Below, in pieces: positions 1-64,000 of a DNA stretch of 64,000 nucleotides; within the stretch, counting starts at the first letter, position 1; each line of letters starts with the position of its first letter. Source of the stretch: Oscillospiraceae bacterium (GTDB lineage: Bacteria; Bacillota; Clostridia; UBA1212; SIG427). A model generated the notes under the pieces. The model did not search any database and had not been told where the DNA came from. It saw nothing but the letters and a program-made list of their open reading frames with translations. Both the position numbers and the translations under genes were made by a program. Location of the stretch: contig SVJE01000008.1 in assembly GCA_015069135.1 (NCBI GenBank), forward strand, positions 1 through 64,000, in the 5' to 3' direction.

Positions 1-163
1 CAGAATAAACCGCCTGTGTAGCATCACTTGTAATCTCTTGTCCGTCAACTGTAATTTTGTTATCGGACAAGTTGATTTGAGTTCCTTCATTTTTTTGTTC
101 GTTAGAACGACAACCCGAAAGCAAAAGAGTTAGCACCACAAAACACGCTAATATTTTTTTCAT
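1..163 (-). CDS. Secreted lipoprotein, N-terminal part only
   Basis: The ATG at 161-163 (minus) follows a GAGGTG ribosome-binding site. The first 54 codons are visible and the gene runs off the left edge. The start encodes MKK, a hydrophobic stretch and the lipobox LLSGC, so the product should be a lipid-anchored exported protein. After the lipobox comes a polar segment (RSNEQKNEGT, then ITVDGQEITS). Some clostridial lipoproteins with a carbohydrate-binding domain begin like this, but the visible part is too short to assign a function. Confidence 0.8.
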   Translation of the reverse strand, partial: MKKILACFVVLTLLLSGCRSNEQKNEGTQINLSDNKITVDGQEITSDATQAVYS

Positions 164-236
164 ATTGCACCTCGATAAACTATAATATGATGTTTTTATT
201 GTAACATATTTACATATAAAAAAGTGAACTGATTGT

Positions 237-271
237 AAAAAATCGCCCTGCCGAGTGTTCGGCAGGGCGAT
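237..271 (-). terminator. Rho-independent terminator of ppdK
   Basis: Read on the minus strand, an almost perfect GC-rich hairpin (ATCGCCCTGCCGA / TCGGCAGGGCGAT, loop ACAC) is followed by a run of T. It lies about 20 bp past the ppdK stop, so it should end the upstream minus-strand transcript. Confidence 0.9.
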
Positions 272-292
272 AAGTTTGCTTTATAAATCTAA

Positions 293-2917
293 TTACTTAG
301 ACTTAATTGCAGCCTGTGCAGCAGCAAGTCTTGCAATCGGCACTCTGAATGGAGAACATGAAACGTAATCCAAACCAAGAGTATTACAGAACTCAACAGA
401 AGTTGGGTCACCACCGTGCTCACCACAGATACCAACGTGCAAGTGAGAGTTAACAGGCTTACCAAGAGTAATAGCCATGTTCATTAACTTACCAACACCA
501 GACTGGTCAAGTCTTGCAAATGGGTCGTTCTCGAAGATCTTTGTATCATAGTAAGCATCCAAGAACTTACCGGCGTCGTCACGAGAGAAACCAAATGTCA
601 TCTGTGTAAGGTCATTAGTACCGAAGCAGAAGAAGTCAGCTTCCTTAGCAATCTCATCAGCTGTAAGAGCAGCTCTTGGGATTTCGATCATTGTACCAAC
701 CTCGTATGTCAAATCGCTACCTGCAGCAGCAATTTCAGCATCAGCAGTTTCAACAACGATAGCCTTAACGAATTTGAATTCCTTAATATCACCAATCAAT
801 GGAATCATGATTTCAGGTTTAACAGTCCAATCAGCGTGAGCCTTCTTTACATTGATAGCAGCGCGGATAATAGCTCTTGTCTGCATCTTTGCAATTTCAG
901 GATATGTTACAGCCAAACGGCATCCACGATGACCCATCATTGGGTTAAATTCGTGGAGAGAATCAATAATAGCCTTGATTTCTTCAACAGACTTGCCCTG
1001 AGCATCAGCAAGCTTCTTAATATCAGCTTCTTCAGTAGGAACAAATTCGTGAAGTGGTGGATCCAAGAAACGAATAGTAACAGGATTTCCTTCAAGCGCC
1101 TCATAGAGAGCTTCAAAGTCGCCCTGCTGTACAGGAAGAATCTTTTCAAGAGCAGCTTCTCTAGCTTCAACTGTATCTGCACAAATCATTTCACGGAAAG
1201 CATCAATTCTGTCACCTTCGAAGAACATATGCTCTGTACGGCAAAGACCGATACCTTCAGCGCCAAGCTCACGAGCCTTCTTAGCATCAGCAGGAGTATC
1301 AGCATTTGTACGAACTTTCATTGTTCTATACTTGTCAGCCCAAGCCATGATTCTACCGAACTCACCTGCGATAGTAGCATCAACAGTAGGAATAATTCCG
1401 TCGTAGATGTTACCTGTAGAACCATCCAATGAAATGAAGTCGCCTTCAACGTATGTCTTACCTGCCAATGTGAACTTCTTGTTAGCTTCGTCCATGTTAA
1501 TGTCGCCGCAACCGGAAACACAACATCTACCCATACCGCGGGCAACAACAGCTGCGTGAGATGTCATACCACCTCTAACTGTTAAGATACCCTGAGCAGC
1601 CTTCATACCTTCAATATCTTCAGGTGATGTTTCAAGACGAACCAGTATAACCTTCTCGCCCTTTTCTGCCCATGCTTTAGCATCTTCAGCTGTAAATACA
1701 ACCTTACCGCAAGCAGCTCCCGGAGAAGCACCCAAAGCCTTAGCAGCTGGTGTAGCAGCCTTAAGAGCCTTAGCGTCGAACTGTGGATGTAACAATGTAT
1801 CCAAGTTTCTAGGATCAATCATAGAAACAGCTTTTTCTTCAGAAATCATGCCTTCGTCAACCAAGTCGCAAGCGATCTTCAAAGCAGCCTGAGCTGTTCT
1901 CTTACCATTACGAGTCTGGAGCATGTAAAGTTTCTTATCTTCAATAGTGAACTCCATGTCCTGCATATCTCTGTAGTGATCTTCCAAAGTATTGCAGATG
2001 TTAACAAACTGAGCATAAACCTCAGGCATTACTTCCTGGAGTCTGTCAATCTTTTCAGGTGTACGAACACCGGCAACAACGTCTTCACCCTGAGCATTCA
2101 TCAAGAATTCACCCATAAGCTTCTTCTCACCTGTAGCAGGATCACGAGTAAATGCAACACCTGTACCGGAAGTTTCACCCATGTTACCGAAAGCCATCAT
2201 CTGTACGTTAACAGCAGTACCCCATGAATAAGGAATATCGTTGTCACGACGGTAAACATTAGCTCTTGGGTTGTCCCATGAACGGAATACTGCCTTAACA
2301 GCACCAAGCAACTGTTCCTTAGGATCAGTTGGGAAGTCAGCGCCAATCTTAGCTTTGTATTCAGCCTTGAACTGGTTAGCCAATTCCTTAAGATCATCAG
2401 CTGTCAAATCAACGTCCTGAGTAACGCCCTTAGCTTCTTTCATTTCGTCGATAAGCTCTTCGAAGTATTTCTTACCTACTTCCATAACTACGTCAGAATA
2501 CATCTGAATGAATCTTCTGTAGCAGTCCCAAGCCCAACGTGGGTTGCCGGACTTTGCAGCCAATACTTCAACAACTTCTTCATTAAGACCAAGGTTAAGA
2601 ATTGTATCCATCATACCAGGCATTGAAGCTCTTGCACCGGATCTAACAGAAACCAATAATGGGTTTTCCTTGTCACCGAACTTCTTACCGGTTGTTTCTT
2701 CCATTTTAACGATACCATCCATGATCTGAGCCATGATGTCGTCGTTAATTTTACGGCCGTCTTCGTAATACTGTGTACAAGCTTCTGTTGTGATAGTGAA
2801 GCCCTGTGGCACAGGCAAGCCAAGCTTTGTCATTTCTGCCAGGTTTGCACCCTTACCACCAAGAAGGTTTCTCATATCAGCGTTACCTTCTTTAAACTGA
2901 TAAACAAATTTTGTCAT
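293..2917 (-). CDS. ppdK: Pyruvate, phosphate dikinase
   Basis: The 874-residue product is the normal length for bacterial PPDK, which interconverts pyruvate + ATP + Pi and PEP + AMP + PPi. In anaerobes it often works in the glycolytic direction with PPi. The N-terminal nucleotide-binding domain starts with GGKGANLAEM (about residue 20). The central phosphohistidine domain has GGMTSHAAVVARG with catalytic His at residue 454. The C-terminal PEP/pyruvate TIM barrel has GHRGCR, GTNDLTQMTFG and HVGICGEHGGDP. The ATG at 2917 follows GGAGGA. It is the last gene of the minus-strand run and ends at a strong terminator. Its separation from glyQS by about 70 bp leaves room for its own promoter. Confidence 0.98.
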   Translation of the reverse strand: MTKFVYQFKEGNADMRNLLGGKGANLAEMTKLGLPVPQGFTITTEACTQYYEDGRKINDDIMAQIMDGIVKMEETTGKKFGDKENPLLVSVRSGARASMPGMMDTILNLGLNEEVVEVLAAKSGNPRWAWDCYRRFIQMYSDVVMEVGKKYFEELIDEMKEAKGVTQDVDLTADDLKELANQFKAEYKAKIGADFPTDPKEQLLGAVKAVFRSWDNPRANVYRRDNDIPYSWGTAVNVQMMAFGNMGETSGTGVAFTRDPATGEKKLMGEFLMNAQGEDVVAGVRTPEKIDRLQEVMPEVYAQFVNICNTLEDHYRDMQDMEFTIEDKKLYMLQTRNGKRTAQAALKIACDLVDEGMISEEKAVSMIDPRNLDTLLHPQFDAKALKAATPAAKALGASPGAACGKVVFTAEDAKAWAEKGEKVILVRLETSPEDIEGMKAAQGILTVRGGMTSHAAVVARGMGRCCVSGCGDINMDEANKKFTLAGKTYVEGDFISLDGSTGNIYDGIIPTVDATIAGEFGRIMAWADKYRTMKVRTNADTPADAKKARELGAEGIGLCRTEHMFFEGDRIDAFREMICADTVEAREAALEKILPVQQGDFEALYEALEGNPVTIRFLDPPLHEFVPTEEADIKKLADAQGKSVEEIKAIIDSLHEFNPMMGHRGCRLAVTYPEIAKMQTRAIIRAAINVKKAHADWTVKPEIMIPLIGDIKEFKFVKAIVVETADAEIAAAGSDLTYEVGTMIEIPRAALTADEIAKEADFFCFGTNDLTQMTFGFSRDDAGKFLDAYYDTKIFENDPFARLDQSGVGKLMNMAITLGKPVNSHLHVGICGEHGGDPTSVEFCNTLGLDYVSCSPFRVPIARLAAAQAAIKSK

Positions 2918-2987
2918 GTGGATTTCCTCCTATAAAATAATTTTTCTGTATATTACCTATGGTAAAAACCATAAACTAAAAGCAATA

Positions 2988-4376
2988 TTAATACTGCATT
3001 TTTTCAGCAAGCCATGCCTTAAGTTCTGCGATTGGCAATCTTATCTGCTCCATTGTGTCTCTGTCTCTTATTGTAACAGCTTTGTCCCCCAAAGAGTCAA
3101 AGTCAAATGTAATACAATATGGAGTACCGATTTCGTCCTGACGACGGTATCTCTTACCGATACTTCCTGTTTCGTCAAATTCACACATGAAGTCCTTAGA
3201 AAGATCATGGTAAATCTTAACTGCTTCATCAGAAAGCTTCTTTGACAAAGGTAAAATAGCTGCCTTAATAGGAGCCAATGCAGGATGGAAGTGAAGAACA
3301 GTTCTTACATCACCTTCTGCAATTTCTTCTTCATCATAAGCTTCACACAGGAAAGCAAGAGTTACACGATCAGCACCAAGAGAAGGCTCTACACAGTAAG
3401 GTACATACTTCTCATTAGTCTCAGGATCGAAGTAAGACATATCATCCTTAGCATGTTCAATATGCTGCTTAAGGTCGTAGTCAGTTCTGTCAGCCACACC
3501 CCAGAGCTCACCCCAACCAAATGGGAACAGGAACTCAAAGTCAGTAGTTGCTTTACTGTAAAATGCCAACTCTTCCTTAGCATGGTCTCTTAATCTCAAG
3601 TGTTCATCCTTAATGTTAAGACCAAGTAACCACTGGTGACAATAATTTCTCCAGTATTCAAACCACTCAAGGTCTGTACCCGGCTTACAGAAAAACTCAA
3701 GTTCCATCTGCTCAAACTCTCGTGTTCTGAAAGTAAAGTTACCAGGTGTAATTTCATTTCTGAAAGACTTACCTATCTGGCATACACCAAAAGGAATCTT
3801 TCTTCTTGTGGTTCTCTGCACATTCTTAAAGTTAACGAATATACCCTGAGCTGTTTCAGGACGGAGATAAAGCTCTGCCTGAGAATCCTCAGTAACACCC
3901 TGGAAAGTCTTAAACATCATGTTAAACTTTCTGATGTCAGTTAAATCTTTAGAACCACACTGAGGACAGGTAACACCCTTTTCCTTAATATATTCGGAAA
4001 GTTGCTCGTTGCTCCAGCCTTCAATAGCCAGCTCAATGCCGTTTTCCTTATTCCAATCTTCAATAATATTGTCAGCCCTGTGTCTTGCCTTACACTGACG
4101 GCAATCCAACAAAGGATCATTAAATCCTCCTACATGACCGGAAGCGACCCAAACCTGTGGGTTCATAAGAATTGCACAGTCAACACCAACGTTATATGGA
4201 TTTTCCTGTACAAACTTCTTCCACCATGCCTGCTTTACGTTATTCTTAAGCTGAACACCTAAAGGACCATAGTCCCAGCTGTTAGCAAGTCCACCGTAAA
4301 TGTCAGAACCGGGATAAACAAAACCTCTGTTTTTGGCAAGGGCAACTATTTTTTCCATAGTCTTTTCAACTGCCAT
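2988..4376 (-). CDS. glyQS: Glycine--tRNA ligase (single-chain, archaeal/eukaryal-like type)
   Basis: This 462-residue class II synthetase charges tRNA-Gly. It is the homodimeric form, not the two-subunit GlyQ/GlyS form. Visible hallmarks are the N-terminal [12 protein letters not shown], the zinc-type cysteine pairs CRQC (near residue 88) and CPQC (near 140), class II motif 2 around [10 protein letters not shown] and [10 protein letters not shown], and a motif 3-like region at [14 protein letters not shown]. The C-terminal anticodon-binding domain starts near [11 protein letters not shown]. The start has AGGAGG upstream. It follows rpoZ by 30 bp, so the two are probably co-transcribed. Confidence 0.98.
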
Positions 4377-4406
4377 AAATCATATCCTCCTAAAATAACG
4401 GTATAA

Positions 4407-4619
4407 TTACTTGATTCCTGTAGAAAGGCTCTCGTAAGTAACCTTATCCTGCGCAATTTCGTGAACTGCAACAGTTACATTCTTGTTTGTGTCCACCTTG
4501 ATTCTTCTTACAGAACCGGCAGTAAGCTGTCTTGCTCTCTTAGCTGTCAGAATAACCAATGTGTATCTGCTGTCAACTTTAGCCAACAAATCCGCAATAG
4601 GCGGCTCAATCATAGTCAT
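4407..4619 (-). CDS. rpoZ: RNA polymerase omega subunit
   Basis: A 70-residue RpoZ, the small subunit that helps assemble and stabilise RNA polymerase. The family core is MIEPPIADLL, VDSRYTLVILTAKRARQL, then a short variable tail. The open frame extends to a GTG at 4634, but that GTG lies inside the GTGAGGGA Shine-Dalgarno sequence. The ATG at 4617-4619, seven bases downstream of it, is therefore the likely start; the ATG at 4611-4613 is a second possibility. The yicC-remA-gmk-rpoZ gene order is classical in Bacillota. Confidence 0.93.
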   Translation of the reverse strand: MTMIEPPIADLLAKVDSRYTLVILTAKRARQLTAGSVRRIKVDTNKNVTVAVHEIAQDKVTYESLSTGIK

Positions 4620-4677
4620 TGATAAATCCCTCACTTTCTGTAAAATAGCTTTTAAAACAAGCTTACTTACATAATAT

Positions 4678-4709
4678 AATAAAAGCCTTACTCCCGTAAA
4701 GCTTTTATT
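4678..4709 (-). terminator. Stem-loop between gmk and rpoZ, possible attenuator
   Basis: AATAAAAGC pairs with GCTTTTATT, with an inner TTAC/GTAA pair around a TCCC loop. On the minus strand the downstream arm is followed by an A/T-rich tract rather than a clean T run. It could be a weak terminator or an mRNA-processing site that sets rpoZ-glyQS level relative to gmk. Function is inferred from position and structure only. Confidence 0.45.
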
Positions 4710-4728
4710 AACAATTTATTAATTTAAT

Positions 4729-5301
4729 TCATCTTTTCTTCTTATTTTCTTCCAGTATGGCAAGCAATTCATTTGCTGCCTCTTCCAGATTGTCGTTTAC
4801 AACTTTGTACTGGAATAAATCCTGTGCTTCCAATTCTTTTGCTGAAGCTGCCAGTCTACGAAGGATTTCCTCTTCAGTTTCAGTCTGTCTGCCTCTTAAT
4901 CTTCTTTCCAGTTCTTCCTGAGAAGGTGGTAAAATAAACACTGTTACAGAATCTTCCGGAAATGCTTCTTTAACAGCCATAGCCCCCGGTACTGTAATAT
5001 CCATAACAATATCAATACCCTGCTCCAGAGCTTTGGCCACAGGAGTCTTTGGGGTTCCATACTTATTCTTGCAGAATTCATCCCATTCAAGAATCTCACC
5101 GGACTCTATCATTTCATTAAACTCTTCTTCAGTCTTAAAGAAATAACTTACATCAGGAACCTCTCCCGCTCTTGGTTTTCTAGTGGTTGCCGAAGTAGAA
5201 TACTTCATATTAGGATTAATAGTCATCGCCTTTTCCAACAACGTACCTTTACCGGTACCTGAAGGTCCGGAAATAACAAGAATCATACCTTTTTCTGACA
5301 T
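4729..5301 (-). CDS. gmk: Guanylate kinase
   Basis: 190 residues, typical of the family; it phosphorylates GMP to GDP in the cytoplasm. The P-loop GPSGTGKGTL is at residues 12-21, followed by the GMP-binding stretch with TTRKPRAGE and YFF, and DITVPGAMAVK in the core. The lid is ERRLRGRQTETEEEI. A Shine-Dalgarno GGAG precedes the ATG. Only 4 bp separate it from remA, so they form one transcription unit. Confidence 0.97.
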   Translation of the reverse strand: MSEKGMILVISGPSGTGKGTLLEKAMTINPNMKYSTSATTRKPRAGEVPDVSYFFKTEEEFNEMIESGEILEWDEFCKNKYGTPKTPVAKALEQGIDIVMDITVPGAMAVKEAFPEDSVTVFILPPSQEELERRLRGRQTETEEEILRRLAASAKELEAQDLFQYKVVNDNLEEAANELLAILEENKKKR

Positions 5302-5305
5302 TTTA

Positions 5306-5542
5306 CTACTCCTTATCTATCTTCTCTGCAATACTTTCTGTGGACAATGCTGATAAAATCACATGATCACTGTCAGTTATAATAACACACTGGGTCTTAC
5401 GACCATATGTAGCATCTATGCACATACCTCTATCTTTTGCTTCCTGAACGATTCTTTTTACAGGAGCTGATTCAGGACTTACCACAGAAATAATTCTGCT
5501 GTCCATAACCATGTTTCCGTAACCAATGTTTATAAGACGCAT
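5306..5542 (-). CDS. remA: RemA-like extracellular matrix regulator (DUF370)
   Basis: This 78-residue protein starts [12 protein letters not shown] and contains [17 protein letters not shown] and HVILSAL, which are characteristic of RemA/DUF370. In Bacillus subtilis RemA is a DNA-binding activator of biofilm-matrix and osmoprotection genes; here the role is inferred by family. It lies between yicC and gmk, the conserved Bacillota neighbourhood. The start follows AAGGAGG. Confidence 0.93.
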
Positions 5543-5553
5543 AAGCTTCCTCC

Positions 5554-6432
5554 TTATTCCAGATTCTGAATCTGTTCTCTTATTTTCTCAATTTCGGACT
5601 TAATATTCAGAACACTACCGGTTAATGTAATATCATTAGCCTTAGATCCTGTTGTGTTTGCTTCTCGGTTCATTTCCTGTACTAAGAAGTCCAGCTTACG
5701 ACCAACCTCTTCTCCGTTATTGAGAATGTCTCTGAACTGAGAAATATGGCTGTACATTCTGGTGATTTCTTCATCAACACTGCACTTATCAGCAAAGAAA
5801 GCAACTTCCTGCGCAAGTCTCTGAGGGTCAACTGCATCATTCTGTAATAAAACAGCAAGACGAGCCTCCAACTTCTCCTTATATTCTAATGGTACCTGGG
5901 GTGCTCTTTCTTTAACCACTGACATTTCAGTTTCAATATTGTCTAACATACCCATAAGGTTATCCTTAAGAGTAGCGCCCTCTGTTTCTCTCATGGAAAT
6001 CAAGTTATCAAGAGCTTCTGTTAAAGCTACATTTATTTCACTCCACACAACATCTTCATCCATCTCACCACCTGTAACGGTAATAACATCAGGAAGTCTT
6101 AAAAATGTAGTAGCAGTAACGTCATTCTTAACTTGGTACTCTTCCACAATTTCACCGAAAGATTTAAGGTATGCATCTGCAAGGCCCTTATCCACATGAA
6201 CTTCAGAAGATGGTTTCTGTAACTCTACATAAGTAACGAAAACATCTACCTTACCTCTCTTAAGTCTGGCCTGAACACCTTTTCTGATTCTGTCTTCAAA
6301 ACACATTAACATCCTTGGAAGTTTTACAGACAAATCCAGAAATCTGTGGTTAACTGTCTTTATTTCAACATTTATCTGTTTCTCCGGACTGGCAAATGCA
6401 CCTCTTCCGAAACCTGTCATACTTCTTATCAT
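5554..6432 (-). CDS. yicC: YicC/YloC family endoribonuclease
   Basis: 292 residues beginning [11 protein letters not shown], the family signature, with an N-terminal YicC domain ([11 protein letters not shown]) and the C-terminal DUF1732 block ([37 protein letters not shown]). Members are RNases linked to RNA turnover and DNA-damage or stationary-phase phenotypes. AAGGAG precedes the ATG. The start overlaps the end of the thioesterase gene by 4 bp, which suggests coupled translation. Confidence 0.95.
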
Positions 6433-7199
6433 TTATTTACTCCTTCCCGAAAAATCCCCTTTGCTCGGAAATATACTTTATTATCTTCACTATATCCCTT
6501 AACAAAAAAGCTCCCGTCTTCATTATATTTATAGTCCAATAAAACCTTATTACCGAACCTTATTTCCTGCTCATATTTAATGTCAATTTCTGCTGTTTCC
6601 ATACCTTGTAAAAGCTTATCAGCAAACAAATCCATAATCCACTCTGCATACCTTGCGTTATTAACATGACCGTTATAATCAAGATCACTGTAGGTAGGGT
6701 TTCTTTCCACCTTATTGTCAGCTTCGAAATTAAAATCAGCTCTTTCAATTTCAAAGGGCACCGGAATATGACTTGTATCAGGGGTTTCAAAAGGACAGTC
6801 GGCCGGTTTCTTAACAGTTCTTGCAGTCATATCCATAAGCACCCACTGAGAAACTGCCTCTGCAATTTGATTTCCATCTTCTGTCTTCGCAGTAAAATAC
6901 CTTGGAAACACCAATCTTGGCTTTGGCCCCGGCCAGGTACTGAGCTCTACCTTATCACCACTTCCCGGGTAAAAATGGAACTTAACTTTCATCCTGGTAA
7001 GAACAAAACACACATTATACTTATCCTTAAGAACTGACCAGCCACAACCATAATCGTTACAGTTGAAGCCTGCCACTTCCTGAATATTACTTAAGAAAGA
7101 AGAAATTTTCCATTTGTTATTGTAGTCCACATCATGAGCCACAAGTTTCATTTTACCGGTGTACATACCCTCCAGCTTTGAAATATTTTTCTCTAGCAC
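6429..7199 (-). CDS. Acyl-ACP thioesterase (FatA/FatB family)
   Basis: Two hotdog domains in tandem, about 256 residues, match bacterial acyl-ACP thioesterases, which release fatty acids from ACP. Supporting stretches are VDYNNKWKISSFLSNIQE at the N-terminus, SQWVLMDMTAR in the middle, and SDLDYNGHVNNARYAEWI, in which D, N and H are at the expected catalytic positions of the second hotdog. The frame extends to an ATG at 7226 with no ribosome-binding site, whereas AAGGAG sits 9 bases before a GTG at 7197-7199. I therefore prefer the GTG (reads VLEKNISKLEG). It is the first gene of the yicC-remA-gmk run. Confidence 0.88.
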   Translation of the reverse strand: MLEKNISKLEGMYTGKMKLVAHDVDYNNKWKISSFLSNIQEVAGFNCNDYGCGWSVLKDKYNVCFVLTRMKVKFHFYPGSGDKVELSTWPGPKPRLVFPRYFTAKTEDGNQIAEAVSQWVLMDMTARTVKKPADCPFETPDTSHIPVPFEIERADFNFEADNKVERNPTYSDLDYNGHVNNARYAEWIMDLFADKLLQGMETAEIDIKYEQEIRFGNKVLLDYKYNEDGSFFVKGYSEDNKVYFRAKGIFREGVNK

Positions 7200-7277
7200 C
7201 CCATAAAACTCCTTTCTCAAAGTCATATTATTGTACTACAAAAGCATTTTACGGGCAAGACGAATTTCCTGATTTGT

Positions 7278-7285
7278 GGTATAAT
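7278..7285 (+). promoter_or_regulatory. Extended -10 promoter of the metal-binding lipoprotein gene
   Basis: TATAAT at 7280-7285 is preceded by TG at 7277-7278 plus one base, the extended -10 pattern. No good -35 is seen at the expected distance. A GGAGG ribosome-binding site and the ATG at 7314 follow. Confidence 0.55.
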
Positions 7286-7313
7286 AAATTTTGTCTTTGG
7301 AGGTATACACATT

Positions 7314-8186
7314 ATGAAAAAAGTTCTTACACTTTTATTGACTATATTGATTTTATGCTCACTTTTCACAGGCTGTGATAATACAACTACAGCTAGTGAT
7401 AAGCTGACCGTGATTTCTACTGTATTTCCGGGATACGATTTTGCTCGTCAGATTGGTGGAGAAAAGGTTGATGTTTCAATACTTCTTCCCGCCGGTAGCG
7501 AAAGCCACCACTTTGAGCCCACCCCAAAGGACATTGTAAAAATTCAGAATTGTGATTTGTTCATATACACCGGTGGTGAAAACGATGCCTGGGTGGAAGA
7601 AATTTTAAGTTCTTTGGATACTTCTCCCACCATGGTAAAAATGTTGGATGTTGTTAAATATCCCACTGACGATGAACACGTGTGGACCTCTCCTCTTTAC
7701 GCCGGTAAAATATCAGAGTCTGTAAAAGACGCGCTCTGTAAAATTGATCCGGAAAACGAAATATTTTACAGTGAAAATCACCTGGCATACTCTACTGACC
7801 TTGGAAAGCTCAACGAAGATTTCAGGAAATTCTTTGATGCCAGAAATCCTGTATTGGTTTTTGGCGACAGATTTCCTCTTAAGCATTTTGCAGAGCTTTA
7901 TGGGGTTACATATTATTCTGCCTTTGATGGTTGCAGTAGCGAAACAGAGCCAAGTGCAGCTGAACTTGCAGATATTATCAAAGTAGTTAAAACACAGAAC
8001 ATAGACACTATTTTCTGTATTGAGTTTTCTAATCGTAAAGTGGCTGAAAGCATTTCAGAAGCTACTGGTGCAAAAATCAGACAGTTCCACACCTGTCATA
8101 ATGTAACCCAGGAAGAACTTAACAATGGAGCTACCTATATTTCGCTTATGGAAGAAAATTTAAAGGTGCTGGAAGAGGTATTTTAA
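7314..8186 (+). CDS. Metal (zinc/manganese) ABC transporter substrate-binding lipoprotein
   Basis: 290 residues with signal peptide and lipobox LFTGC (Cys21), so it is predicted to be anchored outside the membrane. The cluster A-I/ZnuA fold is supported by STVFPGYDFARQIGG, LLPAGSESHHFEPTPKD (candidate ligands His65/His66), GENDAWVEE and DEHVWTSP (another candidate His). The His-rich mobile loop typical of many ZnuA proteins is absent. No ATPase or permease gene adjoins it; the neighbours are a divergent thioesterase and the SRP RNA. It is therefore an orphan binding protein, and metal specificity cannot be read from sequence. Confidence 0.9.
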   Translation: MKKVLTLLLTILILCSLFTGCDNTTTASDKLTVISTVFPGYDFARQIGGEKVDVSILLPAGSESHHFEPTPKDIVKIQNCDLFIYTGGENDAWVEEILSSLDTSPTMVKMLDVVKYPTDDEHVWTSPLYAGKISESVKDALCKIDPENEIFYSENHLAYSTDLGKLNEDFRKFFDARNPVLVFGDRFPLKHFAELYGVTYYSAFDGCSSETEPSAAELADIIKVVKTQNIDTIFCIEFSNRKVAESISEATGAKIRQFHTCHNVTQEELNNGATYISLMEENLKVLEEVF

Positions 8187-8225
8187 TCTTGCGAATACCT
8201 CTCCCTTAGTGTATAATTAGCTGTA

Positions 8226-8324
8226 GCCGGGTCTTACGCGACATAATTTCGTGAACCCCGTCAGGTCCGGAAGGAAGCAGCGGTAAGCGAACCCTTGTGT
8301 GTGCCGTAAGTTCCCCGGCTTTTT
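8226..8324 (+). ncRNA. ffs: Signal recognition particle RNA, small bacterial type (4.5S-like)
   Basis: The tetraloop/symmetric-loop signature GTCAGGTCCGGAAGGAAGCA (from 8260) is present and is followed by GCGGTAAG. GCCGGG at 8226-8231 pairs with CCCCGGC at 8313-8319 to close one long helix, and a T run follows at 8320-8324. Length is about 95 nt, so it is the short form without an Alu domain. The ffs-dnaX arrangement is common in Bacillota. Confidence 0.95.
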
Positions 8325-8354
8325 ATTTTCCAAAAACTTGAAAGGTGATCGGAC

Positions 8355-10082
8355 ATGGCATATATCGCTTTATATCGTAAATGGAGACCACAGACTTTTG
8401 ATCAGGTTGTTGAACAGGATGCTGTAGTGTCAATTCTTAAAAATGCAATTTTACAAGAGCGAATTGCCCATGCTTATCTTTTCTGCGGAACGAGAGGTAC
8501 CGGTAAGACTACTTTAGCCAAGATTTTTGCCAGAGCCATTAACTGTGAGCATCCGGAAGATGGAAACCCATGTAATGAATGTGCTATCTGCAAAGGTCTT
8601 TTAGACGGCAGTATCCTTGATGTTTCTGAAATTGACGCAGCTTCAAATAACGGTGTAGATAATATAAGATCTATTATTGAAGAATCTGTTTATGCCACAA
8701 CCCATGCAAAATACAGAGTGTATATTATAGACGAGGTTCACATGCTTTCCGTGGGAGCTTTCAATGCCCTTCTCAAAACATTGGAAGAACCACCTAAGAA
8801 TGTTGTTTTTATTCTGGCTACTACAGAGCCTCACAAACTTCCTGTCACTATTCTTTCAAGATGTCAGCGTTATGACTTCAAAAGAATTTCCAGGGAAGGT
8901 ATTGTTTCCAGATTGGAAGAGATTTGTAATTACAGTAATGTAAGCTATGAGCCAGCCGCTCTTAATTTTATTGCACAAAAGGCAGATGGTGCCATGAGAG
9001 ATGCAATAAGTATCTTAGATCAGACTATAGGATCTTCAAACGGAAATATAACCATGGCTGCTGCCAGAAGTAGCTCAGGTTCTTTAGACAGAAACACAGT
9101 GTTGGAATTCTGTAACAGCTTGTTGGCAGCAGATGGTGTTGCCCTGTTGAGACATATTGATAAAATATTTTCAGACGGTCGTGATCCTTCAAACTTCATC
9201 GGCGAATTAATGAACATGTTAAGGGATATGATGGTAATTCTTACTGTTAAGGAGCCGGGAAACATGTTGGCTGAAAGTCCTGAAGAAATAGAGGAACTTA
9301 AGGAGGTTGCAAATGGCACTTCCACATCTGAACTTGCCTATTTAATTAAAGAACTATCCTTACTGGACAATTCTTTAAAATGGTCTGTTCAGCGAAAGAT
9401 TGTTTTTGAAGCAGGCATTTTAAAATTGTGTGATCGCCATTCTTCAGATAATGAAATGGCCCTAAGAGATAAAATAAGTATTTTAGAACAAAGAGTTGCT
9501 GATCTGGTTGCTTCCGGCATTAAGCTTTCGTACAAGGGAGGAAACAACATCCCTGTGGAAGCACCAAAGCCTCAGCCCGTTGCAGTGAAAGCTCCGGTTA
9601 CTGTGGAACAGGATATTTTACCTATAGAGGATGAAAAGGCATTACCCACTGTTGAAAATGCTGAATCTGTAGGCGACACTCCGGACCCAAGAGACTGGGA
9701 GGATTTCCTGTCTGCTTTAAGTGAAAGAGGCAAAGCCGCCGCGGCAGCTGTAATAAGAACAAATGCATATGCTAAGGTTATTACATCTGTAGAGGGAAAA
9801 CCCCTTAATGCATTGTGCATTTTATTTAAAAATTCTGCCATGATGAATATGATTGATAAAAGAGATTGTGACCTTTTTGCCCAGTGTGCATCAAGAGCTT
9901 TCGGAAAAGACATGGGCATCATAATTTCTTTGGCTGAAAAGGAGTCTTCAATTAAGGCAGAGGATGCAGTTTCCGTTGTTGAAGAGTCAAAACCAATTGA
10001 GAACGATAAAAGCCTGGAGGATGCTTTAAGCATTTTACAGCAACTTTCTAAAGAAGAAGGATTTAATATTTCGGAGGAATGA
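8355..10082 (+). CDS. dnaX: DNA polymerase III subunits gamma/tau
   Basis: The clamp-loader ATPase, 575 residues. It has MAYIALYRKWRPQTFDQVV at the start, Walker A GTRGTGKT (about residue 45), a zinc module with CEHPEDGNPCNECAIC, Walker B YIIDEVHML, sensor 1 LATTEPHKLP and the SRC motif SRCQRYDF. The C-terminal region after about residue 370 is variable, as in tau. It follows ffs directly. The usual partners ybaB and recR do not follow; the next gene is a DUF4091 protein two bases after the stop. Confidence 0.97.
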   Translation: MAYIALYRKWRPQTFDQVVEQDAVVSILKNAILQERIAHAYLFCGTRGTGKTTLAKIFARAINCEHPEDGNPCNECAICKGLLDGSILDVSEIDAASNNGVDNIRSIIEESVYATTHAKYRVYIIDEVHMLSVGAFNALLKTLEEPPKNVVFILATTEPHKLPVTILSRCQRYDFKRISREGIVSRLEEICNYSNVSYEPAALNFIAQKADGAMRDAISILDQTIGSSNGNITMAAARSSSGSLDRNTVLEFCNSLLAADGVALLRHIDKIFSDGRDPSNFIGELMNMLRDMMVILTVKEPGNMLAESPEEIEELKEVANGTSTSELAYLIKELSLLDNSLKWSVQRKIVFEAGILKLCDRHSSDNEMALRDKISILEQRVADLVASGIKLSYKGGNNIPVEAPKPQPVAVKAPVTVEQDILPIEDEKALPTVENAESVGDTPDPRDWEDFLSALSERGKAAAAAVIRTNAYAKVITSVEGKPLNALCILFKNSAMMNMIDKRDCDLFAQCASRAFGKDMGIIISLAEKESSIKAEDAVSVVEESKPIENDKSLEDALSILQQLSKEEGFNISEE

Positions 10083-10084
10083 AC

Positions 10085-11707
10085 ATGATTAATTTAGTAA
10101 CTCTTAACTCATTGGCAAGAGTATTCCCTACTTATGATTTGCCTATTGACTGTAAGAAAACAAAAGGCTCTATGCTTAAGAATGAAGTATATGCTTTCCA
10201 ATTGGCATATAAGTTCGAAGGAAATATTCCATGGAGTATTTCTATTGGTCTTGAGGTTGACCACGATTTGGGAGAGGCTCTTTCATGGCGTAATGTAGAA
10301 TTAGTACCTTGTGATTTTCCTATGTACCCGGGTCAGGATCCTGCAGGACTTGAACATCCTGAAGCATTTGCTTATCCTGATGTTTTGAGACCTGGAAACT
10401 GTCCTTTCTGGATTTACAATGATCGTTGGTGCACTCTTTGGTTTACTATTGACGGATCTAAGTACAAGGTTAAACCTGGCAAACACAAGATTAAAATCAA
10501 AGTTAAGTGTATGAATGAAGAAGCTGAAGCTGCTTTCACCATTGATATCAAGGACAAGAAGCTACCGAAGCAGAAATTGGTATGTACCAACTGGTTCCAT
10601 ACTGACTGTCTCTGTCAGTACTATAATGTTGAATTCAATAGTGAAAGGTATTGGGAAATCACAGAAAATTTTGCTCGTACCGCTTACGAACACGGTAACA
10701 ACATGTTACTTACTCCTTTATTCACGCCCCCATTGGATACCGTACCCGGTGGAGAAAGAATGACCATTCAGTTGGTTGGTGTTGAGAAAAAGGGAGATAA
10801 ATACAAGTTTGATTTTACACTGCTTAAGAGATGGATTGATATGTGCAAACGTATCGGCATCGAGTACATAGAAATGTCTCACCTTTATACTCAGTGGGGT
10901 TGTTACCACGCTCCTAAGATTATGGCAACTGTTGATGGTGAATACAAAAAGATTTTCGGTTGGGAAACTGATTCCCACGGAGAAGAATACAAGAACTTTC
11001 TTGGGCAGTTCTTGCCTGAGTTAATTGAATTTGTCAAAGCCGAAGGTATTGCAAAGAAATGTTATTTCCACGTTTCAGACGAACCAAATGTCGATATGCT
11101 GGAAAGCTACAAGGAAGGTGCAGAATTCCTTATGAGCTACCTGAAAGACTTTAAACGTTTTGACGCATTAAGTGATATTGAAATTTTCAAAACAGGTTGT
11201 ATTCCTTGCCCTGTTCCTGCTGTAGACCACATGGATAAGTTCCTGGAAGAAAACATTAAAGAACGTTGGACATATTACTGCTGTGGACAAATCAACAAGG
11301 TTACTAACAGATTTTTGGTATTCCCTTCTGTTCGTAACAGAATCTTAGGTCAGCAGCTTTACAAATATGATATTAAAGGTTTCTTGCAGTGGGGATATAA
11401 CTTCTATAACTCTCAGGGATCTATAAGACCTGTTGACCCATATTCAACTACAACAGGTGGCGGTTGGGTTCCCGGTGGTGATACTTTCGTAGTATATCCT
11501 AACTATGATGGTACTGCTCTCTCTTCAATCCGTTTTGAAGTATTCAGAGAAGCTTTACAGGATCATCGTGCTTTACAGGCTTTAGAGAAAAAGCTTGGTC
11601 GTGAAGAAGTTGAGAAATTGCTTGGCAAGAAGCTTTCCTTTACAGAATACAGTATGGATCCTAACAAGATGATTAAGCTTCGTGAGAAGATAAACGAATT
11701 GCTGTAA
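10085..11707 (+). CDS. DUF4091 protein, glycoside-hydrolase-like
   Basis: About 540 residues, no signal peptide. The C-terminal half matches DUF4091 proteins: FHVSDEPNVDMLESY (an acidic pair in the position of the family's presumed active site), LQWGYNFYNSQGS, and FEVFREALQDHRAL. DUF4091 occurs in GH123-type beta-N-acetylgalactosaminidases and in many uncharacterised proteins, so a cytoplasmic glycosidase role is plausible but unproven. An upstream ATG at 10079 overlaps the dnaX stop but is only one base from GGAGG; the ATG at 10085 has the right spacing (7 nt) and is preferred. It appears to be co-transcribed with dnaX. Confidence 0.82.
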   Translation: MINLVTLNSLARVFPTYDLPIDCKKTKGSMLKNEVYAFQLAYKFEGNIPWSISIGLEVDHDLGEALSWRNVELVPCDFPMYPGQDPAGLEHPEAFAYPDVLRPGNCPFWIYNDRWCTLWFTIDGSKYKVKPGKHKIKIKVKCMNEEAEAAFTIDIKDKKLPKQKLVCTNWFHTDCLCQYYNVEFNSERYWEITENFARTAYEHGNNMLLTPLFTPPLDTVPGGERMTIQLVGVEKKGDKYKFDFTLLKRWIDMCKRIGIEYIEMSHLYTQWGCYHAPKIMATVDGEYKKIFGWETDSHGEEYKNFLGQFLPELIEFVKAEGIAKKCYFHVSDEPNVDMLESYKEGAEFLMSYLKDFKRFDALSDIEIFKTGCIPCPVPAVDHMDKFLEENIKERWTYYCCGQINKVTNRFLVFPSVRNRILGQQLYKYDIKGFLQWGYNFYNSQGSIRPVDPYSTTTGGGWVPGGDTFVVYPNYDGTALSSIRFEVFREALQDHRALQALEKKLGREEVEKLLGKKLSFTEYSMDPNKMIKLREKINELL

Positions 11708-11727
11708 ATTTTCCATATGACTTGCCG

Positions 11728-11760
11728 GTCGCTTCGGTTTTAAACCGGGGCGACTTTTTT
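11728..11760 (+). terminator. Rho-independent terminator after the dnaX-DUF4091 unit
   Basis: GTCGCTTCGGTTT pairs with AAACCGGGGCGAC (with G-T pairs) and is followed by six T. Confidence 0.9.
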
Positions 11761-11875
11761 GTTAACAGAAAGTTTGATATTTCAAGACCTTCTTCGATAT
11801 GGTTCGACGGACAAATTTTTTTAAATTTGGTATAGTGCAACTATATTAATTATTTTTGAGGAGGGTTGAAATTTT

Positions 11876-12628
11876 ATGTATGATTGGGAATATGATGTTA
11901 TCGAGTTTGTAAGAAAGCTGAAAGCTATACTTGACGGTCTGAAAAAAGAGTTAAATAGTTATCCCGACGGATTTATAACTATAGCTAAAAAAAACAGTGG
12001 TAACAAAACAGAATATTATCACCGGATTTATTCAAATGGAAAGTATCAACAAAAATATTTATCCGCTATAACAGATAGAAAATTAATAGATGCTTTACTT
12101 CTAAAAAAAGAGCAGTTTAAAAAAGTGAAAAAAGAATTGCGACAAACACAAAGATCTTTTAATATTTTCTGTCCTGTAGCCATAAAAATATTATCTGAAA
12201 TTAGAATAGACAAAAAAAGCTATCCACCTTCCTTTAGTGAAAATCCGAAACACCCTGATTATCTGAGATACAAAACCGTTCGCGGAGAAATTGTTCGTTC
12301 CATCTCCGAAAGAACCATAGCAGATGCACTATTCAGATATAATTTAGACTACAAATATGAAAAAGCATTACAACTAGGCAATGCGATTATATACCCTGAC
12401 TTCACTATAATTAATCCTATAAACAAAAAAACATATTATTTAGAATTTCTTGGTTTAAATAACGAAGAATATAATAAAGCATGGGATTTCAAGCTGGCAC
12501 GATTTGCAGAAAGTAACATTATTAAAGAAAATTATTTGATTACTATTTATCCCGACGACCTAAACAATTTAGACCATATAATCAAACAACTTTTTACTCT
12601 TGAAAGATATAACTGTATATTAAAGTAA
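11876..12628 (+). CDS. Putative PD-(D/E)XK nuclease-like protein
   Basis: 250 residues, unnamed. The C-terminal half looks like a restriction-endonuclease-like fold: SERTIAD (Glu145), KYEKAL, then IYPDFTI (Asp175) and YYLEFLG (Glu190), followed by a Lys-containing helix (FKLARF). This order matches a family of small PD-(D/E)XK proteins that usually read YPDFT...WEHFG. The lysine directly after the catalytic Glu in the canonical E-X-K is not present, so activity is uncertain. The N-terminal half (residues 1-95) is rich in Lys and probably helical. GGAGGG precedes the ATG. The gene is A-rich compared with its neighbours and sits alone between a terminator and a hairpin array, which is compatible with acquisition. 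Confidence 0.65.
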   Translation: MYDWEYDVIEFVRKLKAILDGLKKELNSYPDGFITIAKKNSGNKTEYYHRIYSNGKYQQKYLSAITDRKLIDALLLKKEQFKKVKKELRQTQRSFNIFCPVAIKILSEIRIDKKSYPPSFSENPKHPDYLRYKTVRGEIVRSISERTIADALFRYNLDYKYEKALQLGNAIIYPDFTIINPINKKTYYLEFLGLNNEEYNKAWDFKLARFAESNIIKENYLITIYPDDLNNLDHIIKQLFTLERYNCILK

Positions 12629-12633
12629 CATCT

Positions 12634-12844
12634 GTCCAACTGATATGTCGTATTCATATACTATCAGTTGGACTTTTTAGCAAATTTCCCTACCTTTTTA
12701 CCTAAAATCACATTAAATCAGTAGGTCTTTTTTTTGTTTTTTAGGATTTTGTCCTACCTAATTGCCTGCTCATATAGCATTTCAGTAGGCTTTTTAGCCA
12801 TTTTATCCAACCTATTACCATATAATCTCGGCAAACAGTTGGAC
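12634..12844 (+). repeat. Array of four about 40-nt hairpin units
   Basis: Four units begin near 12634, 12688, 12751 and 12805. Each has a left arm GTCCAAC/CCCTACC/GTCCTACC/ATCCAACC and, about 40 nt later, a right arm CAGTTGGAC/CAGTAGGTC/CAGTAGGC/CAGTTGGAC, the first three followed by T-rich sequence. The stems change in a paired manner (CCAAC/GTTGG versus CCTAC/GTAGG). The first unit, 6 bp past the nuclease-like stop, could serve as its terminator. The whole gap 12629-12922 holds no gene. Confidence 0.75.
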
Positions 12845-12922
12845 AAAAACAAAGCTCACACGTACTTTACATTTAAAACCTGCATATAATACCTATAAAC
12901 AAAAAAAGAAAGGCTAATTTCA

Positions 12923-14218
12923 ATGATACAAAGTTTACCAACCCTGCAACAAGGGAGTCAAGGTCCTTATGTAGAAATACTACAACTTGCACTTACCCGA
13001 GCAGATACAAATCCCGGTTTCATAGACGGAATATTCGGAAGGACTACATTAAGAGCAGTTATACTTTTTCAACGTCGGAACGGACTTGCTCCGGACGGTA
13101 TCGTAGGAGAAAAAACAAAAGATGCCTTGATTCCATATATAACAGGTTATGTACCTGTGACCATACAATCCGGTGACTCCTTCTATCGATTGGCAAGGAG
13201 ATATAACACAACATCTGAAACAATAATAACAGCCAATCCCGGCATTAATCCGTTAAACATGGTTCCCGGACAAATAATAAATGTACCACTTAACTTCAAC
13301 ATAGTCCCAACTGCAATTTCTTATACATCTTTGTTAAATCACTATTGTCTGCAAGGACTTAAAGCCCGATACCCATTCATAACCCTAAAGGAAATAGGAG
13401 GAAGCCAGCTTGAAACACCATTAACTGTAGCCACCATAGGAAACGGGCCAAGGCAGGTATTCTACAATGCCGCCCATCATGCCAATGAATGGATTACAAT
13501 ACCTATACTACTAAAATTTATTGAAGATTTTGCCAAAGCATACACAACAAACACACCTATATACGATACAGATTCAAAAGAACTATTCAATACGGCAACA
13601 ATACACATTCTTTCCTTAGTAAACCCTGACGGGGTTGATTTAGTAACAGGTGCACTGAATAACACAGCAGTCTACCAAAACGCTTTACAAATCGCTAATA
13701 ACTATCCCGACATTCCATTCCCTGAAGGCTGGAAAGCCAACATAGAAGGTACAGATCTTAATCTTAATTATCCGGCTTTGTGGGAAACTGCCAGAGAAAT
13801 AAAATACGGCCAGGGATTTACGACACCTGCCCCAAGAGATTTTGTAGGAACGTCACCCTTATCCGCATCTGAATCACAGGCAGTATATAGTTATACCCTT
13901 AATAACAACTTTGCTCTCACAATTTCATACCACACTCAAGGTCGGGTTATATACTGGAAATTTGCAGACTTTATGCCACCGGATGCAAGAGCCTTTGGAG
14001 AAACATTCAGCCGTATTTCAGGCTATACCTTGGAGGATACTCCATACAGCTCCGCCTTTGCAGGTTACAAAGACTGGTTTATACAAAACTACAACCAACC
14101 GGGATACACCATGGAAGCAGGTCGCGGACTTAATCCGTTACCCATCTCTCAATTCCCGGGAATATATAAAGAGAACTTGGGAGTACTTGTTTACGGAGCT
14201 CTCGGTAAAATGTTATAA
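12923..14218 (+). CDS. M14 zinc carboxypeptidase with peptidoglycan-binding and LysM domains
   Basis: 431 residues. Domain order: PG_binding_1 (about 8-70; LQQGSQGPYVEILQLAL, DGIFGRTT), LysM (about 77-122; GDSFYRLARRYNTT, ANPGINP) and an M14 peptidase. Zinc ligands are visible as HHANEW (His186, Glu189) and a later YHTQG; the catalytic Glu is probably in MEAGRG near the C-terminus. Such enzymes cleave gamma-D-glutamyl-diaminopimelate bonds in muropeptides and are often sporulation- or lysis-associated. No classical signal peptide is present, so export could be non-classical or the enzyme acts in the spore mother cell. The VanX-type gene 31 bp downstream suggests a murein-peptide recycling pair. 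Confidence 0.92.
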   Translation: MIQSLPTLQQGSQGPYVEILQLALTRADTNPGFIDGIFGRTTLRAVILFQRRNGLAPDGIVGEKTKDALIPYITGYVPVTIQSGDSFYRLARRYNTTSETIITANPGINPLNMVPGQIINVPLNFNIVPTAISYTSLLNHYCLQGLKARYPFITLKEIGGSQLETPLTVATIGNGPRQVFYNAAHHANEWITIPILLKFIEDFAKAYTTNTPIYDTDSKELFNTATIHILSLVNPDGVDLVTGALNNTAVYQNALQIANNYPDIPFPEGWKANIEGTDLNLNYPALWETAREIKYGQGFTTPAPRDFVGTSPLSASESQAVYSYTLNNNFALTISYHTQGRVIYWKFADFMPPDARAFGETFSRISGYTLEDTPYSSAFAGYKDWFIQNYNQPGYTMEAGRGLNPLPISQFPGIYKENLGVLVYGALGKML

Positions 14219-14249
14219 TTAGTGTGTAACTTAAAGCAAGGAGTAAGCA

Positions 14250-15023
14250 ATGAATAAAAATAACAAAGCATCACTTATATTAGTTATAATTACAGCTATC
14301 GTAATGGGATTGTTGGTTATATTAGTAAACAACACAAAAGCCCCCTCATCTACTCCTACATCAATTCCTGCTATAACAGAATTTCCTACAGAGTTACCAA
14401 CACCTGAACCTACCAAAGTACCATTGCCGGAAGGTTTTTCAGATGTTAAAGATTATGTGCCTGATGCAATTATAGATATGAGATATGCAGGCTATGAGAA
14501 CTTTGTTGGAAGACCTATTCCCGGATATGAAGCCAACAGAGCAATTCTCACAACAAAAGCCTGCACAGCCCTAAAAGAAGCTGCTGACACATTAAGAGAA
14601 AAAGGTTACAAAATATACATCTACGATGCTTACAGACCGGCAGACGCAGTAAAATATTTTGTTACCTGGGGCAAAGATTCATCTGACACCATAAAAAAGG
14701 CAGACTACTACCCTGACCTTGAAAAAGAAGATCTCTTTAAAATGTATATTTCATCAGATTCCAACCACAGCCGTGGAAGTACCATAGATTTGTCCATTGT
14801 AAAATCAGATGGCACAGAAGTTAACATGGGTGGCCATTTTGATTTCTTCGGTGAAATATCCCACACATTCTCCACAGAGATTTCTGCAGAGCAACTGGCC
14901 AACAGAAAGATCTTACGAAAAGCAATGGAAGATGCAGGCTTTACAGCCAGTAACACTGAGTGGTGGCACTTTAAGCTTACCAATCAGCCATACACAGATG
15001 CATTTAATTTTTATGTAAAATAA
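14250..15023 (+). CDS. D-alanyl-D-alanine dipeptidase, VanX/DdpX family
   Basis: 257 residues. An N-terminal hydrophobic segment (about residues 8-28) is followed by a Pro/Thr linker, then the peptidase. VanX-type zinc and catalytic residues are in place: SNHSRGSTID (His173, Asp180) and EWWHF (Glu237, His240). Substrate-positioning stretches DMRYAGYENF and YIYDAYRP are also present. With a membrane anchor or signal it should act outside the membrane, trimming D,D-dipeptides from wall material. Absence of vanS/vanR/vanH/vanA argues against a glycopeptide-resistance role. GGAGTAAGCA precedes the ATG. Confidence 0.92.
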   Translation: MNKNNKASLILVIITAIVMGLLVILVNNTKAPSSTPTSIPAITEFPTELPTPEPTKVPLPEGFSDVKDYVPDAIIDMRYAGYENFVGRPIPGYEANRAILTTKACTALKEAADTLREKGYKIYIYDAYRPADAVKYFVTWGKDSSDTIKKADYYPDLEKEDLFKMYISSDSNHSRGSTIDLSIVKSDGTEVNMGGHFDFFGEISHTFSTEISAEQLANRKILRKAMEDAGFTASNTEWWHFKLTNQPYTDAFNFYVK

Positions 15024-15032
15024 CAAAAAAGC

Positions 15033-15066
15033 AAGGCGGTTGCAGACCAAAAATTGCAACCGCCTT
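15033..15066. terminator. Bidirectional terminator between convergent genes
   Basis: AAGGCGGTTGCA pairs perfectly with TGCAACCGCCTT across a 10-nt loop, with A-rich and T-rich flanks, between the VanX-type gene (plus) and the end of the arg operon (minus). Confidence 0.9.
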
Positions 15067-15069
15067 AAT

Positions 15070-15555
15070 TTATCTATATTCCTTTACAAACAAAGCCCTC
15101 ACATAGCCTCTATCTTCTGAAGTAGATTTAATATAGAACCCGCAGCCATAGTAAAATCTTACCAACTCTTTATACTTAGAAGCAGTATGTAGCATAGCAG
15201 TATGAATTCCCTTAGACACCATCAACTTATCAATAAGGTTCATAAAGGATTTCCCGATACCAATATTCTGGTAACCACGACAAACACCAAAACGACTGAT
15301 GTAAGCAGTACCCTCCTGAGCATTTACTTTCACTCTGATACTTCCTACAGGAACCCCATCCACAAAAGCAAGGTACACATGCTTACTTTCAATATCATCC
15401 ATAATTTGAGAAACATCCTCAGTCAAAGCCTCCATAGTACGTTTAAGACCTGTGTCCTCCATGTACTTTTTAAAAGAGTCATCCATAACCTGTTTTACAG
15501 CTAAAGCATCTTCCTGACAATGAGTTGCTCGTCTTATAATAAAAGAATAATCCAT
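15070..15555 (-). CDS. GNAT family N-acetyltransferase at the end of the arg operon
   Basis: 161 residues, one GNAT domain. The acetyl-CoA-binding motif A is RFGVCRGYQNIGIGKSFMN, following beta strand GTAYISR; the late segment FYYGCGFYIKS is typical. Only 16 bp separate it from argF, so it is probably co-transcribed with argCBDF. Short GNAT proteins of this size can act as N-acetylglutamate synthase in some bacteria, and the operon lacks argJ, but substrate assignment is a hypothesis. Confidence 0.88.
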   Translation of the reverse strand: MDYSFIIRRATHCQEDALAVKQVMDDSFKKYMEDTGLKRTMEALTEDVSQIMDDIESKHVYLAFVDGVPVGSIRVKVNAQEGTAYISRFGVCRGYQNIGIGKSFMNLIDKLMVSKGIHTAMLHTASKYKELVRFYYGCGFYIKSTSEDRGYVRALFVKEYR

Positions 15556-15571
15556 TCCTACCGCCTGTAAA

Positions 15572-16489
15572 TTATTTCATCAATTTAACCATTACAGCCT
15601 TCTGTGCATGGAGTCTGTTTTCAGCCTCATCAAAGATTACAGAACGAGGGCTGTCAATTACATCATCTGTAACCTCATATCCTCTGTAAGCAGGGAGACA
15701 GTGCATGAATATAGCATCAGACTTAGCAAGATCAAACATTTCTTTGTTAATTTGGTAAGGTCCGAACACTTTTACTCTTTCAGCCTTCTCAGATTCCTGT
15801 CCCATGCTTGCCCATGTGTCAGTAACAACTACGTCAGCATCTTTAATCGCCAAAACAGGATCCTGAGTAATAGTAACCTTAGAGCCTGTCTGAGCTGCAA
15901 TCTCAATAGCCTGGTTAACAAACTTGGACTGACACTGGTAGTTAGAAGGTGTGGCTACAGAAATATCCATACCGGTTTTTGTAGCGCCATGCATCAATGA
16001 ATGTGCCATATTGTTTCCATCGCCGATATATGCCATTTTTAAGCCCTTAAGAGTGCCTTTTTTCTCCCTTATAGTCTGAAGGTCAGCCAATACCTGACAA
16101 GGATGTTCGTCGTCTGTAAGACCGTTAATAATCGGAATCTGACCATACACTGACAAATCAACCACATCCTGCTGCTTAAATGTACGGATCATAATACCGT
16201 CCAGGTATCTGGACAATACATTTGCAGTATCATAAATAGTCTCACCACGGCCAAGCTGAATATCGTTACTGCTTAAAAACAAAGCATGACCACCTAACTG
16301 ATACATACCAACTTCAAAAGAAACTCTTGTTCTGGTAGAAGACTTGGAGAAAATCATACCCAAAGTCTTTCCCTTAAGGTAATGGTGTTCTCTGCCCTCT
16401 TTATTATCCTTTTTAAGCTCATCAGCTAAATCCAAAGTTTCTAAAATCTCCTCAGGAGACCAATCATACAAGCTCAATAAGTGTTTCAT
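15572..16489 (-). CDS. argF: Ornithine carbamoyltransferase
   Basis: 305 residues from the ATG at 16489, which has GGAGGTG upstream; the longer frame to 16558 is rejected because it lies inside argD with no ribosome-binding site. The enzyme forms citrulline from ornithine and carbamoyl phosphate. Motifs: carbamoyl-phosphate loop SSTRTR, HPCQVLADLQT, ornithine-side TDTWASMGQE and HCLPAYRG. The start overlaps the argD end by 26 bp, so translation is likely coupled. Confidence 0.97.
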   Translation of the reverse strand: MKHLLSLYDWSPEEILETLDLADELKKDNKEGREHHYLKGKTLGMIFSKSSTRTRVSFEVGMYQLGGHALFLSSNDIQLGRGETIYDTANVLSRYLDGIMIRTFKQQDVVDLSVYGQIPIINGLTDDEHPCQVLADLQTIREKKGTLKGLKMAYIGDGNNMAHSLMHGATKTGMDISVATPSNYQCQSKFVNQAIEIAAQTGSKVTITQDPVLAIKDADVVVTDTWASMGQESEKAERVKVFGPYQINKEMFDLAKSDAIFMHCLPAYRGYEVTDDVIDSPRSVIFDEAENRLHAQKAVMVKLMK

Positions 16490-17663
16490 TAAGCACCTCC
16501 ATAAAATCGTCAACATCTTTATTTTCAATAATAAGTGGTGGTAATACACGAAGTACATTAGTACCTACACTACCTACCAGCCATCCTTTTTCAAAAAGCT
16601 TACCACGTACCACCCCTGCAGTTTCGCTGGCAAGTACAATTCCGTACATATGACCTGCATTTCTGATTTCTGATATTTTACCGGTAGACTTTTTAAGTGC
16701 CTCCAGCTTTTCCATCATATATGTGCTGACTTCTCCAACCTTCTCAACAATATTGTCAATCAACACTCTCCTCATAACAGCAAGACCTGCACTACAAGCC
16801 AAAGGATTACCGCCAAATGTACTACCGTGATCTCCCGGCTCAAATCCAGTGGCTATTGCGTCCTTTGCACACACAGCACCGATAGGCACGCCACCACCTA
16901 AGGCTTTTGCCAAGGTAAAAATATCCGGCTCCACGCCCAATCTTTCGTATCCAAACAAGCAACCGGTTCTTCCTATACCGGTTTGAACCTCATCAAATAT
17001 CAGTAAAATGCCCTTCTCATCACAAAGCTGTCTTACTTTTTTTGCATAGTCAGGGTCTAATGGATATACACCACTTTCACCTTGTACAGGCTCTAACATA
17101 ATGGCACAGGTCTTATCTGTAACAGCAGCTTCAAGTGCCTCAAAATCATTTATATTCACGTGGGTAAAACCGGGTGTCAATGGTGTAAAAGGCTTATTAT
17201 ACTTAGGCTGTCCTGTAGCCGTAGCTGTAGTCAATGTTCTTCCGTGAAATGACTTATTAAGACAGATAAAATCTGTTTTCTCAGACTGACCTTTTTTCTT
17301 GAAATAAATTCTGGCAAGTTTAATTGCACCTTCATTTGCTTCAGCACCGCTGTTGGCAAAGAAAACTTTGTCAGCACAGGAATTTTCACAGATAATCTGG
17401 GCCAGCTCTGCCTGGGACTCAATGTAATAAAGGTTAGAACAATGTAACATTTTACCGGCCTGATCCTGAACTGCTTTTACAATATCAGGATGGGAATGTC
17501 CAAGTACATTTACAGCAATTCCTGCAAAGAAATCAGTGTACTTTTTACCATCAGTAGCCCAGAGGTGGATGCCCTCCCCACGCTCAAAAGCAACAGGGGT
17601 TCTCTTACCGAAGGTATTCATATAGTATTTTTCATCTAATGCTTGTATTTCACTAAGATTCAT
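16464..17663 (-). CDS. argD: Acetylornithine aminotransferase
   Basis: 399-residue class III PLP aminotransferase that makes N-acetylornithine. Visible are GIAVNVLGHSHPDI, FANSGAEANEGAIKLAR, the PLP-phosphate stretch FDEVQTGIGRTG, the Schiff-base lysine in TLAKALGGGVPIG and the following HGSTFGGNPLACSAG. One base separates it from argB upstream; it overlaps argF downstream. Confidence 0.97.
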   Translation of the reverse strand: MNLSEIQALDEKYYMNTFGKRTPVAFERGEGIHLWATDGKKYTDFFAGIAVNVLGHSHPDIVKAVQDQAGKMLHCSNLYYIESQAELAQIICENSCADKVFFANSGAEANEGAIKLARIYFKKKGQSEKTDFICLNKSFHGRTLTTATATGQPKYNKPFTPLTPGFTHVNINDFEALEAAVTDKTCAIMLEPVQGESGVYPLDPDYAKKVRQLCDEKGILLIFDEVQTGIGRTGCLFGYERLGVEPDIFTLAKALGGGVPIGAVCAKDAIATGFEPGDHGSTFGGNPLACSAGLAVMRRVLIDNIVEKVGEVSTYMMEKLEALKKSTGKISEIRNAGHMYGIVLASETAGVVRGKLFEKGWLVGSVGTNVLRVLPPLIIENKDVDDFMEVLNETLIELV

Positions 17664-17664
17664 T

Positions 17665-18603
17665 TTAAATATTCTCCTGTTCGAAATAACGAACTTTCTC
17701 TTTCATAATCATGCTACCGATACCTTTGTTGGTGAATATCTCCATCAATAAGCAATGAGGAATTCTGCCGTCAATAATATGGGTTCTGTTTACGCCTTTA
17801 TTAATAGCATCAATACAGCCAAGAACTTTAGGAATCATACCACCGGTAATAATGCCTTCATCAATAAGCTTATGTACTTCGTCAATTGTCAGCACATAGA
17901 GAAGCTCATTGGTTATGGTATTTTTGATTCCTTCTGTATCAGTAAGAAGAATCAGTTTTTCAGCTCCCAAGGATGCGGCAATCTCACCGGCAACAGTGTC
18001 AGCATTAATATTGTAGCTTTCACCGTCCGGACCAATGCCAATAGGAGCGATTACAGGAATATATGCATCCTGTGCCACTATTTTCAGCATATCTGTGTTA
18101 ACTTTGGTAATTTCACCTACGTAGCCAATATCAACCAGCTCTCCGTCAACTTCTTCGTAATGCTTTTTACACTCAATAAGTTTACCGTCAATACCGCAGA
18201 AGCCAAGTGCTTTACCACCTTTAGCATTAATACCGGAAACTATCTGTTTGTTGGTCTTACCCATAAGTACCATCTGGGCAATTTCCATGGTAAATTTGTC
18301 TGTTACACGAAGGCCGTTTACCCAATCGCTTTTAACATCATACTGCTGAAGCGCTCTGTTTATTTCCGGTCCGCCGCCATGTACTACTACAGGGTTAATG
18401 CCTATAAACTTAAGAAGCACAATATCTTTCATTACCGAATTCTTAAGATCTTCATTTATCATGGCATTTCCGCCGTATTTAATTACCACGGTCTTACCGC
18501 TAAGGCTCTGAATATATGGTAGAGCTTCGTTAAGAATTTCTGCCTTTTTTATAATATCATTTATGGTCTGTCCACCTGTTAATACCTGATCAAAATCCTG
18601 CAT
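17665..18603 (-). CDS. argB: Acetylglutamate kinase
   Basis: 312 residues of the amino-acid-kinase fold: [15 protein letters not shown] at the nucleotide loop, [13 protein letters not shown] at the substrate loop, [18 protein letters not shown], and [21 protein letters not shown]. It phosphorylates N-acetylglutamate, the usual point of arginine feedback. It lies 12 bp after argC. An N-terminal helix precedes the core, as in arginine-sensitive hexameric forms. Confidence 0.97.
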
Positions 18604-18615
18604 TTTTCTTTCTCC

Positions 18616-19518
18616 TTACATTCCCAGCATAAGCATCATATTTTCGATACCCTGAGTTGCTGCGCCTTTTCCTAAATTATCAATGCAACAATTTATGTAT
18701 GCATATCCTTCGTCTACATTTATCTTAATAATTGCGGCATTGGTATCGTTTACATCTTTAGTACCGTGCATCTCACCATTTTCGTCCCTTACTACAGTAA
18801 TAAGGTCTTCAGCAACATAAGCTTTCTTCACAGCTTCTTCCAGCTGCTCTCTTGTAGTAGCCGAATCTTTCAGCTTAACTCTTATATTTGTATTAATACC
18901 TCTGAACACAGAACGAAGAACCACCGGAGTAAAATTCACCGGTACACCCGAGTATCTTGCCATTTCCGGTACGTGCTTGTGTTTCTTACCATAAGAATAG
19001 GCAATGTCATCAGCCACATCTTCAGCTTCTTTTCTTGCACCGGAGTTTCCTGAAGTTGAAACCACAGTAGCCTCACCTTCAACCAGGTCAGCCACCGGAC
19101 GCAGTGCTAAAATAACGGAAGTTGCGTAACATCCCGGGTTAGCTATAAGCTTTGCATTTTTAATTTTTTCCCTGTTTATAGCAGGAAGTCCGTAGACAGC
19201 ATCCGGTAAAATGTCCTTAGCCTCATGGTCCATATGGTACCACTTTTCAAATTCTTCCTCAGAAAGACGGAATGCACCACTCATGTCAATCACTTTACAT
19301 CCGGCTTCTAATGCAAGCCTTGCATTTACCATAGATTCCTTATCTTTTGTAGCAAGGAATATAAGGTCACAGTCAGACATTTTACCTGTCTCGCCCTTCG
19401 AATTCTTTGTATATACAATTTCCACGCCGTCCATTTTCTCAATGTGGGAAGTTAATTCCATACCCACCATGCCGGTGTAGCCTACAATACCTATTTTACG
19501 TGTTAAATTTGCTGACAC
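18616..19518 (-). CDS. argC: N-acetyl-gamma-glutamyl-phosphate reductase
   Basis: 300 residues with NAD(P)-binding GIVGYTGMVGMEL, FLATKDKESM, the catalytic cysteine in NPGCYATS, and conserved HKHVPEM. It is shorter than the about 345-residue form. Translation begins at a GTG (19516-19518) preceded by AGAGGTA. It is the first gene of the arg operon; an ArgR-type operator overlaps its promoter. Confidence 0.95.
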   Translation of the reverse strand: MSANLTRKIGIVGYTGMVGMELTSHIEKMDGVEIVYTKNSKGETGKMSDCDLIFLATKDKESMVNARLALEAGCKVIDMSGAFRLSEEEFEKWYHMDHEAKDILPDAVYGLPAINREKIKNAKLIANPGCYATSVILALRPVADLVEGEATVVSTSGNSGARKEAEDVADDIAYSYGKKHKHVPEMARYSGVPVNFTPVVLRSVFRGINTNIRVKLKDSATTREQLEEAVKKAYVAEDLITVVRDENGEMHGTKDVNDTNAAIIKINVDEGYAYINCCIDNLGKGAATQGIENMMLMLGM

Positions 19519-19550
19519 TTTAAAATACCTCTTTTATTTAGAAAAAATCA

Positions 19551-19585
19551 TTTATAATTATACATCTTTATGCATAATTATGCAA
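19551..19585 (-). promoter_or_regulatory. argC promoter overlapped by tandem ARG boxes
   Basis: On the minus strand, -35 TTGCAT (19585-19580) and -10 TATAAT (19562-19557) are separated by exactly 17 bp. The palindrome TGCATAATTATGCA (19571-19584) resembles the ArgR consensus TGAATAATTATTCA. A weaker copy, TTTATAATTATACA (19551-19564), shares the core ATAATTAT with centres 20 bp apart, the usual tandem ARG-box geometry. One box covers the -35, the other the -10, as expected for repression by ArgR with arginine. Confidence 0.8.
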
Positions 19586-19648
19586 CATTGTTTACAGTAC
19601 CGGGTTATTTTAGCAAGTATAATAATTAAGGTCAAGTAAAACATGAAA

Positions 19649-19674
19649 AAAGCTCCGATTTTCACCGGAGCTTT
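19649..19674 (-). terminator. Terminator of the sialate-esterase gene
   Basis: AAAGCTCCG / CGGAGCTTT hairpin followed on the minus strand by TTTTTTC. Confidence 0.88.
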
Positions 19675-19688
19675 CACAAAATCAGTAA

Positions 19689-21239
19689 TTATTTTGCTTT
19701 TTCAAACTTAAATGAAACAGCTGGCATATCTTCGCTGTTAATAAGATTGTTGTAATCAGGATTTGCTACATCATCCACTGCATAACCGACAGAAGCTGTT
19801 CTGTCTGCCAATTTATCTTTGAGAGCTACTGTCACTTCATCTTTGCCTGTAATTTCAGCCTTAGTCATAGAAAGAACTACTTCCTCTTCATCCAACAAGA
19901 AGAAGCCCTGAAGTGTATCATCATTAATAGTAGTAAGACCGCTACCTACATTTTCAAATTTGATAACAACAGAATCATCTTTCCACTCTGCACTTACAGG
20001 TACAGGACATCCGTTATTTTTAAGTTTGCCTTCACCATATATTTCAGCAAGAGCAATTGCAGCCAATCTCTTACCAATAGGTTCTTTATTCTGAGGATGT
20101 GCAACGTCTACTCCGTAAGCATCCATCCAACCCTTATCAAAAGAAGTTACAACATAATAGTTATCAACCTTTGAAAGAAGTTCAACCTGTTCGCAACGAA
20201 TTTCATAAATACCATCCCAGTCTGTACCCGGATGTGAAGAAAGCTGAACATTGAGAATTGGGAAGTCATATCCGTAAAGTTCTCTCTGCTCTTTTGCAAA
20301 TTCTTCAAAATGATCTGAATACATTTCAGGATCCCATCCATCTGTTGTCCAGTTATCACTTTCACCCTGATAGAACAGCATACCTCTTATAGGCATACGA
20401 AGGAATGGATATGTGAAAGCATTAAATACTCTTGAGTGAGAAGCGCCTTCGCCAAAAACTTCAGCCCCGTTAAGTTCTTCATAAAGTTCGTTTGAAATGA
20501 ACTGTCTCAATGGCTGACCACCAACTGCTGTATTGATAAGACCTAAAGGTACGTCTGTATTTCTGCTTATTTCTTTTGCAAAGTAATAACCTATAGCTGA
20601 GAAGTTATAAACATCTTCCTTAGTTGACTTAGCCCAGTGATATGTAGGATCAATTACATCTTTCTGAGGAACTGCCAAATCAATTGTATCAGAACCGTAC
20701 ATAATTGCATCATGGTTCTGGAAGTAAAGTCTGATATTATCATTTTCACTGATTTCAGCTACAGTCTCAGTACTGTAGTCAACTGTATACATAACACGAA
20801 GTTCAGCGTTTGACTGACCGGCAACAATCCATACATCACCCACAAGAATATCTTCAAAAACAGTTTCTTCACCGTTTTTAGGATAAACCTTCAATGTCTG
20901 TGGTTCTGTTGTATAAGGATGTGCGGAAAACTCTATGTCCCAAACACCATTTTCATCAACCTGAGCATATCTCTTTTCTCCCATGAACTCACCGTACATA
21001 TATGCACCAATGTTATCACTGAAGCCCCAGATATGAATGTACTTATTCTGCTGAAGTACCATATTTGAGGAAATAGCACCGGAAACTTTATATGTAACAG
21101 GATTGCCCGGATCTTCAATTGCAGGCTGTGCTGCTAATGCTTTAGGAGTTTCTTCTTTTTTCTGGCAACCGGCAAGGCAACCACCAAGAAGAACTACAAT
21201 TAAAACTAATGAAATAATAGATAAAATTGTTCTTTTCAT
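19689..21239 (-). CDS. Lipoprotein with sialate O-acetylesterase-like (SASA) domain
   Basis: 516 residues. A signal peptide ends in a lipobox-like LGGCLAGC, so it is predicted to be surface-anchored. The SGNH-hydrolase fold of the SASA family shows VWIVAGQSNAE (nucleophile Ser in GQSN), LFYQGESDN (oxyanion region) and DVAHPQNKEPIGKRLA (Asp/His pair). An N-terminal beta-sandwich (about 45-130) and a C-terminal beta domain (about 415-516) flank it. It likely removes acetyl groups from sialic acid or from plant polysaccharides; the substrate is not readable. It is monocistronic, with its own terminator. Confidence 0.9.
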   Translation of the reverse strand: MKRTILSIISLVLIVVLLGGCLAGCQKKEETPKALAAQPAIEDPGNPVTYKVSGAISSNMVLQQNKYIHIWGFSDNIGAYMYGEFMGEKRYAQVDENGVWDIEFSAHPYTTEPQTLKVYPKNGEETVFEDILVGDVWIVAGQSNAELRVMYTVDYSTETVAEISENDNIRLYFQNHDAIMYGSDTIDLAVPQKDVIDPTYHWAKSTKEDVYNFSAIGYYFAKEISRNTDVPLGLINTAVGGQPLRQFISNELYEELNGAEVFGEGASHSRVFNAFTYPFLRMPIRGMLFYQGESDNWTTDGWDPEMYSDHFEEFAKEQRELYGYDFPILNVQLSSHPGTDWDGIYEIRCEQVELLSKVDNYYVVTSFDKGWMDAYGVDVAHPQNKEPIGKRLAAIALAEIYGEGKLKNNGCPVPVSAEWKDDSVVIKFENVGSGLTTINDDTLQGFFLLDEEEVVLSMTKAEITGKDEVTVALKDKLADRTASVGYAVDDVANPDYNNLINSEDMPAVSFKFEKAK

Positions 21240-21347
21240 TTTTGTACTTTTTTCCTTTCGTACACTAATTTTATTTGTAAAACGATTATACTATTTTAAT
21301 CTCTAAAATGCAATTTTCAGAGGAAGAAAAATATGTACATTCTTCGC

Positions 21348-22049
21348 CTACTCTACTTCCCTCAGCTCGGCTCCGGGTATAAATTTTTTAACCACACTCA
21401 AAAACTCATTAAGCTCATCTTTTGAAAAGCCCCTTAAACCTTCCTTAATTAGATTTCCCGAATCCTTAAAGTTCTGAATATAATATTTATCCTCTCCCGA
21501 AAGCCACTTACCAACATCCTCAAAACTTTTTCTGTCATGAAACTCCTTTACCACAGTAGTTCTGAATTCATGATTCACTCCACTGTTTTTAAGGATTTCC
21601 ACGCTCTCCTTTATATGTTCCACATTAAAGATATCCAGTCCACAAGTTTCAGCATATCTGTCAGGCGAATTTTTTATATCCATTGCAACATAGTCTAAAA
21701 GACCTTTCTCCAGTAATTCCTTAAGTTTCTCCGGATAGCTTCCGTTTGTATCCAATTTAATCTTAAAACCAAGTAATCTTACCTTCTCAATAAACTGTGT
21801 TAAATCCTTCTGCATTAAAGGCTCTCCACCTGTAATACATACTCCATCTAAAAGTCCAACTCTTTTCTTAAGAAAAGAAAGCACCTCTTCCTCCTCCATA
21901 ACACCATTTTTACTTTCCTCAAGTCTTGTTACCAGCAACGCATTATGGCAAAAAGGGCATCTGAAATTACAGCCACCTGTAAAAATGGTACAGGCCACCA
22001 GTCCCGGATAATCCAATAATGTTAATTTCTGAAGTCCGTATATTTTCAT
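21348..22049 (-). CDS. nrdG: Anaerobic ribonucleoside-triphosphate reductase activating protein (NrdG2 type)
   Basis: 233-residue radical-SAM protein. The cluster motif is CNFRCPFC (CX3CX2C) after the typical opening MKIYGLQKLTLLDYPG. GGEPL (SAM-binding) and DTNG follow. It installs the glycyl radical on NrdD; no nrdD is in the window. Some members of this subfamily activate other glycyl-radical enzymes, so the partner is inferred. The ATG overlaps sfsA by 4 bp and has GGAGGT upstream. Confidence 0.9.
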   Translation of the reverse strand: MKIYGLQKLTLLDYPGLVACTIFTGGCNFRCPFCHNALLVTRLEESKNGVMEEEEVLSFLKKRVGLLDGVCITGGEPLMQKDLTQFIEKVRLLGFKIKLDTNGSYPEKLKELLEKGLLDYVAMDIKNSPDRYAETCGLDIFNVEHIKESVEILKNSGVNHEFRTTVVKEFHDRKSFEDVGKWLSGEDKYYIQNFKDSGNLIKEGLRGFSKDELNEFLSVVKKFIPGAELREVE

Positions 22050-22726
22050 AGTCTTACCTCCACCATTTTACCGGGTTCTAAAGAATCCTCTCCCACTGTT
22101 GTATCTATAGCCCACACTTTAACACCATTGGCAGCGCCATGACGAAGAGCGTCCCCAAAAGCTTTATGTCTTAAATCATTGGGCGTAAAATACTCTACAT
22201 CTTCCATCTGTATCACAAACAGCACTACAGCCTCAAATCCTTCCTTTATGCATTTTTCCAGTTCCCGGATGTGTTTGATACCTCTTTCCGTAGGTGCATC
22301 CGGAAAAGACACCACACCATCAAATTCCAGAGTGACACCTTTTACTTCCATATACAAAGGTACCCCCTCAGCCGGCTCTATGTAAAAATCCAATCTGGAA
22401 TCTCCTTTCTTAGCCTCAGGCTTAATAAGCTTTGCATCCGGATATATTCTTTTAATATATTCTGCAGCCACTTTGTTAGGAGCCTGACTGTCCATATTAA
22501 CAAGCCTGTCCCCTTTGTACACGGCAATTAAGTCATACTTTGTCTTTCTGTCTGCTCTGTCTGAAAAGTCCTCTAACACAACTTTTGCACCTGGTATCAG
22601 AAGTTCACCACAACGACCGGTATTTTTTACATGGACAGTTTCCCTTTTACCGGCTATGTCCACATAGGCAATAAAACGGTTTGGTCTTTCTTTAAATATT
22701 CCCTTTTTGATTTTTGTATATTTCAT
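22046..22726 (-). CDS. sfsA: SfsA, sugar fermentation stimulation protein / DNA-binding nuclease-like
   Basis: 226 residues: RFIAYVDIAG, HVKNTGRCGELLIPG, DSRLDFYIE, YMEVKGVTLEFDGVVSFPDAPTERG split over the core. The D...E-x-K arrangement (RLDFYIE, MEVKG) marks an OB fold plus PD-(D/E)XK-like domain. The biological role is poorly defined. The start lacks a recognisable ribosome-binding site and its -10 box ends about 9 bases before the ATG, so the transcript may be leaderless. Confidence 0.93.
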   Translation of the reverse strand: MKYTKIKKGIFKERPNRFIAYVDIAGKRETVHVKNTGRCGELLIPGAKVVLEDFSDRADRKTKYDLIAVYKGDRLVNMDSQAPNKVAAEYIKRIYPDAKLIKPEAKKGDSRLDFYIEPAEGVPLYMEVKGVTLEFDGVVSFPDAPTERGIKHIRELEKCIKEGFEAVVLFVIQMEDVEYFTPNDLRHKAFGDALRHGAANGVKVWAIDTTVGEDSLEPGKMVEVRL

Positions 22727-22734
22727 ATTCTTGT

Positions 22735-22763
22735 ATTATAATACTTTAGAAAGCGAGGGGCAA
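22735..22763. promoter_or_regulatory. Overlapping divergent -10 boxes between sfsA and cca
   Basis: The 12-bp palindrome GTATTATAATAC (22733-22744) contains TATAAT on both strands, offset by 2 bp. For sfsA (minus) a TTGCCC -35 lies exactly 17 bp upstream (22758-22763). For cca (plus) the -10 is 22737-22742, with only a weak TTGTAT-like -35. The two polymerases could not bind together. Confidence 0.6.
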
Positions 22764-22768
22764 ATACA

Positions 22769-24103
22769 ATGTTTATGTTACCGGAAGAAGTAAATATTGC
22801 TTTTGATATGTTGACCAATGCAGGTTTTGAGGCCTACATTGTAGGTGGCTGTGTCCGTGATTTTCTCATGGGGACAGATCCTGATGATTTTGATATTACC
22901 ACAAGTGCCCTTCCTTTTGAGATAAAAGAAGTATTTAAGGATTTTAAAGTTATTGAAACCGGATTGAAGCATGGTACTGTCACTGTGGTTATAAAACACT
23001 TTCATTTGGAAATCACCACCTTCAGAACCGAGAGCTCTTACAGTGATAACCGACACCCAGACCATGTGCATTTTACCCGTAGTCTTAAGGAAGATCTGGC
23101 AAGAAGAGATTTTACCGTTAACGCTATGGCTTACAATCCGGTTGTGGGCTTAGTTGACATTTTCGGCGGTCGAAAAGATTTGGAGAATAAGATTATCCGT
23201 ACTGTGGGAGAAGCAAAAGAAAGATTTTCGGAAGATGCGCTTCGTATTTTGAGAGCTCTGCGTTTTGCTTCCAAGTTAGGGTTTGATATTGAAGAAAATA
23301 CATTGCAGGCGGCCCGTGAGCTAAAAGAATCGCTTAAAAACGTGGCGGCAGAGCGTGTGTATGTGGAGTTTACAAAGCTTCTGTGCGGCAAAAATACCGG
23401 TTCTGTTCTAATGAGTTGTCCTGATATTTTGGGAGTGTGGGTTCCTGAAATTTTACCTATGGTGGGATTTAAGCAACACAACTTTCATCATATATATGAC
23501 GTGTGGGAGCACACTGTTAAAGTAGTGGAAAATGTACCGGCAGTCCCTCATTTAAGATTAGCTGCTTTAATGCATGATATGGGGAAACCGGGGACTTTTT
23601 CCCTGGATGATAAAGGTGTGGGGCATTTCTACGGACACCCTAAGATCAGTACAGTGCTGGCAGGAAATGTGTTAAACAGACTAAAAGTTGATAACGAAAC
23701 CCGTCACAAAGTTGTTGAATTAGTTCGCCATCACGACACTCCTTTACAAGCCGATTCTAAAGCAATAAAGAGAAAGCTCAACAAGTTGGGAGAGCAGCTG
23801 TTTTTTGATCTTATTGATATTTGTCGTGGGGACAACATGGGACAGGCTCCTGAATACAGAAGTCGCCAGAAGCACCTGGATTTAGTGGAAGAAACAGCAA
23901 GAAGTATTATAAATCAGGAGGAGTGTTTTTCTCTTAAAACCCTTGCTGTAAACGGAAGTGATCTTATGGCTGTCGGCTTTAAACCAGGACCTGAGCTAGG
24001 CGAGGTTCTTAAATTTTTGCTGGAACTGGTTATGGACAGTAAAATTGAAAACTCAAAGGAAGATTTGTTAAAGGTGGCCGTTAGTTACTGCCAAAAGCCT
24101 TAA
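22769..24103 (+). CDS. cca: CCA tRNA nucleotidyltransferase
   Basis: 444 residues, class II. The nucleotidyltransferase motif is VGGCVRDFLMGTDPDDFDIT split over metal-binding DxD; ITTFRTE, RRDFTVNAMAYNP and the ERVYVEF stretch follow, then the amino-acid template region SEDALRILRALRFA. A C-terminal HD-like domain is present (LAALMHDMGKP, VRHHD). It adds or repairs the 3' CCA of tRNA. GAGGGG precedes the ATG. Confidence 0.96.
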   Translation: MFMLPEEVNIAFDMLTNAGFEAYIVGGCVRDFLMGTDPDDFDITTSALPFEIKEVFKDFKVIETGLKHGTVTVVIKHFHLEITTFRTESSYSDNRHPDHVHFTRSLKEDLARRDFTVNAMAYNPVVGLVDIFGGRKDLENKIIRTVGEAKERFSEDALRILRALRFASKLGFDIEENTLQAARELKESLKNVAAERVYVEFTKLLCGKNTGSVLMSCPDILGVWVPEILPMVGFKQHNFHHIYDVWEHTVKVVENVPAVPHLRLAALMHDMGKPGTFSLDDKGVGHFYGHPKISTVLAGNVLNRLKVDNETRHKVVELVRHHDTPLQADSKAIKRKLNKLGEQLFFDLIDICRGDNMGQAPEYRSRQKHLDLVEETARSIINQEECFSLKTLAVNGSDLMAVGFKPGPELGEVLKFLLELVMDSKIENSKEDLLKVAVSYCQKP

Positions 24104-24114
24104 AATATTTAAAA

Positions 24115-24328
24115 ATGTCAGTAATTACACTGACATCTCCTTCAAAGCACAAAACTTTGTCAGTGTAAAATCGGACTTTTCCGGCGTTTTTAATGTAATT
24201 TAGGTCAATTTTCGTAAAAATACACTGCTAAATCGTTCAAATTTGAAAAGTTTAGCAGTGTAATTACTGCCGTTTGGTCTGATTTTTAATTAAATGTCAG
24301 TAACAAAATCCTACATTTACATTGACAT
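24115..24328. repeat. Intergenic palindrome array (ATGTCAGT / TACACTGC family)
   Basis: ATGTCAGT...ACTGACAT at 24115-24136; TACACTGCTAAA (24221-24232) pairing with TTTAGCAGTGTA (24251-24262); ATGTCAGT (24294-24301) pairing with ATTGACAT (24321-24328). A lone TTTGTCAGTGTA sits near 24156-24167. The shared core is CAGTGTA/TACACTG. No gene is seen between the cca stop and 24401. Confidence 0.7.
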
Positions 24329-24400
24329 CAAGGGTATTGTTGATTATGAAACAAAAATAATATAAAATAGTAACGTATTAAATTCATGGAGGAATTAGCT

Positions 24401-24973
24401 ATGTCAGGTGCTAATATGAGAAAACATTTAGGTGCACTTCATTTGGGAGAAAATGAGTGTTCATTCACTATATATCAGGCCACAGGAGAATTAAGAGGTC
24501 AGAACAGAATGAGCTACAAGGATATGACTCTGGAAGGCATCAAGGAAACTGTGTTTGAACTTTTGAAATCCATTTCCGAATTTGGCCAGGAACTTGGTGG
24601 CGCCGGTATGGGTATTACCTCTACTGTAAATGTAAAAATTCCTGTTGAAGGTGGTATTATGTTACTGCAGGATTACATAACCAGCCTTCTCTCCGGCAGA
24701 AAAGATATTGCAAAATCCATAGCTGCCAAAGCAAAGAAAATCCACAAAGAACCTTTGGTTTCAAGAGAAATTGAAGACTGCTCCGGTGCCGGCTTTATCA
24801 ACAGTCGTTTAGCACAGAGTTTGGGTCTGCCCTTCAGCATAGCTATTATCCCTATGGGAGAGGATACAGATGACCCTATAAGGACAATAATAAAAGTAGG
24901 TCTTATGTGCAGAAGATATAATTCAATATTGGAAGCTACAGAAAAATTTCCGGATTACCATTTTAAAGGATAA
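24401..24973 (+). CDS. Hypothetical protein upstream of rqcH
   Basis: 190 residues, not recognised. No signal peptide or membrane segment. It reads GALHLGENECSFTIYQATGE near the start, has a Gly-rich stretch LGGAGMGITSTVNVKIP (about 58-74), a Lys-rich middle, then DCSGAGFINSRLAQSLGL and a C-terminal helix. The frame opens at an ATG at 24386, but that ATG overlaps the GGAGGA ribosome-binding site; the ATG at 24401 is correctly spaced. It ends 16 bp before rqcH, so the two are probably co-transcribed. Confidence 0.75.
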   Translation: MSGANMRKHLGALHLGENECSFTIYQATGELRGQNRMSYKDMTLEGIKETVFELLKSISEFGQELGGAGMGITSTVNVKIPVEGGIMLLQDYITSLLSGRKDIAKSIAAKAKKIHKEPLVSREIEDCSGAGFINSRLAQSLGLPFSIAIIPMGEDTDDPIRTIIKVGLMCRRYNSILEATEKFPDYHFKG

Positions 24974-24989
24974 ACATTAAGGAGAAAAC

Positions 24990-26777
24990 ATGGCCTACGA
25001 CGGCATAGTGACCGCTGCTGCAGTTTATGAACTGTCAGGACTTTTAAAAAACGGTCGTATAGATAAAATTGTACAATGCGAAGCAGACGAAATACACATA
25101 GGCTGTTATGCAGGCGGTGAAAATTACCGTCTGCTTTTAAGTGCCAACGCAGGAAATCCACGCATGCATCTTACCCGTACAAAAAAAGAAGCTCCTATGA
25201 TAGCACCACCATTCTGTATGGTTCTTCGTAAATACATTCAAGGGGGACGTATTTTAGATATAACTCAGAACGGTTACGATAGAACAGTAACATTTTCCAT
25301 TGAACACCCTAATGAAATGGGTGATTTCTGTCTTTACACGCTCATTGTAGAAATAATGGGTAAACACAGTAATATTATATTAACCAACGAAAGCGGTACA
25401 ATTTTAGACGCCATAAAGCATATTGACAGTTCCGTAAATAGTTACAGAGAAGTAATGCCTGCCAGACCGTATATTTTACCGCCGGAGCAGAAGAAAATTT
25501 TGCCGTCTGACATTGATGCCGTGTCTTTACTTATGGACTCTGCTCTTTCTTTTGAAAACGAAAATTTAAGAGCAGATAAGTTTTTACTTAATAACATCAG
25601 CGGTTTCAGTCCTCTTTTATGCAAAGCTGTATGTATTCAGGCCGGAGTGGATTTTACCGGTAAAATGGGAGATTTCTCTCAAAACAACATAGCAAGCTTG
25701 AGAGACACTCTCCTTTCCGTATGTAACGATATTAAAAATAATAACTTCAAACCAAAAATGCTGCTGGCTGAAAGTGATAACCCCTATTTGCCTCCTGCAC
25801 CAAAAGATGTGCATTGTCTTTCTGTGGTATCAGGTGAATATGTAAAAGTTTACAATACAGTAAACCTTATGCTGGACGAGTTTTACGGAAGCATTGATGC
25901 TGTGCAGAGGCTGGCCCAGAAAAAGTCAAATGTTGCTAAGAATATAGGGCTGGCACTAGATCGTTGTAAGAGAAAACTGGCAGAACAACAGGAAGCAGTA
26001 ACAGCCAATGACGACTACGAAAAGTTCAAGATTACAGGCGAACTTCTCACTGCTAATTTATACAAAATCAAACCTGGAACGGAAGCAGTTACTGTAGATG
26101 ACTATTATCAGAATCCGCCTGCGGAAAGAACTATAAAATTAGATACTAATATAGCTCCTTCTCTTCAGGCTCAGAAATTCTTTAAGAAATACCGGAAAGC
26201 TAAAAGCACATATGAGCAAAACCAGGAGCATTGCCTTAACACAATAGAGGAAATTGAGTATCTTGAGAACGTAGCACAGATGTTGGACACCTGCACATTG
26301 GCAGATGAAATATCCGAGGTGCGCCAGGAACTTAAGGAACAGGGATATATTAAATTTGATGGTACAGACAAAAAAAAGAAACCCGGTAAAAAAGTTAAGG
26401 AACCTGCTGTAACAAAACCTCTTAAGTTTACTTCCGTAGACGGCTTTGAAATCTGGGTTGGCAAAAACAACAAGCAGAATGATATGATTACTACAAAAAT
26501 CGCATCAGGTGCAGATATCTGGTTCCACGTTAAAAACGCACCGGGATCTCACGTTATTATTCGTGCAGCAAGTGTCCCGGGAGGAATTATACCTGATACC
26601 ACTATTGAAGAAGCAGCAGGAATTGCCGCCTGGTATAGTAGCGTTAAAAACTCTACTGCTGTTGATGTAGACTATACGACTATTAAAAATGTAAAGAAAC
26701 CATCAGGTGCAAAACCAGGAATGGTAAATTACTTTAACTACAGCACAATAAGAGTCAAGCCATTGCCAAGAGGTTAA
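24990..26777 (+). CDS. rqcH: RqcH/NFACT family ribosome quality-control factor
   Basis: 595 residues. NFACT-N domain at the start (MAYDGIVTAAAVYEL, PRMHLTR, PFCMVLRKYIQGG) includes the DR dipeptide in NGYDRTVTF, needed in RqcH for Ala-tRNA-dependent tailing. A coiled-coil middle (about 290-470) and C-terminal NFACT-R (FEIWVGKNNKQND, DIWFHVKNAPGSHVII) follow. RqcH binds stalled 50S subunits and adds alanine tails to nascent chains; older annotation calls it fibronectin-binding protein. AAGGAG precedes the ATG. Confidence 0.95.
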   Translation: MAYDGIVTAAAVYELSGLLKNGRIDKIVQCEADEIHIGCYAGGENYRLLLSANAGNPRMHLTRTKKEAPMIAPPFCMVLRKYIQGGRILDITQNGYDRTVTFSIEHPNEMGDFCLYTLIVEIMGKHSNIILTNESGTILDAIKHIDSSVNSYREVMPARPYILPPEQKKILPSDIDAVSLLMDSALSFENENLRADKFLLNNISGFSPLLCKAVCIQAGVDFTGKMGDFSQNNIASLRDTLLSVCNDIKNNNFKPKMLLAESDNPYLPPAPKDVHCLSVVSGEYVKVYNTVNLMLDEFYGSIDAVQRLAQKKSNVAKNIGLALDRCKRKLAEQQEAVTANDDYEKFKITGELLTANLYKIKPGTEAVTVDDYYQNPPAERTIKLDTNIAPSLQAQKFFKKYRKAKSTYEQNQEHCLNTIEEIEYLENVAQMLDTCTLADEISEVRQELKEQGYIKFDGTDKKKKPGKKVKEPAVTKPLKFTSVDGFEIWVGKNNKQNDMITTKIASGADIWFHVKNAPGSHVIIRAASVPGGIIPDTTIEEAAGIAAWYSSVKNSTAVDVDYTTIKNVKKPSGAKPGMVNYFNYSTIRVKPLPRG

Positions 26778-26832
26778 TAATATGTTAACATATCTATATA
26801 TGTAGGATGAAAAGAGAAAAGAGGTAATTTAA

Positions 26833-27945
26833 ATGAAAGCACCTGATAATTCTGTTATCAGTCAATTCGATTATGAGGGTCAGTACGTTGATTACGAAGT
26901 AAACAATTCCGGCCTTATAAACAATACATATATTTTAAATTTTGTCGGTAATGACGGTTCCGCCATTCATTACTGCTTACAGAGAGTAAACACTAATGTC
27001 TTCAAAAATCCTGTTGCTCTTATGGACAATGTTTTTAGTGTATCCAATCATTTACAGGCCAAACTTAAAGCTGCCGGTAAGGATTCTAAAAGAGGAGCTC
27101 TTAATTTTATCAAAACAAAAGATGGTAAGAATGGCTATTTCGATAAAGACGGTGACTTCTGGCGTACATATCTTTATGTGGAAGGAACTGTTGCTCATAA
27201 TAAAATTGAAAAGCCAATTCAATTTCGTAATGCAGGAATTGGATTCGGACATTTCCAGAACCTTCTTTCTGATTTCCCTTCTGACAGCTTAACCGAAACA
27301 ATTCCAATGTTTCATAACACTGTAAACAGATACAACAATCTTATGAAAGCTGTGGAAGCAGATGTAGTAGGTCGTGTTTCTTCTGTAAAGGACGAAATTG
27401 ATTTTGCAATAGCCCATAAACCCTATTGCAGTATTATTGTAGATGGTTTGGCAGATGGCTCTATTCCTCTTCGTGTAACACATAATGACACAAAGCTTAA
27501 CAATGTTCTTATGGATGAAGTTACAGATGAGGCTGTATGCGTTATTGACATGGATACAATTATGCCTGGTTCTGCCCTTTATGATTTTGGTGACAGCATC
27601 AGATTCGGCACTAACACCGCAGCAGAGGATGAGCCGGATTTAGACAAGGTTCATTTTGACATTAACTTGTTCAGAGAATATACAGAAGGTTTCTTAAGTC
27701 AGGTAGCCCCTGCTCTTACACAGGCTGAAATTGATAACCTTGCAAATTCAGCAATTATTATGACTTTGGAATGTGGTATGCGATTCCTAACTGACTACTT
27801 AGAAGGTGATGTTTATTTCCACACAACAAGAGACGGTCAGAATTTAGACAGAACCCACACCCAGTTCCGTTTAGTTGAAGAAATGGAAGCTAAGCTCCCT
27901 GAACTTAACAATATGGTAGCGGAGATAGCTGCTAAGTATAGATAA
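26833..27945 (+). CDS. Phosphotransferase family protein, N-acetylhexosamine 1-kinase-like
   Basis: 370 residues of the aminoglycoside-phosphotransferase fold. The catalytic loop reads VTHNDTKLNNVLMD, and the metal-binding motif CVIDMDTIMPGSALYDFGD follows about 20 residues later. This match is closer to NahK-type sugar kinases than to choline kinases. It probably phosphorylates a hexosamine at C1 in a salvage pathway; no lacto-N-biose phosphorylase genes are nearby to support a specific substrate. GAGG precedes the ATG. Confidence 0.85.
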   Translation: MKAPDNSVISQFDYEGQYVDYEVNNSGLINNTYILNFVGNDGSAIHYCLQRVNTNVFKNPVALMDNVFSVSNHLQAKLKAAGKDSKRGALNFIKTKDGKNGYFDKDGDFWRTYLYVEGTVAHNKIEKPIQFRNAGIGFGHFQNLLSDFPSDSLTETIPMFHNTVNRYNNLMKAVEADVVGRVSSVKDEIDFAIAHKPYCSIIVDGLADGSIPLRVTHNDTKLNNVLMDEVTDEAVCVIDMDTIMPGSALYDFGDSIRFGTNTAAEDEPDLDKVHFDINLFREYTEGFLSQVAPALTQAEIDNLANSAIIMTLECGMRFLTDYLEGDVYFHTTRDGQNLDRTHTQFRLVEEMEAKLPELNNMVAEIAAKYR

Positions 27946-27965
27946 AATCATATTAATAATCAGTA

Positions 27966-28003
27966 AAAAAACAAGCCTGACCATTTGGCCAGACTTGTTT
28001 TTT
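27966..28003 (-). terminator. Terminator of the dockerin gene cluster
   Basis: AAAAACAAGCCTGACC faces GGCCAGACTTGTTTTT. On the plus strand two positions mismatch, but on the minus strand both become G-U pairs, so the helix is complete there. It lies 13 bp past the minus-strand stop. Half-copies (AGCCAGACTTG plus T run) occur at about 31241 and 33521 without their partner arm. Confidence 0.8.
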
Positions 28004-28015
28004 ATACTTTGTAAG

Positions 28016-31000
28016 TCAACCCTCGACAGGAAACTTATTAATGATTTCTACATCATATTGTAGTATCAGCATTGCATCTATTGCATTTACAGTTCCGTCT
28101 CCATCTGCATCTGCTGCAGTCAAATTAATTTCTGAAGCTTCAATAATTTCAACATCATACTGCAATACAACCATTGCATCAATAGCATCTACCTTGCCAT
28201 TGGAATCTGCATCTCCATAAATTACATTTACTTCAAAATTATCTTTATATGTTGCTTCAGCAGTCACATTGCCGGCAGGCATTTCAAATGTGGTTGTTGC
28301 ACTGCTTGCATCTAACAAAGTAACACCATTTACAATCCATTTATCAAAGATTTTCCCTGCAGGAGCGGGAGCTGCTGTCAAGGTAACGGTTGTACCCATA
28401 GTTGCCTTGGTAATTGAAGCGCCTGCACCAACGGATGCAGTACCTCCGGTTACGGTTACGTTGTATTCAGCGGCTTCCCAAATAGCGGTTACGATGGTGT
28501 TAACTGTAACGGTAATCTTGTCGCCAACTGACTTTTCATTACCACTGACAAGCCAAGCCTTAAATCGCTGTCCATTAGGAGCAGTAAATCCGCAAGCAGG
28601 CAATGTATACTCACCGGAAACATTATTTACATCTGTCATTGTACCAGAACCGCCGTTAGCCGCAAAAGTTACTGTGTAGGTAGGAATATTTGCAGTTTCC
28701 TGGAACACGGCATACAAGTACAGTTCTTCGTTAATATCGAATGTATAAGATGCCGTTGCAGAGAAGAACTCCTGCACGTAAGGCGATGCCTTTTTCCAGC
28801 CAAGGAACTCGTAGCCCTGTGCTGCTACTGCATTGATAGTTACAGACGAGTTTCTGGTTGCCTGGAGCGACTGCGTAATTGTGCCGCTAGTAGTACCTTT
28901 GTCCGTTTCAATGAATATCGTTCCCCCAACGCCATTTTGTCCGTTATTTACTCCTCCGGTGATATCGAAAGGAACGCACTCGATGGTACAGGTAGTAGTA
29001 TGACGGAAAACTGCATACATCCAAACTGCTTCGGCAGCGGTAAACTCATGCTCTGCGTTGGTAGAAACGGTAGCATTCGCATCAGACGGAGAGTCCTTTC
29101 TCCATGCGACAAATTCATATCCTTGTTCTGCAACAGCTCTAAGTTTTACAGTTGTGTTTTCGGTTGCATATTTCTGTGCTGTTGTACCGTTTGCACCGCC
29201 CATATCGGTTTCTACATACACAGTTCCGGCGGTTGCATTATCTGACAGATTGTGTGCAACGCAGTTGATTTCATATTTCGGCACTATCTGCTGGACCTCT
29301 TGGAATACTGCATACAAAAACAGCGGTGGGTTTTCAGAGGGATCAACAACGTTATCTGCTGCAGTGAAAGTATAAGTGGCATCGGTGGAGAATGAAGCAC
29401 TCATATACGGTGTCCACTTTTTCCATGCAATAAACTCATATCCCTGAGCAGGTACTGCGGTGATTGTTACCGCAGTATTCTTTGTTGCATACGCCTTTGG
29501 ATTTGTACCTTCAGCAGAACCCTTGTTGGTCTCCACCTTTACAGTTCCACCCGTATGATTTGCTGTATTTGTGATATCAAAAACCTGCAGCTCAATCTGA
29601 TATTCCGTCGTTGAAACAGCTTCAAAGATAGCATACAGATATTTGTTTTCGCTTGCATTAAACTGGTAGTTTGCATCAGTGGAAATCGTAGCACCTGCGG
29701 TTCCTTGTCTCCATTCCACAAACTTGTAGCCGGTTAGCGGCATGGCATTTAGGGTTACGGTAGAACCTTCGGCAGCTGTTTTAATATATCCATCGCTTGA
29801 CCAACCATCGGTACCCTCATCAGTAGTCAAATACACCTGACCGCCAGCTTGGGTTTTGGAAACAGTTGCGTCATAGGGATAAGCGCCAATGCTATAGGTC
29901 TCCACAAGATATTTAGGACTTTCAGCAGCGTTGCTGTCACGGTAGTCGTCATCTGTCGCAACAACCTCAAACCAGAAACCAGTGTTATAAACGTTCGTAC
30001 CCCAATCATACTGTGTTTCCGTTGTAGTTTTACTTAACTGAAGAGAACCACTGTCACTATAAAGATTAACAGTATATTCGGTTGCACCATCAACACTGTC
30101 CCACTTGGCTACAGTTCCGTCCCAACGCAAATTCAGCGGCACTGACAGCTTAGATTCCGGCGAAACATATGTAAAGCATATATCTCCCGAAGTAATGCCC
30201 GTATCGTTTGCCTTAATATAAAAACAGTAGGTACCGTTTTCTATTTTAAGCACTTTGAGTCGGTTGATGAGATTATACACATTGGTGTTGATATTATAAA
30301 TACTAGTCACAGTACCGCCCATTTCGGACTCATCCACATATATATCATAACTTGCACTACCCATATCGTTCCATTTGAGCACACCGTCATCAGAGAGTAT
30401 AACATTCCACTCAGCTTTGCCGCCGGTAAGAGCAGGGGCTGTCCATAAATAATTTCCGTACTTTGGACCTTCGGCAGCATTACTGTTACGGTAGTTGTCA
30501 GCTGTTGCCACAACCTCAAACCAGAAACCGGCATTATAAATGTTCATACCCCAATCATAATGTGTTTCCGTTGTAGTTTTACTTAACTGAAGAGAACCAC
30601 TGTCACTATAAAGATTAACAGTATATTCAGTTGCACTATCAACACTTTCCCACTTAGCTACAGTTCCGTCCCAACGCAACTTTTGCGGTTCAGGTAGCTT
30701 GGCTTCCGGCGAAACATATGTAAAGCGTATATCTCCTGAAGTAGTGTCCGTATCGTTTGCCTTAATATAGAAATAGTAGGTACCGTTTTCTATTTTCAGT
30801 TCTTTGAAGCGATTAACCAGATTGTACGTGGTTCCGGCAATACCTTGAACCTTGGTCACAGTCCCTCCCATCGCTGTCTCATCCACCTGAATATCGTAGG
30901 TTGTACTACCCATATCATTCCATGACAGCATGCCTTCATTGGAGAGTTGGACGTTCCACTCAGCTTTGCCACCAGTAAGATTCAGTGCAGCTAACGTCGT

Positions 31001-31075
31001 TGTCGGCATCAAACCCACCAGCATCACAAAACACAATAGAAGACTGAGCATTCGCATTTTCATTTTTGTGTTCAT
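28016..31075 (-). CDS. Secreted multi-repeat protein with C-terminal dockerin
   Basis: 1019 residues from the ATG at 31073-31075 (AAGGAG upstream; a longer frame adds nine residues without support). Order: signal peptide (about 1-29), two copies of a Fn3-like pair (starting LTGGKAEWNV), four about 95-residue InlB/bacterial-repeat units each ending like LYAVFQE and containing AAQGYEFLGWKK-type cores, a Flg_new-type unit (FAANGGSGTMTD), another beta-repeat, then a dockerin with two Ca-binding loops (GDADSNGKVDAIDAM and ADADGDGTVNAIDAM). No catalytic domain is recognised, so it looks like an adhesive or structural surface protein to be docked to a cohesin. No cohesin is in the window. Confidence 0.9.
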   Translation of the reverse strand: MNTKMKMRMLSLLLCFVMLVGLMPTTTLAALNLTGGKAEWNVQLSNEGMLSWNDMGSTTYDIQVDETAMGGTVTKVQGIAGTTYNLVNRFKELKIENGTYYFYIKANDTDTTSGDIRFTYVSPEAKLPEPQKLRWDGTVAKWESVDSATEYTVNLYSDSGSLQLSKTTTETHYDWGMNIYNAGFWFEVVATADNYRNSNAAEGPKYGNYLWTAPALTGGKAEWNVILSDDGVLKWNDMGSASYDIYVDESEMGGTVTSIYNINTNVYNLINRLKVLKIENGTYCFYIKANDTGITSGDICFTYVSPESKLSVPLNLRWDGTVAKWDSVDGATEYTVNLYSDSGSLQLSKTTTETQYDWGTNVYNTGFWFEVVATDDDYRDSNAAESPKYLVETYSIGAYPYDATVSKTQAGGQVYLTTDEGTDGWSSDGYIKTAAEGSTVTLNAMPLTGYKFVEWRQGTAGATISTDANYQFNASENKYLYAIFEAVSTTEYQIELQVFDITNTANHTGGTVKVETNKGSAEGTNPKAYATKNTAVTITAVPAQGYEFIAWKKWTPYMSASFSTDATYTFTAADNVVDPSENPPLFLYAVFQEVQQIVPKYEINCVAHNLSDNATAGTVYVETDMGGANGTTAQKYATENTTVKLRAVAEQGYEFVAWRKDSPSDANATVSTNAEHEFTAAEAVWMYAVFRHTTTCTIECVPFDITGGVNNGQNGVGGTIFIETDKGTTSGTITQSLQATRNSSVTINAVAAQGYEFLGWKKASPYVQEFFSATASYTFDINEELYLYAVFQETANIPTYTVTFAANGGSGTMTDVNNVSGEYTLPACGFTAPNGQRFKAWLVSGNEKSVGDKITVTVNTIVTAIWEAAEYNVTVTGGTASVGAGASITKATMGTTVTLTAAPAPAGKIFDKWIVNGVTLLDASSATTTFEMPAGNVTAEATYKDNFEVNVIYGDADSNGKVDAIDAMVVLQYDVEIIEASEINLTAADADGDGTVNAIDAMLILQYDVEIINKFPVEG
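28026..28668 (-). repeat. 643-bp block duplicated at 31279-31921
   Basis: The 3' part of this dockerin gene and of the next one are identical over 643 bp except one position I can see (28107 G versus 31360 A, giving Ala or Val in the dockerin). Homology is weaker outside the block. Confidence 0.92.
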
Positions 31076-31268
31076 AAATCCGTTCTCCTTTTTTATTACC
31101 ATACATAATTCTTATCACAAACTCCCGATTATGGCTTCCGGGAAGATAATGTGTACTTTTTATTGGCTCATTGGCAGAGTTCTTTTGTTCAGCCATCAAA
31201 CCAAGTATCGCTAACTTTTGTTTGACCAATCCGTATATAGCCAGACTTGCTTTTTTATTCTTTGTAAG

Positions 31269-33368
31269 TTATCCCTCTACAGGAAACTTATTAATGATTT
31301 CTACATCATATTGTAGTATCAGCATTGCATCTATTGCATTTACAGTTCCGTCTCCATCTACATCTGCTGCAGTCAAATTAATTTCTGAAGCTTCAATAAT
31401 TTCAACATCATACTGCAATACAACCATTGCATCAATAGCATCTACCTTGCCATTGGAATCTGCATCTCCATAAATTACATTTACTTCAAAATTATCTTTA
31501 TATGTTGCTTCAGCAGTCACATTGCCGGCAGGCATTTCAAATGTGGTTGTTGCACTGCTTGCATCTAACAAAGTAACACCATTTACAATCCATTTATCAA
31601 AGATTTTCCCTGCAGGAGCGGGAGCTGCTGTCAAGGTAACGGTTGTACCCATAGTTGCCTTGGTAATTGAAGCGCCTGCACCAACGGATGCAGTACCTCC
31701 GGTTACGGTTACGTTGTATTCAGCGGCTTCCCAAATAGCGGTTACGATGGTGTTAACTGTAACGGTAATCTTGTCGCCAACTGACTTTTCATTACCACTG
31801 ACAAGCCAAGCCTTAAATCGCTGTCCATTAGGAGCAGTAAATCCGCAAGCAGGCAATGTATACTCACCGGAAACATTATTTACATCTGTCATTGTACCAG
31901 AACCGCCGTTAGCCGCAAAAGATATAGTATAATCACTTCCTTCCCAAGTAACAGTAAACTCGTTACTGTGAATAGGAGTTCCATTTTCGTATGCTTCAAG
32001 ACGATACTTGTTTGTGGTTTCGGAAGCATAACCGAAAATTGTGCCGGAGGTCAAAGATGTACAATAACTAATCGTATCCCACGAGTCAAAACCTGAATTA
32101 TACTTTTGAATCGCAACATTTGATACAGGGGTAAAGTTAATAGCAAAAGTGAATGAAAAAACTTCATCAAGGTTAACTGTCCCGCCTACAGGCTGCTGAA
32201 TAAACTTTGAAACAGCATCGCTCCAAGTTACGGCAAATTCATCACTATACACTTCTCCACCGCCTTCAATAACAGCCTTAATTCTATAGATGCTTGAAGT
32301 GTTAAAATCGTAGGAGCTGATTGTTGCCTGTGTTGCGGAAGCAAAAGACAGATCAATCCATCGACCTAAATAATCATTATATCGCTCAACACGACAGTTA
32401 AAAGGAGTAAAATTCAAAGCGTAAGTGGCTACAAAATCCACATTAAGATCCAATGTGCCACCTACCGGTTGCTTTATAAAGCGAGGACCATCTTCCCAGG
32501 ATACAACAAATTCGTCACTATAAATATTTCGAGTACCATCGGAAGCCACTATACGGAATGTTCTTGTTACTACACTATCTTCCTGAACCGAGGCACTATC
32601 AATAGTACCTTGTTTGAGATCATTAAAAACACCGGGCGTGTTCCCCTCTACTTGTATTTTGACAGCTCCTTGAGGATTGAAATTCATCGCATAGGTAACA
32701 TCGAAAGATTCGCCAACCAAAGCAGCACCGCCTTGCGGTTGAACTGTAAAGGCAGAAGTGACATTTTCTTGATACTTGTAAGTAGCACGGGCACTGATGT
32801 CTTTGTCACAAATCGCCTGTACGTAAATAACGGTATCTGTATCGCTATATCCGATATTGATGTATCCACCACTCAACTCCCAGTGGTCAAAAGCCATGCC
32901 ATCCGGTGCCGGCTTTGCCTCTAAACGAACAGACATACCAGGGTATGCGGTAGCATTAGAGGAAGTACCGTTTACCACGTTAACATCTCTGTAAATAGGA
33001 ACACCGTCATTAGTACAAGCCGTCAAAGGTATTTCTGCCGGAAAAGATGTCTGATAAGAGCCGTTACTGCAAGCAATTACGGTAGCACCATAGGTTTCTC
33101 CGTCTTTAAGATACTTATAAAGATTGATATTGGTTCCATCAGTTTGCCAACTACCAATGCTATATACGTAATTTGGATGATACAAAGTAACACCATAGAA
33201 ATCCGCATTGTCAACGGCATCCCAAGATAACATAGTACCTTGCAATTTAAGATTTTGTGGTGTTTCCAATTTTGTTCCTTGTGCAAATGTCGTTGTCGGC
33301 ATTAAGCCAACCAGCGTTACGAAGCACAACAGAAGGCTGACTATTCGCATTTTCATTTTCGTGTTCAT
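31269..33368 (-). CDS. Secreted repeat protein with C-terminal dockerin (mosaic paralogue)
   Basis: 699 residues; ATG preceded by AAGGAG. The signal peptide differs from the 28016-31075 gene by only a few residues, and the last about 215 residues (Flg_new-type unit, beta-repeat, dockerin) are almost identical to it. The middle differs: a Fn3-like unit (LETPQNLKLQGTMLSWD), a beta domain, then three repeats with the core QPVGG (QPQGGAALVG, QPVGGTLDLN, QPVGGTVNLD). No enzyme motif is seen. It is separated from its neighbours by 190-200 bp and has no complete terminator of its own. Confidence 0.9.
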   Translation of the reverse strand: MNTKMKMRIVSLLLCFVTLVGLMPTTTFAQGTKLETPQNLKLQGTMLSWDAVDNADFYGVTLYHPNYVYSIGSWQTDGTNINLYKYLKDGETYGATVIACSNGSYQTSFPAEIPLTACTNDGVPIYRDVNVVNGTSSNATAYPGMSVRLEAKPAPDGMAFDHWELSGGYINIGYSDTDTVIYVQAICDKDISARATYKYQENVTSAFTVQPQGGAALVGESFDVTYAMNFNPQGAVKIQVEGNTPGVFNDLKQGTIDSASVQEDSVVTRTFRIVASDGTRNIYSDEFVVSWEDGPRFIKQPVGGTLDLNVDFVATYALNFTPFNCRVERYNDYLGRWIDLSFASATQATISSYDFNTSSIYRIKAVIEGGGEVYSDEFAVTWSDAVSKFIQQPVGGTVNLDEVFSFTFAINFTPVSNVAIQKYNSGFDSWDTISYCTSLTSGTIFGYASETTNKYRLEAYENGTPIHSNEFTVTWEGSDYTISFAANGGSGTMTDVNNVSGEYTLPACGFTAPNGQRFKAWLVSGNEKSVGDKITVTVNTIVTAIWEAAEYNVTVTGGTASVGAGASITKATMGTTVTLTAAPAPAGKIFDKWIVNGVTLLDASSATTTFEMPAGNVTAEATYKDNFEVNVIYGDADSNGKVDAIDAMVVLQYDVEIIEASEINLTAADVDGDGTVNAIDAMLILQYDVEIINKFPVEG
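31279..31921 (-). repeat. Second copy of the 643-bp block (see 28026-28668)
   Basis: Same orientation, offset 3253 bp. It encodes the shared C-terminal repeats and the dockerin. Confidence 0.92.
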
Positions 33369-33550
33369 AAATCCGTTCTCCTTTTCGTTGGTGCGTTGAC
33401 AAAGTTCTTTAGTTCGACTATCAAACCAAGCATCGCTAACCTTCGTTTGGCCAATTCGTCTAACAGATGCCGTAAAACAGATAAATTTTCAGTTTAACTG
33501 TGTTAGCGGCACCCATCATATAGCCAGACTTGTTTTTTATACTTTGTAAA

Positions 33551-36500
33551 TCATCCCTCGACAGGAAACTTATTAATGATTTCTACATCATATTGCAATA
33601 TCAGCATTGCATCTATTGCATTTACAGATCCGTCTCCATCTACATCTGCTACAGATAAATCAATTTCTGTATCTTCAATTATTTCAACATCATACTGCAA
33701 TACAACCATTGCATCAATAGCATCTACTTTACCACTGGAATCTGCATCTCCATAAACTCCATTTGTTTCCGGTGGGGGCACATCACCCTGACAAATAAAC
33801 GTCTTATATATATACACCGCTGTACTGTTTGCCATAACATCAGAATCATCAACAGTTTTACCATTCAAAGTAACCATAATAGGAGCATGGAAACTACTTG
33901 TGGTAACCTGCCCTATCATCGCACTTATCACTTTGATTTCAACCATATATTCCTTACCACCTACAAAAGTATCAGTAGGCTCCATTTGATTGCCTTCGCT
34001 ATCAAACCACACAATGCCGCCCGAACCAGCATAATTAGGATCTAATTGATACCACTCTGGATAAGCTGCCGATGCTGAGTAGTCGGGAGTTTCCCCCGCT
34101 CGCGGTACACTAAGACCGTTGACCATTACGGTGGTAATCTTTTTTCCCTCGCAGGTAAATGAGGTACTGATGGTTTGCTCGTTAAGACCCCATGAAGTTG
34201 TGGTATTACCCGTAGCAGCAAAACCGTTTACAGATGCGGTAAAAAGCATCTCCAGCAACTCGTCGTGATAGAATGTATATCCGTCATCGGTCTTAAGATA
34301 AACACGCACCTCATATTCGTGCCCCGGCACAAAGTATTCGTTTTCATAAACCCAATCCGACTCGGTCATATCAAACCAAGCGATACCGTTTTTTATGTAA
34401 TGGGGTTTTTCTTGAGGATTGTTCCAATAATCATCCAACTGAGCATTCTTGGTAGAATCTATGTAATATCCACTACCGCGAACAGTTGCCGAATAGACAG
34501 GTTTTTCCCCGGCAACAGGGGTGGTGACATTTTCAATAACAATATTTTCAATAACACTGTCATTACATTCGCCGAAATTATATTCTACGGTTATGTAACG
34601 AGCAGGATCCATACCATAGGTCTTTTGAGGCATCACGTAATCACCATTGACCTTTGCCCAGAAACTAGGAGCGGAATTGTAGGTCGGAAATGTATATCCT
34701 GCCTTGGTTGTCATTTCAACAACAAACTTATAGTATTTACCCGCTACAAAGGGGGTGGTTTTGTCGATTAGCTTCCAGTTGTCCACACCGTTGTCTGACA
34801 CAAACCAGAAACGGTACTGGGTATAGTTGCTACTGCCACCCATTGCGTAGTAAGCAACACTGTCTGTGCCAACCATATAGTTAGGCAACTGACCTTCCTT
34901 AGGGGCAGTAATGGTTAAATTAATTTCAAAAAAGTCTTTTTGCTTATCACAAATATCACAGAAATAATCATGATTCTCGTCGATATGCTGACGATATCTC
35001 GTTACCTTTCCGCAACAATCTCCGACACATACAAGCACGTGTGCAGTATATCTTCTTCTGGCATCAGGATAAGGATTTTCGTGACTCTTATATTCCTTAT
35101 AATACTGATAGTTATGCTTTGCTTTCAAAGTCACGTCTATCGTTCTTGTCTCATTTCCTTCTTCATCCGTAATAATGCAGGCATAGGTGTATTCGTTAGA
35201 ACAAGCATCCATAGGAACCAGGATATCCAGATTTGCTCCCGTGTAGTTTTCGCCTGGTTGCGGATGCGTCAGCGGAACGTAGGTCAACACACCTTTTACG
35301 TACATTTTTCTGCACCAGGTATAGGTCAGCTCGCTTTCGCCCTCGGCTTCTACACTGAAGTGGGCAATATTGCTCTCGTCATAATCTTCATATGGTCCCC
35401 ACACATAAGCGCTTTCTGAATCCTTGGGCTGCTTGGTAATGAGGATCTTACCGATCTCATAATCGCAGATATCGCAATAGCCGTTGCGATCCTCATCCTC
35501 GTGAGCACGCAGATGGGTGACCTTTTCACACTCCTCGCCCACGCACTGTAAAACATGGCCGTATTTATTTCTTTCTACCAATTCGTAGGGATCTTGGTTT
35601 GTGTGGTACAGCTCAAAATACTGGTAGTGATGCCGTGCCTGTACCAGTGCATCACGGGTGGTTACCTCGTTGCCGTATATATCGCTGATGACACAGCGGA
35701 TGTACCAATCTCTTGTGCAGGCATCGCCGGGAACCAACCAGTAGATCTCCGCCCCCTGAAACCATTCTCTTTCTGCAGGATCAGTCAAAGGCGTGTACAC
35801 AATCTTACCCAGCCCATGATGGTAGTAGCCCTCGTACCAGGTGTAGGTCAGTTTGCTCTTGCCTGCCGCTTTGACGCTGAAACGGGCAACGTTTTTCTCG
35901 TCATAGTCTTCATACGGGCTGGTTACCAGAGCGGACTTGGAGTCGCTGGGTTGGACAAGAATCTGGATCTTCGCATCCTTCACGTAACAGCAAACGGTAC
36001 ACACACCATTCCCGTCGAATGTATGCTTGCTCTTGCCGGTGAGATGGACGTCATCGTCACAGTAAGCGCATTTGTGCCAGTGGTAAGTAGAATCCCAATC
36101 CCACGTGGGAGTGGATCTGACAGCATGATCTGCCTGTTCGGCATCAGTATGCTCGCCGGCATAATGCTCTTCCCAATCGGTGCTTTCCACACAAACCCAT
36201 TCGCCGCAGTCACAGCCGGTAAAGTTTGCAATATCCTCACAACAAACCAAACAGAAATCGCAGTCATCACAGATGCCCACGCACTCCGAGCAGTATTCCT
36301 CACAGTTGGGACAGATGGTGGCGCAACCCTCGCAGGAACCGCAGTCCTGACAAATCAGAACACATTCCGCACACAAATTGCAGTTTTCGCAGAATGCCTC
36401 AGCACATTCCAGACAGCACTCTCCGCAACCCTCGCAAAGAGGCACCTCCTCAATGTAGCTCTCACAGCTGGGACAATGATAACCAGCGGCGATGGCACAA

Positions 36501-37507
36501 TCCAAGCAGAGATCCTCGTTGGAATTGATCTCGGCACAGTTGCCGCAAACACCACATTCCATGCAGAACTCTCCCCCACATTCACCGTAGCACTCCAAAC
36601 AATCAGGACAGTGCATACCATTGTCGATGGCGCATTCAGTACAAATGACTCGTCCTTCCTCCTCACAACAGTACAAACAGGCCGGAGAACAATCGTCACA
36701 TTGACCGCATTCCTCACACCAGCCCGAAGATTTGAAATAGCACAGATCGCAGTTGGGGCAGTGATGACCGTAATCGATGGCACACTCCTCGCAAATCACC
36801 ATACCCACTTCGCCCGAACAACCCTCGTCGAGTTCCACGCAATCGATGCACAGCATACACTCCTCGCACCAACCTTGCACGTCAAAATAACATTGTTGGC
36901 AATTAGGGCAATGGCTTCCATAGCCAATGGCACATTCTGAACAAAGATCGATTCCATGGGTCACAGAGCACTCCTCATCATAGTCAGAACATTCGTTACA
37001 CAGACCGCACTCCCCACAAAAATGTTCAACGTCGCCATGGCACACATCACAACCGGGGCAATGTTTACCCTTATCTATGGCGCATTCAAAGCAAAGGCGC
37101 AGTCCGTAGTAAGCGCTGCACTCAACGTCTATGTCGATACAGTCCTCGCACAAACCGCATTCCTCACACCATTCTCCCACTGCAAAATAGCAAGCTTCAC
37201 AATCGGGACAGTGGGAGCCTTTCTCTTTTGCGCACTCGTCACACATTTTGCCGCATTCCTCGTCGGAGCATCCGTCACAGATCTCATTGCCGCTGCATTC
37301 GGAACATTTTCCGCATTCAAGACAAAGGTCAACACATACGTCGCATTTGTAACACTCGTCACAATATGGCGAGCCGTCAATAATGTCTTCACAGTCGGGA
37401 CATTTATGTGCTGCATGGGATGTAAGGGGTGATATAGGCAGTGTACTTACAAATATTGCAAGCACTAACAAAACACTTAAACCCTGTCTTGTAAATTTAC
37501 CCTTCAT
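33551..37507 (-). CDS. Very large cysteine-rich secreted protein with C-terminal dockerin
   Basis: 1318 residues; AGGAGG before the ATG. A signal peptide (about 1-32, ending SHAA) is followed by roughly 400 residues with about 94 Cys, mostly CxxC pairs. At least five 45-50-residue repeats follow the pattern HCPxCxxCYF...WCEECGxCxDC...CxECAI. Then come a His/Cys segment (HWHKCAYC, GVCTVCCY), two about 170-residue tandem modules each ending in YCDICD or FCDICD, three beta-sandwich modules (for example TPVAGEKPVYSATV, VPRAGETPDYSAS), and a dockerin (GDADSSGKVDAIDAM). CxxC pairs suggest zinc or iron binding or extensive disulphides. Function unknown. It is the first gene in the dockerin cluster on the minus strand. 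Confidence 0.9.
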   Translation of the reverse strand: MKGKFTRQGLSVLLVLAIFVSTLPISPLTSHAAHKCPDCEDIIDGSPYCDECYKCDVCVDLCLECGKCSECSGNEICDGCSDEECGKMCDECAKEKGSHCPDCEACYFAVGEWCEECGLCEDCIDIDVECSAYYGLRLCFECAIDKGKHCPGCDVCHGDVEHFCGECGLCNECSDYDEECSVTHGIDLCSECAIGYGSHCPNCQQCYFDVQGWCEECMLCIDCVELDEGCSGEVGMVICEECAIDYGHHCPNCDLCYFKSSGWCEECGQCDDCSPACLYCCEEEGRVICTECAIDNGMHCPDCLECYGECGGEFCMECGVCGNCAEINSNEDLCLDCAIAAGYHCPSCESYIEEVPLCEGCGECCLECAEAFCENCNLCAECVLICQDCGSCEGCATICPNCEEYCSECVGICDDCDFCLVCCEDIANFTGCDCGEWVCVESTDWEEHYAGEHTDAEQADHAVRSTPTWDWDSTYHWHKCAYCDDDVHLTGKSKHTFDGNGVCTVCCYVKDAKIQILVQPSDSKSALVTSPYEDYDEKNVARFSVKAAGKSKLTYTWYEGYYHHGLGKIVYTPLTDPAEREWFQGAEIYWLVPGDACTRDWYIRCVISDIYGNEVTTRDALVQARHHYQYFELYHTNQDPYELVERNKYGHVLQCVGEECEKVTHLRAHEDEDRNGYCDICDYEIGKILITKQPKDSESAYVWGPYEDYDESNIAHFSVEAEGESELTYTWCRKMYVKGVLTYVPLTHPQPGENYTGANLDILVPMDACSNEYTYACIITDEEGNETRTIDVTLKAKHNYQYYKEYKSHENPYPDARRRYTAHVLVCVGDCCGKVTRYRQHIDENHDYFCDICDKQKDFFEINLTITAPKEGQLPNYMVGTDSVAYYAMGGSSNYTQYRFWFVSDNGVDNWKLIDKTTPFVAGKYYKFVVEMTTKAGYTFPTYNSAPSFWAKVNGDYVMPQKTYGMDPARYITVEYNFGECNDSVIENIVIENVTTPVAGEKPVYSATVRGSGYYIDSTKNAQLDDYWNNPQEKPHYIKNGIAWFDMTESDWVYENEYFVPGHEYEVRVYLKTDDGYTFYHDELLEMLFTASVNGFAATGNTTTSWGLNEQTISTSFTCEGKKITTVMVNGLSVPRAGETPDYSASAAYPEWYQLDPNYAGSGGIVWFDSEGNQMEPTDTFVGGKEYMVEIKVISAMIGQVTTSSFHAPIMVTLNGKTVDDSDVMANSTAVYIYKTFICQGDVPPPETNGVYGDADSSGKVDAIDAMVVLQYDVEIIEDTEIDLSVADVDGDGSVNAIDAMLILQYDVEIINKFPVEG

Positions 37508-37842
37508 TGTTTAAGCCTCCTTTTAATTTTCGTTCTTCCAAAGCCTGAGTAAATATAACTTTGACTCTGTTTAATATTTATAATATAATTACTAAAAAGA
37601 AGTCGGGGCGAACTCTGAATTTCGTTGGCGCGTCAACAGAGTTATTTATAAAAGAATTCTTTCATAAATTGGATACCCCTAAGATACAAGTATATACCCT
37701 CTTTTTATTCTTGTAGTGTAATTGTAGCCATGATAATCAACCTTGTCCCCACCCTAAAAGTGTGGGTTTGAATGTTTTTAAGGAAATAAAAACATAAGAG
37801 CAAAAAAGCCACTATATGGCTTAAGGAGTGTGTGAAAATATT
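37508..37842. other. Intergenic region between the dockerin cluster and the LuxR regulator
   Basis: No gene seen. It holds a near-palindrome GTTGGCGCGTCAAC (37624-37637), related sequences of which lie upstream of the other two dockerin genes (33387-33400 and 31162-31175). A small hairpin with arms CCCAC / GTGGG followed by T-rich sequence lies near 37750. A/T-rich stretches near 37570-37600 could hold the -10 for the minus-strand gene, but no clear -35/-10 pair was found. Confidence 0.5.
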
Positions 37843-38922
37843 ATGAGGAAACTTTTTGTAATTGTTTCTATATTCTTGACTTTATTTACATCAGGATGTA
37901 GCACTGTAGGTGATAAAAGCACCAGTTTTTCACTTATTTACGGAACCGCAGCCTTGTTTTCCCTACTTTTGTTAGCAGGTTGTTATTTTCTTGTCCGTAA
38001 AAATAAGCTCTGGTTTATTTTACTGTTTTCTTCCGTTTTTGTAGTTAACAGCGGATATACTATTTTATCTGTAGCCACTTCTTTGGAAATGGCATTACAG
38101 GCCAATCGTTTAGCATATTTAGGCTCCGTATTTTTACCTTTTGCCATGTTAATGATTATATTAAATGTAACTAATATTAGGTACAAAAAATTCGTTCCCT
38201 TTTCATTACTTTTTGTATCTGCCATAGTATTTTTAATTGCAGCCAGCCCCGGAATATTGCCTATATACTACAAGGAAGTATCTTTCCAAATTATAGATGG
38301 TGCAGCTACTTTAATTAAAGTATATGGTCCTCTACACCCTCTTTATTTGTTCTATTTAATAGGATATTTTGTTACAATGGTAACAATTATTATCAGAGCT
38401 TCTGTAAAAAGAACAGTAAGTTCAACTGCTCATGGTGTTATTCTTACCATTGCTGTTTTTGTAAATTTTGTGGTATGGCTTATAGAGCAACTTACCAACA
38501 TTAATTTTGAAATGCTTTCAATTTCATATATCATAAGCGAACTATTTTTATTAGGTATCCATTTAGTAATGACAGAAAACCAACGTCTGAGAGAAATTGT
38601 TAATCATGTTGAAGCTGTGAAAAATTTTCAAGATATCGAAACACACCAGGAGATAACAAACTCCGAAAGCGAAACTATTGATCCCACCTGTTTCGAGACC
38701 TTTATATCAGGCATTGAACAACTAACAGCCACGGAAAAAGCAATATACCAAATGTATATCGCAAGACAAACCACAAAAGAAGTAATGGCTCAATTGAACA
38801 TTAAGGAAAATACACTTAAGTATCATAACAAAAACATATACGGTAAATTAGGAGTGTCTTCAAGAAAGGAATTGTTGGAGATATATAAACAAATAAAAAC
38901 CGTAAAAGAAAAGCTGTATTAA
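37843..38922 (+). CDS. Membrane-bound LuxR-family regulator (7TM sensor plus HTH)
   Basis: About 359 residues. The start has a signal-like segment with a lipobox-like TSGC, followed by seven or so hydrophobic segments between residues 25 and 240, resembling the 7TM module of histidine-kinase sensors. The C-terminus (about 294-350) is a LuxR-type helix-turn-helix: LTATEKAIYQMYI, TTKEVMAQLNIKENTLKYHNKNIYGKLGV. There is no kinase or receiver domain, so it is a one-component membrane regulator. The start is uncertain: a GTG at 37828 lies inside the AAGGAG site, and the ATG at 37843 is 14 nt from it. It diverges from the dockerin cluster and may regulate it (inference). Confidence 0.85.
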   Translation: MRKLFVIVSIFLTLFTSGCSTVGDKSTSFSLIYGTAALFSLLLLAGCYFLVRKNKLWFILLFSSVFVVNSGYTILSVATSLEMALQANRLAYLGSVFLPFAMLMIILNVTNIRYKKFVPFSLLFVSAIVFLIAASPGILPIYYKEVSFQIIDGAATLIKVYGPLHPLYLFYLIGYFVTMVTIIIRASVKRTVSSTAHGVILTIAVFVNFVVWLIEQLTNINFEMLSISYIISELFLLGIHLVMTENQRLREIVNHVEAVKNFQDIETHQEITNSESETIDPTCFETFISGIEQLTATEKAIYQMYIARQTTKEVMAQLNIKENTLKYHNKNIYGKLGVSSRKELLEIYKQIKTVKEKLY

Positions 38923-38931
38923 TAACCAAAA

Positions 38932-38954
38932 GCCACCTCCAAATCGGAAGTGGC
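38932..38954. terminator. Terminator between the LuxR gene and hisF
   Basis: GCCACCTCC / GGAAGTGGC hairpin. On the minus strand all nine positions pair (one G-U) and TTTT follows, so it mainly serves hisF. Confidence 0.75.
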
Positions 38955-38972
38955 CCTCAACCTTTTCTTTTT

Positions 38973-39734
38973 CTATATTCTCACAGACACACCCTGTTCC
39001 CTAAGATATTTCTTAAGGTCCATAATCTCCATTTCCTTAAAATGAAATAAAGAAGCTGCCAATACCGCATCAGCACCACCCTTTGTAACTGCATCATAGA
39101 AATGTGACATTTTACCGGCACCACCGGAAGCAATAACAGGTATACCAACATTATCTGCCACCTGACGGGTAAGCTCTATGTCATAGCCATCTTTAGTACC
39201 GTCACAATCCATACTGGTAAGCAAAATTTCACCTGCCCCTAAGCTATAAGCCTCAACAGCCCATTTTACGGCATCAACTCCGGTATTTACGCGTCCACCG
39301 TTAAGATATGTATCAAATCCCGAACCATCAGCACGACGTTTTGCATCAATGGCAACAACCACACACTGACTACCAAAGCGGTCAGCACTCTCACGAATCA
39401 GCTGAGGATTTTTAAGGGCTGCAGAGTTCATACCAACTTTATCGGCACCTGCCAACAACGTTTGTCGCACATCTTCCACAGTACGGATACCGCCACCTAC
39501 AGTAAAAGGAATAAACACCCTTTCTGCCACACGTCGTACCATATCAAGACAAGTTTCTCTGGCATCCGAAGAAGCTGTAATATCCAGGAAAGTAAGTTCA
39601 TCTGCACCAGCTTTGTCATAAGCCGCTGCAGCTTCTACAGGATCTCCTGCATCAATAAGATTTACAAAATTTACACCTTTAACTACCCTTCCGTCCTTAA
39701 CATCCAGGCACGGAATAATTCTTACGGTATGCAT
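38973..39734 (-). CDS. hisF: Imidazole glycerol phosphate synthase cyclase subunit
   Basis: 253-residue beta/alpha barrel. [19 protein letters not shown] with the catalytic Asp, [40 protein letters not shown] with the second catalytic Asp, and [12 protein letters not shown] are all present. It makes IGP and AICAR in histidine synthesis together with HisH. No other his gene is in the window. Its ATG overlaps the aminotransferase stop (TAATG). Confidence 0.96.
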
Positions 39735-40912
39735 TACTTTCTCCTTTTTGAAATAAACTGCTCAATACGTTCCAAGGCTGTCTTAATATGTTCAATGGAA
39801 TATGCGTAGGATGCTCTTATATATCCTTCTCCGCTCTCACCGAAAGCATCACCGGCAACCAAAGCCACCTTGCTGTCCATCAAAAGCTCCTGACAGAATT
39901 CCTGAGATGTCATACCTGTGCTCTTGATACATGGGAAACAGTAAAATGCGCCCTCAGGCTCAAAACAGGTAAGTCCCATAGAATTAAAGCCATCCACTAT
40001 AATTCTACGTCTGTAGTCATACTCCTGTCGCATCATTGCAATATCGTCATCGCCGTTGCGAAGCGCTTCCACAGCTGCAAACTGGCTAGTTGTAGGAGCA
40101 CACATAAGTGCATACTGATGAACTTTAAGCATAGTAGCAGTAAAATCTTCATGTGCACATACATAACCAAGTCTCCAACCGGTCATAGCATAAGCTTTTG
40201 AAAAACCACTGACAAGAATAGTTCTGTCTTTCATGCCATCAATTTCAGCAATAGAAACATGCCGCTCTTTTCCGTATGTAAGTTCAGCATAAATCTCATC
40301 TGAAAGAATTGTAATATTTGTATCTTTCAAAACCTTTGCAATTGCTTCCAGTTCGCTTTTTGTCATAATAGCCCCTGTTGGATTATTAGGAAATGGAAGC
40401 ACCAACATTTTGGTTTTGGGAGTAATATGCTTTTTAAGCAGTTCCGGTGTCAACTTGAAACTATCTTCCTGTCTTGTATAGACCGGTACCGGCACACCAC
40501 CTGCCAATGTTGCAATAGGACCGTAACAAACAAAACTTGGAGAAGGTACTAAAACTTCATCTCCGGGACAAATAACAGTGCGCATGGCAAGGTCAATAGC
40601 TTCGCTACCGCCTACAGTAACAATCACCTGCTTGTCCGCATTGTATTCCAGATTAAATTTTCTTTTCAGATAACAAGAAATCTCACTTTTAAGTTCTTTA
40701 AGACCGGCATTGGATGTATACTGTGTGCGGCCCTTCTCCAAAGAACGGATACCCACATTTCTGATGTGCCATGGAGTGTCAAAATCAGGCTCTCCGACAC
40801 CTAGAGAAATAACTCCTGTCATAGATTGTGCCACATCAAACAGTTTTCTTATACCTGAAGGTGCCAATCCTGACACCTTTGGATTTATTAAATCTGAAGG
40901 GTTGTAACTCAA
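39734..40912 (-). CDS. Class I PLP-dependent aminotransferase (aspartate/aromatic type)
   Basis: 392 residues. It has [39 protein letters not shown] and the PLP lysine in [16 protein letters not shown]. The exact amino donor is not predictable; HisC activity is possible given the overlap with hisF, but the family is closer to AspC/PatA-like enzymes. Its start overlaps the Lrp gene by 4 bp. Confidence 0.93.
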
Positions 40913-41388
40913 AACATCATCACCCTTCTTTCATCATCGTCTTTACCGCTAAGAAGCACTCCATCTTCCTTGTATTTTCTTAATACAAAATGTGTTGCAG
41001 TACTCATAACCTGATCCATAGGAGCTAGTTTTTCTGCCACAAACAAAGCTACATCAGTAAGAGTTTTACCTTCAACAGTCAGAGCCAGGTCATAGCCACC
41101 TGACATGAGAAATACATTTTTAACCTGCTCATACTGGTAGCATCTTTCTGCAATTTCATCAAAGCCCTTGCCAAACTGAGGAGTTACCTTAAGCTCAATC
41201 ATTGCAGTTACATATTCACGAGATGTTTTCTGCCAATTAATCATTGTACGTTTACCTACAATAACCCCCTCCGCCTTGTACTGTTCTAAAGCCTTTTCAA
41301 CTTCAGCAACATCTGCATCCAACATGGTAGCTATATCTTTTGGAGTTAAATCCGCGTTGTTTTCGATTAATTCAAGTATTCTATGCAT
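40909..41388 (-). CDS. Lrp/AsnC family transcriptional regulator
   Basis: 159 residues: an N-terminal winged HTH (LIENNADLTPKDIATML) and a RAM ligand-binding domain (AMIELKVTP, NVFLMSGGYDLALTVEG). The Lrp-aminotransferase pair is frequent in Clostridia; it likely senses an amino acid and adjusts the operon. GGAGGT precedes the ATG. Confidence 0.93.
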   Translation of the reverse strand: MHRILELIENNADLTPKDIATMLDADVAEVEKALEQYKAEGVIVGKRTMINWQKTSREYVTAMIELKVTPQFGKGFDEIAERCYQYEQVKNVFLMSGGYDLALTVEGKTLTDVALFVAEKLAPMDQVMSTATHFVLRKYKEDGVLLSGKDDDERRVMMF

Positions 41389-41464
41389 GGTATGTACCTC
41401 CTTAATAAGGTAAAATATTAATATCTAATTTTACTCTAAAGCGTAAAAAAAAGCAACTAAGAAA

Positions 41465-41485
41465 GGCTGCCCTTAAAGGACAGCC
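41465..41485 (-). terminator. Terminator of nifJ
   Basis: GGCTGCCCT / AGGACAGCC hairpin with TTTCTT on the minus strand, 23 bp after the nifJ stop. Confidence 0.8.
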
Positions 41486-41508
41486 CTTGCATAATCTCTA
41501 AAATTGTA

Positions 41509-44500
41509 TTACTCGTACAATTTAGTCAATCTGTTAAGATGTTCCATCTTGTCGTTAGCATTCTTTTCAGCAGCTTCGAACAATGCCTCTGCTCTGTCAG
41601 GGAATGCTTTCTGCAAGGAAGCATAACGAACTTCGCCCAAGATAAAGTCTTTGTAGCTTGCTGTAGGAGCTTTGCTATCCAAAGTAAATGGATTCTTGCC
41701 CTCGTCAGCAAGTCTTGGGTCAAATCTGAACAAGTGCCAATAACCTGCAGCAACTGCATTCTTTTCTTCTGTCATAGCAGCGCTCATACCCTTCTTGATA
41801 CCATGGTTGATACATGGAGCATAAGCGATAATGATAGAAGGTCCGTTGTAGCTTTCAGCTTCAGTGAATGCCTTAATACACTGGTTGTAATCAGCACCCA
41901 TAGCAATCTGTGCAACATATACGTAACCGTAGCTCATTGCAATCGCAGCCAAATCCTTCTTCTTAACAGCCTTACCGGATGCAGCAAACTGAGCAACCGC
42001 ACCAACAGGAGTAGACTTAGAAGCCTGTCCACCTGTGTTAGAGTAAACCTCTGTATCAAATACCAGAATGTTTACATTCTTACCGGAAGCGATAACATGG
42101 TCAAGACCACCGAAACCGATATCGTATGCCCAACCGTCACCACCAAAGATCCATGTGGACTTCTTAGCGAGATAGTCGCTTTCATCCATAACAGCCTTGA
42201 TTGCTTTTGCAATACCGGACTTTTTAGGAACAGCCTTAAGAGCTGCCTTAAGGTTGTCAGATGCAACACCGTTTGCAGCACCATCTTCCTTAGTTTCAAG
42301 CCATGCCTTAGCAGCATCTGCAGCTTCTTTATATTCAGACTCAGCAATTTCAGCTACGTTCTTTTCAAGACGTGCTCTGATTGCATCCTGAGCCAATACC
42401 ATACCATAACCAAACTCAGCATTGTCTTCGAACAAGGAATTCTGCCATGCAGGACCCTGGCCCTTTTCGTTTACTGTGTAAGGACAAGCAGGAGCACTAC
42501 CACCCCAGATAGAAGAACAACCTGTTGCATTAGCAATGTACATTCTTTCACCAAAGAGCTGTGTAACCAACTTAGCGTAAGGTGTTTCACCACAACCTGC
42601 ACATGCGCCGGAGAATTCAAGCAATGGCTTTCTGAACTGGCTTCCCTTAACTGTTGTAGCTTTGAACTTATCAGCAACTTCTGCCTTAGGAGCAAGCGCA
42701 ACACCGAAATCAAAGCCTGCCTGGGAATCAACCTGAGTAGTCATAGGCTTCATTGTAAGAGCCTTTTCACCCTTAAGACCGGGACATACGTTTGCACAGG
42801 ATCCGCAACCTACACAGTCATAAGCAGAAACTGTAATAGCAAACTTCATGCCGGGCATACCTGTCATATCTTTTGTCTTCATGTTCTTTGGAGCCTTAGC
42901 CATATCAGCCTCTGAAAGAGCTACAGGACGGATAGTAGCGTGTGGACATACGTAAGAACAGAAGTTACACTGAATACACTTTGTAGGATCCCACTCAGGA
43001 ACGTCAATAGCTGTACCTCTCTTTTCGTATGCAGCACTTCCCAAAGGAGTAGTACCGTCAGCATACTTAACGAATGCAGATACAGGCAATGTGTTACCCT
43101 TCTGAGCATTTACAGGCTGCATTACGGATGTTACGTAATCAAGCAATGCCTTGTCGCCCTTAAGCTTAGCAGCCTTCTTAGCCTTATCTTCAGCAGTAGC
43201 CCAGCTTGCAGGAACTTTAACTTCTACAAGACCGTTCTGACCCTGATCGATAGCTGCATGGTTCATAGCAACAATCTGCTCACCCTTCTTAGCGAAGGAA
43301 CGTGTAGCTGCATCTTTCATAAGTGTAACTGCCTTTTCAGCAGGAATAACTTTAGCAAGCTTAAAGAATGCAGACTGCATGATTGTGTTAATTCTACCAC
43401 CAAGTCCGATTTCCTTAGCAATACTTACAGCATCAATTGTATAGAACTTAATGTTGTTTTTAGCAATAAACTGCTTCATAGCTGCAGGCAGGTTTTCTTC
43501 CAGCCCAGCCATGTCCCATGAACAGTTAAGTAAGAATGTACCGCCCTTCTTAAGATCCTGAACAAGATCATACTTATTTACATAAGAAGGATTGTGACAA
43601 GCAACGAAGTCAGCCTTACTTACAAGGTATGAAGATTTAATTTTCTTTTTACCAAAACGCAAGTGAGAAACTGTGATACCACCGGACTTCTTTGAGTCAT
43701 AGTCAAAGTAACCCTGAGCATACATATTTGTGTTGTCACCGATAATCTTAATGGAGTTCTTGTTAGCACCAACAGTACCGTCAGCACCAAGGCCCCAGAA
43801 CTTACAGGATGTTGTTCCTTTAGGAGTTGTGTCCAAGTGACCTGTAACTTTAAGAGAGAGGTTTGTTACATCGTCTTCAATACCGATTGTAAATCTCTTC
43901 TTTGCTTTAGCTGCTGTCATGTTCTTGTAAACAGCCTGAATCTGAGCAGGAGTTGTATCCTTAGAACCCAAACCGTATCTGCCGCTATAAACCTTAACAT
44001 CAGCAAATTTAGTATCTCTGATAGCTGCACATACATCCAAGTACAATGGTTCACCAATGGATCCAGGCTCTTTTGTTCTGTCGAGAACAGAAATTGTGTT
44101 AACTGTTGAAGGAAGTGCAGAAATAAAGTGCTTAATGGAGAATGGTCTGTAAAGGTGAACTTTAATCATACCAACCTTACCACCATTAGCATTTAAGTAG
44201 TCAACTGTTTCTTCAATAGTATCACAAACAGATCCCATAGCAATGATTACATGCTCAGCATCCTTTGCACCATAATAGTTGAACAATTTATATTTTGTAC
44301 CAAGTTTTGCGTTAACCTGCTTCATGTAATCTTCAACTACTGCAGGAAGTGCGTTATAGTACTCGTTAGAAGCTTCTTTAGCCTGGAAGAAAATATCAGG
44401 GTTCTGAGCTGTACCTCTCATAACAGGATGTTCAGGATTAAGAGCGTTCTTACGGAATTCAGCAACTGCCTTATGATCAAGCATTTCATCCAGATCTTTG

Positions 44501-45069
44501 TAATCCCAAACTTCAATTTTTGATACTTCATGAGAAGTACGGAATCCATCGAAGAAGTGAAGGAATGGAACTTTACCTTTAATTGCAGCCAAATGTGCTA
44601 CTGCACCCAAGTCCATAACTTCCTGAACATTTGCTGTCGAAAGCATTGCATAACCTGTCTGACGACAAGCGTATACGTCACTGTGCTCACCGAAAATAGA
44701 GAGAGCATGTCCGGCAATAGCTCTTGCAGATACATGAATAACGCTAGGGAGCAATTCTCCAGCCATCTTATACATGTTAGGAATCATCAGGAGCAAACCC
44801 TGTGACGCTGTGTAAGTTGTTGTTAAAGCACCTGCTGCCAAAGAACCGTGAACAGCACCTGCTGCACCAGCTTCAGACTGCATCTCTGTTACCTTAACTG
44901 TTTCACCAAAAATGTTTGTCTTACCGGAAGCTGCCCACTTATCAGTTTCTTCTGCCATGTTAGAAGAAGGAGTAATAGGATAAATAGCTGCCACATCGGT
45001 AAAAGCGTAAGACACGTGAGCGGCAGCACTGTTACCGTCCATGGTCTTCATTTTACGTTTGATTGCCAT
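41509..45069 (-). CDS. nifJ: Pyruvate:ferredoxin (flavodoxin) oxidoreductase
   Basis: 1186 residues from the ATG at 45067-45069 (AGGAGG six bases upstream; the longer frame to 45159 would start inside the -35 box). Single-chain homodimeric PFOR converting pyruvate and CoA to acetyl-CoA, CO2 and reduced ferredoxin. Domain I (MKTMDGNSAAAHVSYAFTD, YPITPSSNMAE), CoA domain, gamma-like domain, two [4Fe-4S] ferredoxin motifs (CIQCNFCSYVCPH and CVGCGSCANVCPG), then the TPP domain with GACAGCGETPY, GCSSIWGG and GGDGWAYDIGFGGLDH. Length and order are standard. It is monocistronic. Confidence 0.98.
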   Translation of the reverse strand: MAIKRKMKTMDGNSAAAHVSYAFTDVAAIYPITPSSNMAEETDKWAASGKTNIFGETVKVTEMQSEAGAAGAVHGSLAAGALTTTYTASQGLLLMIPNMYKMAGELLPSVIHVSARAIAGHALSIFGEHSDVYACRQTGYAMLSTANVQEVMDLGAVAHLAAIKGKVPFLHFFDGFRTSHEVSKIEVWDYKDLDEMLDHKAVAEFRKNALNPEHPVMRGTAQNPDIFFQAKEASNEYYNALPAVVEDYMKQVNAKLGTKYKLFNYYGAKDAEHVIIAMGSVCDTIEETVDYLNANGGKVGMIKVHLYRPFSIKHFISALPSTVNTISVLDRTKEPGSIGEPLYLDVCAAIRDTKFADVKVYSGRYGLGSKDTTPAQIQAVYKNMTAAKAKKRFTIGIEDDVTNLSLKVTGHLDTTPKGTTSCKFWGLGADGTVGANKNSIKIIGDNTNMYAQGYFDYDSKKSGGITVSHLRFGKKKIKSSYLVSKADFVACHNPSYVNKYDLVQDLKKGGTFLLNCSWDMAGLEENLPAAMKQFIAKNNIKFYTIDAVSIAKEIGLGGRINTIMQSAFFKLAKVIPAEKAVTLMKDAATRSFAKKGEQIVAMNHAAIDQGQNGLVEVKVPASWATAEDKAKKAAKLKGDKALLDYVTSVMQPVNAQKGNTLPVSAFVKYADGTTPLGSAAYEKRGTAIDVPEWDPTKCIQCNFCSYVCPHATIRPVALSEADMAKAPKNMKTKDMTGMPGMKFAITVSAYDCVGCGSCANVCPGLKGEKALTMKPMTTQVDSQAGFDFGVALAPKAEVADKFKATTVKGSQFRKPLLEFSGACAGCGETPYAKLVTQLFGERMYIANATGCSSIWGGSAPACPYTVNEKGQGPAWQNSLFEDNAEFGYGMVLAQDAIRARLEKNVAEIAESEYKEAADAAKAWLETKEDGAANGVASDNLKAALKAVPKKSGIAKAIKAVMDESDYLAKKSTWIFGGDGWAYDIGFGGLDHVIASGKNVNILVFDTEVYSNTGGQASKSTPVGAVAQFAASGKAVKKKDLAAIAMSYGYVYVAQIAMGADYNQCIKAFTEAESYNGPSIIIAYAPCINHGIKKGMSAAMTEEKNAVAAGYWHLFRFDPRLADEGKNPFTLDSKAPTASYKDFILGEVRYASLQKAFPDRAEALFEAAEKNANDKMEHLNRLTKLYE

Positions 45070-45130
45070 AATTGGACCTCCTAAAACAATAAAATTTATG
45101 TGATACAAAATTAATATCTCTATCTTAGAA

Positions 45131-45159
45131 ATTTTAGTCTTTTTACGCAACTTTGTCAA
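45131..45159 (-). promoter_or_regulatory. nifJ promoter
   Basis: Minus strand: TTGACA (45159-45154), 17-bp spacer, TAAAAT (45136-45131). The ATG is about 62 bp downstream. Confidence 0.75.
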
Positions 45160-45195
45160 GGAATAACTACCTTATTATTAATTATAAAATACCAA

Positions 45196-45224
45196 TTGAT
45201 TTCAGTTAAAAAAAAGGTTATACT
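45196..45224 (+). promoter_or_regulatory. Promoter of the Pro/Thr-rich membrane protein gene
   Basis: TTGATT (45196-45201), 17-bp A-rich spacer, TATACT (45219-45224), then GGGAG and the ATG at 45257. Confidence 0.7.
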
Positions 45225-45256
45225 TTGAGGTGTATAATGTTTTTGGGAGTATGGCC

Positions 45257-46405
45257 ATGAAAAGAAAAATCCTTATTTTAATTTTTCTTAGTTTTGTTTT
45301 TGTTTTTGCAGGAAATTTAGTTGAAAAGTGTTATCCGGAAGAAGTAAGTGCATTCACTTGGAGTACACCTGTTCCTACTGCAACAAAAAAACCTATTTGG
45401 AATACGCCAAGACCTACAGCTTCACCTGAGCCTACGTCAAAGCCTACACCTACTCCTACATCTGCTCCTACAGCATCGCCTACTGCGGAAGTTTCTGCTA
45501 CGCCGGATCCTTTTGCATCCCCTTCCCCTACACCTTCTCCAACTCCGGAAAGGCCACAATTGCCTCCGGTTGCAGTTCCGGGATTAACTTATCCGGCAAC
45601 AGCTGCGCCTGAAGCAACTTTGAACCCGGATGCATTTCAGGATGACGTTACTCCAGTTCCGACGACACCGACACCATCTCCTTCACCGGAAGTTACCGAG
45701 GCACCCACCAAAAACAAACCAACCTGGTCAGGTTTAGTCAAATTTGTAACTGTTGTATTTTACACTGCAGCGATAATTACAGCTGTATATGCTTTGTTTT
45801 TCTTTATAATCTGTACTCTGTTTGGTAAAAAGCCAAGTTCCGGATTTGATCTTCTAAAGAAGAAATTGAAAAAACTAAAAAATAAAAAAATATCTTTTAA
45901 AGGTAAAGCCCGTCCAAAGGATATACCTAATTTGGAAAAGGAAAACAAAACTCCTGTTAAATTCCGTCGTCACGAAGATTTTGGTTATCATCCGGTAATT
46001 GATACAGAAGATTCAGGTACAAGTTTCGAAACACCGGAAGAAGAACCGGAAATTTCCGTAACCACAGCTGACGAAATCAGCAATACCGGTGAGTTCACTA
46101 TCGAAAACATTCCAGAAAGTACAATATCGTTATGTAATACTGTGGTTCCACCTTTGCCGGAGGAAAATATATCAGAGGAAGATTCCCAGCTTACTCTTAC
46201 AGGTGAGTTTGATGTTTTCACAGCAGATGATTTACCTTCGGAGGAACCTGTTATAGAAGAAACGGACGAAGATGTTGAATTACCTTCTGAAGAAAATATT
46301 GAAGAAGATTTTACAGAAATTCTTCCTGACCCTCCTCAGGAAACACCGAAAGAAAATAAGCCACTTACATTTAGGCGGGCAATAGATATGACAGAGGAAG
46401 AATAA
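45257..46405 (+). CDS. Membrane protein with Pro/Thr-rich outer segment and acidic inner domain
   Basis: About 382 residues; the ATG at 45257 is 7 bases past GGGAG, better than upstream alternatives. Order: signal/TM helix (about 5-22), long Pro/Thr/Ser/Ala-rich region (about 30-155, many PTPTP-like runs), TM helix (about 160-188), a basic Lys-rich juxtamembrane stretch, and an acidic tail rich in Glu and Pro. In the tail, TGEF occurs twice with similar surroundings (Thr277 in SNTGEFTIENIP and Thr315 in LTLTGEFDVFT). No enzyme domain is seen. It precedes a PP2C-like gene that also has a Pro/Thr outer segment, but a terminator and a promoter lie between them. Confidence 0.82.
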   Translation: MKRKILILIFLSFVFVFAGNLVEKCYPEEVSAFTWSTPVPTATKKPIWNTPRPTASPEPTSKPTPTPTSAPTASPTAEVSATPDPFASPSPTPSPTPERPQLPPVAVPGLTYPATAAPEATLNPDAFQDDVTPVPTTPTPSPSPEVTEAPTKNKPTWSGLVKFVTVVFYTAAIITAVYALFFFIICTLFGKKPSSGFDLLKKKLKKLKNKKISFKGKARPKDIPNLEKENKTPVKFRRHEDFGYHPVIDTEDSGTSFETPEEEPEISVTTADEISNTGEFTIENIPESTISLCNTVVPPLPEENISEEDSQLTLTGEFDVFTADDLPSEEPVIEETDEDVELPSEENIEEDFTEILPDPPQETPKENKPLTFRRAIDMTEEE

Positions 46406-46412
46406 ACTTTTT

Positions 46413-46447
46413 AAAAGAGTAACTGTACAAGGCAGTTGCTCTTTTTT
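46413..46447 (+). terminator. Terminator after the Pro/Thr-rich membrane protein gene
   Basis: AAAAGAGTAACTG pairs with CAGTTGCTCTTTT (one G-T), followed by T. Confidence 0.85.
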
Positions 46448-46472
46448 ATACGTTTTCTCAACCTTTGATTTC

Positions 46473-46501
46473 TTGCCATTTTAATCAATGACTGCTATAA
46501 T
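46473..46501 (+). promoter_or_regulatory. Promoter of the PP2C-like gene
   Basis: TTGCCA (46473-46478), 17-bp spacer, TATAAT (46496-46501); AAGGAG and the ATG at 46544 follow. Confidence 0.75.
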
Positions 46502-46543
46502 GAAATATTGGATATATAAGATTAGTTTTAAGGAGTTGAGTTA

Positions 46544-48106
46544 ATGATATCTTATAAAGCAGCCGTTGCCTCTGCACCCGGAGGAAAAAATGCTCATAAC
46601 GAAGACAACTTTTATTTTAACACCAGATATTTAACTGAAGATCTTACAGAGTCTCAGGTTTTATTATCACATAAAAAGAACCAAAGAGGTTTGCAGATAT
46701 ACGCCGTATATGATGGTTCTAACGGAGATACCCCTAACGAAGAAGCCTCTTTAATCCTTGCAAAAAATCTTTTAAAATATCACAAAAAGTTGGTGGATAA
46801 TCCAAGTTGCGATGTTCCGCAAACAATTAACGAGTACATAGCTTCTTCTAATGAAAAAGTAAACGTTCAGATTCAGCAGTTAATGGGAAAGAACATTTAC
46901 AGTACTTTAGCATTATTGTGTGTAGAAAGAGAAAGTACTCTTATCTGCTCCGTAGGAGACAGCCGTGTGTATAGTTACATCAACGGTGAACTTACACAAA
47001 TCACCGAAGACCACACACAGGCTCAGAGAATGGTTCAGTTAGGACTTTTGACTCCGGAGAAAGCATCAAGTCATGTTAAAAGAGAAAAATTAACCCAGTA
47101 CTTTGGCTCCATGCCTGCTGGAATGACAATCAAACCATTTATGGAAACTATGATTTCTAACAATGGAGATACCTTTGTTCTGTGCACAAAAGGTTTTTAT
47201 GATGCAGTACCTGAAAAAATCATGTCCACAGTTCTTGCTAAAAGACTTCCTCCGGCAGACACAGTAGATGAATTGATGGCGTATGCCATGGATAAGGGAA
47301 TAAAAAATGATGCAACTGTTATTATTGTTACTGCCTGTGACAACAACAAATCTATCGCTCCTTTAGCTACAGCAACCACGACTGCAGTTTCAGCTTCTGA
47401 AACTCCCGAAGTATCTACTTTGTTTGCTCACGATGACGAGCTTACTGCTGCAGAAAATGCAAAACAAAGTTATGAAGAATATAGTGAAAATTACGATGAT
47501 TCTGCAGAAGATGTTGACAGTTTCATAGGAAAACTGCTTTCACCATTCAGAAGAGGAGGCACACGTGATTTAAACGAATTTTGGCCTGCTTTGATTATAT
47601 TTGCTGTGTGCATTCTTGCAGTGGTGGTGCTTTCTGTATTCGGATATAACCTTTTCCTGAGAAACAGAGACAATGCCGGAATGCCTACATACATTCCGGG
47701 CACTACAGCAACAGTGGCACCTAAACCAACACCGGGAATTACAATTCTTCCGGATGGAACAATAGTTACTGCAGCACCAAATAGTGGCGGAATGATAGAT
47801 CCTGATGCCACACCGGACAGAGACTACAATTCTGACGGAGAAACTTCTACTGAAGAACCGACAGAAACTCCTACTACTGCGCCGGAAGCTACACCGGTAC
47901 CTACAGGAACAGCTACATCAAGTCCTTCTGCAACACCGAATGCAACAGAGGAACCTGCTGAACCAACAGAAGCTCCTACAGAAGAGCCTGAAGTCACACC
48001 AACAGCAGAGCCTGCTGAACCAACAGAAGCTCCTACGGAAGCTCCTGCCGAGCCGACTCCTGCTCCACCGGATGATTTGCCACCAGATTTTTCTGACGAA
48101 CTTTAA
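46544..48106 (+). CDS. PP2C-type phosphatase domain with TM helix and Pro/Thr-rich tail
   Basis: 520 residues. An N-terminal PP2C fold (about 1-265): NED (19-21), AVYDGSNGD with DG at 57-58, VGDSRVYSY, ITEDHTQ and NDATVIIV (Asp256). Where the family has the metal-binding Asp of SDGL, this protein reads CTKGFYD (Lys216), and the Gly-rich MGG of the DGMGG motif is SNG. It may be weak or catalytically dead. A TM helix (about 346-372) follows, then about 135 residues of Pro/Thr/Glu/Ala-rich sequence predicted outside. Its domain placement mirrors that of eukaryotic-type Ser/Thr signalling proteins, but no kinase is in the window. Confidence 0.88.
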   Translation: MISYKAAVASAPGGKNAHNEDNFYFNTRYLTEDLTESQVLLSHKKNQRGLQIYAVYDGSNGDTPNEEASLILAKNLLKYHKKLVDNPSCDVPQTINEYIASSNEKVNVQIQQLMGKNIYSTLALLCVERESTLICSVGDSRVYSYINGELTQITEDHTQAQRMVQLGLLTPEKASSHVKREKLTQYFGSMPAGMTIKPFMETMISNNGDTFVLCTKGFYDAVPEKIMSTVLAKRLPPADTVDELMAYAMDKGIKNDATVIIVTACDNNKSIAPLATATTTAVSASETPEVSTLFAHDDELTAAENAKQSYEEYSENYDDSAEDVDSFIGKLLSPFRRGGTRDLNEFWPALIIFAVCILAVVVLSVFGYNLFLRNRDNAGMPTYIPGTTATVAPKPTPGITILPDGTIVTAAPNSGGMIDPDATPDRDYNSDGETSTEEPTETPTTAPEATPVPTGTATSSPSATPNATEEPAEPTEAPTEEPEVTPTAEPAEPTEAPTEAPAEPTPAPPDDLPPDFSDEL

Positions 48107-48113
48107 ATATCAT

Positions 48114-48160
48114 AAAACAGGAGCTGTCTCAATTTTTATTTTGAGACAGCTCCTGTTTTT
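48114..48160 (+). terminator. Terminator of the PP2C-like gene
   Basis: AACAGGAGCTGTCTCAA pairs with TTGAGACAGCTCCTGTT, with a short A/T-rich loop and a T run. Confidence 0.93.
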
Positions 48161-48308
48161 TTGCTTACATTGCGTTTAAATTATTAAGATACAACTTGAA
48201 CGTGCTCAATTATTTTTCCCTTAATTTCTCTTCGCTTCTTTGATTAGTTTTACTAAAAATACATTACATTGTAAATTTGCCCCTAGATGCGCCATGTAAA
48301 TTCATAAA

Positions 48309-48484
48309 ATATCAGGGGAAATACCCTCGATATAATCCTTTATAAGACTATATTATCAGGGGAAAATGTGTAAAAAACATAGAAAAGCCTATAAAATCCC
48401 TATACTTTTGTTTCCAGCAACAATATTATCAAGGGGATTTCCCCTGATAATATTAAAAAAAAGCTCTTCTATCAAGGGGGGAAC
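48309..48484. repeat. Intergenic repeats with core TATCAGGGGAA
   Basis: Copies near 48309, 48351, 48422 and 48470 (TATCAGGGGAAA, TTATCAGGGGAAAA, TTATCAAGGGGAT, TATCAAGGGGGGAA). At 48422-48454 two copies face each other in a palindrome with one bulged A (AATATTATCA-A-GGGGA / TTCCCCTGATAATATT). No gene is seen between the terminator at 48160 and the hemZ stop at 48529. Confidence 0.7.
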
Positions 48485-48528
48485 AGGTTCACATTCTGTA
48501 TTAATATTGCAGAAAGAGCACGGGACGC

Positions 48529-49908
48529 TCAATTTTCACTTTGAAGCAGATTCTTCTTTCTCTCCACCATCTGTTCCATACGTTCCAGATAGTACTCAAC
48601 ACTTTTTACATTAAAAGCTCTTTCAATTCTGTTGCCGCCGTCCATTACCACTTTAGTGACTGCTCCGGCACCAATTCCCAGTATTGTTCTATCCTCTTCC
48701 ATAATGTGAATATTGTAAGGACTTTCAAATCCCGGCTTACAATAAGAAACATTTTCATGGTTCCCAAGCATATGTTTTTGTCTGTACATATAAAACGGAT
48801 GCATACCCATTTTACCGGCAGACTCTTTTGCCATATCCACCATTTTACCAACAACATCTTCAGAAAGTGCTCCGCGATTTTCTTCATCCCGTTTAAGATC
48901 AGCTGCTCTCTTTATACTGAGCGTATGTACAGTAATGCCTTCCGGATTTAATTTTTCAATACAATCTAGCGTATAGCGAAACATCTCTTCAGTTTCTCCG
49001 GGAAGACCTGCTATTAAATCCATATTTATATTATCAAAGCCTTCTTCCCTTGCCATAGTAAAGGCTTCTATAACCTGATTCTTCGTATGTGCACGTCCGA
49101 TACGTTTAAGAGTTACATCGTTCATAGTTTGGGGATTTATACTGATTCTGGTTACACCGGCCCTTTTAGCAGCTTTCAGTTTCAAAGAAGTAATAGAGTC
49201 AGGCCGACCTGCTTCCAGAGAGAATTCTTTCAGGCTTCCTATGTCTATATATTTGCCGAACATAGAAATATATCTTTCGAACTGTGCCTCATTAAGTGAT
49301 GTCGGCGTACCTCCACCCAGATATAAATTCTCATAGTAGGTAAATTTCTTTTCAGCCAATGAAGAAGTAGCTTTCAACTCAGCTTCCATATAATCAAGGT
49401 ATTTGTCCACCACTTTTTTATACTTGGTTATTGAATTAGAGGTAAAGGAACAATACAGACATCTGGTCGGACAAAAAGGCATATTAGCATACCAATCTGC
49501 AACTTTTTCATCAAACCCGTTTAGAAAAGGAGCCTGCACTAAAGCAGTTTCCATAGCCAGTGAAGCTTTTTTCTCACTTACATAGTAAAAATCCATAAGT
49601 TCATTAAGAACCTGTTCACGGTTCATGCCTGATTCCAGTAATGTATTTACTATTTTTGCAGGTCTGATACCTGTCATGCAACCCCAAGGGGATTTATAGC
49701 CTGTAACTTCAGAAATGGTGCGATAAAGCCATCTTTTAAGTTCTTTCGTGTCATCATATAAAGGTGCGTCAATACTATTTACAGCAACTTTTTCGCAACC
49801 GGAAACAGTTTCTATTTCTGCCACATTATCAAAAATCTGCGCAACCTCGATAACTGCATAAGGAGCTACATCTCCCGGGTGATTTATAACAATTTTACAT
49901 TCTTTCAT
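48529..49908 (-). CDS. hemZ: Coproporphyrinogen dehydrogenase-like radical SAM protein HemZ
   Basis: About 459 residues. The radical-SAM motif is CPTRCLYCSF (CX3CX2C), with LYLGGGTPTSL, SLEAGRPDSI, RISINPQTMND and MDLIAGLPGE typical of the HemN/HemZ group. It may act in anaerobic heme synthesis, though few heme genes are expected in such anaerobes and the group also holds other enzymes. I choose the ATG at 49906-49908. A GTG at 49944 would add 12 residues and overlap the preceding MBL gene; the choice is uncertain because no strong ribosome-binding site precedes either. Confidence 0.88.
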   Translation of the reverse strand: MKECKIVINHPGDVAPYAVIEVAQIFDNVAEIETVSGCEKVAVNSIDAPLYDDTKELKRWLYRTISEVTGYKSPWGCMTGIRPAKIVNTLLESGMNREQVLNELMDFYYVSEKKASLAMETALVQAPFLNGFDEKVADWYANMPFCPTRCLYCSFTSNSITKYKKVVDKYLDYMEAELKATSSLAEKKFTYYENLYLGGGTPTSLNEAQFERYISMFGKYIDIGSLKEFSLEAGRPDSITSLKLKAAKRAGVTRISINPQTMNDVTLKRIGRAHTKNQVIEAFTMAREEGFDNINMDLIAGLPGETEEMFRYTLDCIEKLNPEGITVHTLSIKRAADLKRDEENRGALSEDVVGKMVDMAKESAGKMGMHPFYMYRQKHMLGNHENVSYCKPGFESPYNIHIMEEDRTILGIGAGAVTKVVMDGGNRIERAFNVKSVEYYLERMEQMVERKKNLLQSEN

Positions 49909-49909
49909 A

Positions 49910-50539
49910 TCAGAAATCCCAGAAAGGGTTCTCCTCTCTTTCACGTTTTATGGTAGATTTAGTTCCATGTCCCGGTAAAATAACTATATCATCTTCCATC
50001 TCATAAAGTTTCTCAACAGAAGCCCGTAACACCGGTGTACTTCCGTCTCCCAGATCAGTTCTTCCAAAACTGTTGTAAAAGAGCGTATCCCCGGTAAAAA
50101 GTAATTTACCGGCAAGTATACAAATCCCACCGGAAGTATGTCCCGGTGTTCGTATTACCACAGGACCATCACTTTTACCAAGATTAAACACAAATCCTTC
50201 GTCCACTAAAACATCTCCCGGCTTATAAACTACAGCCGAACCAAATAAAACGGATGCATTAAGATATGGCATAGAAAGATTTTTATTTTCCTCCGGAGTA
50301 CAGGCTACCGGTACTCCGAAAATTTCCTTGTATGCCTCAATATAACACACATGGTCATAGTGACCGTGTGTAAAAACAATATATTTAACTTTTAGATTGT
50401 TTTTGGAAATAAATTCAGCCGGCTCCGCTGGTGAATTACCTGTATCAATTATCAGAGCTTCCAATGTATCTGTATCCCACAACACATAGGTGTTAGAGCC
50501 CAACATTCCCTCTGTAAAACGTTTATATTCGTATCCCAT
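49910..50539 (-). CDS. MBL-fold metallo-hydrolase (glyoxalase II-like)
   Basis: 209 residues. The metal motif is FTHGHYDHVCY, then TPGHTSGG, FTGDTLFYNSFGRTDL and LPGHGTKSTI, which together give the full set of His/Asp ligands. It may hydrolyse glutathione-like thioesters or similar; clostridial members are usually unassigned. It sits between dtd (1 bp) and hemZ. Confidence 0.93.
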   Translation of the reverse strand: MGYEYKRFTEGMLGSNTYVLWDTDTLEALIIDTGNSPAEPAEFISKNNLKVKYIVFTHGHYDHVCYIEAYKEIFGVPVACTPEENKNLSMPYLNASVLFGSAVVYKPGDVLVDEGFVFNLGKSDGPVVIRTPGHTSGGICILAGKLLFTGDTLFYNSFGRTDLGDGSTPVLRASVEKLYEMEDDIVILPGHGTKSTIKREREENPFWDF

Positions 50540-50540
50540 A

Positions 50541-51005
50541 TCAGAACCCTTTCTTACTGTCCAGAAGAAGTGTCACAGGACCATCATTAACAATTTCAAC
50601 CTTCATGTCTGTTCTGAAAACGCCTGTTTCAACTTTAAGACCATATGCTTCCAAACCTGCTTTAACTTTTTCATAAAGAATCTCAGCCTGTTCAGGTCTT
50701 GCGGCTTCAACGAAAGAAGGTCTTCTTCCCTTTCTACAGTCACCATAAAGAGTAAATTGGCTAACCAATAAGACTCCATAATTTTCACCGTTTTTAAGCT
50801 TCTCAAGAATTGAAAGGTTAAGTTTGCCATCTTCATCCTCAAACACTCTTAAATTGGCAATTTTATCGCATATATATCCGCAATCAACGTCAGCATCCTC
50901 TGTACTGACACCAAGAAGTACATTGAAACCCTTTTCTATTTTACCGGATTCCACACCTTCTGAAACAACTCTGGAAAATGTAACCCGCTGAACAACTGCA
51001 CGCAT
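50541..51005 (-). CDS. dtd: D-aminoacyl-tRNA deacylase
   Basis: 154 residues: [13 protein letters not shown] at the start, [12 protein letters not shown], the SQFTL motif ([20 protein letters not shown]) and the terminal [15 protein letters not shown]. It hydrolyses D-amino acids or glycine mischarged on tRNA. The rel-dtd gene pair is a known Bacillota arrangement; spacing is 11 bp. Confidence 0.97.
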
Positions 51006-51016
51006 ATTTTACCTCT

Positions 51017-53200
51017 TTAGTTTGATTTTCTGGTTACTTCAACCACGTTTTCAATACGCATAAGCCTCTTAATTAACTTATCCAACTGATCACGTTCAGT
51101 AATCTCTACAGTCAGATCAATCACGTCATAATTATCTCTTGTGATTCTGGCATTAATAGCCTTGGTGTTAAGTTTAAGTTCAGCTAATGCACCGGCAATT
51201 TCCAACAACAAATTAGACCTGTCAAAGGCTTTGATAGCAAGTTCTGCGTTATATACGCTGTGAGCATTCTGTGCCCATCTTACATCAATAGCTCGGCTTT
51301 CAAAGTCTTCCATTGCCCTTATGTTAGGACAATCTGCTCTATGCACGGACACGCCTCGACCTCTGGTAATATATCCTACTATCATGTCGCCCGGAACAGG
51401 ACTGCAGCATCTTGAAAATCTAACCAGACAATTATCAATACCTTTAACCACAATACCATGATCTGTGGTCTGTTTACTTTCTCGTTTTTCCTTCTGACCA
51501 GGTCTTTTACCTATTTTAGCTTCATGGTTAGTTTCATCTTTTAAGAACTCATCTCTTAATCTGGAAACAATTTTCTGGGCTGTCAATTCGCCAAAACCAA
51601 CCACATTCAACAGGTCGTCAAGAGAATTAAAATTATATCTTCTTAACAAAGCATCCAGATATTCAGGTCTGAAAAGCTCGTTATAGGTATAGCCTTGTTT
51701 TTTAAGCTCTCGCTCAATAAAGTCTTTACCGTGTTCAATATTTTCCTCACGTCGTTCTTTCTTAAACCACTGTCTTATCTTACTCTTTGCTTCAGAGCTC
51801 TTTACAATAGATAACCAGTCACGGCTTGGACCATGAACTTCTTTGGTGGTTATAATATCAACAATATCACCGTTAACCAATTTGTAGTTAAGGGGTTTAA
51901 TTTCACCATTAACCTTGGCACCTATCATTCTGTTTCCTACCGCACTATGCACACTGTACGCAAAGTCTATAGGAGTGGAGCCCGCCGGAAGGTTTTTTAC
52001 ATCACCCTTAGGAGTAAATACAAATACCTCGTCGGTAAAAAGGTCCATTTTAAATGTTTCAACAAACTGGCTGGCATCACCGGTATCTTTCTGAATATCC
52101 AGAAGGTGTCTTACCCAATCAAGTTTTTCATCTGTAGCAGCGTCTGTGGTTCCGCCACCTTTATATTTCCAATGAGCAGCAATACCTACTTCAGCAATCT
52201 TATGCATTTCCCAGGTTCTTATCTGAGCCTCAAAAGGCATACCTTTAGGACCTAATAAAGTTGTATGCAGAGATTGATACATATTAGGTTTAGGCATACT
52301 GATATAGTCTTTAAACCGCCCGGGCATAGGCTTATACAATTCATGAATAATGCCCAGGACTGTATAACAATCCTGTACTGAATCTACAATTACACGAATT
52401 GCCAACAAGTCATAAATCTGATCTAATGTCTTATTCTGACGCACCATTTTTTTGTGAACACTAAAAAGGTGTTTTGGACGTCCATCAAGGAAAGCTGATA
52501 TTCCAAGTTCTGAAGTTTTTTCCCTGATAGTTTCCAGAATACCTTGAATATACTCCTCGCGTTCTTCACGTTTTTGTTTAATATTTGCACTTAACTGTTT
52601 ATATGTGTCAGGCTCCAGATATTTAAAACAAAGGTCTTCTAACTCCCACTTAATCTTGGTCATACCAAGTCTGTGAGCCAATGGTGTGTATATTTCCAGA
52701 GTTTCTTTTGCTTTTGTAATCTGAGAGTCTGTATTCACATACTGAAGAGTTCTCATATTGTGCAAGCGGTCAACTAATTTTATAAGGATTACACGTATGT
52801 CCGATGCCATAGAAAGGAACATTTTTCGAAGATTCTCATTCTGAAGTTCTTCTTTTGTACTGGTAGGAATATGTTTAAGTTTTGTAACACCATCTACCAG
52901 GTATGACACATCCTCACCAAATTCTCTGGCAATATCCTGAGACGTAGCCTCTGTATCCTCAACTACGTCATGTAATATACCTGCTATTATAGAGGATAAA
53001 TCCATATCCATTTCTGCCAACATTTTAGCAACAGCTACAGGATGGATGAAAAAAGGCTCACCTGACTTACGCAGCTGACCTTTATGTGCTTGCTCCGCAT
53101 ATTCAAAAGCTTTATATAATTTGGCAAAATCACCGTTAGGATTGTATTTACGTATTATGCCTTCTATTTCGGCTATTTGTTTTTCCATTTCCGGATTCAC
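51017..53200 (-). CDS. rel: Bifunctional (p)ppGpp synthetase/hydrolase (Rel)
   Basis: 727 residues. HD hydrolase domain with LHDVVEDT, synthetase domain with YDLLAIRVIVD, MPGRFKDYI and PNMYQSLHTT, then TGS (FVFTPKGDVKNLPAGST), helical, zinc-finger-like (VRFSRCCSPVPGD) and ACT domains. Both enzymatic domains look intact. It mediates the stringent response on the ribosome. Translation starts at a GTG overlapping the recJ stop (GTGA), with GGGGGA upstream. Confidence 0.96.
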   Translation of the reverse strand: MNPEMEKQIAEIEGIIRKYNPNGDFAKLYKAFEYAEQAHKGQLRKSGEPFFIHPVAVAKMLAEMDMDLSSIIAGILHDVVEDTEATSQDIAREFGEDVSYLVDGVTKLKHIPTSTKEELQNENLRKMFLSMASDIRVILIKLVDRLHNMRTLQYVNTDSQITKAKETLEIYTPLAHRLGMTKIKWELEDLCFKYLEPDTYKQLSANIKQKREEREEYIQGILETIREKTSELGISAFLDGRPKHLFSVHKKMVRQNKTLDQIYDLLAIRVIVDSVQDCYTVLGIIHELYKPMPGRFKDYISMPKPNMYQSLHTTLLGPKGMPFEAQIRTWEMHKIAEVGIAAHWKYKGGGTTDAATDEKLDWVRHLLDIQKDTGDASQFVETFKMDLFTDEVFVFTPKGDVKNLPAGSTPIDFAYSVHSAVGNRMIGAKVNGEIKPLNYKLVNGDIVDIITTKEVHGPSRDWLSIVKSSEAKSKIRQWFKKERREENIEHGKDFIERELKKQGYTYNELFRPEYLDALLRRYNFNSLDDLLNVVGFGELTAQKIVSRLRDEFLKDETNHEAKIGKRPGQKEKRESKQTTDHGIVVKGIDNCLVRFSRCCSPVPGDMIVGYITRGRGVSVHRADCPNIRAMEDFESRAIDVRWAQNAHSVYNAELAIKAFDRSNLLLEIAGALAELKLNTKAINARITRDNYDVIDLTVEITERDQLDKLIKRLMRIENVVEVTRKSN

Positions 53201-55245
53201 TGTAATTCCCCCTGTGCTAAACCATTTATAGCTTGATATATACCGGAGGTTTCCAAGTTTAATTTGCCCTCAGGCGGTATATATGTATAATTCCCTTTAT
53301 TATCTTTATTAAGTATTCCAAGCTGTGTAAAAATTTCAATTCCCTTAAAAATTTTAAACCAGGTATATTCATTATCATTCTGACACAGTATTTCTTTCAT
53401 TTCCACTAATTGTTCTGATGCAAAACCACTTGAATATCCTTTATTTATTATATTATATAACACAACCAGGTCTTTCCTGCTATAGGGAGTATTATACACA
53501 TCTGCTTCTCTTATGTCCAATACCTGCAATGACAAACTTCTTTTATCATTCCACACATTCACAGACATTTTGAAAAGTACATCACATTTAGTAAGTGTTG
53601 AAACATATTGTTCCATGGCTCCTGCACCAAAAGCGATACCGGACACAGGTCTTCCGTAACCACCTGTAGTTCCATCTTTGACTGAAAATTGTAGTCTTAA
53701 ATGAGTTCCGTTAGTTCCCACTTTTGAGCAACTGATAAAATCAAGACCTTTTGCAATATATAAAGGTTCCGGATTTCCTTCACCACAAGGCTGCAATTGC
53801 TCCACAATTTCTGCCCCCTCAAGATTAAGTTCCTTAAGTTCTATTACGCAATCCGCTTCAACCTGACTGACTCTGTAAGGCGGTATATCTCTTAAAGCTG
53901 CATAATCATTTATACCTTTTATCAATTCAGGCAAATTCTGTATCTTAAGTGACATACCCGCAGCCATGGCATGTCCTCCGAATTTCTCCAGATAATCACT
54001 ACAGGAAGACAGAGCCTCATGTATATTGAATCCTGGTACAGATCTGGCGGACCCCCTTATGGTTTCTCCATCTTCTTCAAAAGCAAAAACCAGAGCCGGT
54101 TTATTAAAACGATCCACAAGTCTGGAAGCCACAATGCCTACAACACCATGGTGCCAGTTTTTCCCCACGGAAATAACCACAGAATCCTGATCTTGTGTTT
54201 TTATAGATTCCGGTAAAATTGACTGTTCATATATACAGCTTTCTAATTCCTGCCTTTTTTTGTTATCTTCAGACAGTTCCTCTGCTAATCTTTCAGCTTC
54301 ATGAATATTGTCTGCCAGCAATAACTGCAGAGCTTTTTCCCCACTATCAATACGACCTGCTGCATTAAGTCTTGGGACCAAGCCAAAAGATACATCCCTT
54401 ACACTTACCGGACTTCCCGTACCTGATACTTCCATCAGTTTCTTAAGACCAACCCAATTACAATCAGGCATCATTTTAAGACCCAAAGAAGTAATTACTC
54501 TATTCTCTCCTGTAAGGGAAACAGCATCTCCTATGGTAGCAATGGCAACTATAGGAAGGTATTCTTTAATCTCATCCTCAAGTCCGACAGTTTCAGCTAA
54601 AGCCTGAACAAGTTTGAAAGCCACACCTGCACCGCAAAGATATTTAAAGGGATATGAACACCCAGGACATATAGGGTCGATTACTGCTATAGCATCAGGT
54701 AGTGTGTCCCCATTTCTGTGGTGGTCTGTAACTATTACATCTATTCCTTTTGTTTTTGCATATTCAATTTCATTATGGCCTACAATACCACAGTCAACAG
54801 TGATGATAAGAGTAGTTCCTTTTTCAGCCAGTTTATCGATAGCTTGGCAGGATAAGCCGTATCCGTCACTGAATCTATCAGGAATATGATAATCTGCATT
54901 CAGAACGTTAAGTTTGTTCATCAGAAAATGCCACAATATCGCTGTGGCCGTAATGCCGTCGGCATCATAATCTCCGTAAACGGTTACATACTCATCCACA
55001 TCTGCAGCATCCAGAATTCTCTGAACAGCAGCATCCATCCCCTCAAACAAAAATGGATCCCAGAGATCTTCGCCGGAAGAAGAAAAATACTTATCAACTT
55101 GACTACTTGTATAAATACCTCTCTTTACCAGAGTTTCCGCAACAAAAAAAGGCAGACCACTACTCTCAGCCAGCTCTTTCTGCCACCTGTCAATAGCATC
55201 TGTCTCATTCATATATGGTTTTAACTTCCAAATCTTATCAAACAT
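53197..55245 (-). CDS. recJ: Single-stranded-DNA-specific exonuclease RecJ
   Basis: 682 residues. DHH-family motifs: VYGDYDADGITATA (motif I), TVDCGI, VTDHHRNGDTLPDA (motif III, DHH) and the DHHA1 region with GGHAMAAGMSL. A C-terminal extension (about 580-682) is also present. It is a 5'-3' ssDNA exonuclease used in recombinational and base-excision repair. It overlaps rel by 4 bp. Confidence 0.96.
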   Translation of the reverse strand: MFDKIWKLKPYMNETDAIDRWQKELAESSGLPFFVAETLVKRGIYTSSQVDKYFSSSGEDLWDPFLFEGMDAAVQRILDAADVDEYVTVYGDYDADGITATAILWHFLMNKLNVLNADYHIPDRFSDGYGLSCQAIDKLAEKGTTLIITVDCGIVGHNEIEYAKTKGIDVIVTDHHRNGDTLPDAIAVIDPICPGCSYPFKYLCGAGVAFKLVQALAETVGLEDEIKEYLPIVAIATIGDAVSLTGENRVITSLGLKMMPDCNWVGLKKLMEVSGTGSPVSVRDVSFGLVPRLNAAGRIDSGEKALQLLLADNIHEAERLAEELSEDNKKRQELESCIYEQSILPESIKTQDQDSVVISVGKNWHHGVVGIVASRLVDRFNKPALVFAFEEDGETIRGSARSVPGFNIHEALSSCSDYLEKFGGHAMAAGMSLKIQNLPELIKGINDYAALRDIPPYRVSQVEADCVIELKELNLEGAEIVEQLQPCGEGNPEPLYIAKGLDFISCSKVGTNGTHLRLQFSVKDGTTGGYGRPVSGIAFGAGAMEQYVSTLTKCDVLFKMSVNVWNDKRSLSLQVLDIREADVYNTPYSRKDLVVLYNIINKGYSSGFASEQLVEMKEILCQNDNEYTWFKIFKGIEIFTQLGILNKDNKGNYTYIPPEGKLNLETSGIYQAINGLAQGELQ

Positions 55246-55287
55246 ATATAGCTTATCTTCTGCACCTTACTTTTTAAGAAAACAAAA

Positions 55288-55307
55288 AGACCCGAAAAAT
55301 CGAGTCT
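55288..55307 (-). terminator. Terminator of rpsU
   Basis: AGACCCGA / TCGAGTCT with loop AAAA; on the minus strand it is followed by TTTTTG. It lies between rpsU and recJ. Confidence 0.8.
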
Positions 55308-55338
55308 TTATGTATCAATTTAAAAGAATATGTAATCC

Positions 55339-55515
55339 TTATCTGTACTTGCGCTTTCTAGCAGCCTCGGATTTCTTCTTTCTCTTTACACTGGGCTTCT
55401 CATAATGCTCTCTCTTTCTTACTTCTGCAAGAACACCTGACTTAGCACATGAACGCTTGAATCTCTTTAAAGCACTTTCCAGTGATTCATTTTCTTTAAG
55501 CCTAATCTCTGACAT
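55339..55515 (-). CDS. rpsU: 30S ribosomal protein S21
   Basis: A 58-residue gene read directly from the sequence: [19 protein letters not shown] at the start, [20 protein letters not shown], and a basic end ([15 protein letters not shown]). This is the full S21 length. GGAGGG precedes the ATG, and its terminator lies downstream. The region upstream (55516-55701) is non-coding and holds a CACTG/CAGTG hairpin in the presumed leader (around 55567-55581). Confidence 0.97.
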
Positions 55516-55701
55516 TACATTCCCTCCCTCCGAGCGGTACGGTTGATAACGTCTTTCGGTAACACACTGCCTGACAGTGGCTAATCCAACAACATCATCT
55601 ATAACGAATAACCAAAATACTAAAATTATTGTCAGTAAAAAACTAACAGGTCAATTATACAACAGTAGTCAAATTAAAGTCAATATATTTTTCGCATTTT
55701 T

Positions 55702-56178
55702 TTAGAATGTTTCTGCCATCTTTATAACAGACATTGCTACTGCAATAAAAGGAGCTAAAGGCATTTCTTTTTTTAGAGATCTTGTAATTAAAATTCCTGT
55801 AGCCCCTGCAAAAAAGCAAGCAACAGCCATACCGGTAAGCAGCGATGATATATTCATACAAAAAGAACATGCCATCAACAGTTTTATATCACCCATACCA
55901 ATATTATTCTTAAGTGCTGTCTTAACAGAGAAAAGCATTATAATGGCAACACCTATGCTTATAACACGCCATTTTACCATTTCAAAAGGTCCGAAACCAA
56001 TTTCACACACACCAAGCAGCATTACAAGCACACAGACCCTATTAGGTATCATTCTGCACTCTGCATCCCTATACCCTGCCAAGGCCAATGCCGTTCCCAT
56101 GGAACCGGCCATAGCGCCTGAAGACCACCACAAAACAATCAGTAAAGCCAATGCTTTACCGATAAAATATTTTTTCAT
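55702..56178 (-). CDS. A24-family prepilin peptidase (stand-alone)
   Basis: 158 residues from the ATG at 56178 (AAGGAG upstream; a GTG nine bases earlier is less likely). About six hydrophobic segments. The two catalytic aspartates of the GxGD aspartyl proteases are visible: Asp in RDAECRMIPN (six residues before IP) and GMGDIKLL. The N-methylation domain is absent, as in short archaeal/clostridial forms. It cleaves type IV pilin-like leaders at the membrane. No pilin genes are nearby. Confidence 0.88.
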   Translation of the reverse strand: MKKYFIGKALALLIVLWWSSGAMAGSMGTALALAGYRDAECRMIPNRVCVLVMLLGVCEIGFGPFEMVKWRVISIGVAIIMLFSVKTALKNNIGMGDIKLLMACSFCMNISSLLTGMAVACFFAGATGILITRSLKKEMPLAPFIAVAMSVIKMAETF

Positions 56179-56275
56179 GTTTATCACTCCTTGCCGATTG
56201 CTGCAACAGTGATATAAAACATTTTAAATATAATTTGTAAAGAGTGTCAAGGTCGAAAACCGTATTTTCTTGTTA

Positions 56276-56455
56276 CAACCTACCGTTTCATTCTGTTTTT
56301 TCACTTTCGGTTGGATATTTCGTCCTTTTTTCCTACTTATTGGCTGCTAAGAGGCTTATTTCAGTTGGACTTTTTTACGTTTTTATAGCTTTTAGTCCAA
56401 CCTTTTTACCGTTTATTATAAAAAACAAGTAGGACTTTTATACTTTTTATCCAAC
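56276..56455 (+). repeat. Intergenic hairpin units related to those at 12634-12844
   Basis: CAACC...GGTTG (56276-56313), CCTAC...GTTGG (56331-56368), AGTCCAAC...GTAGGACT (56394-56436), plus a lone ATCCAACCT near 56449. As in the first array, right arms are followed by T runs (GTTGGACTTTTTT, GTAGGACTTTT) on the plus strand. Nothing else is seen in 56179-56509. Confidence 0.65.
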
Positions 56456-56509
56456 CTATTTATAAAGGATTCAGTCTTATCATGAGGGCTGTTTTGCACA
56501 CAAATAAAA

Positions 56510-56538
56510 AAGAGGCAACCCATTTTGAGTCACCTCTT
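56510..56538 (-). terminator. Terminator of xylB
   Basis: AAGAGGCAACCC faces GAGTCACCTCTT; on the minus strand the mismatches become G-U pairs, and TTTTTTA follows. Confidence 0.8.
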
Positions 56539-56552
56539 AAAAAAACATGTTT

Positions 56553-58076
56553 TTACACTGCTGCCAATTTAGAAAACTCTTCCTTAAGCGCCGGATACAA
56601 AGCACAATATCTTTCATAGAACTTCATGTACCTATCATGGTTCTCACTTTCAGGGTTCTGCGTTGTTCCCGGCTTAATAACTGCCTCACAAGCTTCCTCA
56701 ACAGAACCATACATTCCTGTACCCACCATCGCTAAGATTGCTACTCCAAGTGCAGGACCTTCCTTTGAAGCAATGGTAGAAATAGGACAGTTATAAATAT
56801 CTGCCAGCATCTTCCTCCAGAGCTTACTGGTTCCACCGCCACCGCAAGCAATCATAGAGTCAGGATAAATTCCCATTTCAGAGAACACACTTAAGCAATC
56901 CATAAGAGAATAACTCACACCCTCCATAACAGCTCTTATCATGTGAGGTCTTCCGTGCATAGCAGAAAGCCCGAAGAATACACCTCTTGCATCAGGATCT
57001 AAGTGAGGTGTTCTCTCACCCATAAGGTAAGGAAGATACAAAAGTCTTTCAGCTCCAATAGTCACTTTCTCTGCTTCCTTATCCATTATATAGTAAGGAT
57101 CTTTATTTTGAGCTTCTGCCTCAGCAATCTCAGGAGAACAAACCGTATCACGGAGCCACTTGAGAGATAATCCCGCACCCTGGGTAACACCCATAACATG
57201 CCATGCTCCCGGAACTGCACAACAGAATGTATGTACCCTTCCCTTTGGGTCAATGCTTATCTTATCAGAATGAGCAAACACAACACCACTGGTACCAATA
57301 GTGGTAAAAGCTCTTCCTTCTTTCACAACACCTGTTCCCACAGCAGCTGCTGCGTTATCTCCGGCACCGCCTACAACAGCTGTACCTACCTTAAGGCCTG
57401 TAGCCTTGCTTGCCTCTTCAGTTACATAGCCTGTAACTTCAGGAGACTCATATACCTTACCAAGCAAAGCTTTATCAATATCCAGTTTTTCCAGGACTTC
57501 ATCAGACCAGCATCTTCCGGGAACATCCAAAAGCTGCATACCGCTAGCATCAGAAACTTCCGTAGCATACTCTCCTGTAAGCATAAATCTGATATAATCC
57601 TTAGGCAGTAAAATATGTGCACACTTAGCATAAATTTCAGGCTGGTGGTTTTTAACCCACATAATCTTTGATGCAGTAAAACCTGTAAGTGCGGGGTTAG
57701 CCGTGATTTCAATAAGCCTTTCCCTACCAACTTTAGCCTCAATTTCTTCGCACTCTTTAGCAGTTCTCTGATCACACCAGATAATAGAAGGACGAAGCAC
57801 ATTGTTATCCTTATCCAGCATAACCAGGCCGTGCATCTGACCGGAAAGCCCAATACCTTTTATCTCTTCAGCAACTACACCACTATCCGAAATAACTTTG
57901 CTGACAGTTGACTTAACTGCATTCCACCAATCAAGAGGTTCCTGCTCAGCCCAGCCGTTCTCAGGCTGATAAAGAGGATATTCCACTGTAGAAGAAGCCA
58001 ACACCGTTCCTTCTTTATCAAAAAGCACCGTCTTTGTACCGGAAGTACCAATATCAATACCTAATACATATGCCAT
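56553..58076 (-). CDS. xylB: Xylulokinase
   Basis: 507 residues of the FGGY family: GIDIGTSGTKTVLFD at the N-terminus, GLSGQMHGLVMLD, IIWCDQRT, GGAGDNAAAAVGTG, and IACGGGGTSKLWRKMLADIY near the C-terminus. It phosphorylates D-xylulose. Twenty base pairs separate it from xylA upstream, and a terminator follows. Confidence 0.97.
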   Translation of the reverse strand: MAYVLGIDIGTSGTKTVLFDKEGTVLASSTVEYPLYQPENGWAEQEPLDWWNAVKSTVSKVISDSGVVAEEIKGIGLSGQMHGLVMLDKDNNVLRPSIIWCDQRTAKECEEIEAKVGRERLIEITANPALTGFTASKIMWVKNHQPEIYAKCAHILLPKDYIRFMLTGEYATEVSDASGMQLLDVPGRCWSDEVLEKLDIDKALLGKVYESPEVTGYVTEEASKATGLKVGTAVVGGAGDNAAAAVGTGVVKEGRAFTTIGTSGVVFAHSDKISIDPKGRVHTFCCAVPGAWHVMGVTQGAGLSLKWLRDTVCSPEIAEAEAQNKDPYYIMDKEAEKVTIGAERLLYLPYLMGERTPHLDPDARGVFFGLSAMHGRPHMIRAVMEGVSYSLMDCLSVFSEMGIYPDSMIACGGGGTSKLWRKMLADIYNCPISTIASKEGPALGVAILAMVGTGMYGSVEEACEAVIKPGTTQNPESENHDRYMKFYERYCALYPALKEEFSKLAAV

Positions 58077-58096
58077 GGTAAAATTTCTCCTTAATA

Positions 58097-59416
58097 TTAA
58101 ACACCAAACATTACAGAGTTAATAACAGCTTCTAAGTATTCCTGTTTGCCGCTTATGTTTGTTGTAACATCGCCCATGTTAAGAGCATACTGTTCAAGTT
58201 CTTCCATTGTTGCAGTGCCGGCAACAATCTTAGCACCGATACCTGTCTTGTAGCTCGCATAACGCTCTTCAACGAACTTATCAATTCTGCCGTCTTTAAT
58301 AATCTTATCTGCTACCTTAAGGCCAAGAGCAAAGGAATCCATACCTGCAATGTAAGCAAGGAATACATCTTCCTGAGTATATGATCCACGTCTTGTCTTG
58401 GCATCAAAGTTAAGACCACCTGTAGTAAATCCGCCTGCTCTTAAAACTTCATACATACACATAGCTGTGTCATAAACATTTGTTGGGAATTGGTCTGTAT
58501 CCCAGCCAAGTAACATATCACCCTGGTTAGCATCAATAGAACCAAACACACCGTTATCGGCAGCCACTCTCAGTTCGTGCTGGAATGTGTGACCTGCGAG
58601 TGTTGCATGGTTAGCTTCAATATTCATCTTAAAGTCTTTATCCAAACCATACTTTCTTAAGAAAGCAAGAACTGTTGCTGTATCAAAATCGTACTGATGC
58701 TTTGTTGGTTCTTTTGGCTTAGGCTCAATGTAAAAGTTACCCTTAAAACCTATTGAACGACCGTAATCAACTGTCATTTTCATAAGTCTTGCCATGTTGT
58801 CCTGCTCTAAAGCCATGTTTGTATTAAGAAGTGTTTCATAACCTTCTCTTCCACCCCAGAATACATAACCTTCGCCACCTAAAGCAGTTGTAATTTCCAA
58901 AGCCTTTTTAATCTGTGCTGCTGCAAAAGCAAATACATCAGCATTAGGAGCTGTGCCTGCACCATGCATGTATCTGGGATTACCAAAACAGTTAGCTGTA
59001 CCCCAGAGAAGTTTCTTACCTGTTGACTTCATAAGGTTATCCAAAATACCCTGAATCTTATCCAGACGTGCATTTGTTTCTTTTAAGTTATCAGCTTCAG
59101 GAGCAATATCTCTGTCATGAAAACAGTAGTAATCAATATCCAGCTTATCCATCAGTTCAAAAGCAGCATTTGCTTTAGCTTCTGCATGAGCCATAGAGTC
59201 AGTAGCACCAAAACTCTTATCAGCAGTGCCCACACCGAACATATCTGTACCTTCTGCACACATTGTATGCCAATATGACATAGCGAACTTAAGCTGATTT
59301 CTCATGGATTTTCCCGCAACTATCTCATCAGGATTATAGTATTTAAATGATAGTGGGTTGTCAGAACCTGCACCCTCATATTTAATCTTTGATATTTTGT
59401 TATAGTATTCGCTCAT
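58097..59416 (-). CDS. xylA: Xylose isomerase
   Basis: 439 residues from the ATG at 59414-59416 (AGGAGG upstream; the longer frame has no support). Group II length. Motifs: [18 protein letters not shown], catalytic His in [58 protein letters not shown] and [18 protein letters not shown] for metal binding. It converts xylose to xylulose. With xylB it forms a two-gene operon; no xylR or transporter adjoins. Confidence 0.98.
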
Positions 59417-59450
59417 TGTTAAATTCCTCCTAAATAATATCAGATAGTTT

Positions 59451-59479
59451 ATTATATCATTTAGCAAATTTTGTTACAA
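59451..59479 (-). promoter_or_regulatory. xylA promoter
   Basis: Minus strand: TTGTAA (59479-59474), 17-bp spacer, TATAAT (59456-59451), 35 bp before the start codon. No clear XylR operator or catabolite site was identified. Confidence 0.7.
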
Positions 59480-59692
59480 GCATAATATGATTTTCCATTA
59501 AATGGCAACACAGTAAAAAGAGCCTTTTACAAGGGGTTTTGTGCCCAAAAAAAATGTCATTTTTTTAACTCTTTATTATGATAAACAAAAAGGTCAAAAC
59601 TTAAAAAGTAAGGTAAATTTAATAATGTATTTTATATACATTATTCCCATTATTTCCCAAATCTATTGTTTGTACGTTAATAAAACATCAAT

Positions 59693-59825
59693 TTATCCAC
59701 AGAAGTTATGCACATATCCACAGACTTATGCACAGGCAAAATGTTGATAACATCTCATTTTTACAGATTTATGCACATTTAAATTTGTTCTATTCACAAA
59801 AATTATGCACAAGGGGTGTGCATAA
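59693..59825. other. Cluster of DnaA boxes in a divergent intergenic region
   Basis: Six exact matches to TTATNCACA: TTATCCACA at 59693-59701; TTATGCACA at 59706-59714, 59726-59734, 59769-59777 and 59803-59811 (plus) and at 59817-59825 (minus). Near matches: ATATCCACA 59714-59722, TTATCAACA (minus) 59742-59750, CTATTCACA 59790-59798. It lies between divergent xylA and a glycosyltransferase gene, with A/T-rich DNA to the left (59540-59690). Candidate replication origin or DnaA-titration site. No dnaA or dnaN is in the window. Confidence 0.75.
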
Positions 59826-59905
59826 AAAAACTCTCTTTATTTCCATCTTTTCCCAAAAAACTTATACTTGACAAACTTTTTTTGTTTAATTCAACTTTGC
59901 AAATC

Positions 59906-59934
59906 TTGACTTTTCAGGTATATTTTAATAACAT
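59906..59934 (+). promoter_or_regulatory. Likely promoter of the glycosyltransferase pair
   Basis: TTGACT (59906-59911), 17-bp spacer, TAACAT (59929-59934), then GGAGGT and the ATG at 59966. A second TTGACA at 59868-59873 lacks a convincing -10. Confidence 0.45.
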
Positions 59935-59965
59935 TATTTCTATAATTACATGGAGGTAGAATAGT

Positions 59966-61123
59966 ATGAAAATCCTGATTACTACGGACTGGTACGAACC
60001 CGTTATCAACGGCGTTGTAACCTCTGTATTAAATCTGGTTAAGGAACTGACAGCCAAAGGACATGATGTAAGAATTCTTACTCTTTCCTATGGTGCTCAT
60101 TCATATTACAGTCAGGGAGTTTACTATATCGCCTCTATAAGCATAGGTGGAATTTACCCCGATGCCAGAGCTACTCTGTATGCCGGACGTAAGATGGTTG
60201 ACTCTATTATAAGATGGCATCCTGACATTATTCACTCGCAATGTGAATTCAGCAGTTTTCAATATGCAAAACAAATATCCAGAAAACTTAACATTCCGAT
60301 AGTACATACATATCATACTCTATACGAAAGCTATACCCACTATTTCTCCCCTAGTAAGAAAATGGGTAAACATATTGTCTCCGGTTTGTCCAGAAATCTG
60401 TTAAGTCGTGTACAGAGTATTATTGCCCCCTCTGAGAAAATTAAAAGGGTATTGTATAGTTATCGAATATTAAGAAGAATATATGTAGTTCCATCAGGAA
60501 TTGATTTAAATAAGTTTAATGTTACTCTTTTACCTTCAGAAAGACGTGCATTACTTGGCGAACTGAGTATTCCCGAAGGAAACAAAATTCTTATTACTGT
60601 AGGCCGTCTTGCAAAAGAAAAAAATGTAGAACAGCTTATTCAGTATTTCCATAAAATGAACCGTTCCGACACTGATTTTATAATCGTAGGCGGAGGGCCA
60701 TATCAAAAAGTACTTATGGAATATGCTGAAAAGATCGGTGCAAACAAAAACATACATTTTACCGGCATGGTTATGCCACAATTTGTAGCAAAATATTATC
60801 AACTGGGTGACATTTTTCTATGCGGCTCCACCAGCGAAGCTCAGGGACTTACTTACATGGAAGCTATGGCCAGTGGACTTCCTTGCGTCTGCCACAAAGA
60901 CACCTGCCTAAATGGCATTGTAATCGATGGTAAAAATGGTTATCAATATGACACCTACGAAAATTTCGAAAAATATATTAATTCAATTCTTGATAATCCT
61001 GAATTGAAAGAATCCATGTCGAAAAACGCCAAGGAAATAACCGAAAACCAATTCTCTACTAAAGCCTTTGCAGAGAAAATAGAAAAAATTTATGAAAAAG
61101 AAATTAAAAGGTATATACAATGA
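59966..61123 (+). CDS. Glycosyltransferase family 4, probably glycolipid synthesis
   Basis: 385 residues, GT-B fold. N-terminal acceptor domain (ITTDWYEPVINGVVTSVLNL, HDVRILTLSYG, YHTLYESYTHY) and C-terminal nucleotide-sugar domain (LITVGRLAKEKNVEQLI, the EX7E motif in STSEAQGLTYMEAMASGLP). It resembles the diacylglycerol glucosyltransferases that make membrane glycolipids or lipoteichoic-acid anchors; acceptor and sugar are inferred. It overlaps the next glycosyltransferase by 4 bp. Confidence 0.92.
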   Translation: MKILITTDWYEPVINGVVTSVLNLVKELTAKGHDVRILTLSYGAHSYYSQGVYYIASISIGGIYPDARATLYAGRKMVDSIIRWHPDIIHSQCEFSSFQYAKQISRKLNIPIVHTYHTLYESYTHYFSPSKKMGKHIVSGLSRNLLSRVQSIIAPSEKIKRVLYSYRILRRIYVVPSGIDLNKFNVTLLPSERRALLGELSIPEGNKILITVGRLAKEKNVEQLIQYFHKMNRSDTDFIIVGGGPYQKVLMEYAEKIGANKNIHFTGMVMPQFVAKYYQLGDIFLCGSTSEAQGLTYMEAMASGLPCVCHKDTCLNGIVIDGKNGYQYDTYENFEKYINSILDNPELKESMSKNAKEITENQFSTKAFAEKIEKIYEKEIKRYIQ

Positions 61124-62118
61124 AAGTTCTTATATACGCAGGTGCATTAAAAAAAGTTGAAAAAAGTGGTGTGGGCCAGGCTATCTATCATCAGAAAGAT
61201 GCTCTTAAAAGTGTTGGTATTCCGGTAACATTTGATAAAAATGAAGATTACGACATAGTACATATCAACACCATTTTTCCGGATTCATTTTTTATGAGTT
61301 TAAAAGCCCGAGCAAAAGGTAAAAAAGTCGTATATTATGCTCATTCCACAAAAGAAGATTTCAAAAATTCCTTTGTTGGTTCAAACCTTCTTGCACCGGT
61401 GTTTAAATGGTGGATTAAAAGATGCTATTTAAGAGGAGATGTATTAATCACTCCTACCTCTTACTCAAAAGGTTTATTAGAGAGCTACGGTATCAAAAAG
61501 AAAATATATCCTCTTTCCAACGGCATCAACTTAAAAGATTATAGCAACTCACAGCTTGGAGGGTGCAGATTCAGAGAAAAATATGGTTTCTCACCGGAAG
61601 ATAAAATAATTATTTCCGTTGGACACTACATGAATCGAAAAGGCATTACAGATTTTGTAGAGCTTGCAAAGCGTCTGCCTGAATATCAGTTTATTTGGTT
61701 TGGATATACCCCACCGGCTGCCTGTACTCCTGATGTAAGAGAAGCTGTAAAAACAGAACTTCCAAACCTTCATTTCCCGGGGCTTGCCACACAGGAAGAA
61801 CTTAAAGATGCCTATAGCGGAAGCGATATGTTTCTGTTTCTTACTCACGAAGAAACTGAAGGTATTGTATTATTGGAAGCTATGGCCATGAAACTTACCG
61901 TTCTGGTAAGAGATATACCAATTTACAAAGATATGCTTACCAGTGGGTATAATGTATACAAAGCAGGTACATTAGATGAATTTGAGCGTAGGATAAAGGG
62001 AATTCTTACAGGTACCTATCCTTCTACTTTTGAAGAAGGATATAACTTTGTTAAAGAAAGAGATATTCCTGTTGTAGGTGAAAAACTTAAGGAAATATAT
62101 AAAGAATTGGGATTGTAA
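61120..62118 (+). CDS. Glycosyltransferase family 4, second enzyme of the pair
   Basis: 332 residues with the same GT-B organisation: IYAGALKKVEKSGVGQAI at the start, YAHSTKEDF, LITPTSYSKGLLESYG, ISVGHYMNRKGITDFVELAK and the EX7E motif in EETEGIVLLEAMAMKL. Coupled to the preceding gene by ATGA-type overlap. Adjacent GT4 pairs in Bacillota often build a di-glucosyl-diacylglycerol in two steps, which is the likely role here. Confidence 0.92.
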   Translation: MKVLIYAGALKKVEKSGVGQAIYHQKDALKSVGIPVTFDKNEDYDIVHINTIFPDSFFMSLKARAKGKKVVYYAHSTKEDFKNSFVGSNLLAPVFKWWIKRCYLRGDVLITPTSYSKGLLESYGIKKKIYPLSNGINLKDYSNSQLGGCRFREKYGFSPEDKIIISVGHYMNRKGITDFVELAKRLPEYQFIWFGYTPPAACTPDVREAVKTELPNLHFPGLATQEELKDAYSGSDMFLFLTHEETEGIVLLEAMAMKLTVLVRDIPIYKDMLTSGYNVYKAGTLDEFERRIKGILTGTYPSTFEEGYNFVKERDIPVVGEKLKEIYKELGL

Positions 62119-62147
62119 AATATATAAATCAAAAAAAGCCTTGATTT

Positions 62148-62182
62148 AAACCGATTATAGTACACTGTACTTTGATCGGTTT
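62148..62182 (+). terminator. Terminator after the glycosyltransferase pair
   Basis: AAACCGAT...ATCGGTTT with an inner AGTAC/GTACT pair and a T-rich tail. Confidence 0.85.
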
Positions 62183-62287
62183 TATTTTATACAATTAAGC
62201 TATACATTGACATAAAATGGTATATATGGTATTGTTTGATTGTAGACGATCGGTTTGAAAATTGAACATTGAAAAGGAAGCGTATTT

Positions 62288-62643
62288 GTGAAACGTAAGA
62301 TGTCTATAAGACTATTAGCTTTATTGGTGATGAGTTGTTTATTGTTTTTTGTTTCCCCATATTCATCTGTACATTTTGCTCATACACAAATAGAAAAAAC
62401 AATTACGAACAAAAATTACCGTTTGAAATACAAATGAACCGTTCAAATCTTCCAGAGTCCTCGTCAGAAGCTAAAATCACAGCAATGCACGAAGCAGGGC
62501 ACGCATTTCTTTTGGAACATCCAGATGATCAACACTATAATTATCGTGTTGCAAGCATAATGAACGGAGGTTCTTTTAAACATATGAGAACACCAACACC
62601 ATCCATATATGACCAATATAATATAAAAAGGAGATGGGATTAA
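62288..62643 (+). pseudogene. Frameshifted remnant of a secreted metzincin-type zinc protease
   Basis: Two frames carry parts of one gene. From a GTG at 62288 a signal peptide (KRKMSIRLLALLVMSC, then SVHFAH) reads for 49 codons and stops at 62435-62437. The next frame, open through 62643, encodes MHEAGHAFLLEH, the HExxHxxxxxH zinc motif of metzincins, and a Met-turn-like ASIMNGG. A one-base change around the A-rich stretch near 62395-62425 would join them. The region between the signal and zinc site is far shorter than in matrixin-like proteases, so it is probably degraded. It ends directly at the next start (TAA-ATG). Confidence 0.7.
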
Positions 62644-63984
62644 ATGAAAAAAAACATTCATATTTTAATTATATTAATTCTTCTTTTGTTGTTGAGTTCA
62701 TGCAACAGCAATTCACACATCGTTGCTGTTGACACCTATAACATAGGAGAAACTCCTCCACATGTTGTAAATATACAATTAGGTCACGAGCATGGTTATC
62801 CTGAAGCAGACAAAGCTTTACCGGAAATAACTTTTAAAGACTTTGAAGAAAAAATCAGAGAAACTTATGCAGATAACTATATTATAGTAGAATGTGAAAT
62901 GATCGAAGGAGGAACTCTTTATTGTAATACAGAACACAATTATGCCAGCCATGTTATTACTCCGGTAAAAATCCTTAAAATCCATGATCAATCAGAAAGT
63001 CTCCCCTATGAAATCAAAGTCGGAGATGAAATAAATGTGGGAGAACCATATTTTTGGATTACCCCAGAAATGGATGGTATTATAGAAGATTATGAGGTCG
63101 GTACATATATCACGACAACCGAATATTACCCTATGATGCTTGGAAAGCGTTATATCTTGTATGCAAATCTCGGAGAAGATCACGAAGGCAATAAATTGTT
63201 GACACCTTGCATGTACTTTAACAGTTTTTGCATCAGCGAAGATAGTCTTCATTCCGAAAGACTATTCACATACAACTGGTCAGACACTCTTTATTACACA
63301 GGTGTCTGGCTGAAATACAGCAACAAAAGCACATTTAACTACGAATATGCAGATGTATTTACCGAAACAGAGAATAAGTCTTTCAATGTTGTCCATGTAG
63401 ACAAATCACCCCTTGAAATTTCTGATAACCTTGAGGATAGAGAAACTGCGTTTTTTAATAAGGGAAACGGAAACGAAGTCATTCTCAGCTGTATCGCCAA
63501 AGGAGACGGACAACAGGTTAAAGTTTCCGGTAATCCTTATTTATATGACTATGAATATTGCACTCTGACAGATATAAGCATTACAGGATACTATCATATT
63601 GGTGAAAAAGTACGCGAAAGTCTTAATCAGAGAACACTGAAACTGAAACTGTTGGAACCATATTATATGGTAACAGAAGAAATGACAGAACTAACAGACG
63701 AATACGAACCGGGAGCTTATATAACCCACAGTAGATATATTCCAACAAACGCAATGCCTAATCAGGGCAAACATTGGCTCGACGGAGAGTGTATAATATT
63801 TGCTTACATGACAGAATACAATGGTGAAAATGTATTGGTTGTGCCAGGATTAATCTCTGCAGTTTCTACAGAAAGGAAACAGCAAATACCTGAACACCAA
63901 CAAATAACACTAGGACCGGAAAGTTTGCTTTGTTACATGGAAACGAAGGCAAAATACATCAACAAACTTTTTATAAGTTCCTGA
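62644..63984 (+). CDS. Lipoprotein with two tandem related domains, function unknown
   Basis: 446 residues. Signal peptide and lipobox LLSSC at about residues 15-19. Two similar halves are visible: first with DNYIIVECEMIEGG, VKILKIHD, EINVGEPYFWITPEM, YEVGTYITTTEYYPM and RYILYANL; second with EVILSCIAKGD, ISITGYYHIGEKV, LLEPYYMVTEEM, YEPGAYITHSRYIPT and CIIFAYM. No known domain is recognised. GGAG precedes the ATG, and the gene follows the metzincin remnant without a gap, so the two were probably co-transcribed. It ends at 63984, close to the window edge. Confidence 0.85.
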   Translation: MKKNIHILIILILLLLLSSCNSNSHIVAVDTYNIGETPPHVVNIQLGHEHGYPEADKALPEITFKDFEEKIRETYADNYIIVECEMIEGGTLYCNTEHNYASHVITPVKILKIHDQSESLPYEIKVGDEINVGEPYFWITPEMDGIIEDYEVGTYITTTEYYPMMLGKRYILYANLGEDHEGNKLLTPCMYFNSFCISEDSLHSERLFTYNWSDTLYYTGVWLKYSNKSTFNYEYADVFTETENKSFNVVHVDKSPLEISDNLEDRETAFFNKGNGNEVILSCIAKGDGQQVKVSGNPYLYDYEYCTLTDISITGYYHIGEKVRESLNQRTLKLKLLEPYYMVTEEMTELTDEYEPGAYITHSRYIPTNAMPNQGKHWLDGECIIFAYMTEYNGENVLVVPGLISAVSTERKQQIPEHQQITLGPESLLCYMETKAKYINKLFISS

Positions 63985-64000
63985 TTCGCTCTAAAATGCA

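Follow-up and report, generated by a model that had tools for sequence, protein, structure and literature searches.

DnaA is the protein that starts chromosome copying, and clusters of its boxes outside oriC (DnaA-box clusters, DBCs) are a known kind of site, previously described mainly from Bacillus subtilis, of which the cluster reported here is a further case. The B. subtilis region listed as "downstream of gcp; downstream of ydiF" contains 10 sites and is among those most strongly bound by DnaA in vitro (PMC4447404, Table 1), with a Kd of 0.15 µM for ATP-DnaA and twice that for ADP-DnaA (PMC4447404). The gene gcp is tsaD, and this region lies at about 15% of the chromosome from oriC. Deletion of six DBCs from B. 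subtilis is reported to lead to early initiation (Okumura et al. 2012, as cited in PMC5295017 and PMC13220808), and according to one review no single B. subtilis DBC has a strong effect alone. In Escherichia coli, the loci datA, DARS1 and DARS2 resemble the present cluster in being non-coding groups of DnaA boxes at fixed places away from oriC. The activity of datA, however, works via IHF and ATP hydrolysis, and B. subtilis lacks IHF, datA and DARS (PMC13220808).

The window, i.e., the whole stretch of 64,000 nucleotides analyzed here, belongs to contig C9 (101,764 bases) of the source genome. Exact matches to the DnaA consensus TTATNCACA were found at six positions: one copy of TTATCCACA at 59693..59701 and copies of TTATGCACA at 59706..59714, 59726..59734, 59769..59777 and 59803..59811, all on the + strand, and a further TTATGCACA on the − strand at 59817..59825. 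The last two form the sole inverted pair among the exact boxes. The mismatch search gave ATATCCACA (59714..59722, +), TTATCAACA (59742..59750, −) and CTATTCACA (59790..59798, +), each with one mismatch, so that the content announced by the original prediction, six exact boxes (five direct and one inverted) and three one-mismatch boxes packed into 133 bp of intergenic DNA, was recovered in full by pattern matching. The A/T-rich DNA said to adjoin the boxes was measured at 20% GC on the left (59570..59692, where a search for DnaA-trio repeats gave none) and at 24% GC on the right (59826-59965). No RNA family was found at the site in Rfam.

The assembly consists of 11 contigs (1.90 Mb), with ~75 kb present as N, and its readable part contains 111 exact boxes, which are thinly spread. 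A search for other clusters of the same box, as had been proposed, found none in this readable part, where the next densest 500-bp stretches have two exact boxes each. By a Poisson estimate, 3e-11 clusters of this kind would be expected in the whole genome, in agreement with the earlier statement that this density should be rare by chance. Because of this value and of its uniqueness in the readable assembly, the cluster is real and not a product of chance.

Open reading frame positions and domain matches place the boxes between divergent genes, as originally described. To the left is xylA (xylose isomerase, TIGR02630; 58097..59416, −), and to the right are two glycosyltransferase genes (59966..62118, +), the second of the IagA/BgsA glycolipid type, followed by two ORFs without a Pfam match (62335..63984, +). 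The next gene is tsaD (TIGR03723; C9:64037-65056, −), which begins 37 bp past the end of the window and whose 3′ end faces the boxes across this block of about 4 kb, the distance from cluster to tsaD being 4.2 kb. As in B. subtilis gcp/ydiF, several TTATNCACA boxes lie in intergenic DNA 3′ of tsaD and outside oriC. The two sites differ in that the boxes of the window are separated from tsaD by this distance and stand between divergent genes, and in the number (six exact) and spacing of the boxes.

The setting is simpler in G001, the sole genome of the same family that was compared, in which the gene order is xylA, five boxes, tsaD, uppP and clpX. The glycosyltransferase genes are absent between the cluster and tsaD, the xylA gene bordering the cluster is 85% identical to that of the window, and the boxes lie directly 3′ of tsaD, at 65-250 bp, most of them being antisense to this gene, which is also the case in the window genome. 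The oriC boxes of this relative are separate, being located between dnaA and dnaN together with DnaA-trios. Since the xylA/tsaD setting is shared and G001 has its own dnaA-dnaN origin, the cluster in the window is the counterpart of the G001 tsaD cluster and not of the G001 origin. A bias to G at position 5 is common to the window cluster and to both the oriC and tsaD boxes of G001. Alignment of the inter-box sequence of the two tsaD clusters is poor; hence it is the position of the cluster that is conserved, not its sequence. In two genomes from another family of the same order (G006 and G007), tsaD is followed by five boxes at a distance of 396-503 bp.

It is highly improbable that the cluster is oriC, or a second origin, displaced from dnaA. 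Its boxes beside A/T-rich DNA would suit an origin, and orthologues of dnaA, dnaN, recF and gyrB were not found in the readable contigs, so that the usual oriC is not visible. These genes and the origin region may, however, sit in the 72 kb of N on contig C3 (C3:16001-88000), a contig whose skew runs from negative to positive, and contig C8, likewise given as N, is a further place where the origin region may be; neither dnaA nor dnaN is on C9. The cumulative GC skew, suggested as a check with the original prediction, has no minimum at the cluster: GC skew is mostly negative from 1 to ~59 kb of C9 and from 64 kb onward, and the local reversal is confined to the 4-kb divergent block (59.4-64 kb). 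The maximum of the skew, marking the terminus, was located at C2:299 kb. The genes are mostly leftward, which would place the origin on the right. In Clostridioides difficile, unwinding takes place at oriC2, between dnaA and dnaN and beside a trio, and the same has been proposed for other clostridia (PMC7561715). This bipartite oriC has the same boxes and an A/T-rich flank, but its oriC2 adjoins dnaA and carries DnaA-trios (PMC7561715), as was also seen in G001, whereas the window cluster has neither; no trios occur at 59000-60200, although many dnaA loci in genomes of this order have them. The skew, the missing trios and the separate origin of G001, which has an equivalent cluster as well, thus ruled out the cluster as oriC. 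Among the analogues first put forward for a DnaA-box cluster away from dnaA, oriC consequently fits poorly and the B. subtilis DBCs fit best, there being a cluster 3′ of tsaD both in relatives and in B. subtilis.

The association with tsaD was evaluated at 80 named tsaD loci taken from arbitrarily chosen GTDB contigs of Clostridia, Negativicutes, Bacilli and other groups; because related genomes are not independent, the counts express enrichment and not a tree-corrected probability. Exact boxes peaked sharply, at 0.83/kb, in the first 500 bp 3′ of tsaD versus ~0.04/kb elsewhere (~20-fold enrichment for the first 600 bp) and, when only intergenic DNA was considered, at 3.03/kb versus 0.04 (~76-fold). 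None of 610 gene ends other than tsaD had at least two boxes, the reversed motif had no match 3′ of tsaD, and the best of 300 letter-shuffled control motifs was itself a fragment of the DnaA box. In an unbiased count of all gapped 9-mers 3′ of tsaD, TTATNCACA ranked first, and several of the next were overlapping fragments of it.

At least one box was present at 40 of the 41 tsaD genes of two clostridial families, and at least two at 31: in family f57, 14/14 had a box and 13 had at least two, and in family f12 the corresponding numbers were 26 and 18 of 27. Loci of TsaB-like genes, used as a control, had one box in 12 loci. The B. subtilis gene ywlC, which also has a DBC, is of the TsaC type. 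A link to the t6A genes was nevertheless rejected, as no boxes were found at 21 Sua5/TsaC-domain loci of family f57. Closer inspection of 29 tsaD loci gave 92 boxes, of which 71 were antisense to tsaD.

Named examples with at least two boxes at tsaD include Brevibacillus, Kroppenstedtia, Macrococcus, Alkaliphilus and Thermovorax. In a Macrococcus they are located between tsaD and an ABC-F gene convergent with it, a setting that matches the B. subtilis gcp/ydiF site. The Lachnospiraceae and most of the Oscillospiraceae sampled had none, or only a stray box, near tsaD, and most tsaD loci of the source's own order had no boxes nearby; the site is therefore patchy or mobile. Even so, the location next to tsaD seems widely conserved. 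No report of conservation of the gcp/tsaD site outside Bacillus was found in the literature searched, from which the original DBC paper (Okumura et al. 2012) was absent, and provisionally this wide positional conservation is apparently unreported. A pair of boxes in the same direction with a spacing of exactly 21 bp, or two helical turns, was seen repeatedly in the tsaD clusters of different families (L207, L208, L214-L217, L241), as would be expected for cooperative binding on one helix face.

The survey also bears on a mainly transcriptional role of DnaA at this site, in which xylA and/or the glycosyltransferase genes would be regulated according to replication status. The boxes do lie between divergent genes, 277 bp from the start of xylA and 141 bp from that of the first glycosyltransferase, and DnaA regulates genes in other bacteria (PMC4447404). 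Across lineages, however, the constant element is the 3′ side of tsaD, whereas the gene beyond the boxes varies (xylA, an ABC-F gene and others) and often converges on tsaD; no single promoter role fits such an arrangement. Promoter control of xylA and the glycosyltransferases is possible in this genome and cannot explain tsaD as the constant neighbor; as the main function of the site we regard it as unlikely.

A still smaller likelihood is given to the repeats being operators of another regulator or stems of a tsaD terminator. The former had been raised originally from the prevalence of the G variant, and this prevalence is confirmed, since TTATGCACA accounts for five of the six exact boxes, while the inverted pair 59803/59817 could form a hairpin. 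A private operator fits poorly, however, with a motif that was found 3′ of tsaD without prior choice and is the DnaA consensus, with the presence of all four bases at position 5 of these boxes across lineages, and with the lack of a second cluster in the readable genome. Sites in family f12 are mostly lone or same-direction boxes and most of them form no stem, which ruled out terminator hairpins as a general explanation.

Other groups of DnaA boxes were observed as well. A strict three-box pattern, applied to 391 genomes of the class, was too narrow and missed many tsaD sites, including that of G001, which accounts for the few pairs obtained when its matches were paired by contig with tsaD loci. 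That these matches are mostly origins was ruled out by the positions of dnaA and by the neighboring genes, many being located either upstream of hpf or next to a gene for a CxxC zinc ribbon. The group upstream of hpf (ribosome hibernation factor), often then followed by pcrA, is recurrent in several clostridial families (L177-L182, L188, L189, L191, L206), and in L206 a raiA-motif RNA (RF03072) directly precedes the hpf-side boxes. In several of L192-L198 and L204, the boxes lie between a CxxC-x17-CxxC zinc-ribbon gene and putative amino-acid ABC transporter genes. In L188 the boxes are preceded by a similar zinc-ribbon gene and followed by hpf, which suggests that the two groups are one ancestral locus. 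Seven exact boxes were also found between a SpoIID-like gene and an apparent 5S rRNA gene, away from dnaA (L142, G019:C28:31022-31086), and at least three within an apparent mutL coding sequence in two related genomes (L141, L144).

The boxes themselves, their uniqueness in the readable genome, the conserved position 3′ of tsaD and the absence of origin features make it quite probable that the window contains a DBC outside oriC, equivalent in position to the cluster downstream of tsaD (gcp) in B. subtilis and serving as a site of DnaA titration and negative control. Most likely, then, the array binds DnaA, titrates it and influences the timing of initiation. In seven single-contig genomes with boxes after tsaD (G054, G245, G162, G225, G365, G298, G218), this gene is ~0.4-0.95 Mb from dnaA, or ~10-23% of the circle (sizes rounded); in another single-contig genome, G071, tsaD is exceptional in lying far from dnaA, near half-way round. 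An origin-side position suits titration, since the site doubles early in the replication round. Several DnaA molecules would bind the array cooperatively; the array, being on the origin side of the chromosome arm in most genomes checked, would be copied within the first part of the round; and the doubled array would lower free (ATP-)DnaA, thereby delaying re-initiation.

The recurrence of the site at tsaD across many Firmicutes-type lineages, including B. subtilis, suggests an old conserved brake on replication. There is an even chance that it represents an ancestral replication-control locus of the Bacillota (and relatives), retained at a single gene over a very long period, in which box number, spacing and sequence turn over and position rather than sequence is selected, as a Gram-positive counterpart of datA. 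The clostridial boxes upstream of hpf may be a second locus of this type. These observations bear on what restrains initiation in Gram-positive bacteria in the absence of datA, SeqA or Hda, and they raise the questions of why tsaD is the neighbor and whether distance from the origin is the conserved trait. That the site is found again and again next to one gene, in Bacilli as well as in many clostridial families, implies selection, and it provides defined loci to delete and footprint.
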